The position numbers and the translations under genes were made by a program. A DNA stretch of 49,329 nt, taken from NCBI GenBank assembly GCA_013139985.1, contig WSZT01000064.1, forward strand, positions 1 to 49,329. The letters are read 5' to 3'. The notes beneath the pieces are model-generated. The model saw nothing but the letters and a program-made list of their open reading frames with translations. It was not told the DNA's origin and searched no databases. Positions 1 through 49,329 of the stretch are shown here, piece by piece. Positions within the stretch are counted from its first letter, which is position 1. Each line of letters begins with the position of its first letter. Origin of the DNA: Candidatus Methanophagales archaeon. Lineage in GTDB: Archaea; Halobacteriota; Syntropharchaeia; Alkanophagales; Methanospirareceae.

Positions 1-1188
1 ACGCCAGCAAAATGGATACGAATGCGAATACCGCTCCTCTTTGTATAATATACCTCGCTGATCCAACATTTCTATTATCGGCCTATCGGCATCCTTCACG
101 AACATACCTTCCAGTGGCGGAACTTCACTCGTAAAGCGACCTTCGGCATTCACGGGCTGAGAAAAGCCCAACTTCTTATCTCGGCATACCTCATAATCAT
201 CTTCGCCAAATGCCGGTGCTATATGAACAACGCCCGTACCTTCTTCCAGAGTAACGAAATCAGCGGTGACTACTTTCTGTGAATCACCACCCTCTATCGT
301 TGCGAACTCAAAAAGCCGTTCGTATTCTAAATCTGCCAAATCTGCACCCGTATACCTCTCTATTATTTCATATTCCGATTCTAAAGCATCTAATCGCGAT
401 TCCGCGAGTATCAAATCCTCTTCTTTTGCTCTGGCTTTAACTCTCGCTTTTACATATCGGTTTTCCGGATGAACAGCAAGTGCAATATTACCCAACAATG
501 TCCAGGGCGTAGTTGTCCAGGCCAATAGATACGTGTCCGACTGCTTCAATTTGAACTTCACATATATTGATGGGTCTTCTACATCACGATAGCCCTGTGC
601 TACTTCATGACTACTTAGCGTGGTCTCACATCGCGGACAGTAAGGAACGACCTTATGCCCCTTATAAAGCAAACCCTTTTTCCAGGTCTCCTTTAACGAC
701 CACCAGACGGATTCGATATATTTGTTATCAAAAGTGATGTAAGGAGAATCCATATCAATCCAGAATCCCACCCGTTTCGTGGCATTTACCCATTCTTTCT
801 CATAACGGAAGACGGAATCTTTGCATTTCTTGTTGAACTTCTCAATACCGTAGTTCTCTATCTCCCCTTTGGTATTAATGCTCAGATTTTTCTCCACTTC
901 TATCTCCACCGGAAGACCATGGGTGTCCCAGCCCGCTTTCCGCTCTACGTAATAACCTTGCATGGTTCTGTATCGCAGCACAAGGTCTTTCACTACCCTT
1001 GTGAGTATATGTCCTGGATGTGGAAGTCCATTTGCAGTTGGTGGACCCTCGATAAAAACGAACTTCTTACCGTCTTTACGTTGAGTTACGCTGCGCTCAA
1101 AGGTGTCTTCGCTATCCCATAGCTCTAATATCTCTTCTTCCAACTTCACGAAATCTGGTCTTTGCGTTTCGCTTCTGAAATACGCCAT
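1..1188 (-). CDS. ileS: Isoleucyl-tRNA synthetase, N-terminal part (runs off the window start)
   Basis: Reverse-strand translation from the ATG at 1188: MAYFRSETQRPDFVKLEEEILELWDSEDTFERSV...FVFIEGPPTANGLPHPGHILTRVVKDLVLRY...AGWDTHGLPVEIEVEK; class I HxGH-type motif (HPGH). Absent from the ORF track because no stop lies inside the window. Confidence 0.95.
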   Translation of the reverse strand, partial: MAYFRSETQRPDFVKLEEEILELWDSEDTFERSVTQRKDGKKFVFIEGPPTANGLPHPGHILTRVVKDLVLRYRTMQGYYVERKAGWDTHGLPVEIEVEKNLSINTKGEIENYGIEKFNKKCKDSVFRYEKEWVNATKRVGFWIDMDSPYITFDNKYIESVWWSLKETWKKGLLYKGHKVVPYCPRCETTLSSHEVAQGYRDVEDPSIYVKFKLKQSDTYLLAWTTTPWTLLGNIALAVHPENRYVKARVKARAKEEDLILAESRLDALESEYEIIERYTGADLADLEYERLFEFATIEGGDSQKVVTADFVTLEEGTGVVHIAPAFGEDDYEVCRDKKLGFSQPVNAEGRFTSEVPPLEGMFVKDADRPIIEMLDQRGILYKEERYSHSYPFCWR

Positions 1189-1279
1189 ATTTCCTTCTCC
1201 GTCAAAATAAATAATGTACTGTTACTTGTTTGTATGAAGATATAATTTTTATATCCATCATTTTAAATAGTTTTTGTTT

Positions 1280-1543
1280 TTATTTGCTTTTTATTTCTAT
1301 CGTATTCGTTGTTGTACCCAGCGACTTTGTTAATGAATTGAAGGTAATAAGCGAAGAGATATATTCTATCTTCTTTGATACCCTGTCGAGTTCGTCTTTT
1401 ATTTCCGGACCTTTAAAATAAAGGAACTCTGCCAGGCTGAGAGGGAAGACAAAAATATCAAGATGCCTTCCTGTTAGGGAACTCCCAGTAAATAGTTTAC
1501 CCAAAAAGTTTTGATAATTATCATACAAGGACACGGATTTCAC
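1280..1543 (-). pseudogene. Relic of an archaeal AAA ATPase (DUF4143-type)
   Basis: 87-aa ORF with the segment SSLTGRHLDIFVFPLSLAEFLYFKG, typical of the 'LTGR..e.ypLSf.EFl.fkg' motif of these ATPases, but no P-loop or remaining domains. Confidence 0.55.
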
Positions 1544-1604
1544 AGATTTACACAGACGCTACTCTAAAGTCATGATTATTAAATCAGTGTTAATCAGTGT
1601 CTTA
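1525..1604. repeat. Dispersed intergenic repeat ('ggacacggattt...cagtgtc' hairpin type)
   Basis: caaggacacggatttcacagatttacacagacg...aaatcagtgttaatcagtgtctta. Confidence 0.5.
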
Positions 1605-1674
1605 GAAATTCTTGAAAAATGATACAGTTCTGGTAAATTACCCTTTGTGTGTTCCCTTTATATAAAAAGTGTGG

Positions 1675-1878
1675 ATGAGAGATGATATTAAAAAGAGGAT
1701 ATTAGAAAAAGCTGAGACTGTGGTTGAGCGGATAGAGTTCATCGAAGGGCATCTATCGGATGAAATATTTGGGGATCGGATATTGCGGAAAGTAATTTAG
1801 CGAGCTATTTTGGAAGCGAAGAAGGGTGAAAAATTAAAAGAAGCAAACGGATTAAGAAACCGACTGATATTGCAAAGA
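1675..1878 (+). pseudogene. Relic of a HepT/DUF86-like toxin, internally deleted and with an in-frame TAG
   Basis: Frame from ATG 1675: MRDDIKKRILEKAETVVERIEFIEGHLSDEIFGDRILRKVI*RAILEAKKGEKLKEANGLRNRL. N-terminus and 'LKEANGLRNRL' resemble DUF86/HepT; the middle is missing. Confidence 0.55.
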
Positions 1879-1919
1879 TCACGTAAAAAGAAACATTCAT
1901 GAACTTTCTGTTTTCGCTA

Positions 1920-3860
1920 CTACACGGCCTTTTTTTCCGCCACACCCTCGAGGATATTTTTCTCCATCATTGTGAAACTCTTTATCTTCTCTATGAACTT
2001 CTTCTTCATTTTACCGACCAATGCATGTTCAAGCACATTCTCTATTGTCGCAACCGGTATTATCTTCACCTTATCCTTATACCGCTCCTCGATGAGCACG
2101 TCATTCAGGTTTGACTGGGGTATCAATATTTCTTTAATACCCGCTTGTGCTGCCGCTTCCACCTTCGCCGTTACTCCTCCTACAGGTAGAACATCACCCC
2201 GCACGGACAAAGAACCTGTCATCGCCACACTCTGGTCCACGGGGATCTCCTCCAGGGAAGATATAACCGCGGTAGCAATTGATACACTGGCGGAATCTCC
2301 TTCCACTCCTTCGTACGTACCTATAAATTGGATATGTATATCTTTACGTGATAGGTCCTTCCCGGTGATTTTCTTGAATACTGCAGAGACATTTTGTACC
2401 GCTTCCTGTGCTATCTCCTGCAATCTACCAGTTGCTATTACCCGTCCTTCATCTCTCGATTGCGCGGGCGTAACCTCCGCGATTATCGGGAGCATGACAC
2501 CGGAATCACCCATTACTGCAAGTCCATTCACCCGTCCTACCTCAACCCCTTCTGTTTTGAATAATTGATAATCCTTCTTATGCTCAAGATACTCATCAGC
2601 CAACTGCTGCTCGACCGACTTTGCCATTGCTTTTGCTTTTATCACATGCTCGCCAGTAGTATATTTAGCGCCTTCTGCATGCGCTATATCGCCTGACACT
2701 CGCACCAATCCGCCGAGGTCACGTAAAATGAGAGTAAGGTGACCTTTTCTGCCGGATCTTCTCCGCGCTTCCCTTATTACCTCTTTCACCCCACTCGTAT
2801 CGAAATGAGGTATCTTTTTGTCTTTTTTTACCTCTTGAGCGATGAATCTGATAAGCTTCTTCCTATTCTCTACCGTATCATCCATCGAATCTTTCATGTA
2901 TATCTCATAGCCATAGCCTTTTATTCGAGAACGTAGTGCAGGATGCATACCTGCTACGGCATCCAGATTACCGGCTGCGACCATAACGAAATCACAGGGT
3001 ACCGGGTCTGTCTTTACCATGGCCCCGGCACTTCTCTCCGATTGACCGGTTATGGCATATTCCTTCTCCTGCATAGCAGTGAGCAGATTTTGCTGCGATT
3101 CTACCCGCAGCGTATTCATTTCATCAATGAAAAGAACGCCTTTATTTGCCTTGTGGATAGCGCCCGCTTCCACTCTATCATGTGCTGGTGTCTCTAATCC
3201 ACCTGATTGATATGGATCATGTCGAACATCGCCGAGTAAAGCACCTGAATGCGATCCTGTTGCATCCACGAATGGTGCAGTCTCATGGCCTGCATTGTTA
3301 ACAAGCAATTTCGGCATCATCGCCTCTTCTTTCGGCATCATCCATCTAAAGACTAAAAGAACAACAGCAGCGGCAATTATTGACCAAAAAATATACTCCA
3401 CCTTGATTTCACCGCCCTGGAAAGCATAAATAACGCCCATACCCATGATGAGGAAGAAAGTGAACATAAGGAACGTATTGCGCATTTGAATGCGTTTCCG
3501 CACTTCTTGTTTCTGTGCATCTACTATCTCTTTCCCCTTACCGCGGGGAACAACTCTTATCTTCGGATTATTTTTATCTTCGGCATTAGGATACGCCAAT
3601 GTATCTTGCAATTCCTCCTTTGGCAGTAATTCCGCCATACTACTTCCAAGCATTGACTTGCCTGTACCGGGCGTGCCTATCAGCATCACATGTCTACTCT
3701 GCGTAGCTGCCTTCTTTATCACCTCCACGCCGCGTTCCTGACCGATTACCTGGTCTATCAGTAACTTTGGAACTTCTATGCCCTCTGTTGTCTTTAGATC
3801 TACCCCGGCTAACAGGTCGGTCTCAACTTGCCCATCCTTATCTACTTCTGATTCGGTCAT
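1920..3860 (-). CDS. lonB: Archaeal membrane-anchored ATP-dependent protease LonB
   Basis: Walker A GTPGTGKS, two TM helices inserted in the AAA domain, S16 protease domain with GDSASVSIATA and the Lys dyad region. Confidence 0.97.
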   Translation of the reverse strand: MTESEVDKDGQVETDLLAGVDLKTTEGIEVPKLLIDQVIGQERGVEVIKKAATQSRHVMLIGTPGTGKSMLGSSMAELLPKEELQDTLAYPNAEDKNNPKIRVVPRGKGKEIVDAQKQEVRKRIQMRNTFLMFTFFLIMGMGVIYAFQGGEIKVEYIFWSIIAAAVVLLVFRWMMPKEEAMMPKLLVNNAGHETAPFVDATGSHSGALLGDVRHDPYQSGGLETPAHDRVEAGAIHKANKGVLFIDEMNTLRVESQQNLLTAMQEKEYAITGQSERSAGAMVKTDPVPCDFVMVAAGNLDAVAGMHPALRSRIKGYGYEIYMKDSMDDTVENRKKLIRFIAQEVKKDKKIPHFDTSGVKEVIREARRRSGRKGHLTLILRDLGGLVRVSGDIAHAEGAKYTTGEHVIKAKAMAKSVEQQLADEYLEHKKDYQLFKTEGVEVGRVNGLAVMGDSGVMLPIIAEVTPAQSRDEGRVIATGRLQEIAQEAVQNVSAVFKKITGKDLSRKDIHIQFIGTYEGVEGDSASVSIATAVISSLEEIPVDQSVAMTGSLSVRGDVLPVGGVTAKVEAAAQAGIKEILIPQSNLNDVLIEERYKDKVKIIPVATIENVLEHALVGKMKKKFIEKIKSFTMMEKNILEGVAEKKAV

Positions 3861-3987
3861 CGCTTTCCTTTTTCACCTCCCACTTAGTTTATGTCACTCA
3901 TATGATAAAAAGGTTGTAACCTTTCATTGTACATAATGTACATTATTTCTTTGGTAAAGATTTTAAAACTTTTTGAAAGGAAGGTTT

Positions 3988-5409
3988 TTAGGATCCCATC
4001 TCAAAGACATCATGTATTGCTTGCGCTGCTTTATATGCTTCCTCCTTCTGTACCACAAAAGAGATATTAAATTCCGAACTGCCCTGAGAAATCATTTTCA
4101 CACTTATCCCTTCATTACCAAGAGCGGAGAAGACTTTACCTGCGACTCCTACTGTTCCTGCCATACCCACGCCAACAACACCTACTGTACAAACGTTGCT
4201 ATTGTATGATATGTCCCTAATTACCGTGTCAACTGCGGGTATGCTTTGTATTGCGTCAATAGCTCGTTACACTTGTGCACTATCAATAACAAGTGATAGT
4301 GTCCTTTCAGAGGAGCCATGACTTATCATGATGATGTCTACATTTTTAGCCGCCAGGACAGAAAATATACGAGATGCAATGTCCGATATACTTCCAATAC
4401 CAGTTCCCGCGATATTGACAATTGAGGTGTTTTCAATAAGCGTAATAGCTTTAGCGGCCTTTTTGGTCGTCTCTTGCTCTTCTCCGATAAGCGTGCCTTC
4501 GTCATCGGGGTTGAGCAAATTTTTCACCCTAATCGGGATCTTTTTTTTCATTATGGGCTCTATTGCCCTAGGATGGAGTACAGCAGCACCGAAATACGAT
4601 AATTCCATTGCCTCTATGTATGATATATAGGGTATCTTTCTCGCATTCTTTATCCGTTTGGGGTCTGCACTCATTATACCCTCTGTATCCTTCCAGAGCC
4701 ATATCTCATCGGCATCTATCGCCGCCCCTATTATAGTGGCGGTATAGTCCGAGCCACCCCGACCAAGAGTTGTTATCTTCCCTTCTTTCGTTTCACCGGT
4801 AAATCCACACACAACAGGTATCTTATCTCCTAACAAAGGCATAATTCGCGCTCTTACCTCTTGCTCTATACCTCCCATCAATTGCGCACTACCATATTCT
4901 GCATTTGTTATTATCCCAATGTCACCGCCTGTAAAGTGCACTGCATCTATACCTGCTGATTGTATCGCGCCAGCCAGTATGGGTGCAGCCAATCGTTCGC
5001 CGAAAGAGCCGATGTAGTCAAGAGATCGTAATGTTAATTCACCTAAAAGACAGATACCAGTCAAAGCTTTCTCCATTTCCGCTGTTCTTTCTTTTATTTC
5101 ATCCTTTACTTTTTTTAGTACCGGTGTGTCGTCTATCGCCACAGAAGCCACCATATTATGCTTATTTCGTAATTCACCTACGAACTCCTTCACCTTTTCC
5201 ACTTTACCTTCTTCTGCTATCCTATTCGCATGCTCATAGATTGTGTCAGTGACAGCATAAATCGCAGAGGTCACAACGACAATCTCCATATTTTCTGCTG
5301 CTTCTTTGGATCGCATCACTAAATTTGCCGCTGTCTTTATCTTTTCGCCATTTGCGACTGCAGTACCACCAAATTTCATCACTACTCGCATTCTCTTCTC
5401 ACGTCCCAC
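3988..5409 (-). pseudogene. lysC: Aspartate kinase, interrupted by an in-frame TAA at 4267-4269 that separates the last ACT segment
   Basis: ORF 4267-5409 (VVMKFGGTAVAN...GRGGSDYTATIIGAAIDADEIWLWKDTEGIMSADP) ends ...LVIDSAQV*; the same frame continues RAIDAIQSIPAVDTVIRDISYNSNVCTVGVVGVGMAGTVGVAGKVFSALGNEGISVKMISQGSSEFNISFVV to the stop at 3988. Confidence 0.9.
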
Positions 5410-5514
5410 CTCTCACATCTATTTACCATCAATCCACAAATACAATTCTGAAATATCAATAAATTTATATGAGGAGATTAATGCTTACATAATATCTAAT
5501 ACTATTAAAATTTA

Positions 5515-5527
5515 ATTTATTATATAG
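5515..5527 (+). promoter_or_regulatory. Putative TATA box of the thermosome gene
   Basis: AT-rich 'atttattatatag' about 27-39 nt upstream of ATG 5554, consistent with a short leader. Confidence 0.4.
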
Positions 5528-5553
5528 TGTATGAGACGAGGTAAGAATGTAAA

Positions 5554-7203
5554 ATGGCAGGACAATTAGGTGGAATACCCATATTAGTGTTGAAGGCAGG
5601 GAGTGAACGTACAAAAGGTAGAGATGCGCAGATCGCGAATATAAATGCGGCGAAAGCAGTTGGAGATGCTGTTCGCACCACGTTGGGCCCAAAAGGGATG
5701 GATAAAATGCTTGTGGATTCTCTTGGTGACGTGGTTATAACAAACGACGGTGTGACGATCCTCAAGGAGATGGACATAGATAGTCCAGCAGCGAAGATGA
5801 TGGTGGAAGTAGCGAAAACAGTGGAGGACGTGGCTGGTGACGGCACGACCACTGCTGTGGTTCTTGGTGCAGAACTGCTAAAGAAGGCAGAGGATCTACT
5901 GGAACTGAAGCTACATCCAACGGTAATCACATTAGGCTATCGGCTCGCGGCTGAGAAGGCGAAGAAGGTGCTGGATGAAATCGGAAAGGATATAGATATA
6001 GAAGATGTGGGAGAACTGAAGAAGATAGCAGAGACAGCGATAACAGGAAAAGCCGCTGATGCATCTCGTGATTTCCTCGCTGAGATTGCGATCAATGCAG
6101 ATAAGGCAGTAGCAGAAGAAGTTTCTAAAGGTAAAAGAGTGGTTGACGTAGATAACATAAACGTAGAGAAGAAAGTCGGGGGTAGAATGAGCGAGACCGA
6201 GTTAGTGCAGGGGATGGCAATAGACAAAGAGATTGTGCATCCTGGTATGCCAACGAAGATAGAAGACGCGAAAATAGCATTGATTAACGCATCACTTGAA
6301 GTGAAGAAGACAGAAATGAGTGCAGAGATAAAGATACAGTCTTCGGGCCAGTTGAAAAGTTTCCTCGCGGAAGAGGAGCAGATGTTGCACCAGATGGCGG
6401 AGCAGCTAAAAGAAAGCGGTGCGAATGTCGTGATATGCCAGAAGGGGATAGACGATGTGGTACAGCATTATCTCGCAAAGGCAGGGATTGCTGCGGTGAG
6501 AAGAGCGAAGAAAAGTGATATGGAAAAACTGGAAAAAGCAACTGGCGGTAACGTAGTGAATGCAGTAGAGCTGATAAGTAAGACGGATTTAGGTTATGCG
6601 GGATTGGTAGAGGAGCGTAAAATATCAGGATCTAAGATGCTGTTCATAGAGCAATGCAAGAACCCTCATGCGGTCTCCATTATAGTAAGGGGCGGGACAG
6701 AACAGGTGGTAGATGAAGTCGACAGGTCGTTAAATGATACGCTTCGTGTGGTGGGCTGCATAATAGAGGACGGTAAAGCAATTGCGGGTGGCGGTGCTGT
6801 GGAAACAGAGATAGCGTTGAGAGTAAGAGAATACAGTGCGTCACTAAAAGGACGGGAGCAATTAGCGGTGGAGAAATTCGCAGAGGCATTGGAGATAATA
6901 CCGCGTACATTAGCGGAAAATTCGGGGCTCGATCCGATAGATAAGCTGGTAGAGCTGAAAGCAGCACATGAACGTGGTGAAAAGACCGCGGGCCTGGACG
7001 TTTATACCGGTAAAGTCGTGGATATGTGGCAACGAGGCGTTATAGAGCCGTTAAGATTGAAGAAACAGGTAATGGACTCTGCAGTAGAGGCGGCTATAAT
7101 GATTCTCAAGATAGACGATGTGATCGCATCGAGTAGAGAAGCGCCTCAGGCACCTCCTCCTGGTGCGGGTGGTGGTATGCCGGGCGGTATGATGCCCTAC
7201 TGA
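5554..7203 (+). CDS. Thermosome subunit (group II chaperonin)
   Basis: [27 protein letters not shown] motifs and C-terminal [10 protein letters not shown] tail. Confidence 0.98.
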
Positions 7204-7221
7204 TTTTTTTTATTTTTTATT
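7204..7221 (+). terminator. Oligo-T archaeal-type terminator after the thermosome gene
   Basis: T-rich tract 'ttttttttattttttatt' immediately after the stop codon. Confidence 0.5.
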
Positions 7222-7241
7222 GTAGATAAAGTATATTTTTT

Positions 7242-7308
7242 GCCACCGAGTAGAGTACACCGAGAGCACCGAGTATTTTCCCTCTGTGTGCTCGGTGGCC
7301 TCTGTGGC
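7242..7308. repeat. Imperfect inverted repeat of ACCGAG units
   Basis: gccaccgagtagagtacaccgagagcaccgag...ctctgtgtgctcggtggcctctgtggc. Confidence 0.6.
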
Positions 7309-7480
7309 CAGCTATCCTTTTTGATTTTGTTACAGGCTCTGCACCTATTTACGTGCGGGGTTTGTGTTCCACAGAAGAACTCAATCCTCCTGCGATATTT
7401 CACTTCTCTCTATAATTCAGCATCCGGTATTCCGCCTTATAAGGATCATAAACGGTATTATTCTGATAATCATTTTGCAG

Positions 7481-8326
7481 TTATATCATCGGTTCTGGTT
7501 GTCTCGCTTTGGGAAGCACAGGTAACCGCATATTACTCAGCAACAACGTACTTTTGACCTCTTTCGCACGTTCTAAAAGTAATTCCTTGCCTTCGGTAGT
7601 GAGCGCGAATATCGGGATTGCGGTACCGGCCTGTAAAATAGCCTTCTCACCTGCGAGTGCTCTTATCGGCTCCGAGGCACATGCAGTAACCAGGTCAGCG
7701 ATTTCAACGAACGCCTCGGCATCTTTTCGTGATATGCCGGTGAGATGCACACCGAATATCACTGCCTGCTCGCTGATAGCTCTACATTTTTGGGCGTCTT
7801 CCAGTGTGGCTACCGTGACACCCACTCTTTCGTATCCATTGCGAATAGCCATCTGTAACCCCGCGTTCTGGTCTATTCTCGGCGGATCCAGTACCTCCCC
7901 CTCTTTCGCCTTCACCTTCTTTAATATCCCCTCTACCGGTGTGGTCTCGATTACACCACTTAGCCTTGCCCCTATCCCCTGCACCAGTGCGGGATTAGAA
8001 GTGACTACTGTGCCTGCACCTTCACAAACTGTTACAGCGGCATCGAGCAGACCACTGCGAAGTGCAGTCATGAATGTTTCGGAAGTGCCAAAGCCAACAA
8101 AAACTTCTAACCCCAGTTCTCTAGCCGCAGTACACAACCCGAAATCACGTATCCTGAATTCTACGTTCTCTTTTATCACTCGCTCGTTCAGCGCCTTTAT
8201 CCCGCGCATCTTTTCCCATAACGGGCAATAACTGAGCTGTGGCTTGCCAACTTCTACCACCTTACCGTCCTCAATCACCACCCGCGCTTTACCCAGGGTT
8301 TCAAGCACATGTCTATCTCTGCTCAT
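7481..8326 (-). CDS. Methanogenesis marker protein 8 (DUF2099)
   Basis: MSRDRHVLETLGKARVVIEDGKVVEVGKPQLSYCPLWEKMRGI... fits the DUF2099 pattern. Confidence 0.85.
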   Translation of the reverse strand: MSRDRHVLETLGKARVVIEDGKVVEVGKPQLSYCPLWEKMRGIKALNERVIKENVEFRIRDFGLCTAARELGLEVFVGFGTSETFMTALRSGLLDAAVTVCEGAGTVVTSNPALVQGIGARLSGVIETTPVEGILKKVKAKEGEVLDPPRIDQNAGLQMAIRNGYERVGVTVATLEDAQKCRAISEQAVIFGVHLTGISRKDAEAFVEIADLVTACASEPIRALAGEKAILQAGTAIPIFALTTEGKELLLERAKEVKSTLLLSNMRLPVLPKARQPEPMI

Positions 8327-8391
8327 TCTAATTTTATATTTGTATCTAAACTATAACTTCTACCTATAAATTTAATTTAGGACGCAGATTA

Positions 8392-9003
8392 TTAAGCAGA
8401 TGAGACGATCTCAACGAGCTGAATCTCAAATGTCAGGTTTTTGCCGGCTAAACGATGGTTCGCATCTAACGTCACGTCCGAGTCTGTGACATTGGTTATG
8501 GTAAAACGAATTATTTGACCATCCGGTTGACTGGCTTGTAACATCTGACCAAGTTCAAGTTCCGAGTCCTGAGGAAATTGGTCTCGAGCAACCACCTGTA
8601 CCAAATCCGCACGGTATGGGCCATAAGCCTGATCTGCCGGGATGGTGATGGTTTTTGATTCGCTCAGATTCAGCCCCTCTACACCTTTATCAAAGCCCGG
8701 GATCATCTGGCCCTGACCAATAGTAAATTCCAGAGGCTCGCGCCCGACAGAGCTATCAAATACTGTGCCATCATCCAATGTGCCCGTGTAGTGAACCTTA
8801 ATGGTATCACCCACCTTTGCCTGTGCTATTTCATTTTGATCCGCTACAATTTCTTCTTGATGCTCTTCCAGCTCAACTGATTCTGATTCGGGCTGCACGT
8901 CACCGTCTTCAACACAGCCAGAGGCCAGAAGCAGGATAATCAGGATAGTTAATATGCCAATTAGTTTTGTGGATTGCGAACGCATTTTTTTTTCAGTCCT
9001 CAT
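8392..9003 (-). CDS. FKBP-type peptidyl-prolyl isomerase, predicted lipoprotein
   Basis: Lipobox LLASGC followed by an FKBP domain VGDTIKVHYTGTLDDGTVFDSSVGREPLEFTIGQGQMIPGFDKGVEGL. Confidence 0.93.
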   Translation of the reverse strand: MRTEKKMRSQSTKLIGILTILIILLLASGCVEDGDVQPESESVELEEHQEEIVADQNEIAQAKVGDTIKVHYTGTLDDGTVFDSSVGREPLEFTIGQGQMIPGFDKGVEGLNLSESKTITIPADQAYGPYRADLVQVVARDQFPQDSELELGQMLQASQPDGQIIRFTITNVTDSDVTLDANHRLAGKNLTFEIQLVEIVSSA

Positions 9004-9039
9004 TTATTAATTGATTATTGATGTGTCTATATATATAAA

Positions 9040-10152
9040 ATGTTTTCGGAGATAAAAGAGGGAACAACGAAGATAATTGTGCCCAAACAACTCAAAAGGT
9101 CAATGTTTTATAATCCGAAGATGGAGTTGTGCCGGGATATAGACGTAGCGAGTGTATCTGCTTTTGCATCCTCGCTAACGTCACGAGTGCAGCCCCTATA
9201 CATAGATGCACTTGCGGGCTCTGGCGTTAGGGGTCTCCGGATAGCGAACGAAGTGGGTATGTGTGTGCATATTAACGATCGCAGCACGCCCGCATATGAA
9301 CTAATAAACCGCAATATAGCGTTAAATTCGTTAGAAGAGCGAGCGCGTGCATATAACGAGAATGCTAATATCCTTCTATTACAAACCAGGTACGATATGG
9401 TCGATTTAGACCCGTTTGGGTCGCCAGTCCCGTTTTTGGATGCCGCATGCAAGTCTGTGAAGCGGTTGCTTCTGGTTACGGCGACAGATACAGCGCCGTT
9501 ATGCGGCGCTCATACCGGTGGCATGAGGAAATACGGTGCGAAACCGCTTAATACTGACTATCATACCGAGATGGGGACTCGCGTTCTCTTAGGTGCGGTA
9601 ACCCGAGACCTGTGCAAATATGATAAAGCGATACAGCCGCTACTATCTTATTCTACTGCTCATTTCATAAGGATCATCGCACGTGTTGAACGAGGCGCGA
9701 AAAGAGCTGATGCGTGCATGAACCGACTTGGTTTCATTGTGCATTGCTTCGCCTGCGGTAATAGATGCGTGTGCGCCGATATGCTGGACCTGAAACGTGA
9801 ATGTTCTGTATGTGGTGCGAAAGTACGCATTGCGGGGCCGCTATATCTACACGCAATAAAGGAGAATGCGTTCTGCGAACAGGTGCATGACGAATTAGGA
9901 AAAAGGGAGTTGGGTAAGAAGAGCGAAGCAATGAAACTCGTTGATACATGCAGCCATGAGCTGGATATACCATATTATTTCGAGCATCATGCGATATGCA
10001 AGGCGTTAAAAATACCACCGCCGCCTATTGCATCCTTAATTGACGCTTTGCGGTCTGCCGGTTTTCACGCGAGCAGGACCCATTTCTCGGACATCGCTGT
10101 TAAGACAGATGCGCGCATAGATGTGATAAAGGATATTTTGAGGGGGTTGTAG
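9040..10152 (+). CDS. trm1: tRNA (guanine-N2)-dimethyltransferase Trm1
   Basis: EGTTKIIVPK...FYNPKMELCRDI...DALAGSGVRGLR...DLDPFGSPVPFLDAA plus a CxxC zinc motif. Confidence 0.95.
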   Translation: MFSEIKEGTTKIIVPKQLKRSMFYNPKMELCRDIDVASVSAFASSLTSRVQPLYIDALAGSGVRGLRIANEVGMCVHINDRSTPAYELINRNIALNSLEERARAYNENANILLLQTRYDMVDLDPFGSPVPFLDAACKSVKRLLLVTATDTAPLCGAHTGGMRKYGAKPLNTDYHTEMGTRVLLGAVTRDLCKYDKAIQPLLSYSTAHFIRIIARVERGAKRADACMNRLGFIVHCFACGNRCVCADMLDLKRECSVCGAKVRIAGPLYLHAIKENAFCEQVHDELGKRELGKKSEAMKLVDTCSHELDIPYYFEHHAICKALKIPPPPIASLIDALRSAGFHASRTHFSDIAVKTDARIDVIKDILRGL

Positions 10153-10187
10153 GCGTATCGAGGTAAGTAGTAATAACTACCTTCTAT

Positions 10188-10253
10188 CAAGGACACGGAT
10201 TTATACTGATTTGATTTCTTCTGTGTCAATCTGCATTAGGATATCTGTGTCAA
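10188..10253. repeat. Dispersed intergenic repeat, second 'ggacacggattt' copy
   Basis: caaggacacggatttatactgatttgatttcttctgtgtcaatctgcattaggatatctgtgtc. Confidence 0.5.
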
Positions 10254-10423
10254 TAATTTATTTTCTTGATATAATAGCTCTCTCCGTTAAAGCCTACTGA
10301 GCTTTCATCATCGCCCCTGTGATTCACATCACTATATAATTCTACTCTGTCCTCTACCGATTTAAAATCCGTTTCATGGCTAAAAGAATCGGCCTATATG
10401 GCTTCTTTCAAAATGACTGATTT

Positions 10424-10455
10424 GGAGATTTTTTCCAATACAAAGGGTATAGCAT
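10424..10455. repeat. Left direct repeat flanking the TumE-type TA cassette
   Basis: ggagattttttCCAATACAAAGGGTATagcat; 16-bp core identical to 11241-11256. Confidence 0.6.
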
Positions 10456-10557
10456 GACAACAAGAAGGGGAAATAATTCACCTTATGCTGTGGGTTTAAG
10501 AAGGAGGAGATAAAATTTATATGTGAGGTGACAAATGGAATTAATAGGTAAAGATAA

Positions 10558-10836
10558 ATGGAGATGACAACGATAAAGATACATGAGGAGGCAGTGGACA
10601 TCGTCAAGTCAGGCTTAGCAATTGAAGAGAATATATTGAAAATGAGTTTAGACGAATATACATCGGATTTGGAGAGTTTTGAGAGGAAATACAAAATGTC
10701 AAGTGAAGAGTTTATCCAAAAGTTTGAATCTGGGGATTTAGGTGACGATGCAGAGTGGTTTGATTTTCTGTTCGCTTACAGAGCTTACGAACACGTGAGA
10801 AAGAAGCTAAAGCTCATAGAAGAGATACAAATATGA
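10558..10836 (+). CDS. Putative antitoxin of a TumE/DUF6516-type toxin-antitoxin pair
   Basis: Small acidic protein with KYKMSSEEFIQKFESGDLGDDAEWFDF...; directly precedes the toxin-like ORF (6-bp gap). Confidence 0.65.
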   Translation: MEMTTIKIHEEAVDIVKSGLAIEENILKMSLDEYTSDLESFERKYKMSSEEFIQKFESGDLGDDAEWFDFLFAYRAYEHVRKKLKLIEEIQI

Positions 10837-10842
10837 CCTAAC

Positions 10843-11223
10843 ATGATTCGGGATTATTTTAGCGATGTGGAAAAGAAGTTGGAGGAAATTAAGTGGTTGA
10901 TAAAGAAGAAAATGATCAGTTTCAACTTAGTTTCCGAGGAAATGGGTATTATCAAAGGTAAAATCGTTTTTGTTAATAATTACGCCTTAGACTTCAGGGA
11001 ATTGGTATCGGTGGGGCATACCGATTATCGCTTCCATTTTATGAATAGAACTAATAGCGTAATTATGCGATGGGATAGTGCACCCCATCACAAAGAGATT
11101 ACCACTTTTCCATTTCATTTGCACACTCCAGAAGGCGTTATGGCATGTGACAAAGTAAACTTGATTGAAGTCATTGACATCGTTAAGGCGTTGATGTCAA
11201 AAAGCGGTAATGAAAGAAAATAA
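10843..11223 (+). CDS. Putative TumE/DUF6516-family toxin
   Basis: MIRDYFSDVEKKLEE...RGELVSVGH-like segment, YRFHFMNRTNSVIMRWDSAPHHKEITTFPFHLH typical of this family. Confidence 0.7.
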   Translation: MIRDYFSDVEKKLEEIKWLIKKKMISFNLVSEEMGIIKGKIVFVNNYALDFRELVSVGHTDYRFHFMNRTNSVIMRWDSAPHHKEITTFPFHLHTPEGVMACDKVNLIEVIDIVKALMSKSGNERK

Positions 11224-11230
11224 CTAATTC

Positions 11231-11263
11231 GGAGAATTTACCCAATACAAAGGGTATGTGCAT
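11231..11263. repeat. Right direct repeat flanking the TumE-type TA cassette
   Basis: ggagaatttacCCAATACAAAGGGTATgtgcat. Confidence 0.6.
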
Positions 11264-11331
11264 TATTTTCATCTATAAATTTTTCCTCTTTTATCCGCTT
11301 TTAAGACGAGGACAAGCTTTTCTTTTTTTCT

Positions 11332-11571
11332 CTACCTTTGGAAGTTCCTTAAGAAACTTCTCCACCCTTCTGTGAATTCTGACCTTGTAGCTCCTAGCTC
11401 TTCTGCTTCTATAAAGTCAGAGAGATCGCCACGGTTCACATCTCTCCTTGCTTCTTTTACCATCGCTCCCTCTTCACTCGTTAGCAAAGAATCATCCACA
11501 AGTTCCGCTAAGACGCCTTTTATATATTCCACATCTTGCCTCAAAATCCTTATCTCTTCTTCCAGCGCCAT
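11332..11571 (-). CDS. Orphan antitoxin-like protein; its 3' end overlaps a truncated RelE/ParE toxin relic in another frame
   Basis: MALEEEIRILRQDVEYIKGVLAELVDDSLLTSEEGAMVKEARRDVNRGDL...; the shifted frame of the 3' end reads YKVRIHRRVEKFLKELPKVEKKRK..., a RelE N-terminus. Confidence 0.55.
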   Translation of the reverse strand: MALEEEIRILRQDVEYIKGVLAELVDDSLLTSEEGAMVKEARRDVNRGDLSDFIEAEELGATRSEFTEGWRSFLRNFQR

Positions 11572-11800
11572 GAATATCTATTTCCCCCTCTCCCTATTTA
11601 TTATTTTTGATAATCAACAAGTTTATAAAAGTTTCCATAAAAAATGCTAAAACATTTGTTTGTGACTGTGATAAAGCTACATAAAGCGGTAACGATAAGC
11701 ATCTATTTTATAAAAGCATATAAATAAGTAAGATGGTTGTTTGTTGAAGACCGAGCAACGATTTCCGAGTGTTAGGAAATTAGCGACACAACTTCATCTT

Positions 11801-11900
11801 CACGATTCCGCGTAAAAATCCGCGTTATCTCGCTCTTGGTTAGTCTAACAAATACCCCCTTTGTATTTCTCGTGAAAATCTGTGTAATCTCGTGGTTTTT
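11801..11900. repeat. Degenerate repeat pair of the same family
   Basis: cgtaaaaatccgcgttatctcg and cgtgaaaatctgtgtaatctcg. Confidence 0.45.
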
Positions 11901-11931
11901 TTATTTGGTTATACAACACAAATACACCCTT

Positions 11932-14900
11932 TTATTCGTATCCACTAAGCGTATCCAAAATATCAAGCTCCTGACCCAGAGTTTCATCGCCAATATCGTT
12001 CATTTCATCCTCGAAATAACTGCTAAAGGCACTGAATAGCGCTTTATACTGTTCAGAAACCTGCAGCGGTATTGATTGCCGCTCCCACCTACCCAGCTCA
12101 ATAGGCGGTAGAATACCTTCTACCGCATTTACCGCTGGTTTCACTGTCTCGTTCCGCTCGATACTATCTCGCTCATCAATAATCCAGTTTTTAATAAGAT
12201 CTGCATATCGTGATAGTAAGATACCTTTTTGAATGCCGGAATTATCAAAGAAATCAGGCTCTTTTTCTTCTAATACTACCGTTGCCTCATCACTGCCAGA
12301 TACACCATTACGATCCTCGTAGCTTACGTTCAGTTTCAAACTATTTTCAGGCGATATTTTCCTCAACTTTAGCAATACTAACCCGCCTCTAGTCTCATTC
12401 CCCTCCTTTTTGGACGGGAAGAGTGTTTTAACCTTCATTATCTCGCCGGTCGCCTCGTTTGCTTCCGGAGAGCCATATACTTTCTCAATCTCATAACCGG
12501 ACGCATCCAAATTCAATTGCAAATCGAATACTAACGGAGTCACCATATACTCAAATTCATCATCCATCCGTTCTTTGAACTGCGTCGCAGAATGAACAGA
12601 ATAGTAATTCGCACCTCTGATCTTTGTTATATACTCCACGAGTTCGGTATTAAAATCCACGCCAATGCCTATGAAAGTTGTATATACATTCTTGTTAGCA
12701 TTAGCCTCAGTCATGCCGAGCAGACTTCCTTCATTCGTCTGCCCCAAATTTGGCATTGCATCGGTCAAGAATATGATCCTGTTCTCATATTCCGACTGGT
12801 TGACCTCTAAGAACTCATCGTATAATTCGGTCGCCATCTGCATTCCGGCAGACAGTCTCGTCCCGTCAGTGGCAGAAATTTCCAGTACATCGCCTTTTAG
12901 CTTCTGCATGTTCTTAGCTCCAACCAGAGATACGGGTTCGGCCAATTCCGCACCGGTATTAAAGAGCACTAGACCAAGCCGATCATCGTCTTCAAGATGG
13001 TCAAGAAGCGCAACAATAGCTGCTGCTGCTATTTCTATCTTGCTCTTTTCTGCGTCTTCCGTTTCATTAACGGCCACGCGATTGCCAAACCGGTCATAAT
13101 AATACTCGTCAAAAGAACTGCTCATTGAACCTGAAATATCTAATACTAGGACTAAATTCAGCTTCTTCCTCTGAAAATCGCTCTCAATTATACCCGAGTT
13201 CAGACCAACAGACAGGTAATACCCTAACACTTCTGAGACCGGGTCTTTGGATAGTGCATAGCTGTAAGAAGGACAGAATAGTTTCTGACATTCTGCCTTC
13301 TCGCCTGTGTCAAAATAATAATCATAAAATAAACCTTCATAGGTGATGTCTGTTGGAAGTGGTAAATATTCATTCCCGATATTTTCACGGAAATTGTTGA
13401 CATCTTTTGCACCACCAGTCGAAAAACCGATGTTTTTGCTAAAACTCGTACTATAACCGCCAAAATAGCTAGAGCCGGGACAGCATACCTCTTCATGAGT
13501 TACGCCCGCCCCTGAAGTAGGTGGAGGGTATAGAAGTGTCTTTGATCTGCAATTGTTCGTCTCGTTAAGCTCAGTAACAGTATTTTGATAATCCGCGCAT
13601 ATCGTTATGTTATCCCCGGGTGGAGTGTATGTCCAGTTGTAAGTAAAAGACCCTGTTCTCTCTGCTCCCGGCTCCAGCGATGCAACATAACTAGATGCTT
13701 CGAAAACACCCTCAACAGTTAGCGAAGTGTAACTAGCCCCCGCATTTGCTGTGCCTTGGTTCTTTATCTTATAATATATTGTGCTCCCAGCACGCCAAAT
13801 ATCTATAATCACTAAATCATGATCTGAGATAACGCAGGATCGGAAACTTTTTGTATCCGAATAATTTGAAACGCTATATCTCTCTACGTTTGTTGCCTCG
13901 ATATATACAACATCACTTTCTGTGACCCTGACAACACCCGTAACAATCACTCTTTCGCCTACATCATCAGGATAATAATCTAACCCCGAACTCTTCCCGG
14001 TTACGTATATAATATCCGTAATCTCCGTCCCATCACGAACGCACCAGTCGCTCCTTGTTACTCCGGGACCACTCACTCCTGAGCAGTTCCAGCCACGGTA
14101 TTCGCCGTCTATTATTACTTTTTGACCTTCATAGAACTCCGTATCTCTAACGATATCGCCAATAGCTGCATGTTGCACGATTTTAGATTTGTCCCATAGC
14201 CCAAAATTCGTTATCACCGTAACGAATGACTCATTAATAAGAGCACCTGTTTCTTCGGATCGCTTTACCGAACCCTTGGTTTCCTGCCATTCGTCACCCG
14301 GGTTTAGGACTCTGGTCTCAGTGCCAAACATGATTTTCGCGCTGCCATCAGCATTAATTGCCCTGATTGTCAACTCGGAATCGCTAAAAGGGAGGCTGTA
14401 AAATCCGGTAAGTCCACTAGCTGCTCCGCCTCCTGTTCCATTGATCACGTTTAATGAAGTACCACTACCATATATGCCCACTAATGAGTCGTTCACCCGG
14501 ACTCTTGAAACACTATAAGGGTAAAGTTCACCCACAGAAGCATTGTAGTCATAGGTTGGTTTATCGATCCAAAGACAAAAATCGCCGTCTAATACCTCCA
14601 CTATCCTCTGTGTCAATTTCTCTATGAAGCTGTATTTGTCTGCTGGTATCGAGCAATACCGAGACACTAGCGGGTAATTATCCGTTGCATTTGCATCACC
14701 GCCAATACACTTATAGGGCTTATCCCATATCCCATCGCCGTCACATATCTGATCCTGATTCGCACCACATAAAATATCTTCCGGATCTTCGTTATACTCC
14801 GCTTTGTATTCCTCTATGTAATCACCCCAATAATTACCTCCCGAAGTATAACTGCTGTTCCATGCGTTAGTACCTGTGTTATCATATGCCTGGTTAGTGT

Positions 14901-16020
14901 TGTTTACGATGTCGTTATGATAGATGGAGTTATTGGAAGAATTCCGCAACCGGAAACCATAAAAATTGTTCGAGACATTATTGTTCGATATAATGCAATT
15001 ATTTGTCGAATTGAGATGTATACCCGCTCTCAGCAATTCATCTGCACCCTGCACAGTGAACCCGCTTATATTTACATAATCAGCAGTCACATTAAAGACA
15101 TTCGCGTCTGAATCCGCAGCCCGAACAACAGTATCCGCGGGATTTCCAGATGTTGAGTTGATCGTTAGAGATTTATTCACAATTACATTCGCTCTGTACG
15201 TGCCGGAATCAACGTTAATTACATGTCCATTTAACGTTTCAGGGGCATCTATTGCGGCTTGAATTGTTACAAAGTCTTCGCCTGTGTTGAGATTATGGAC
15301 TTTCGTAATAATAGGCGTCATATGTATCGTAAAATTAGAGATCGGTTGTGGACCACAGCAAAATTCTTCGGTGCATCCCGGATTAGCAGGAGCTTCTCCA
15401 GAATGAAAGGTAATGCTGATACTGTATCTTTCATTAGGATATACATAACTCTGATTTGGATACAACAACGTACTGACGTCGTTATCATTAGTTATATTTA
15501 CCGTGGTGTACTCCGCTTCACAATTGCAGCCATAACATTGTGAACAATTAGGCGTATTCACATAGGTTATCCTATAGTCCCCTAATAATGGTGGGTAATG
15601 CTTTCCGCCTTCTGGATAACTGCAGAACCAAGTGCTTGCAGGATCACCGTAAATATCTGTTATGACCTTAAAATTTCCTGCGCTTGTTATTATCCTTGCC
15701 AGAGTAACCCACTTACCTCCAGGAGTGCCGAGACTATGTGCTTCCACATAATCGCCCACATTTAGCTCATTCAATGCATTTTCATTTGGTGGCACGCCTT
15801 CTAGAGTACAATTGCAGGGTGACCATTCTGGTCCCGTTCCACCGTATATATAGTCCGCTTGAATAGTGATTGTATTATGCTCTATGTCCTTGCTAATTAC
15901 TGTCCCCATATGGTCATATGGACGAAGTACAGCATTAACGCCCGGTATAATCGCCGGCATCGCGCTTATTAGAATCGCAATCGCCACAAAACAACTCAAA
16001 ACTTTCCACAATTTCTTCAT
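11932..16020 (-). CDS. Large secreted multidomain protein: beta-helix (NosD-like), OB-fold-like, CARDB-like and VWA domains
   Basis: Signal peptide; NNCIISNNNVSNNFYGFRLRNSSNNSIYHNDI repeats; CARDB-like segment; VWA with MIDAS LVLDISGSMSSS. Confidence 0.9.
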   Translation of the reverse strand: MKKLWKVLSCFVAIAILISAMPAIIPGVNAVLRPYDHMGTVISKDIEHNTITIQADYIYGGTGPEWSPCNCTLEGVPPNENALNELNVGDYVEAHSLGTPGGKWVTLARIITSAGNFKVITDIYGDPASTWFCSYPEGGKHYPPLLGDYRITYVNTPNCSQCYGCNCEAEYTTVNITNDNDVSTLLYPNQSYVYPNERYSISITFHSGEAPANPGCTEEFCCGPQPISNFTIHMTPIITKVHNLNTGEDFVTIQAAIDAPETLNGHVINVDSGTYRANVIVNKSLTINSTSGNPADTVVRAADSDANVFNVTADYVNISGFTVQGADELLRAGIHLNSTNNCIISNNNVSNNFYGFRLRNSSNNSIYHNDIVNNTNQAYDNTGTNAWNSSYTSGGNYWGDYIEEYKAEYNEDPEDILCGANQDQICDGDGIWDKPYKCIGGDANATDNYPLVSRYCSIPADKYSFIEKLTQRIVEVLDGDFCLWIDKPTYDYNASVGELYPYSVSRVRVNDSLVGIYGSGTSLNVINGTGGGAASGLTGFYSLPFSDSELTIRAINADGSAKIMFGTETRVLNPGDEWQETKGSVKRSEETGALINESFVTVITNFGLWDKSKIVQHAAIGDIVRDTEFYEGQKVIIDGEYRGWNCSGVSGPGVTRSDWCVRDGTEITDIIYVTGKSSGLDYYPDDVGERVIVTGVVRVTESDVVYIEATNVERYSVSNYSDTKSFRSCVISDHDLVIIDIWRAGSTIYYKIKNQGTANAGASYTSLTVEGVFEASSYVASLEPGAERTGSFTYNWTYTPPGDNITICADYQNTVTELNETNNCRSKTLLYPPPTSGAGVTHEEVCCPGSSYFGGYSTSFSKNIGFSTGGAKDVNNFRENIGNEYLPLPTDITYEGLFYDYYFDTGEKAECQKLFCPSYSYALSKDPVSEVLGYYLSVGLNSGIIESDFQRKKLNLVLVLDISGSMSSSFDEYYYDRFGNRVAVNETEDAEKSKIEIAAAAIVALLDHLEDDDRLGLVLFNTGAELAEPVSLVGAKNMQKLKGDVLEISATDGTRLSAGMQMATELYDEFLEVNQSEYENRIIFLTDAMPNLGQTNEGSLLGMTEANANKNVYTTFIGIGVDFNTELVEYITKIRGANYYSVHSATQFKERMDDEFEYMVTPLVFDLQLNLDASGYEIEKVYGSPEANEATGEIMKVKTLFPSKKEGNETRGGLVLLKLRKISPENSLKLNVSYEDRNGVSGSDEATVVLEEKEPDFFDNSGIQKGILLSRYADLIKNWIIDERDSIERNETVKPAVNAVEGILPPIELGRWERQSIPLQVSEQYKALFSAFSSYFEDEMNDIGDETLGQELDILDTLSGYE

Positions 16021-16093
16021 TCTTTTATCCCCTCCCCCAAAGCTAAGATTTTATCCACGCTAAACTAAATGAGACAATAAAGATAAGATAGTA

Positions 16094-17005
16094 ATGGTAG
16101 TTAAATATTTAAAACTTCCGATTACCCTCATACATTTAGACGGGGAAATTATCACAACGGAAACTTTTTTTTTATACTCCCAGCCCAAAATAAACTTTAT
16201 GATAAGACTAAAAGAAGGCGAACTCGTGCATCTGCTAGACAAAAAGGGCAGAAGATACCCTATCTTGTTGAAAGCAGGTTCCTCTTTCACTTTCACCCGA
16301 GGCACGATTTCACATGATTCTATAATTGGATTGGAAGAAGGAAGTGTTGTAATATCGCCCTACAACGAACAACTTCTGGTACTCAGGCCAACTTTAGCGG
16401 AATATCTATCTCGGATGAAGAAAGGATCGCAGATAATCTATCCCAAGGACATAGGTGCCATTCTAATGCTTGCCGACATATTCCCGGGTGCGAATGTGTT
16501 AGAGGCGGGAACAGGTTCAGGGGCCCTTACGATAGCGTTGTTACGTGCTGTGGGCAGGGACGGGAAAGTGATTTCGTATGAAAGGCGGAATGAATTCGCA
16601 GCGATTGCAAACAGAAACATAGAAACTTTCTTCGAGCAGGTAGGGATTGCCGGAAAACCGGGAACCTGGGAATTAAAGGAGCGGGACATCTATGAGGGGA
16701 TAGAAGAAAGCGATTTGGATAGAATAATATTGGACCTCACAGAGCCCTGGAGAGCGTTAATGCACGTAGAACAATCGCTTAGAAACGGTGGAATACTCCT
16801 TTGCTATAATCCCACAGTACTGCAGATCTTCAAGCTATCGAAACGGTTGGAAACGAAATATGGGCAAAGCTTTCGTGTGATGGGTATTTATGAGCTTAGC
16901 ATGAGGGAATGGGAGATAAAAGGGAGAAGCATGCGACCCGAGCATAAAATGATTGCTCATACGGGGTTTATCTTTGTTGCGCGGAAGTGTTCTACCACAA
17001 CGTGA
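16094..17005 (+). CDS. trmI: tRNA (adenine-N1)-methyltransferase, archaeal TrmI type
   Basis: QIIYPKDIGAILMLADIFPGANVLEAGTGSGALTIALLRAVG...DRIILDLTEPWRAL. Confidence 0.93.
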   Translation: MVVKYLKLPITLIHLDGEIITTETFFLYSQPKINFMIRLKEGELVHLLDKKGRRYPILLKAGSSFTFTRGTISHDSIIGLEEGSVVISPYNEQLLVLRPTLAEYLSRMKKGSQIIYPKDIGAILMLADIFPGANVLEAGTGSGALTIALLRAVGRDGKVISYERRNEFAAIANRNIETFFEQVGIAGKPGTWELKERDIYEGIEESDLDRIILDLTEPWRALMHVEQSLRNGGILLCYNPTVLQIFKLSKRLETKYGQSFRVMGIYELSMREWEIKGRSMRPEHKMIAHTGFIFVARKCSTTT

Positions 17006-17388
17006 AAGCTATTATAAACATCTTCTTTTAGCTCGGTTAAGCTAGTAGAAAAGAACAAATGACTTTTGCATGCGCAATCCGAGCATCCGAAGTTTTTTAT
17101 GCTTTTCAAGTGCAAGTTCGCAGCTATTTCGCATTCTTTCCGCTCGACCGTTTCTGCGAATATAACTTCTCTTACTTCTACCCCCTGGCTCGCTAAGAAG
17201 TAATCAATATGCCAGTGCATTTTCTTGCGCGTCACACGCAAGTGTCTACCTACTCTCTGCTCCAATCCTGAAAGAGCGGAGCCAACATAGGCATAAAAAC
17301 CTTTTTTGAACTCTATACCACCCATTTTGCCTATCTCTACCAGACTATCGGCATGGTTTTCTAATATTAGCACGTAGATGCCTTTCAT
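16957..17388 (-). CDS. DUF123 / GIY-YIG-like nuclease family protein
   Basis: MKGIYVLILENHADSLVEIGKMGGIEFKKGFYAYVGSALSGLEQRVGRHLR...KMHWHIDYFL. Confidence 0.88.
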   Translation of the reverse strand: MKGIYVLILENHADSLVEIGKMGGIEFKKGFYAYVGSALSGLEQRVGRHLRVTRKKMHWHIDYFLASQGVEVREVIFAETVERKECEIAANLHLKSIKNFGCSDCACKSHLFFSTSLTELKEDVYNSFHVVVEHFRATKINPV

Positions 17389-17410
17389 TTGTTCGTTATA
17401 TTTGGATACA

Positions 17411-17420
17411 GGGGGGGGGG
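17411..17420. repeat. Poly-G tract (G10)
   Basis: tggataca gggggggggg atacta in the spacer between divergent genes. Confidence 0.9.
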
Positions 17421-17522
17421 ATACTATTTAAAAACTTTGCAAGCTCAAACATTTAAGTATCTGCACCCACATAGATATTACAACTACTAACTAAGATGTG
17501 GTACAATTAAAAAGACAAATAG

Positions 17523-17927
17523 ATGGTTGAAATGGATATATCAAAAGAGAAGAAGGTAAGAGAGGTGATGACGCGAGGTGTTATTACTGTAGCGCACGAC
17601 ACGCCCGTGAATGAAATTGTCAAAATCCTGGTGAGGAAGGACATATCCGGTATTGCGGTAACTGCGCCCGATAACGAGGCAGTGGGTGTTATATCTGAGA
17701 TAGACATCATAAAATTCATGGACAAGGATTGGAGCATCTTAACGGCAGAGGATGTTATGTCCCACTTCGTGAGGGCAATAGACCCGGAAACAACGCTAAG
17801 GAGAGCCGCAGATACTATGAAGGAGTTGAACATACATAGATTATTAGTACTCTCTCTAAGTCCCGCTCCAGGCGTACCCATAGGGATATTATCTGCGAGT
17901 GATATACTGAGAGCGATTGTCAAGTGA
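17523..17927 (+). CDS. CBS-domain pair protein
   Basis: VREVMTRGVITVAHDTPVNEIVKILVRKDISGIAVT...AEDVMSHFVRAIDPETTLRRAADTMKELNIHRLLVL. Confidence 0.92.
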   Translation: MVEMDISKEKKVREVMTRGVITVAHDTPVNEIVKILVRKDISGIAVTAPDNEAVGVISEIDIIKFMDKDWSILTAEDVMSHFVRAIDPETTLRRAADTMKELNIHRLLVLSLSPAPGVPIGILSASDILRAIVK

Positions 17928-17966
17928 AAAGATTAATTTAATCAGAATGGATAGATATATAATTGT

Positions 17967-18887
17967 ATGGACAAGTGGAAAGGGTACGTAGAGCGGATAG
18001 AAAGGTTAAAGCGTAGGAAAAACGCAATAATTTTAGCTCATAACTACCAGCGGGCAGAAGTTCAGGATATAGCGGAGTTTGTTGGCGACTCCTTAGAGCT
18101 TGCGAGGAAGGCGGTAGATACGACCTCAGATATTATAATCTTCTGCGGCGTTGATTTCATGGCAGAAACCGCGGCGATACTGAATCCCGATAAAAGAGTA
18201 TTTATTCCTGATCTTGGTGCGATATGCCCAATGGCACAGCAATTACCGGCAGATGATTTGCTTCTAGCAAAGCGAGAGCATCCGGACGCCGAGGTTGTGC
18301 TCTACGTAAACACACTTGCAGAAAGTAAGGTGCTCGCTGACTGCATCTGCACCTCTGCAAATGCTCAGGAGATAGTTAGGGCTATGGACACATCAACTAT
18401 CCTCTTTGGTCCTGACCACAATTTAGCATATCACGCACAAAAGGCAACCACAAAGCGGATTATTGCGGTGCCCGAACATGGGCTCTGCCCATCACATCAT
18501 CAGATAGTATTAGAGGATTTAATGAATGCGAAGGAAGCGCACCCAGAAGCTAAAATCGCCGTTCATCCCGAGTGCATTCCCGAAGTTCAAGACAACGCGG
18601 ATTATATCGCTTCAACGAGTGGCATGGTGAAAATTTGCAATGAAGTGGCGGATACGGAATTCTTGATCGGCACAGAAATCGGGCTACTGCATAGGCTCAA
18701 GAAGGAATTGCCGGGAAAGGAATTTTATCCCATCTCCGATACCGCAGTCTGTCCGCAGATGAAGATACACACTTTGGCGAAGATAGAAGCGGCATTAGAG
18801 AAGGAGAAGCCCGAAGTTGTTGTTAAGAAAGAAATTATGGATAAGGCGAGGAAACCTATTGAGCGGATGCTTGAAATATCAAAATAA
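17967..18887 (+). CDS. nadA: Quinolinate synthase A
   Basis: AIILAHNYQRAEVQDIAEFVGDSLELARKA...FCGVDFMAETAAILNPDKRV with conserved cysteines. Confidence 0.97.
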   Translation: MDKWKGYVERIERLKRRKNAIILAHNYQRAEVQDIAEFVGDSLELARKAVDTTSDIIIFCGVDFMAETAAILNPDKRVFIPDLGAICPMAQQLPADDLLLAKREHPDAEVVLYVNTLAESKVLADCICTSANAQEIVRAMDTSTILFGPDHNLAYHAQKATTKRIIAVPEHGLCPSHHQIVLEDLMNAKEAHPEAKIAVHPECIPEVQDNADYIASTSGMVKICNEVADTEFLIGTEIGLLHRLKKELPGKEFYPISDTAVCPQMKIHTLAKIEAALEKEKPEVVVKKEIMDKARKPIERMLEISK

Positions 18888-18899
18888 GCACATTCTTTT

Positions 18900-20042
18900 T
18901 CATCGTAACTCGTCTCGCGCTATCACCAGTCTCTGTATCTCCGAGGTGCCAACAGCAATGCTAAGTATCTTCGCATCTCGATAATACCGTTCCGCAGGGC
19001 ATTCCTTCGTGCAGCCATAGCCGCCGTGGATTTGCACTGTGTTTGTAGCGGCTCTTTGCGCAACTTCCGAGGCATAAAGCTTAGCAATTGACGCATATTT
19101 TGTGATCTTCTCGCCTTTATCCGCGAGATGAGCCGCTTTGTAGGTGAGTAATCTCGCTGCTTCTACTTCCACGGCCATGTCTGCGAGCATAAATTGAACT
19201 GCCTGGAAATTAGCAATTGGTTGTGATGATTGTCTTCGCTCTTTTGCATACTTCTTGGAGAGGTCCAGGCAAGCTTGAGTAATGCCGACCCCAACGCTAC
19301 TCATTGCTATTCTATCCCTGTCCAGAGTACCCATCGCTATTTTGAATCCGTCGCCTTCGCTGCCAAGCAAGTTCTCCTCAGGAACTCTACAATCATTGAA
19401 CTTCAACCCGCCAACAATACAACTACGCATACCCAGCATATCGTCGATGCCCGCAAAAGAGAATCCTTTTGTCCCTTTCTCCACGATGAAAGCACTCATC
19501 CCGGCCCTTTTTTTGCCCTTATCCGTATATGCAAAAACAATGTATATATCTGCAACAGAGGTATTCGTGATATACGCCTTTCTACCGTTCAGCAGATATT
19601 CATCACCTTCATGAACAGCATTTGTATCAATAGCGGTGGGATCGGAACCTGCACTGGGCTCGGTTAAAGCGAATGCCCCCAACTTCGTACCTTCACACAG
19701 GGGCCTGAGATATTTCTGTTTCTGCTCCTCTGTACCTGCGTAGTAGATGGGGAATATTGTGATGAGCCCGGCAGAGCTTAGAAACCCAATGCTTGCACTT
19801 GCTCTTGAAAGCTCTTCGACCACAGCTACATAGCTCGCCATCGTAGCACTTGCACCGCCGTATTTTCGTGGAAAAGGAATACCATAAAGTTTTAGCTCGG
19901 CCATCCTCTTCACTAAATCTCGCGGGAACTTCCCTTTTTTGTCTATCTCGGCCGCTCTTGGCATTATCTCTATCTCTGCAAACTGCCTCGCTATGCGCTG
20001 AAACGCCTTCTCACTCTCTTTTAATTCAAATTCCATTCCCAT
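18900..20042 (-). CDS. Acyl-CoA dehydrogenase (the ORF track extends to 20168; homology begins near 20042/20036)
   Basis: AFALTEPSAGSDPTAIDTNAV, YITNTSVADIYIVFAYTD, QFMLADMAVEVEAARLLTYKAA, QIHGGYGCTKECPAERYYRDAKI. Confidence 0.95.
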   Translation of the reverse strand: MGMEFELKESEKAFQRIARQFAEIEIMPRAAEIDKKGKFPRDLVKRMAELKLYGIPFPRKYGGASATMASYVAVVEELSRASASIGFLSSAGLITIFPIYYAGTEEQKQKYLRPLCEGTKLGAFALTEPSAGSDPTAIDTNAVHEGDEYLLNGRKAYITNTSVADIYIVFAYTDKGKKRAGMSAFIVEKGTKGFSFAGIDDMLGMRSCIVGGLKFNDCRVPEENLLGSEGDGFKIAMGTLDRDRIAMSSVGVGITQACLDLSKKYAKERRQSSQPIANFQAVQFMLADMAVEVEAARLLTYKAAHLADKGEKITKYASIAKLYASEVAQRAATNTVQIHGGYGCTKECPAERYYRDAKILSIAVGTSEIQRLVIARDELR

Positions 20043-20203
20043 CACCACAAACCGTTCATTAATAAAGAAAGCTTTACCAAAGAAATCTTTTATTAAAGGT
20101 GCATATAAATAAAGAAAGAAAGTGAAGATAAAAAAGTTAGCGAGTGTAAGTTGCCTGGGAGTAAGCAACCGTTAAACCCAATCAAAAGAAGGAGGAAAAG
20201 AAA

Positions 20204-21427
20204 CTGACTAAGCCTTCGGTGAACATAGGAATGGTAGGACACGTAGATCATGGTAAGACGACCTTAGTGAACGCTCTGTCTGGTGAATGGACTGACAGAC
20301 ACAGCGAGGAGGTCAAGAGAGGTATATCAATAAGACTAGGCTATGCAGACGCTACATTCAGGCGATGCCCAGCTTGTAACGAGCCGGATTGCTACACGGT
20401 GGAAGAGATATGCAAGCTTTGTGGCTCGAAGACGGAAGAGCTGCGAACTGTTTCTTTTGTCGACTCTCCGGGGCATGAAGCGTTAATGGCGACTATGCTG
20501 AGCGGTGCAGCGATAATGGATGGTGCCGTTCTTCTTATTGCTGCTACCGAGCCATGTCCCCAACCGCAGACAAAGGAGCACCTGATGGCCCTAAATGTAA
20601 TAGGCATAGATAAAATCGTAATTGCGCAGAATAAAATAGATCTCGTTTCGCGTGAAGAGGCGATAGAGCATTATGCGCAAATAAAGGAGTTTCTAAAGGG
20701 TACAATAGCGGAAAATGCACCTATTGTGCCTATCGCGGCACAGCAATCAGCAAATGTTGATGTGTTGATACAGGCTATAGAGAAAACTGTACCCACACCG
20801 CAACGTTCCTTTGATCTAGCACCGCGGATGCACATTGCACGTTCCTTCGATGTGAATAAGCCCGGAACGCCAATAAAAGCCTTAAAGGGTGGTGTAATCG
20901 GCGGTTCTCTACTGCAGGGTAGGTTGAGTGCAGATGACAAATTAGAAATAAAACCTGGAAGGAAAGTGTCAACTAAAGGCAAAGAAGAGTGGATACCAAT
21001 AGAAACAGAGATAACCTCGATAATGGTGGGTGGCAATCAAGTAAAAGAGGTGACTCCGGGTGGATTAATCGGCATCGGCACAAAGTTGGACCCGGGCATG
21101 ACGAGGGAGGACACTTTAGTAGGTCAGTGTGTTGGTAATCCTGGCTCCTTGCCACCAACATGGAATGAACTCAGTATACAATTTCACCTTTTGAAACGCG
21201 TTGTTGGTGTAGCAAAGGAGGTGGAGGTTAAGGCGATTAAAGTGCGTGAGTATGTAATGCTGAGTATCGGAACGGCAATCACCATGGGCTTGGTGAAAAG
21301 GGTGACTAAGGACACTATTGATGTGGCTCTGAGCAGACCGATATGTGCAGAAAAGGGCGCTTTAGTGGCTATCGGGATGAAGATAGGTGCTCGATGGCAT
21401 TTAATCGGTGCAGGGAGTATAGCGTGA
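20204..21427 (+). CDS. Translation initiation factor aIF2 gamma subunit (likely CTG start at 20204; the track gives GTG 20219)
   Basis: [30 protein letters not shown] zinc site, [19 protein letters not shown] at 20191-20195, 8 nt before the CTG. Confidence 0.93.
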
Positions 21428-21613
21428 ACGTTGTAATTGCTCAATATTTTGTGGTGTAAATTCTAAACGCATATTTGTAAACTCATCTGCCAAATATGCC
21501 AAAAAAGAATTGAAAAGACGCTAATCTAAGTTTTATGTTTTATCTACAAAAGCAGCAGGAATAACCAAAGAGGCATGAAGATTATCTTATTGCCTCTGAT
21601 TTTCTCTTGCTTA

Positions 21614-21802
21614 TCAAAGAACATCTATCACAACGGTATGCGACATCTCATTGATTTCCTTTATCCGACCCTTTGTGTTTTGGGTCTCGCCTAATATCCC
21701 CCGGAGCTTTATATCTTCTCCCTCTATTTCTATCAGAACCACGTCCTCCATAAGCAATTCTCTACCGCTTCCGCTTTCTATTAGCACACTTAATTCGCAC
21801 AT
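21614..21802 (-). CDS. CooT family nickel-binding small protein
   Basis: MCELSVLIESGSGRELLMEDVVLIEIEGEDIKLRGILGETQNTKGRIKEINEMSHTVVIDVL; start shortened to the conserved MCE. Confidence 0.8.
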   Translation of the reverse strand: MCELSVLIESGSGRELLMEDVVLIEIEGEDIKLRGILGETQNTKGRIKEINEMSHTVVIDVL

Positions 21803-21844
21803 GATATATGTATGTATTAGCACGCATCATAAAAAGGAAGTGAG

Positions 21845-23011
21845 ATGAAAAACGTAAAGAAGACAGGACTTACTCTTTTATCTTTAAGTGCATCACATGG
21901 TTTGATGCACATCCTGGCTATTGCACTACCCGCACTATCACTCTTAGTAAAAGACGAGTTTCAATTATCGAACACCACGGTAGGACTGCTTTCTTTTGCT
22001 TTCGCAGCAGCTATCGGATTTGGCGGCATACCTTCGGGCATGCTATCCGATAGATCTGATGGAATAAAGCTAATAAGTATCGGATTCTTCTCCATTGCCA
22101 TTCTCTCTGCTTTTTTACTCATTGTCCCGAATTTTTTATCGGTTGCCCTTATTTTCATCACCATTGGTTTTCTTCTCAGTTTATACCATCCCGCAGCTCT
22201 ATCACATATCGCGAAATCTTTCGGGGACAAACGCGGGAAAGCATATGGCGTGCATGAGATCGGAGCGAGCATAGGGGCTGCCATAGCGCCATTAATAGCG
22301 GGCTTTATTTGTCTCTACTACGGTTGGCGTTTCGTCTACCCGGTTTTGGCAATACCTATGATTATTATCGCTCTTTTACTGATCAGATTACGAAGGAACT
22401 CGAAAAGGGATAGAAAGAAGCAAAGCAGTGAGGAGCAATCCAATGTAAATGACCTACTAGTTTTTCTTCGCCAAATTATAAGAACCGGTTCGATAAGAAA
22501 GGTTTACATAACCGAGTGCATATTTGGTTTTGTTTTCGTTGGTGCACTGACTTTCGTCCCCGTTTTCCTTGATGAAGCAAAAGGGCTGGGCCCTGCGCTT
22601 GCAATAACAGTAACATGCGTGTTTACAGTGGGAGGGGCGATGGGTAAAGTTATTGGTGGGCATTTCTCTGACCTCCTAGGCGAGCGAAAAGTGATGTCTA
22701 TTGGTTTTTTTCTCACTGCGCCTCTATTTCTTATTCTTGCCTTTCTTCCTTTATTCTGGGCTATTCTAACCTTGGCTCTTGCAGGCACGATTTTACCCAC
22801 TGTTCTCTCTGCTATAATATCCACGGTGGGCAAGGAAATAGAGCCGTCAAGGACAGGAATAGCGTTTGGTTTCTTGCTGCTGGCGGGATTCGGCTTCGGG
22901 TCTATTTCGCCTCTCCTCCTGGGTTTGGTAAGCGACAGTTTTGGTATCTCAGCGGTCTTCTATCCTATTGTGATTGCTATAGTAATTGGCGGAATCTTAA
23001 ACAGCGCTTAG
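21845..23011 (+). CDS. MFS transporter
   Basis: About 12 hydrophobic helices; GIPSGMLSDRSDGIKL and GGHFSDLLGERKVM MFS motifs. Confidence 0.9.
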   Translation: MKNVKKTGLTLLSLSASHGLMHILAIALPALSLLVKDEFQLSNTTVGLLSFAFAAAIGFGGIPSGMLSDRSDGIKLISIGFFSIAILSAFLLIVPNFLSVALIFITIGFLLSLYHPAALSHIAKSFGDKRGKAYGVHEIGASIGAAIAPLIAGFICLYYGWRFVYPVLAIPMIIIALLLIRLRRNSKRDRKKQSSEEQSNVNDLLVFLRQIIRTGSIRKVYITECIFGFVFVGALTFVPVFLDEAKGLGPALAITVTCVFTVGGAMGKVIGGHFSDLLGERKVMSIGFFLTAPLFLILAFLPLFWAILTLALAGTILPTVLSAIISTVGKEIEPSRTGIAFGFLLLAGFGFGSISPLLLGLVSDSFGISAVFYPIVIAIVIGGILNSA

Positions 23012-23133
23012 AATGCTGATCTGTAATTGCAGAATGCAAATGTAAAAATGCAAAAACTAAAGGGCGGGGAAATGCCACAGTAGAGAGAGTGGTAAATTTG
23101 TATATATACGATCAAGAATAAGATGAAGAGAAG

Positions 23134-23625
23134 ATGAATGAACGAATGATACAGACGCTGATACCACGTGCGTTTTTTGTCACTTCCGGCGTGGGCATGG
23201 ACTCCGAGCAGGCGGCCGCTTTCGACTTCGCTTTATACGATGCCGGGATAGGTGAATGCAATCTGGTAGGGGTATCATCTATACTCCCTGCAAAAGCAAT
23301 AGAAACAGAAAGAAGTAAAGTGATCTTAACACCAGGAGAAATAACCTTCTGCGTAATGTCAAGAGCAGATGGTAAGTCGGGCGAGGTCATTGGCGCTGGT
23401 ATCGGATACGGCCGAAAGGTAGGAGAAAATGGAAGTGGCATCATCTGTGAGCATCATGGACATCATTCAGAGACATATATAACTGCGAAGATAAGGAAAA
23501 AGCTATATAAGATGGCGGAGATTCGCACTAAGGAGATTGTTGTGAATGATCTAAAAGCGAAGTCAGTAGAAGTAGAAGAAGAAAAGTTTGGGTCCGTGGT
23601 AGTGGCACTGGTGTTTGTATTTTGA
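23134..23625 (+). CDS. pdaD: Pyruvoyl-dependent arginine decarboxylase
   Basis: PRAFFVTSGVG...ALYDAGIGECNLVGVSSILPAKA (Ser-Ser self-cleavage region). Confidence 0.93.
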   Translation: MNERMIQTLIPRAFFVTSGVGMDSEQAAAFDFALYDAGIGECNLVGVSSILPAKAIETERSKVILTPGEITFCVMSRADGKSGEVIGAGIGYGRKVGENGSGIICEHHGHHSETYITAKIRKKLYKMAEIRTKEIVVNDLKAKSVEVEEEKFGSVVVALVFVF

Positions 23626-23691
23626 GTGGAATGGAAATATAAATTAATATCGGATGTACCATTATAATACAGGACGAGGTGAAGAGAGAAA

Positions 23692-24639
23692 GTGGATATA
23701 GAGGAGTTACCCGGTGTTGGCCCCGCAATAGCGGAGAAGCTGCGTGAATCGGGTTATAATTCATTGGAAGCGATAGCAGTGGCGTCTCCCGCGGAACTGG
23801 TAGCGGCTGCTGAGATTGGCGAAGCGACATCAGCGAAGATAATAAATGCCGCGAGGGAAGCCGCGGAAATCGGCGGGTTTGAGACTGGTGATAAGATATT
23901 AGGGCGAAGGCTGGAGATAAGCAAGCTAACTACTGGATCAACATCTTTTGATGATCTATTAGGCGGTGGCCTCGAGACGCAAGCGCTAACAGAGTTTTAT
24001 GGCGAATTCGGCAGTGGAAAGACGCAAATAGCGCATCAACTCGCAGTAAATGTGCAGTCGCCACCGGAGAATGGGGGCTTGAATGGCTCTGTTATAATCA
24101 TTGATACCGAGAACACCTTTAGACCAGAACGGATAAAGGACATGGCGGAAGGTGCTTCGCTTGATCCGGATGAGATTCTTAAAAATATACACGTTGCACG
24201 TGCTTATAACTCAAATCATCAGATCCTGCTGGTAGATAAGGCGGAAAGGCTTGCAGAGGAGCTGATAGATACAGAAAAGCCCGTCCGGTTATTGATAGTT
24301 GACTCAGCAACTGCTCATTTCAGAAGTGAATATGTGGGGCGGGGGACGCTGGCAGACCGACAGCAGAAGATAAACAAGCATTTACATGACACTCTCAGGT
24401 TTGGCGATCTCAATAACGCCGTAGTGATGATAACCAACCAGGTGCAAGTGAGACCAGACGCCTTCTTCGGCGACCCTACAAGACCCATAGGTGGTCATGT
24501 GGTGGGTCATACCGCTACTTTCAGATTATATCTGAGAAAGTCAAAAGGCGAGAAGAGGATAGCACGGTTAGTTGATTCGCCTAACCTACCAGAAGCGGAA
24601 GCGGTGTTCACAGTATCAAAAGTGGGAATTAGGGATTAA
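23692..24639 (+). CDS. radA: DNA repair and recombination protein RadA
   Basis: HhH domain [17 protein letters not shown]; Walker [28 protein letters not shown] start. Confidence 0.98.
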
Positions 24640-24652
24640 AGTATCAACAGAT

Positions 24653-25219
24653 TTACTCTTCTGCATCTAGCTCATCTTTACAACTGTCGCAGAGCATCAG
24701 CCCGTCTTTCATTTCTAGGTAATTTGAGAAGGTTCCACATTTCTCGCATATGCCCTGCTCCATTCCCTCATCCTCTTCTATACCCATTATATCTCTTTCC
24801 ACCTGCATCTCTATCAGATCGGCCAGTATCGAATTCATCTGTGAGGAAACTGAGAGTATATCTACATCGGCTACTATGCCCACCAACTTGCCATTTTCTA
24901 TTACCGGTAGCTTCCTTATCTTCCCCCTCGCCATTTTCTTTACTATATCCGATAGAGGATCGTTCGACGATGCAGTTATTATCGGTGCAGTCATGACATC
25001 TTTTAGTTTCACCGCGCTCGGTGGGATGTCTTTACTTACCAGCTCGCTAAGTATATCTCCCTGTGTAACTATGCCTTCCGGCCTACCGCTTTTGAGTACA
25101 ACAATACTATCCACATCGTACTTCTTCATCCGTCTGGCCGCTTCCGTAACGTTCATGTTCCTACTTCCGGTTACTACTTCTCGCACCATTATATCCATCA
25201 GCGGTACATCCGTCTCCAT
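24653..25219 (-). CDS. CBS-domain pair protein with C-terminal zinc ribbon
   Basis: MDIMVREVVTGSRNMNVTEAARRMKKYDVDSIVVL...; CEKCGTFSNYLEMKDGLMLCDSCKDE. Confidence 0.9.
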   Translation of the reverse strand: METDVPLMDIMVREVVTGSRNMNVTEAARRMKKYDVDSIVVLKSGRPEGIVTQGDILSELVSKDIPPSAVKLKDVMTAPIITASSNDPLSDIVKKMARGKIRKLPVIENGKLVGIVADVDILSVSSQMNSILADLIEMQVERDIMGIEEDEGMEQGICEKCGTFSNYLEMKDGLMLCDSCKDELDAEE

Positions 25220-25265
25220 TTGTCCTCACACAATTATAATATAGAAACCTTTATATGTTTAATTA

Positions 25266-26480
25266 TTGTTGAGTATGGGAATGAAATACGTAATTTTAAT
25301 AGGTGATGGGATGGCCGATTATCCGATCCCTGAGCATGGCGGTAAGACCGCTTTACAAATTGCCAATACGCCAAACCTCGATTCTATCGCTACCCGGGGC
25401 TTTTGCGGCTTGGTTAGGACCATACCGGAGGAGATGGGTGCCGGAAGCGATATAGCCACACTCTCTATTCTTGGTTATGACCCCGCGTTATATTACACTG
25501 GTAGGGGTCCGTTAGAAGCTATGGGGATGCATACACCTCTTGATGATGGCGATATAGCATTCAGATGCAATCTTATAACGGAAGTTGGGGGGCGTATAGT
25601 GGATTACAGTGGTGGACATATAACCGGCGAAGAGGCGCGCGAATTAATAGATGCACTCAATGAAGAATTCCGGGAGGTAGCGATTAAATTTTATCCGGGG
25701 GTTAGTTATCGAAATGTTATGGTTCTCAAATCCACCGATTGTGATTCCTTGGAAGGCTGTGCACCTCCCCATGATATAATTGGTGCACAGTTAGAGGAGA
25801 GCCTACCAAAAGAAGAGCTGCTGCGGGATATTATGCTCACTTCAAGAGCGATTTTGGAAAAGCATGAAATAAACATGAAAAGGGCAGCGAGAAATGAAAG
25901 GAAGGCGAATATGGTATGGCTCTGGAGCGGAGGTAAAAAGCCTGTAATGCCTGCGTTTAGCGAGTTGTATGGCGTGAGTGGTTCTGTTGTTTCAGGCGTG
26001 TATCTAATAAAGGGTATTGGGCGCTGTGCAGGCATGGACATAATAGATGTGCCTGGCGCCACGGGCTATTTTGACACGAATTACGAAGGTAAGGTAGAAT
26101 ATGCATTACGTAGTCTGAAGGCGAAAGATTTTGTTCTGGTCCATGTGGAAGCGCCGGATGAGGCTGGGCATCTCCGCGATCTCGACCTGAAAGTGAATGC
26201 AATAGAGGATTTCGATGCGTTGGTAGTGGGCAAGGTCTTAAAGGGCTTAGCCGATGAATTTGCAGATGTCGGGTACAAGATTTTAGCCATGCCTGACCAC
26301 TATACGCCTGTGTCTGTGGGAACACATACAAAAGAGCCAGTGCCTTTTGCAATTTTCTCTTCACAGGTACAAAGTAAAATGAAGAAGGGTGGGTTTGATG
26401 AAACGTCAGCGAAAAATGGTGAGTTAGGTCTCTTAGATGCACGAGCACAGGATTTGATGCATCTTTTCTTCCGCAACTAA
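25266..26480 (+). CDS. apgM: 2,3-bisphosphoglycerate-independent phosphoglycerate mutase, archaeal type
   Basis: YVILIGDGMADYPIPEHGGKTALQIANTPNLDSIATRG...GAGSDIATLSILGYDP...GRGPLEA. Confidence 0.96.
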   Translation: MLSMGMKYVILIGDGMADYPIPEHGGKTALQIANTPNLDSIATRGFCGLVRTIPEEMGAGSDIATLSILGYDPALYYTGRGPLEAMGMHTPLDDGDIAFRCNLITEVGGRIVDYSGGHITGEEARELIDALNEEFREVAIKFYPGVSYRNVMVLKSTDCDSLEGCAPPHDIIGAQLEESLPKEELLRDIMLTSRAILEKHEINMKRAARNERKANMVWLWSGGKKPVMPAFSELYGVSGSVVSGVYLIKGIGRCAGMDIIDVPGATGYFDTNYEGKVEYALRSLKAKDFVLVHVEAPDEAGHLRDLDLKVNAIEDFDALVVGKVLKGLADEFADVGYKILAMPDHYTPVSVGTHTKEPVPFAIFSSQVQSKMKKGGFDETSAKNGELGLLDARAQDLMHLFFRN

Positions 26481-26528
26481 ATACTGCACAATAACCTATC
26501 TCTTTATATATTATGAAAACAAAATAGG

Positions 26529-27449
26529 TTGATACATAAAATGGCAGTTATCTCTGAGAGAATAAGGAAATGCCCCGAATGCGGATCAAAAAATGTAATA
26601 ACTGATTCTCGGCATGCGGAACTTTACTGTGCTGATTGTGGGATAGTGATCGCGGAGAATATCGTGGATCTTGGACCCGAGTGGCGTTCATATGACGAGG
26701 AGCAAGCCTCTAAAAGGATAAGAACCGGTCCTCCTATGAGTTATAGGATACATGACAAAGGGCTGGGTACACCTACGCCCGGGTTACCTGCACGGACGAG
26801 GCGATTACGAGGGATAAGTATCGATTCCAGTGATAAGACGCTTGCTTTTGCACTTGTTGAGATAGATAGGATGGCATGTGCCCTTGGACTGCCAAATAAC
26901 ATCAAGGAGGCGACATCAGTATTATATAGGAAAGCAATGAAGCGCGGCCTAATCAAGGGACGGAGTATAGAAGAGTTAGTTTCGGCAATGCTATATATTA
27001 CTTGCCGGCAGTATGGTGTTCCACGAACACTGAAAGAGATGGCAGAGGTCTCAAGGAGTCCCTTAAAGAAGATAAGGAGAGCGTACATTTTCCTTTTAAG
27101 GCGATTAGAGATAAAGCTTGCTCCCGCTGATCCCGCACGCTACATCCCACGTTTCTGCTCTAAACTTGGGTTGAGTGCGGAGATAAGGGAAAAAGCCATG
27201 GTGATACTGCAAGATGATGATGGGACCGGGATGGCAAAGGGCTGGGGACCAATAGGGACCGCAGCGGCGGCAATATACATTGCCACTGTTTTAAGTGGCG
27301 AATATCGAACCGAGAAGGAAATAGCAAAAGTCGCTGGTACAACTGAGATTACCATCCGAGATAGGTATAAAGAACTGGTGAAGCGGTTAAACATAGACGT
27401 TCTTAGCCCATCACGAGACGGTAAATTCCTGGGCGTTGGAATGGTTTGA
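26529..27449 (+). CDS. tfb: Transcription initiation factor TFB
   Basis: Zinc ribbon CPECGSKNVITDSRHAELYCADCG and two cyclin-like repeats. Confidence 0.97.
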   Translation: MIHKMAVISERIRKCPECGSKNVITDSRHAELYCADCGIVIAENIVDLGPEWRSYDEEQASKRIRTGPPMSYRIHDKGLGTPTPGLPARTRRLRGISIDSSDKTLAFALVEIDRMACALGLPNNIKEATSVLYRKAMKRGLIKGRSIEELVSAMLYITCRQYGVPRTLKEMAEVSRSPLKKIRRAYIFLLRRLEIKLAPADPARYIPRFCSKLGLSAEIREKAMVILQDDDGTGMAKGWGPIGTAAAAIYIATVLSGEYRTEKEIAKVAGTTEITIRDRYKELVKRLNIDVLSPSRDGKFLGVGMV

Positions 27450-27457
27450 TTTCTTCT

Positions 27458-28924
27458 TTAAAGAGGAAGGATAGTTAATACCTTCTTCCCTTTTTCTCGT
27501 GCCTTTTTCTCTTCCTCTTGATCCCAGTCAGTATTAGGAGAGGGTAAATTCAGAGGGTCTGGCGTTTCTCCGTCCTTCCACAATGTTACAACAGGATGGT
27601 GTACACGCTTAAGAAACTCCCTCAGTCCTTCTGCGTCTATGCAGTCTTCCTCTGTTGCGATTTTGTCAAACATCTCTGCGGGAATGGATTCCGTAAGAAT
27701 TTGCTTATATTCCTTTGGTATCCATACTATACGATTCCATCCACCATCGGCACGAACAAATTTACGCGATCTCGGCGTTCTAGAAGATATGCCACAATAT
27801 CCATGATTCTGCTGTCCGCCACTTATAAGCCCCGCGAGTTTAGAGAATGTCACACCCAAAGGCGTTTCACCCCCATATCGCCGGTCTACCAGACCCAAGC
27901 CATCAACATCGGGAATATAGAATATGGCAGCTTCGAAACATCCGCAATTCGTCTGCGGATATGTAATCGAGGAATACATAACCACGCGTTTGTAAGTCCG
28001 GTTTGACTTCTCATAGATCTTTTCATTTATGCCCGTGTATTCTCCGCCTTCGGGGTCAACGCATTCGCCCTTCGGCATCTCAAATATATATCCATACGGG
28101 TCAAGGTCACACATTACTTTTGCGCCTATCCATGTGATTATCCCGCAATAGGGCGGTCTATCCGGTGCAACTGCGCATACATGACTCGGCGCGAATGTCT
28201 GGCAGATAGTGCAGCCATAAAAGGTATCTGCGTCACCGTCAGAAAATGCCCTCGCACGCTTATCCACTCGCTCCCAGTAGGGTGTGCAAACGTTATCTAT
28301 TATTCCCTTTGTGAGTTCGGACCCACCTAGATCCTCAGTAGCTATTAGAATCTTCGCATCTGCCTTCTCTACCAGAGGGAACTGTATCTTGCAGAGATTT
28401 ATCATCGCTTGGCCAAGGTGCTCAAAATCATGTTTAGCTGCATCTTTTTTGTGCAATCGCAACCATATTGTGTCGCGGGTATTAAGTAGCATCCACCCTT
28501 CCCCTTCTTCCAATGCGAAATACGTCCATCGAGTAAGCAAATCAAGATAATCTTCTGTTAATTCCTTACCATAATACCGTATCCAGAAACCAAAAGGCAG
28601 CGATTGCCCTTCTATTTCCTTTATCTCTGGTCCTATCACCTCCACGCGTCCATCTTCTATCTTGTCCTCCCCTTTCACCACCTCGATAAAGAAGAAACTA
28701 CTGTATCTCTGCTTCGGACCACCTAACTCGCAATACATGTCATGCTTCCTCACCCTCTGCCCGGCCTGCCGTGGTGATATGTCATAGGAGATTCCCGTGA
28801 AAAAATCGTCCGGATTCGTTGGTACGTGATAAACCTTACCTTTGGGTAAGGCATCCCATATTTCTTGCCTATCTCTCGCTTGTTCTTCTTGTTCTCCTTC
28901 TTCTGTCAGCTTCGCTTTTGTCAT
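27458..28924 (-). CDS. cdhC: Acetyl-CoA decarbonylase/synthase beta subunit (ACS)
   Basis: CTICQTFAPSHVCAVAPDRPPYCGIITW... and TNCGCFEAAIFYIPDVDGLGLVDRRY (A-cluster region), GGQQNHGYCGI. Confidence 0.95.
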   Translation of the reverse strand: MTKAKLTEEGEQEEQARDRQEIWDALPKGKVYHVPTNPDDFFTGISYDISPRQAGQRVRKHDMYCELGGPKQRYSSFFFIEVVKGEDKIEDGRVEVIGPEIKEIEGQSLPFGFWIRYYGKELTEDYLDLLTRWTYFALEEGEGWMLLNTRDTIWLRLHKKDAAKHDFEHLGQAMINLCKIQFPLVEKADAKILIATEDLGGSELTKGIIDNVCTPYWERVDKRARAFSDGDADTFYGCTICQTFAPSHVCAVAPDRPPYCGIITWIGAKVMCDLDPYGYIFEMPKGECVDPEGGEYTGINEKIYEKSNRTYKRVVMYSSITYPQTNCGCFEAAIFYIPDVDGLGLVDRRYGGETPLGVTFSKLAGLISGGQQNHGYCGISSRTPRSRKFVRADGGWNRIVWIPKEYKQILTESIPAEMFDKIATEEDCIDAEGLREFLKRVHHPVVTLWKDGETPDPLNLPSPNTDWDQEEEKKAREKGKKVLTILPL

Positions 28925-28936
28925 CTTGTTATCCTC

Positions 28937-31393
28937 CTATTTTATATCCTTCCTCGTTATCAACCTCGGCACGAGCGTCGAATACCTGCCCAATTGTATC
29001 CCGTATCTTTTGTTATACTCTTGCATATCCATCAGTTCCCCGGACCTATGCCTTGCCCGCTTTATCTTCATACCTTCTATCTCCCAGCCATGTTCCTGCC
29101 CTAACTTCCTCAGTAATTCCGCACGCCGCATCACATGCAATTCCTGCTCTGATCGCACATACAAATGCCAATCATCAGAATACTCACCAAAGAAGTTTTT
29201 ATATGCTTCGTTCTCCGCTTCTAAACTCGCAAGTCTTGGATCCCGCAACGCAAGCGGTCGGTGCAATAACTTAGCACACATCGCTATTGCTTCCTCTTTC
29301 GTATCCACAGGCACGAGCATGTGCATAGGGCATGGCTCAACCTCTTTCTTCTCGCCCGTAACGCCGTCATACATCCACCACTTGCTCCTGTCATCTTTAT
29401 CACCCAAAAAATATCTTTTGAACTTGAAGCCGGAAGGACCGATAACTACCGGTATGCCTGACCTCACGAGTCCCGCTGCGATTGCGTACATCTCCTCTGT
29501 CGCGGCACCCCACATTATAACTACTACGGGTAATCGTGCATAGAGATAATCGGCAATCTGCGTCCAGTTTGCCTTTGGTGTGTATCCACTGCCGACCAAC
29601 GCACCGCGATAGATCGCCGCGGGCACATGCGAGATAGCAGTGCACCCGCCAAAATTCACCAACCCTTTTAGCACGCCTGCCGCGATGTATTGCTCGAATA
29701 AAAAACCGTTTTCATCGAAATATTTCGCAACATCTGCGGCAACGCAGCCGGAAACAGTGACAAGAGCATTTCGTTCCAGAAAATATCGTGCCATTTCCGC
29801 TACTTCGCGCTCTGAACCCGGATAATTCCCACACCCGATAATGTTAATCATCCCGGGACCGTTACCACCGAGGATAATCCCAAACGTCAAGTCTCGCCAC
29901 TCTAATTCTGACATAGGACCCCTGCCAGCACGCATAAGATATTTATCCCCTTTTAGCTTACCTGTTGTAGCCGCAGCACTCATAATCAAATCCATAATCG
30001 GAACTCCTTCCGGGCACGCTTTCTCACACAGACCGCAAAATATACAGTTATCGTAAATAGCTGCGAGTGCGTTCACGTCATCCATCGCCTTGCTTATTGT
30101 CTGCTTATTTGGACATACCTGGGTACAGAGGTCGCATGAGTTACATTTTGACGCTTCTTTCTTTAGCTCAGCCAACAAGTAGTTCTCTTTTCTCTTACCT
30201 TTTTGTTTTATAGCAATCGCCAATTTAACAGCAAGTTCGCCCGCTTTCTCCGGAATTGTTATCCTCACGCCTGGCAAGTCATTTTCCATTACATTTTTAA
30301 GTATATCCTCCACAGAATCATCAGATCGGTCTTCTAACCCACTACCCGCTTTATATCCATATGCAACCACTTTCGCATCTACTCGCTTCGCTTCTGCCAC
30401 CAGATCAAAATCCAGACATGTCTCACTGGCAACAACTACATCTGGTATGCCCGCTCTTGTCACCTTCCTTGCCTTTACTGCGGATGTGAGAACCTTCCCC
30501 CCGTTATAAAATCGCGGTATGTCATGCCCTACCGCACCCACGCCACAGATCTCTATTGCATCTTCTAACCCCTTTGCCTTTACGTGCTCAACGGCGAACC
30601 ATGCAGGTAGGAAATTATTGCCGAAGAAAACTATAACCGGTTTGGTTCTATCAACTGTACCCATCCCCACCTCAATCTCAACAGGCGGGGAATCAGAATA
30701 TTCCGTTGCCGGATGTTTACCCGCATTGAAGAACTCAAAGCAGCACATCTTTATAGTTTCCGCTATCTCCATCGCAAGGAAGGTAAGGGCGCCTGCATGC
30801 AGTGCCTTCTCTTCAAACTCTAATACGCTCTCAGCCCCGAAATAAGCGGCGAGTAATAACTCTGATAGTTGTGCTTCTGCGTATGATAACGCTCCATCCA
30901 TATCATCTAAATTCTTCGTGTAAAATCCCGTTAGCATGGATGTGTTCATCGTGGGATACGTGATCGAACTACCCATGTCAATCTCCCTATCCCGACCGAA
31001 GACTTTTATAGCGAATTCGAGCAAATCACGCGCAAATGTTAATTGCTTAAACAGCCCTTTACATGTGTCCTGCAAGCTTAGCTTAGCTTGGTTTGACTCT
31101 TCCATAATTGTGGGGGTACTTGGTATGCTAGTATATAAGGGGTGATACCTGTTCAGAAGCACACTATCCCATTCTGCGATGTCCGATGCATGTGCTAAGA
31201 TATTCAATTTTGGTTTCCATTGTTTCACCCGCCTTTCGCCCATCTCCTTAATTATATCTGTCGCGATGTCCTCCACTCCCCGTAGGTCTCGCACCACTTC
31301 TTCGAGGTCCACTTCACAATCGCCCACTTTCACTATCTTTTTATTCGCTTCTTTTTCACCTGCTCTCAACGTAGCAAATCTCTCAGGCTCCAT
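28937..31393 (-). CDS. cdhA: CdhA-like CODH/ACS alpha subunit homologue, divergent
   Basis: Two ferredoxin-like motifs (CNSCDLCTQVCP, CIFCGLCEKACP), IIGCGNYPGSEREV, VTVSGCVAADVAKYF, NFGGCTAISH, LRKLGQEHGWEI. N-terminal CxxC cluster not seen. Confidence 0.85.
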   Translation of the reverse strand: MEPERFATLRAGEKEANKKIVKVGDCEVDLEEVVRDLRGVEDIATDIIKEMGERRVKQWKPKLNILAHASDIAEWDSVLLNRYHPLYTSIPSTPTIMEESNQAKLSLQDTCKGLFKQLTFARDLLEFAIKVFGRDREIDMGSSITYPTMNTSMLTGFYTKNLDDMDGALSYAEAQLSELLLAAYFGAESVLEFEEKALHAGALTFLAMEIAETIKMCCFEFFNAGKHPATEYSDSPPVEIEVGMGTVDRTKPVIVFFGNNFLPAWFAVEHVKAKGLEDAIEICGVGAVGHDIPRFYNGGKVLTSAVKARKVTRAGIPDVVVASETCLDFDLVAEAKRVDAKVVAYGYKAGSGLEDRSDDSVEDILKNVMENDLPGVRITIPEKAGELAVKLAIAIKQKGKRKENYLLAELKKEASKCNSCDLCTQVCPNKQTISKAMDDVNALAAIYDNCIFCGLCEKACPEGVPIMDLIMSAAATTGKLKGDKYLMRAGRGPMSELEWRDLTFGIILGGNGPGMINIIGCGNYPGSEREVAEMARYFLERNALVTVSGCVAADVAKYFDENGFLFEQYIAAGVLKGLVNFGGCTAISHVPAAIYRGALVGSGYTPKANWTQIADYLYARLPVVVIMWGAATEEMYAIAAGLVRSGIPVVIGPSGFKFKRYFLGDKDDRSKWWMYDGVTGEKKEVEPCPMHMLVPVDTKEEAIAMCAKLLHRPLALRDPRLASLEAENEAYKNFFGEYSDDWHLYVRSEQELHVMRRAELLRKLGQEHGWEIEGMKIKRARHRSGELMDMQEYNKRYGIQLGRYSTLVPRLITRKDIK

Positions 31394-31578
31394 TTTTCAT
31401 GATACTCTCCCGTGCATCTTCATTTATTTCCTCTTCCTATAATGGCGTACGTAGCGCTTTTTTTTTAAAAAACACCGATTAAAGATAGATTCTGCTTTGC
31501 AAGAATCTTTAATTATGAAATATCAAAGAAGGACACATCATCTGTAATTAATAATGCATTATAGATAGTAAGGGGATC

Positions 31579-31926
31579 TTGAATGCTGATCGGATAGATG
31601 TGAAAGGGGATAAGAATAAGTGGGGGATATGCAAAAAGACGAACAAAGGCGGTAGAAGCGGCGATATAAAAGAGACAATACATGATTCTGAGGTTTGCAT
31701 CGCTATTTCAACCTCTTGGTCTAGGCATCATAAAGCGAGGATGGGTGGTAGATATGGCGGGCGATTTTTTCCGGCTGTTTTAAGGGGTGCTTTAGATGTT
31801 TCTGCTACACGTATAATCGACGATATGTATGTGCGCGAAGCAGTTGCGGTAGGTATGAAAGCAGTAGAACAGGGGTTGGCGGAAAGAAAGATGAGCATAG
31901 AAGAGTTGGACGCAGTGGTACGATAG
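31579..31926 (+). pseudogene. Relic of an NAD(P)-malic enzyme-like gene, C-terminal region with internal deletion
   Basis: CKKTNKGGRSGDIKETIHDSEVCIAIST ... RFFPAVLRGALDVSATRIIDDMYVREAVAVGMKAVE resembles malic enzyme 'FP.i.RGALDVRAt.I.deM..AA..A'. Confidence 0.5.
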
Positions 31927-31946
31927 AAAACATTCAAGAGAGCATA

Positions 31947-31957
31947 TGTTTTTATAG
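31947..31957 (+). promoter_or_regulatory. Possible TATA element upstream of the rRNA operon
   Basis: 'tgtttttatag' upstream of the precursor stem of the 16S. Confidence 0.3.
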
Positions 31958-32033
31958 TGGCAATTCAATTGTATATTATGGTACTTATGGGGACATGAAG
32001 TAGATGTATTTTCGTGTCCGACAATGGATACTT

Positions 32034-32068
32034 AAGCCTAATTTGATAGCCAGTAAATCTGATTGGTT
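32034..32068 (+). other. 5' arm of the 16S precursor processing stem (BHB-like)
   Basis: aagcctaatttgatagc-CAGT-aaa-tctgattggtt pairs with 33596-33631. Confidence 0.75.
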
Positions 32069-32098
32069 AAGGTAGGTGTGTGCAAAATATTGTCAATT

Positions 32099-33583
<1,485 letters not shown>

Positions 33584-33595
33584 AAATTTTTTTAA

Positions 33596-33631
33596 AACCA
33601 ATCAGAGCTGAAAGAGTATCAAGTTAGGTTT
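33596..33631 (+). other. 3' arm of the 16S precursor processing stem (BHB-like)
   Basis: aaccaatcaga-GCTG-aaa-gagtatcaagttaggttt. Confidence 0.75.
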
Positions 33632-33686
33632 GGGGTCTAGTTTAAATCATAGCATATCAAATAAGCAAATAGCTGGGATAAATTTG

Positions 33687-33758
33687 GGGCTCGTAGATCA
33701 GTGGAAGATCGTCGCCTTTGCGAGGCGAAGGCCCTGGGTTCAAATCCCAGCGAGTCCA
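33687..33758 (+). tRNA. tRNA-Ala (anticodon TGC)
   Basis: GGGCTCG...loop TTTGCGA...GGTTCAAATCC...CGAGTCC A; acceptor, anticodon and T arms fold; located in the 16S-23S spacer. Confidence 0.97.
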
Positions 33759-33845
33759 TGTTCCTGAAATGTGAATGCACCTAACGACTTGCTTGTTGTT
33801 AGGGAAGTTACAGATGGCAGTTGCTGTCAGATGAAGTTATCATAC

Positions 33846-33881
33846 GCACTTTGCAACTCAGACATTTAATGAGCTCAGCAA
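33846..33881 (+). other. 5' arm of the 23S precursor BHB processing stem
   Basis: GCACTTTGCAACTCAGA-CATT-taa-TGAGCTCAGCAA pairs with 36835-36870. Confidence 0.85.
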
Positions 33882-36834
<2,953 letters not shown>

Positions 36835-36870
36835 TTGCTGGGTTCAGATGAAATCTGAGTTGTGAAGTGC
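36835..36870 (+). other. 3' arm of the 23S precursor BHB processing stem
   Basis: TTGCTGGGTTCA-GATG-aaa-TCTGAGTTGTGAAGTGC. Confidence 0.85.
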
Positions 36871-36966
36871 ACTTTTTCTTTATTTTTCTCTAATTTCTGA
36901 TGGTTTTTATATCGGCAAAAGGTTTTTCTTTAATCAAACTTTCTTCACCTTATAAGGGAAGTTTGT

Positions 36967-37039
36967 GCCAAGGTGGCGGAGAGGCACACGCGGCTGACTG
37001 CAGATCAGCTATACCCCGGTTCAAATCCGGGCCTTGGCT
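36967..37039 (+). tRNA. tRNA-Cys (anticodon GCA)
   Basis: GCCAAGG...GCTGA CTGCAGA TCAGC...CCCGGTTCAAATCCGGG CCTTGGC T; U73 discriminator expected for Cys. Confidence 0.96.
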
Positions 37040-37106
37040 TCTTCGGCTATACTTCTTTTTATCACTGCGGAGCACGATATCTCGAAGGGCACTTTCACCT
37101 GTATAT

Positions 37107-37454
37107 GATGAGATAGAGCAGCACATGCAGATGTTCGTCTATGAGATGACGCAGATGCAGGTGTTTCGCGCTATCACTGTTGCGTGTACTCATTCAAAAC
37201 TTCGCCTGACGATGTGGATTTCCAGGACAAGAAGAAAAAGGCGATGTAGCAGTTTATTTGGACGAATTGGTCTATATCATCGGCGTGGTAGGACTTACAC
37301 TAATGGCACGCATGTGCCGCCGAACGCAGACCTTTCGCTCGCTGAGCGGATAAAGATTGAGCATAGCTTCTTCCCTATTGTTGACGGCGGTGACATCATG
37401 CATATATTCCTCGGTGCGGGTTATCCGGATTCGAGGGGTATAAAAAGTCTTGCG
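37107..37454 (+). pseudogene. Relic of an anaerobic ribonucleoside-triphosphate reductase (NrdD) C-terminal region
   Basis: EIEQHMQMFVYEMTQMQVF ... TNGTHVPPNADLSLAERIKIEHSFFPIVDGGDIMHIFLGAGYPDSRGIKSLA, matching the NrdD pattern 'PPNAd.sL.dRi.iE..yf...dGG.i.Hi.LGe'. Confidence 0.6.
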
Positions 37455-37461
37455 CTTTTCT

Positions 37462-38979
37462 TCACAATATATCTTCTATTATCCGCGCATAAGCAGGCCT
37501 TGTAATGAAAATCCCTATTAGCAGTCCAACGATGGTTACAATGGCAAAACCCTTCAATGTGCCAAGAGCCATCAAACCAAGAGCAAGCATCGCCACGATT
37601 GTGGTTGCAGCGGAAACGAAGATTATACCAAATGCAAATGAGATCCGTTTACGATACATGGTCTTAGAGGACCGACCACCCGAAAGCACTTCATCTGTTA
37701 TTATCACTAATTGATCCACACCCGTGCCTATCACCGCGATTATTCCCGCAATGCTCGGCAAATCCATCTGCCATCCTATCGCCGCGGCAAAGCCCAATAT
37801 CAAGATTACCTCGCTAAGAAGTGCAAAGAACATCGGCAATACTATCTTCTTCTCCCGGTACCGCAAGAAGACGACAACTGTAACGAGAATAAGCGCAAAT
37901 AATCCAGCAATTGCTGCTCCTTCCTTGAATTGCGCCCCCAAATAAGCTGGGATTTCGCCTGAGCCTATTATATTTACATTTACGGGTAATACGCCCGCTT
38001 TTAAGTGTATTATCAGCTCCTTTGCCTCTTTAAATCCTTCATCGCCCAATCCCGTTTCTGCACGCAAGCCATACTGCGGCTTCTCCTTCATTTTTATCGC
38101 AAGATCCGGTGATAAAGACGCACTATACACAACCACCTCGTCAAGCAGCATTACGAGTTCGTGATTCTCTCTATCCTCGGTCGCATTGTATTCAATAGCA
38201 GCATCTCTTAATGCGACCGCGCCTTTCTCCTTTAACGTAAATGTAGCACCCCAGGGTCTATCATCTTTCTCACGCTCAGGCATTGCGCCCACGCTTCTGC
38301 TTTCTATCCCCTCGCTGCCATAAATGACATGTGCACTGATGTTCGCGATCTCATCCAATCTTTGCCCTTTCTCTATATCGCCACGTACTCCTTCGGTCTG
38401 GATTCGTATCTCAAACTTTCCGGGATTACCTACTATCCTCTTTGCCGTCCCGATGTCCACACCTGCAAGGTCAATAAGGATAAAGTTCTCTCCAACCGTT
38501 CTTGGCTTAATATCCGCTAATCCAAGTATGTTTAGCTTTGTCTCTATTATCCGTTTCGTTTCGTCTCGCGTTTCCGGAATAACACTCTCTTCGAAATAAT
38601 CTTCGCCATCTAGTTTCTTCGTTATGCTACCATTAACTCCAGTTAGTAATTCGGATAATTTGTCCTTTGAGACACTCTTCCTTATTTCATATACTGTCTC
38701 TCTATCAGTCTTGTAATAATTAACTTCGGTATCCAGCTCCTTTTCAAGGAACGTAGCAACCGTACTTTCATTAACAGATGCGTTTATCCCCACTAAGGTG
38801 CCTTCTAATTTCAACTGCAGCCATGACCCACCCACTAAATCCAGACCATATTTTAGATTGCCGTCGATCCCCGCATCTGCAGGTGGCGGTGGATAAACAT
38901 AAATGGCAACCAAAGCGGCAATGACAAGTAATATTAATGCTATTATCCTTATATCTCCCAGTAGGCCTCTCTCTTCCAT
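37462..38979 (-). CDS. secD: Preprotein translocase subunit SecD
   Basis: GLDLVGGSWLQLKLEG, GATFTLKEKGAVALRDAA, AAIGWQMDLPSIAGIIAVIGTGVDQLVIITDE and RND-type TM helices. Confidence 0.95.
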   Translation of the reverse strand: MEERGLLGDIRIIALILLVIAALVAIYVYPPPPADAGIDGNLKYGLDLVGGSWLQLKLEGTLVGINASVNESTVATFLEKELDTEVNYYKTDRETVYEIRKSVSKDKLSELLTGVNGSITKKLDGEDYFEESVIPETRDETKRIIETKLNILGLADIKPRTVGENFILIDLAGVDIGTAKRIVGNPGKFEIRIQTEGVRGDIEKGQRLDEIANISAHVIYGSEGIESRSVGAMPEREKDDRPWGATFTLKEKGAVALRDAAIEYNATEDRENHELVMLLDEVVVYSASLSPDLAIKMKEKPQYGLRAETGLGDEGFKEAKELIIHLKAGVLPVNVNIIGSGEIPAYLGAQFKEGAAIAGLFALILVTVVVFLRYREKKIVLPMFFALLSEVILILGFAAAIGWQMDLPSIAGIIAVIGTGVDQLVIITDEVLSGGRSSKTMYRKRISFAFGIIFVSAATTIVAMLALGLMALGTLKGFAIVTIVGLLIGIFITRPAYARIIEDIL

Positions 38980-39208
38980 TTAGCTCTTCCCCCTCTATCC
39001 TATCTTATCCTATCTCTCCTCTCATAATGTCAAATGATTTTGGCACATTAAAAGGCACAGTCGAATTTTCGAGTAAAATCACAATATCCTTAAGTTTTAC
39101 CGCAGAGTGCGTGGATTGAAACGCTCTTAAACTCTGCGCCCTCGACGATCTCCGCGGTGATAAAACACTTAGTTTTTAGACAGTGCCGGGTACTTCACTC
39201 ATAACGTT

Positions 39209-39526
39209 TTATTCTTGAATCATCTCCGTCACTTCTTGCAATTTCACTAACAAATTCCGCCCGTTCTTTGTAAGCTTGTAGCTCTTCCTTTTGCCCAATT
39301 CGTCACCTACTCTTAAAAAGCTATGGTCCACGAGGAAGTCAAAATATTTCTTAAAACTTCTCCAATCCAAATTTGTCTTTTGCATGATGCGTGTCTTTTT
39401 CACTCCTTCCTCCTCGGATATCACCTTTAGTATATCAAGCAGGATGTCCCATCGGCTTCTATGTTTTGTATAGCTCACAATTTTTCCCCCTCTCTTTTTA
39501 CTCTCGCTTAGTATAGTCGTAATCAA
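39209..39526 (-). CDS. Winged-helix transcriptional regulator (HTH_45-like), paralogue 1
   Basis: HRSRWDILLDILKVISEEEGVKKTRIMQKTNLDWRSFKKYFDFLVDHSFL...YKLTKNGRNLL. Confidence 0.85.
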   Translation of the reverse strand: MITTILSESKKRGGKIVSYTKHRSRWDILLDILKVISEEEGVKKTRIMQKTNLDWRSFKKYFDFLVDHSFLRVGDELGKRKSYKLTKNGRNLLVKLQEVTEMIQE

Positions 39527-39536
39527 AAGAAAAGGG

Positions 39537-39848
39537 TCACTTCAGCATCTTCTCCACTTCCTCTAATCGCCCCATCAAGTCTATACCTTTTTCTGTAAGG
39601 TAGTAACTTGTCCCACCTTTAGAATCTTCATGATCTCCTATAAAACCGTGGTCCTGGAGAAAGCCAAAATGCCGTTGGAAGTTTCTCCAATCCAAATATG
39701 CATTCTGCATAATTCGTGTCTTCTTCGCTCTACCCTCTCCTACCTCGATCACCTTTAATATATCCAAGATAATTTCCCATCTGCTTCTCGGCTCTATTCT
39801 TACCATCTTCTTCTCTCCTTCTGCCCTATCTTTCCATACCTGCCACAT
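39537..39848 (-). CDS. Winged-helix transcriptional regulator (HTH_45-like), paralogue 2
   Basis: RSRWEIILDILKVIEVGEGRAKKTRIMQNAYLDWRNFQRHFGFLQDHGFI...YYLTEKGIDLMGRLEEVEKML. Confidence 0.85.
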   Translation of the reverse strand: MWQVWKDRAEGEKKMVRIEPRSRWEIILDILKVIEVGEGRAKKTRIMQNAYLDWRNFQRHFGFLQDHGFIGDHEDSKGGTSYYLTEKGIDLMGRLEEVEKMLK

Positions 39849-39959
39849 ATATTTATTAGTATCATGTGTAAATACCCCTATTTTGTAAGTATAAAAACAT
39901 TTACATTAAAAGTTTGGATTTTCATTCAGAAGCATCGGTTCCAAAAGAAAATTTAAGGT

Positions 39960-40229
39960 TCATCGCAGCATCTTCTGCACTGCATTTAATCGCCCCATCA
40001 AGTCTATACCTCTTTCTGTAAGATAGTAACTTGTCCCTTCTTTTGGATCAGTGTGATCACTTATAAATTCTTTCTCCTGGAGAAAGCCAAAATGCCTCTG
40101 AAAATTTCGCCAGTCCAGGTATGCATACTGCATAATTCGCGTCTTCTTCGCTCTACCCTCGCCTTCGGATGTTACCCTTAATATGTCCAAGATGATTTCC
40201 CATCTACTTCTCGATTCCGGTCCTCTCAT
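39960..40229 (-). CDS. Winged-helix transcriptional regulator (HTH_45-like), paralogue 3
   Basis: RSRWEIILDILRVTSEGEGRAKKTRIMQYAYLDWRNFQRHFGFLQEKEFI...; close duplicate of paralogue 2. Confidence 0.85.
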   Translation of the reverse strand: MRGPESRSRWEIILDILRVTSEGEGRAKKTRIMQYAYLDWRNFQRHFGFLQEKEFISDHTDPKEGTSYYLTERGIDLMGRLNAVQKMLR

Positions 40230-40297
40230 TTTTTTTCACCTTTTTATCTATGCCCGATCCCTTTGTAGGAACTATATGTAAGCATATTATGCAGGGG

Positions 40298-40308
40298 TGT
40301 ATATAAAC
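40298..40308 (+). promoter_or_regulatory. Putative TATA box for the FilR1-type regulator
   Basis: 'gtgtatataaacc' about 22 nt upstream of a palindrome. Confidence 0.5.
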
Positions 40309-40321
40309 CTTAATGCATTTC

Positions 40322-40333
40322 GGCAATATTGCC
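40322..40333. promoter_or_regulatory. Perfect 12-bp palindrome GGCAATATTGCC, candidate operator
   Basis: Self-complementary sequence near the expected transcription start; half-site-like GCAAT repeats at 40342. Confidence 0.5.
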
Positions 40334-40443
40334 ACCTTCGAGCAATGTTTTGTACTCTTGACTATATGGCTAACCTTTTTCTATTACAACAGGGATAAGC
40401 AATAATAGCGCGGGAGATAAGCGAAGTAGGTGAAACAAAAGCG

Positions 40444-41271
40444 ATGACCGAAGCAGATAAAGAAAATAAGCCCAAAATCATTCGCAACACCCTTCACCTC
40501 GCTGCTTGCTCGGATCTGCGAAGAAGAATCCTGATTGCCTTGAAAACTGGTAAGAAACCACTACGCGAATTACGAGATCCGCTGGGTGTTAGTTCTACAA
40601 CGGCAATACATGCGTTAAGAGAACTTAAAAAAGCTAATCTTGTTTTTCAGGCTGAAGATAGGGGTTATGCACTGACGAAAATCGGAGAGGTCATGGTCTT
40701 AAAATTAGTGGATATTATGGATGCGATAGAAGTGCTGGAGAAGCACGAGGACTTCTGGCTTGTGCATGACCTCAGCGGTATTCCACTACCTTTGCTCGAC
40801 AAGATAGGGGCTTTGAGCAATTCTTCTCTTCTATCCGATACAACTGCAGACATCTTCAAATCGCATACGACCTTACTTCAAATATTGGAAACCGCAAACG
40901 AAGTGAAGGGCATTTATCCCGTCTTTCATCTAGATTATCTAAAATTACTTGAAGAATTGGTGAAGAGAAGAAGGATTGATGTAGAACTCATCGTAACGAA
41001 TGACGTATTGGAGGATATAGTTGGATTGATGGAAACAGAAGAAGCTTTTAAAAGTTTTTTACAGGAGCCCAACCTTAGTTTATTCGCGATGAATGAAGAT
41101 ATAAAATTAGCCCTTACTCTTACTGACAGTATTTTTTATCTCGGGTTCTTTGCGGACAATGGGGTCTATGATCGTAATAGCGCCTTGATAGGTGATGATG
41201 AAAAGGCCCTATCGTGGGGGCGAGAATTGCATGAACACTACCGTAAGCTATCAACTGTGGTTGATCTGTAA
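40444..41271 (+). CDS. Winged-helix transcriptional regulator with FilR1/DUF1724 domain
   Basis: HTH N-terminus; SDTTADIFKSHTTLLQILETANEVKGIYPVFHLDYLKLLEELVKRRRIDVELIVTNDVL. Confidence 0.88.
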   Translation: MTEADKENKPKIIRNTLHLAACSDLRRRILIALKTGKKPLRELRDPLGVSSTTAIHALRELKKANLVFQAEDRGYALTKIGEVMVLKLVDIMDAIEVLEKHEDFWLVHDLSGIPLPLLDKIGALSNSSLLSDTTADIFKSHTTLLQILETANEVKGIYPVFHLDYLKLLEELVKRRRIDVELIVTNDVLEDIVGLMETEEAFKSFLQEPNLSLFAMNEDIKLALTLTDSIFYLGFFADNGVYDRNSALIGDDEKALSWGRELHEHYRKLSTVVDL

Positions 41272-41339
41272 ACCTAATATAAAAACCACGATTAAAGAAA
41301 TACAATGTAAAAAAATGTCAAAACGAATATTATTAATAT

Positions 41340-41948
41340 ATGGGCTCTTTATATTGCGCGCTCATATCGCAAATCGCAATCATTCTTGCTTTCGCAATAA
41401 TAGGCGCGGGGCTGAAATATATTGATGATGCCTTCGATGAAGATAGATTCAGCAAGAAGAAAGCGATAGTGATAGCGCCTATCATAGTGCTAATTTGGAT
41501 CTGGGTATCGCTCTTTGATTCGGTCTCAGCAACAATTCTATTCGCTATCCTTTTTGCCGTTTTGTTTACCGGAAAGATTGACAATTTAATCTTTAAGATG
41601 TGTTCAATCGCTTTGATTTCAATTCTCGTTCTAACTCAGATGTTAAACTTTCTGTGGATACCTCTGGTCATCCTGATATTAATGGGTGTTGCAGATGAAA
41701 AGGGGAATGATTATGTGGACAATCATGCGACACATAAGCTGGTAGAATTCCTCTTCTCATACCGATTCTGCATGAAAATGGGTTTGCTAAGCTTGTGCAT
41801 CCTCACCCTTCTTCCCTGGCTATATCTACTCGCCTTTTTAGCTCATGACGGTGCATACGAATTAGTAAGAATAGTAGGTAAAATCTCGGTTGCACATAAA
41901 AGGAAGAAAAAACATGCTATCGCCATATCTCCTACTGTAAACGAATAA
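41340..41948 (+). CDS. Polytopic membrane protein of unknown function
   Basis: 202 aa, several TM helices; GAGLKYIDDAFDEDRFSKKKA motif. Confidence 0.7.
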   Translation: MGSLYCALISQIAIILAFAIIGAGLKYIDDAFDEDRFSKKKAIVIAPIIVLIWIWVSLFDSVSATILFAILFAVLFTGKIDNLIFKMCSIALISILVLTQMLNFLWIPLVILILMGVADEKGNDYVDNHATHKLVEFLFSYRFCMKMGLLSLCILTLLPWLYLLAFLAHDGAYELVRIVGKISVAHKRKKKHAIAISPTVNE

Positions 41949-44900
41949 TCGGTTTAGACGGTGTGCCATGATACAACTTCTCTATGAAAACCGAGGCATT
42001 CTTATCCTCGCCTGATAGTATCATAACATTGTCAAAATCCTTCTTTACCAATTCCACACCCACTTTTCTCATTAAATAAGAATGAGGATTAATCGTGATT
42101 AAGCTTGTGCAATTCCACCTCTTAAACCCATCTATTTGATCTTGCAGTATCTTCTGCACCTCTTCAGGACTGTAATATCTTGAAAAGTTGTCGTATACAT
42201 CAATAACAACCATCTTTGGCAAATCCCTTGGATAGCTCTTTATTGCCTTTACAATGCTGCGCTGAAACATTATTATATTTAAAGGAATGATGATTCGATG
42301 CTCCTCTTCTACTATTTTATAAACTCGCTCCTCAGTATAAATATTCTCATATAGGTCAAGTAACATGAAATTCTTTAATTCATCAAGATCTATTAGCAGC
42401 TCGCCCTGTATCTGCCGGGCTGGGCGTTTAGAAGTAGCATAAATAACCTCATTTCTCGCTCTCAGTCCCTGTTTGATAAAAGAGAGCAGAATCTTATGCT
42501 TTGTTTTCGTTTCTTCTGCAATGAGTAAGGTTGAAGTCCCTTTTGCCAATCCACCAGCTATTATCTCATCCAGTTTTTCTATACCCATTGGGACCACCTC
42601 AAGTAGCTCGCTAATAGTGATACCATAAGGTACCAGCCCATCTTTTATTTCTTCTCTTATAACTTCATAAAGTAGAAATCGCCGGAAAGGGAATATATCC
42701 TCTAGGGATTCGAGATAAAATCTGAAAAGTTGCAAGAACTCACGTCTAGAGAATCGGGTTCCTTCTTTTATTTCTATTTCCTCATTTTCAAAATTGAGGC
42801 AGTTAAATTTTTCTGCCCGCCTTTTCAATCTATCAAAAATCTTCTCCTGCTCTGATAAAGGAATGAAAGCTTCTACGTGTCTTATCAGCTTATTAACTAC
42901 TTTTTCATACAGTATTGGATAATACACGTCTTCATCAAATTGAGATCGCAAATCTTCCGGAAGCATTAACACCTCCTCTTTAAGAATCTCCGCAATCTCT
43001 TCTTTCGTCTCTTCTTCGGTCTTCGCTATCTTTTCCCTCTCCGGTAGCCTATGCATCCCGAGGAGTATCCCAACAGCAATTCTTATCCTCGTGGGCTCGT
43101 CTGTTTTTTCGAGGTCAAATCTACGCTCTGAATGCTCAAACCCAATTTTTGTTACTTCCTCCTCAGGAACATATCTATCCCGTGTCTTTTCCCACAAATC
43201 CTCAAGATAGTCAGTCCTCAAAAAGTTGTGTGCATGGGAATTTAAAAGATTAACGATGTCCTCTTCTCCTATCTTCTTGTATTTGTTTTCCCTCCCCAAT
43301 GTCGTTATCGAAACTATCACGATTATCAGAACGAGGAAGTACCCGATGAAGAAGAGATCATGATAAGGAAAGCGTTGTATGTAGGTGCTTGAAGACGAGT
43401 AGATAATGTAAACGAGAAGAAAAGCAATAAAGGCGGCGATGAATGACAGCTTGCTCCATATATTCTTTCTCAAAATCTCCTCGAAACCTTTGTTTGCGAC
43501 ACTCAAATAAGCAATGAAAGCAATCAAGAAAAAAGCGATGAAGAAGAGAATGACAGGATATGAAACGAGGTCAATCATGACTTCGAATGTCCGCCCATAG
43601 GAGAAAGAAATCCCAAAGAAGATGAGGAAGAATAAGGAGTAAAGGGATACGATGTATCGAGAGATGTCCAATCTATCGAAAATTGGATTGATATTTTGGT
43701 CTTTAATGATTTTACGCATGCTCCGGGCAAAAAACATGTAAAATGCAAATGATGCGAGTCCAAACATCGCAAATAACATCTTCGTGCTGCTCGTTGCGTT
43801 GTTCCATGAGAGGAATAATAGGCTGAAGACGTAGAATGTTATGGTCAAATGGATGTATAAACCGTATTTCAGGTATCCCCAGTATCTCAATTTTGTTTTG
43901 GATGAGACAGTTTTTAGGTACGTGAGAATTAATATGGCTCCAAGGGAAATGAGCAGTAAGAAAGCGATAACAAAAATGTACGGAATGTTTTGATAGATGA
44001 TAAAATTGGGGTATTCTTTTGCTGTTAAGTAGGTAGACGCTGCTAAGAATGCGAGGGTTATGGCGGCGGTAACTTTAGGAAAATCAAAAGGCATCAAGGC
44101 TTTCCATTTGGGTTGGAGGAGGGAAGGATATTCGATGACAAAGCGAATGTAATAGACTATAGTGAAGAGACAAGAAATTAAGTAAAAAAGCATATAAAAA
44201 AATAATTCCGAACGACTATTGATACTTGTATACGCAAAAAAATTAAAAATAATCAAAGCAACAGATAAGGCAAAAGTTACTCCACCAATACCCCCAACAA
44301 AAAAGGGTTCACGAACAAATCCAATTTCTGCAAAACTAGCGGATATTTTGAATGAATAATATATAAAAGAAGATACAATTCCAATAAATAATAATAAGAA
44401 TAGAATTAAAAGCATGGAAAGATGCATGTTTGGAAATTTAAAATCGAGAAAAGGTACTATAAAATATGCTAATCCCATAGAAAAGATGTAGAAAATGAGA
44501 TGTTTAATTTTAAATAATCTAATTTCTTTAATTATCGGTTTTATTAAAAGATATGATGTCATATTAGCAAAGAAATGCCCAGTCATGTAAAATAAAGCAG
44601 ATAAAACCAGAATTAAATTTACAATATTTGAAACATTATATAAGTTTGTTAATATTGCAGCCTGCATTAGTGTAATTAATATGCAGAAAAAATTTGCGCT
44701 GAATATACTATTCCAGACGCTTGATTTAGATACTTTTTTAACTTCAAGTATCAACACCCAAGTTATGGATATTTGGAAAGCCATTATCAATAAAAAAATT
44801 TGGGTAAATAGGGGATATCCTATTAGTTTTAATGCTAATATATCAGCAGCTGCTACCGTATTTATGGTCATTAAAAATGTCAAGCATATGACTATAACTA

Positions 44901-44970
44901 TAAATAGGATAACTGATAATTTACTCTTTTCCAAATTTCGCAATCTCTTTTTCATCCTATATAATTTCAC
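41932..44970 (-). CDS. Multi-TM (~16) membrane protein with C-terminal KaiC/RecA-like domain, degenerate Walker A
   Basis: TM-rich aa 1-~560; soluble linker; MGIEKLDEIIAGGLAKGTSTLLIAEETKTKHKILLSFIKQGL aligns to a KaiC-like core but lacks GxxxxGK[ST]. Confidence 0.8.
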   Translation of the reverse strand: MKLYRMKKRLRNLEKSKLSVILFIVIVICLTFLMTINTVAAADILALKLIGYPLFTQIFLLIMAFQISITWVLILEVKKVSKSSVWNSIFSANFFCILITLMQAAILTNLYNVSNIVNLILVLSALFYMTGHFFANMTSYLLIKPIIKEIRLFKIKHLIFYIFSMGLAYFIVPFLDFKFPNMHLSMLLILFLLLFIGIVSSFIYYSFKISASFAEIGFVREPFFVGGIGGVTFALSVALIIFNFFAYTSINSRSELFFYMLFYLISCLFTIVYYIRFVIEYPSLLQPKWKALMPFDFPKVTAAITLAFLAASTYLTAKEYPNFIIYQNIPYIFVIAFLLLISLGAILILTYLKTVSSKTKLRYWGYLKYGLYIHLTITFYVFSLLFLSWNNATSSTKMLFAMFGLASFAFYMFFARSMRKIIKDQNINPIFDRLDISRYIVSLYSLFFLIFFGISFSYGRTFEVMIDLVSYPVILFFIAFFLIAFIAYLSVANKGFEEILRKNIWSKLSFIAAFIAFLLVYIIYSSSSTYIQRFPYHDLFFIGYFLVLIIVIVSITTLGRENKYKKIGEEDIVNLLNSHAHNFLRTDYLEDLWEKTRDRYVPEEEVTKIGFEHSERRFDLEKTDEPTRIRIAVGILLGMHRLPEREKIAKTEEETKEEIAEILKEEVLMLPEDLRSQFDEDVYYPILYEKVVNKLIRHVEAFIPLSEQEKIFDRLKRRAEKFNCLNFENEEIEIKEGTRFSRREFLQLFRFYLESLEDIFPFRRFLLYEVIREEIKDGLVPYGITISELLEVVPMGIEKLDEIIAGGLAKGTSTLLIAEETKTKHKILLSFIKQGLRARNEVIYATSKRPARQIQGELLIDLDELKNFMLLDLYENIYTEERVYKIVEEEHRIIIPLNIIMFQRSIVKAIKSYPRDLPKMVVIDVYDNFSRYYSPEEVQKILQDQIDGFKRWNCTSLITINPHSYLMRKVGVELVKKDFDNVMILSGEDKNASVFIEKLYHGTPSKPIIRLQ

Positions 44971-46135
44971 TACTATCCCTGTCAGCCAATCTCCTTTTTA
45001 ATGCATTATAATCCTCAAAATTTAATTTTGTTATCTCTTTTAAAGAGAAAACATTCGCAAAAAGGCCAAGGCGTACTAAATGTTCTTTTTTATCCAAAGA
45101 CTTACCCAGTTCATATAAGATATCTAAGAGATGATCAGATTCTAAAAAGAGTTCCCCTAATTTATCTTTTATACAGCTTTGATAATCACCGAGTAAATTT
45201 CTCTCCGTGATGAAATTATAAGCGGTTTTCCCTGCTATGTCACCGCAAATTATTGCCGGTAGGATACCCTCAACAAAAGGCTTAAAATTCTGATTTGCTG
45301 CATCTCCCACCAGTAAAACATTCCCATAGACCCATTTATCAGCAAGATAATGAATTGGTGCCCAGCCACTCTTTTCTACTACCTTTTCTCCATTCCTAAG
45401 TTGTTTCTTCACCTTTGGAATTTCTAAAAACTCCGCGTAACATCGCTCTAATTTTTTTGTCTGGAATAATGATGCAACACCGACATTAGCCCTGCTTTTA
45501 GATAACGGAAAAATATAAGCGTACGCTCCTGGTGCAAAATCCCCTATATACAATTGCTCATACGTTGGTTTATACAAATTCAGATTATCCATTTCAAAAC
45601 TCACCACTTCACCACATTTATCCTTGAGGTTGGTAAAACCAAGTTTGTTCAGGACTTTTGAGTGCACTCCATCCGCAGCAATAACCACTTTTGGTTTGAT
45701 CTCTCTTATCCCAGCTCCTGTTTTCACAATCGCTTTCGTAACATGATAATTTTCGTTGAATTCCAGGTCTATTAATTCTGTTTCAAGGTAAAGTTTAGCA
45801 CCGGCTCCAATTGCATTGTTTGCAAGCCATTTATCAATTTTTTCACGATTTATAGCATAACTTGACCACAATCCTCCACTTCGTTCTATTGTGATACCTT
45901 CAGCCCAAAAAGAGATCCCGTCAGTTCTCCAAATCAATTGCTCTTCTGGTATCTTAAAAGGCAAATAGGGTATAAGGTATTCCCCAATAGTTTCAGCACA
46001 CTGCACCGGAATACCTATTTGTTTCTTTTTATCTACGAATATCGTGTTAGTGCCTGTCTTGGCTGCCGCTCTCGCCGCGCTACTACCTGCGGGTCCCGCC
46101 CCCACCACCAAGACATCACATTCAATTATCATCAC
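44957..46135 (-). CDS. Geranylgeranyl reductase family FAD-dependent oxidoreductase (1)
   Basis: CDVLVVGAGPAGSSAARAAAK, VQCAETIGEYL, AYAYIFPLSKSRANVGV, GNVLLVGDAANQ. Confidence 0.9.
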   Translation of the reverse strand: MMIIECDVLVVGAGPAGSSAARAAAKTGTNTIFVDKKKQIGIPVQCAETIGEYLIPYLPFKIPEEQLIWRTDGISFWAEGITIERSGGLWSSYAINREKIDKWLANNAIGAGAKLYLETELIDLEFNENYHVTKAIVKTGAGIREIKPKVVIAADGVHSKVLNKLGFTNLKDKCGEVVSFEMDNLNLYKPTYEQLYIGDFAPGAYAYIFPLSKSRANVGVASLFQTKKLERCYAEFLEIPKVKKQLRNGEKVVEKSGWAPIHYLADKWVYGNVLLVGDAANQNFKPFVEGILPAIICGDIAGKTAYNFITERNLLGDYQSCIKDKLGELFLESDHLLDILYELGKSLDKKEHLVRLGLFANVFSLKEITKLNFEDYNALKRRLADRDSSEII

Positions 46136-46250
46136 TAAACATATTTATTTGAATCTAACTAAAAGAAAAATAAACTTTTGTGCATACTCATACCACACCG
46201 TGATAGTAACACTTTCGAGACATGATAATAAGCCTGAGAGTTCAGATTTC

Positions 46251-47390
46251 TCATGGTTCGTACTCCAAGCTATCCAATTGGGATAGCAATTCGTCTATGT
46301 CAATCTTACTTTGCAACCCTTCCAACATTTCGATGAGCAAATCAAAATCATCGTTATCAAGGGAATTGAACACTTTGCGATAAAGGTGAGGAAGTCGTTT
46401 TGTAAATCTTTGTTTGATATCCATAGCGTAACGATTTAATAATGAATAGTCTTTATTATTTACTGCATTTACAGAATGTTTACCAGCGCAATAAGCACTT
46501 ATTATAGCGGGTATCATTCCATATCCTAAGAAAGGGTCTATTAATCCAGCAGCATCGCCAACAAAAAGAAGATTTTCATAGAGATATGTATCTAAATCGA
46601 ATATTTCTCCATACCCTACGAAGTTGTTGGTAATGGGATTAAGCCTGTCAGCAATCTTTGAATTTTCATTGAGATAGTCATAAAAATAATCGCCTGCGTT
46701 CTTTTGCATTTTGTTTGAATCCAATATAATCCCAGCCGATGAAATCCCATTAAGACATGTTACTATATAAAAATATCCGCCGGGTGCAAGCTCGGAATCG
46801 AAATAAATCCCCGAGGTGTCTGGTCGTATAAAATTCTTTCCAGTTACACCATATGCTACTCGTTTTTTCTCAACAAATCGTTTATCGAAATATCTGTGAA
46901 AGATAGAATTTCCACCATCTGCGGCGATAATTATCTCTGGTTTTATCACAATCTTCTCTGTACCCTGTGATATTATTACTTCATCAAACCTCCCTCCATC
47001 TTTGTTGATCTCTTCAACCGCTGTATCTAAAAAAAGCGTACAACCATTTTTTATAGCTTTGCTTACGGTTACACACTCGAATGAATCGGACTCAGGTCCT
47101 CTTTTGAAATAATATTCCCCAATTTTCGAGTGCAAAATAAATGAACGCCCGGAGGGGGAATGCCATTTTGATTTATAAACAAGGTTCTCGGTTTTCAATT
47201 CCATTTCCTTTATGATCTCAGTGAGTCCAAAATCAGTAGACGAATCAATTCTTGTATTCGTATGTGCGCCTATCTTATTAGCCCGTTCGATAAGAACGGT
47301 GTTTAGTCCTTGTTTAGAGCAGTATAAAGCGGCAACCGAACCTGCGGGACCCGCACCCACTACCAGTACATCGCATTCATATCCCTGCAT
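46251..47390 (-). CDS. Geranylgeranyl reductase family FAD-dependent oxidoreductase (2)
   Basis: CDVLVVGAGPAGSVAALYCSKQG, ENLLFVGDAAGLIDPFLGYGMIPAI; lacks the CxE motif of copy 1. Confidence 0.88.
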   Translation of the reverse strand: MQGYECDVLVVGAGPAGSVAALYCSKQGLNTVLIERANKIGAHTNTRIDSSTDFGLTEIIKEMELKTENLVYKSKWHSPSGRSFILHSKIGEYYFKRGPESDSFECVTVSKAIKNGCTLFLDTAVEEINKDGGRFDEVIISQGTEKIVIKPEIIIAADGGNSIFHRYFDKRFVEKKRVAYGVTGKNFIRPDTSGIYFDSELAPGGYFYIVTCLNGISSAGIILDSNKMQKNAGDYFYDYLNENSKIADRLNPITNNFVGYGEIFDLDTYLYENLLFVGDAAGLIDPFLGYGMIPAIISAYCAGKHSVNAVNNKDYSLLNRYAMDIKQRFTKRLPHLYRKVFNSLDNDDFDLLIEMLEGLQSKIDIDELLSQLDSLEYEP

Positions 47391-47419
47391 TTTTTGTCCC
47401 TTATTTATACGTAACTGTT

Positions 47420-48139
47420 ATGTTAAATGAGATGGAAAGAATAAAGACATATATAGACAGATTGGATGAGCAGTTGGAGGGAGGCATACCAAAAGGGTCG
47501 ATCTCGCTAATTTGTGGCGTGGCGGGCTGTATGAAAAGTTCTTTCGCATACAACATTTTATATAATAACGCAGTGGTAGGTGACAAAAAGGGATTATATA
47601 TAACGTTAGAACAGGCGGTACCGAATTTGAAGCAGCAGATGGAAACGCTGGGAATGGTAGAAGAGAGCGAAAAATTGGCTATTGTGAGCCATAAAATGAT
47701 AGATACTGAGACCCAGTTGGATATGAAATTTGAGCTTAATTCAATGAAAAAAGTCAAATATTATCTGGACGACCTCTTAAAGCGGGAGAACTATGACTTG
47801 ATAGTAATAGACCCTCTTAATGCATTATATTCTTTAACAACCGTTAAGAACCCCCGTAGAGAGGCGCATCTCTTCTTCGAGGGGCTAAGAGAAACGGGGG
47901 TAACAAGTTTTTTGATCTCAGAAATGTATCCGGGAGATACAAAGTATGGTAAATATGGTGTTGAGGAGTTTCTTGCTGATGCGATAATACACCTGGACCT
48001 CAAGAGAGAAAGGGACATATTAGAGCGGCATCTTGGGATTATAAAGATGCGGTGCACCAACCATAATCTACAATATTTCCCATTATTTTATAATAATGGT
48101 AAATTCGTCATATACACAAAAGAAGAAATGGAACTATGA
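47420..48139 (+). CDS. KaiC/GvpD-like RecA-superfamily ATPase
   Basis: RLDEQLEGGIPKGSISLICGVAGCMKSSFAYNIL (Walker A), LIVIDPLNALYSL (Walker B). Confidence 0.88.
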   Translation: MLNEMERIKTYIDRLDEQLEGGIPKGSISLICGVAGCMKSSFAYNILYNNAVVGDKKGLYITLEQAVPNLKQQMETLGMVEESEKLAIVSHKMIDTETQLDMKFELNSMKKVKYYLDDLLKRENYDLIVIDPLNALYSLTTVKNPRREAHLFFEGLRETGVTSFLISEMYPGDTKYGKYGVEEFLADAIIHLDLKRERDILERHLGIIKMRCTNHNLQYFPLFYNNGKFVIYTKEEMEL

Positions 48140-48163
48140 TAAATTCTTTAAATACCCTGTAAT

Positions 48164-48322
48164 ATGAGTTGTGAAAGTAAAAAGCGGATAGGCACAGCTA
48201 TCGGTGTTGCATTTACCGTCCTGGTATTGCTACTCTCTGGAATGGCATCTGCGGAGCGAATAGACATTCCAGCGGATTATGCCACAATAAAATCTTCCAG
48301 AATGCCCATCAGTTTTTCATAA
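48164..48322 (+). pseudogene. Truncated signal-peptide fragment of a beta-helix (NosD-like) secreted protein
   Basis: MSCESKKRIGTAIGVAFTVLVLLLSGMASAERIDIPADYATIKSSRMPISFS*; 'DIPADYATI' starts NosD-type repeats in related proteins, then stops. Confidence 0.6.
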
Positions 48323-48486
48323 GCAATTCACTATCTGTGGCTTCGCAAGACCAACTTGACGGCATGGGTAATTAGACATGAAACAGGTAAAGTTTATAAT
48401 GTGTAAATCCCACAAAGAATAAATACATACAGATGTAAATGTTAAATAGGCTTTCTTTGAGGGCGGGGAAAAAGAAGGAGACAAAA

Positions 48487-49329
48487 ATGCGAAATAGAAC
48501 CATTAGTATAGTATCGGCATTTTTAATTGTTTTGGGGGTGGTTTGATGCGCCATCGCCGTAAATGCCGGGGCATCGGATTCAACGGTTTCTTCTGCGGTG
48601 ATTTACGTGCCCGACGATTATGCAACAATTCAAGGGGCGGTGGACAATACTGCTGCGGGCGACACGATTATCGTGAGAGATGGTACTTACCTCGAGAGCG
48701 TGAAAGTGAACAAGAGGTTGACAATTAGGTCTGAAAACGGACCTGCCAATACAATTGTTGAGTCTCCTGAGGGGGTAAATGATCATGTACTGACGGTGAC
48801 AGCCGACCATGTGCATATAAATGGGCTCACGGTGAAAAACGCAACAGGAAAGAATGAAGCTGGGCAGTATAATTACGCAGGACTGTATATCAGCGCTAAT
48901 CACTGCGATATTACAGATAATATGGCAATAAACAACGCTTATGGCTTCTTCTTGTCTGAATCAAGCAAAAACACACTCATAAACAACGTCGCGTCAGATC
49001 ACATTGGCGATGGCATCTACGTGACTAATTCGAACTATAACACAATATCCAACAATACAGTAAAGCTAAATCGCCGGTATGGGATTCGTTTGTATAGCTC
49101 GCATAATAATACAGTGTGCAACAATGATGTATCGAACAACGGATATGGTATTCGCTTATCGGGCTCGCACAATAACATAATGGAGAAAAACAATGTCAAG
49201 TTGAGCACTTACGATGGTATTTTCTTGTTTTACTCAAACGACAATTCTTTTGTTGATAATACTGCAAATCAGAACAATCAGGATGGCTTTTTCATCAATG
49301 CATCATATAATAATACATTAATCAATAAT
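48487..49329 (+). pseudogene. NosD-like parallel beta-helix secreted protein, in-frame TGA at 48544 in the signal peptide; runs off the window end
   Basis: MRNRTISIVSAFLIVLGVV*CAIAVNAGASDSTVSSAVIYVPDDYATIQGAVDNTAAGDTIIVRDGTYLESVKV...NCDITDN/NTISNNTV repeats open to 49329. Confidence 0.8.

Follow-up and report, generated by a model that had tools for sequence, protein, structure and literature searches.

The window, our term for the whole 49,329-nucleotide stretch of DNA analysed here from a Candidatus Methanophagales archaeon, carries an 818-aa paralog of the CODH alpha subunit CdhA on its reverse strand (28937..31393, (-)), and 12 bp downstream of it a CdhC-like acetyl-CoA synthase (ACS) beta subunit of 488 aa (27458..28924, (-)). 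The first-pass annotation had described the larger gene as an intact, long open reading frame that is CdhA-like along its whole length, and both points hold. The protein scores 533.5 bits with TIGR00314, which falls short of the NCBIfam cdhA equivalog cut-off of 781 bits, and its closest solved structures are the archaeal CODH alpha chains 8riu (the nearest), 9c0q and 3cf4. The neighbouring CdhC scores 430.9 bits, above the cdhC equivalog cut-off of 355.95. An archaeal rRNA operon (16S, tRNA, 23S, tRNA; window 32102-37039, (+)) lies directly beside the pair, and this rRNA-side neighbourhood recurs in three other genomes of the window genus, as judged by common flanking frames.

An AlphaFold model of the modified CdhA, a check proposed at first pass, was built from 34 sequences (pLDDT 89.6, pTM 0.92); it superposes on 8riu over 728 residues at 2.1 Å (Z 52) and has the CODH alpha fold over its full length. 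A further match of the model is to the N-terminal domain of bacterial ACS (Z 34), and this CODH-like part of bacterial ACS may be taken as a precedent for a non-CODH domain that serves ACS. The genome (2.1 Mb in 248 contigs, 87% complete) was also searched, as proposed, for a canonical cdhA. Because contig C237 carries a canonical cdhA-cdhB and contig C172 a canonical cdhC, the modified CdhA and its neighbouring CdhC constitute a second set.

The altered C site

Metal ligands were located in an alignment of the window protein with 16 modified relatives from whole genomes, canonical ANME-1 CdhA, 3cf4 and 8riu, to which bacterial and additional archaeal relatives were added as later rows; reference numbering follows Carboxydothermus CODH-II (Ch), with Mb positions given for His. 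Of the six canonical C-cluster ligands (one His and five Cys), the window protein retains four and has lost exactly the exo-iron pair. N259 (30617..30619, (-)) occupies the position of the ligand His (Ch His261, Mb His250) and A287 (30533..30535, (-)) that of Cys295, the exo-Fe ligand; we take His261 to be the other exo-iron ligand from general CODH knowledge and the parallel His259 in CooS-V. The cubane ligands C326 (Ch Cys333; 30416..30418, (-)), C521 (Ch Cys446; 29831..29833, (-)) and C550 (Ch Cys476; 29744..29746, (-)) are kept, as is C584 (29642..29644, (-)), the counterpart of Ch Cys526, which is a Ni ligand in CODH. The residues of CO chemistry have been replaced as well, with E634 (29492..29494, (-)) at the position of the catalytic Lys563 and Q117..D123 (QLTFARD; 31025..31045, (-)) at that of the acid-base HxxHxxH motif.

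This pattern extends across the family. Our ligand table covers ANME-1, Alkanophaga, Dehalococcoidia and Desulfobacterota with 34 modified rows, 33 of them distinct (L105 and L052 are one gene); all four cubane cysteines stand in each of the 34, while His261, Cys295 and Lys563 are absent from every row and the acid-base residues are replaced throughout. The lost His is substituted by N, D or S, and Cys295 by A, P, S or Q. Near the altered site, W628 is kept, as is H589 in most modified members. In an alignment of 34 rows (28 modified and six canonical), four of the six ligand columns are invariant, compared with 47 of 818 columns overall (hypergeometric p = 1.3e-4). The ligand pattern is not due to chance, since these four columns are invariant while the other ligands and the acid-base residues are replaced throughout.

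These results sharpen the initial reading, according to which some C-cluster ligands were lost. The His and Cys295 are indeed gone, but all four cubane cysteines remain; the IIGC, VSGC and GGC motifs had been noticed without the conclusion that they mark four retained C-cluster cysteines. Equivalent residues at the B-, C- and D-cluster positions, which would have spoken against the initial reading, are found for four of the six C-cluster ligands, so that the C site is altered and not erased. The individual substitutions listed at first pass fared differently. The change from LCCTAID to VGAVGHD is a true ligand loss, its second Cys being Cys295 (A287 in the window). The change from SGSLDH to AGALTF is not, given that canonical ANME-1 and Ethanoperedens CdhA have MLDS there and the ligand His sits in GHN. 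Nor is the Cys of GACGLAWGA a ligand, as 9c0q has Val at this position; the real loss nearby is that of the catalytic Lys (SQKA to TEEM, E634). The LDH and GAC positions were accordingly rejected as ligands, being variable among canonical enzymes.

Cys295 of CODHs is a ligand of Fe1, the exo iron that sits next to the [Ni3Fe] cubane; when it is changed to Ala in CODH-II (C295A), the enzyme is Ni-deficient and inactive in CO oxidation, with slightly raised hydroxylamine reductase activity (PMC9311411). Alanine occupies this very position in the window protein, which supports, by inference, the earlier suggestion of a non-CO-oxidising protein, with the site geometry taken as equal in the two proteins when the mutant data are carried over. 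On this comparison, the modified CdhA very probably does not oxidise CO.

Stepwise loss of the other clusters

The B/D-cluster cysteine region is missing, as first reported: a shortened remnant (residues 88-96; 31106..31132, (-)) stands at its canonical place, and apart from C111 there is no Cys between residues 27 and 216. D-cluster cysteines are absent from all modified members. Alkanophaga, the tabulated bacteria and several ANME-1 genera have the B-cluster CxxC...C...C motif, which the window protein lacks; on the tree it is missing from the window genus, the G015/G023/G035 group and G012, a distribution for which a single loss does not account. The E- and F-cluster ferredoxin motifs (C417, 420, 423, 427 and C450, 453, 456, 460; 30014..30145, (-)) are complete in the window and kept in nearly all relatives, and may mediate electron transfer there.

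An ortholog of the window protein in G012 (L050:6982-9240; 752 aa, with no internal stop) lacks the whole E/F ferredoxin region and has a Cys-Ser-Pro-Ser repeat inserted behind its GPS motif. In this protein, known from one assembly, the B, D, E and F ligands are all gone and the four-Cys site alone remains. Cluster loss in the family is thus stepwise (D in all members, B in several lineages, E/F in G012), with the four cysteines kept throughout.

The partner ACS

The CdhC next to the modified CdhA has a complete set of conserved A-cluster cysteines (C238, C241, C250, C260 and C327-G-C329), and these cysteines, including Cys-Gly-Cys, are kept in every ANME-1 CdhC copy aligned. CdhC proteins akin to it (67-96% identity) were found in 18 searched genomes besides that of the window. 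Of the order's 38 genomes, modified alpha and beta are found together in 17, alpha only in none, beta only in two and neither in 19 (Fisher p = 1.2e-8, with genomes taken as independent and shared ancestry ignored); both beta-only genomes are incomplete assemblies. Most members of the window genus have the two genes side by side, and in Alkanophaga a CdhB-like gene stands between them. Elsewhere the alpha and beta genes are mostly unlinked, and they are not neighbours in most ANME-1 genera. Co-occurrence with an adjoining, dedicated CdhC upholds the earlier view that the modified CdhA is paired with ACS. A CdhB-like subunit is clear only in G009, G015, G020, G023 and Alkanophaga, so epsilon seems dispensable for the modified system.

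In Desulfobacterota and Dehalococcoidia, the modified CdhA sits in operons with CdhC, a CdhB-like gene, an unknown protein of ~186 aa, FwdB and FwdD, in varying combinations. Further genes, also varying, encode an Fe-S protein related to the N-terminus of CdhE and chelatase-like AAA+/VWA ATPases, and, recognised by eye from motifs, a CooC-like ATPase and a small Cys-rich, zinc-ribbon-like protein. This gene content suggests a possible involvement of metal-cluster assembly and a formate/CO2 step. We do not claim an Fwd link in ANME-1, where an Fwd gene lies some kb from the modified CdhC on G011 contig C54 and G018 contig C23 and is absent from most contigs.

The ~186-aa protein (c3; L099:10429-10953 and bacterial homologs) is conserved in Alkanophaga and the bacterial operons, and had no match in the ANME-1 genomes searched. 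Its model (pLDDT 87) resembles AF2093 (2ph7; TM 0.50), a likeness that yielded no function.

Distribution, phylogeny and selection

Sixteen other genomes from this order encode orthologs of the modified CdhA (61-97% identity), and the closest named records are proteins of ANME-1/Methanophagales archaea (91-97% identical). A scan of named genomes returned matches in ANME-1/Methanophagales, Ca. Alkanophaga, Dehalococcoidia/Chloroflexi and Deltaproteobacteria, the bacterial homologs being 36-39% identical to the window protein. The phylogeny proposed at first pass sets the modified clade (28 rows) apart from canonical CdhA with 100/100 support and a long stem (0.99). Within it, the bacterial modified sequences form a single branch; L052, a paralog from Alkanophagales, takes the basal position, though its branch is long.

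Pairwise dN/dS in the window's clade is 0.11-0.16 vs 0.04-0.06 in canonical pairs, so the modified CdhA is under constraint, somewhat weaker than that on the housekeeping copy. From its relatives in other archaea and in bacteria it is evident that selection maintains this system and that the gene is not dead.

Several loci are duplicated. The deep-branching L052 belongs to a second modified CdhA-CdhB-CdhC set (L052:5540-9920), from a genome that also carries the L048 set; its alpha and beta subunits are 39% and 45% identical, respectively, to those of the window pair. Two Chloroflexi loci (L107:82-8478 and L115:1135-9298) carry duplicated units of CdhC and modified CdhA, and in one copy His replaces the first E-cluster Cys.

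Candidate selenocysteine ACS in Desulfobacterota

In some Desulfobacterota CdhC genes, the A-cluster Cys-Gly-Cys motif coincides with two in-frame TGA codons (L106:1926-3326; L110:2001-3392, the same as L158; L159; L119:1252-2619). The codons read TGA-GGG-TGA and are followed by Phe-Glu; read-through gives proteins of 455-466 aa in the three examined in full. Downstream of the paired codons lies a SECIS-like hairpin around CAGGTTGATG. SelB is above cut-off in all four genomes with a two-TGA CdhC, and of the three genomes searched for tRNA-Sec, those of L110 and L106 have tRNA-Sec(UCA), whereas that of L119 gave a sub-threshold tRNA match only. These features point to an apparent Sec-Gly-Sec A-cluster, that is, a selenocysteine ACS, in some Desulfobacterota relatives. 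A text search for CdhC in a 2026 selenoproteome review, which names an HgcA/CdhE-type subunit, gave nothing.

The L110 genome also encodes a CdhC paralog with TGT GGG TGT at this site. It retains the hairpin, is preceded by a tRNA that Rfam scores above the tRNA-Sec cut-off but that has the anticodon GCA, and lies near selenium-metabolism-like genes (YedE/YedF type, by eye). Two Cys-codon CdhC paralogs, L167 and L169 / L172 (G059 contig C14), each follow a tRNA with a tRNA-Sec score above the Rfam cut-off but with anticodon GCA, and L167 retains a SECIS-like hairpin. Recoding of Cys codons as Sec in the L167 and L169 / L172 paralogs is possible.

Proposed role

Taken as a whole, the sequence evidence is best read as a CODH-derived subunit that would be unable to interconvert CO and CO2 and would act as the dedicated partner of a second, divergent ACS, a reading to which we give about an even chance. 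The old C site is predicted to hold a plain cubane ([4Fe-4S], possibly [Ni-3Fe-4S]) on Cys326/521/550/584, and the absence of an exo iron there would preclude CO2/CO chemistry. The cubane could be structural, ligand-binding (e.g., gating or delivering CO to the A-cluster) or regulatory; each of these seems likelier than electron relay, because one relative has lost B, D, E and F but kept the C site and ACS. Where retained, E/F may help to keep ACS reduced, and CO would be supplied externally or by the cell's canonical CODH. The claim that the protein is a dedicated ACS partner, and not primarily an electron relay, we regard as about evenly balanced.

The invariant cysteines could still serve catalysis, and the strongest competitor is a new enzyme that would act on small molecules at the altered C site, such as an N-oxide/hydroxylamine or other reductase comparable to HCP and CooS-V, with E/F as its electron source and the ACS link secondary. 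CooS-V sets an example, as a CODH relative with Cys295 changed to Glu that has no CO chemistry and reduces hydroxylamine slowly, and C295A CODH-II likewise gains slight NH2OH reductase activity (PMC9311411); the four Cys, W628 and, in most members, H589 near the site would suit such an enzyme. The mobile-iron His and Glu of HCP and CooS-V are, however, also gone: they are N259 and A287 in the window and N/D/S and A/P/S/Q across the modified rows. When the window protein is aligned with the HCP of its own genome, three cluster Cys align and the fourth is matched by motif only, and the region of HCP Glu494, the third carboxylate, aligns unreliably. Repeated B loss and the single E/F loss also count against a reductase, which would leave the co-occurrence with ACS unexplained, and we judge it unlikely.

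Next comes an electron-transfer subunit for the second ACS, in which E/F and the C-site cubane would feed activation of the A-cluster. ACS requires reductive activation, and the E/F motifs are intact in the window and nearly all relatives. Loss of B in several lineages nevertheless breaks the chain from E/F to the C site, and the G012 ortholog without B, D, E and F still has its four Cys. Electron relay, one of the roles floated at first pass, is thereby weakened as the core function, and we hold it improbable, a shade below the reductase.

A protein that is still a Ni-CODH, its lost ligands replaced by others such as C283 or H290, is far less credible. Both stand no more than four positions from the lost Cys295 and most members conserve them, and CooC-like and chelatase-like ATPases accompany the bacterial genes; yet H290 is Leu or Asp in some relatives, and the residue aligned with C283 is Cys in the canonical CdhA can_L034 too. 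His261, Lys563 and the acid-base His have likewise disappeared, and C295A by itself ends CO oxidation in CODH-II (PMC9311411). A decaying duplicate, for which one might cite the lost cysteines and the scattered gene order in ANME-1, is refuted by the conservation already described (dN/dS of 0.11-0.16, an intact frame, orthologs in 16 other genomes and homologs in two bacterial phyla), which, together with the separate canonical cdhA and the adjoining CdhC, bears out the initial view of a functional change and leaves decay a negligible probability.

Extending the ACS-partner reading, we tentatively propose, as rather doubtful, a second, unrecognised ACS machine across ANME-1, Alkanophaga, Dehalococcoidia and Desulfobacterota, in which a CO-inactive CODH would partner ACS, CO or C1 units would come from elsewhere (in bacteria perhaps from the operon's FwdB/FwdD), and some Desulfobacterota would use a Sec-Gly-Sec A-cluster. 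CODH/ACS is a core, ancient carbon-fixing enzyme, and a lineage that keeps the ACS site while dismantling CODH can reveal how the CODH subunit serves ACS beyond making CO. A 'cdhA' annotation, moreover, does not imply CO metabolism, and the family offers testable protein pairs from methane- and alkane-oxidising archaea.

Comparison with known systems

The window protein shares with canonical CdhA (3cf4; 8riu, from the F420-reducing CODH of Ca. Ethanoperedens, PMC11493965) its full-length fold, E/F clusters, four of six C-cluster ligands and an ACS partner, but lacks His261, Cys295, Lys563, HxxH and the B and D ligands, at ~33% identity. CooS-V of Carboxydothermus is likewise a CODH scaffold that has lost Cys295 and lacks residues for CO chemistry; it differs in keeping the His, in having Glu295, a Fe/S/O hybrid cluster, a [4Fe-4S] cluster and a subunit-bridging [2Fe-2S] cluster, and in being of CooS and not CdhA type (PMC9311411). 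The hybrid CODH/ACS of serpentinite-hosted bacteria, which joins archaeal CdhABC to bacterial AcsCDE, also places CdhA/B/C-type subunits in bacteria; it is likened here by description, not sequence, and its report makes no mention of C-cluster loss (PMC9751293).

No description of the archaeal variant was found in the literature searched, which does not prove absence. A 2026 survey deliberately dropped sequences with altered C-cluster cysteines (PMC13240472), so such proteins are easily overlooked. The nearest precedents are structural groups A-4 (D,P,C,C,C,C) and A-6 (N,S,C,C,C,C) of Inoue et al. 2019, both bacterial, in which the His and Cys1 are replaced; that study left it to be examined if the CODH/ACS reaction is catalysed by groups whose motifs are incomplete (PMC6344411). 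Like the modified CdhA, they have the four-Cys pattern, no D cluster, altered acid-base residues and an association with an ACS beta gene, and they retain E/F, which is incomplete in A-6, whereas the F cluster of the window is complete (PMC6344411). The window protein (N,A,C,C,C,C / Q,E, with no B cluster) matches neither A-4 (D,P,C,C,C,C / Q,R; PMC6344411 Table 2) nor A-6 (N,S,C,C,C,C / H,L, incomplete F), with which it has only the N in common; our L106, L108 and L110 do match A-4. Inoue et al. 2019 was found to contain neither the archaeal branch of the window nor its loss of the B cluster, nor the G012 form without E/F (PMC6344411). The protein is not wholly new, since A-4 and A-6 have the same four-Cys pattern, but those groups were reported from bacteria only and without a mechanism, and to them the window adds a separate, well-supported archaeal branch (PMC6344411). 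Judged by its residue pattern, the window family is an extension of the bacterial structural groups A-4 and A-6 to archaea.
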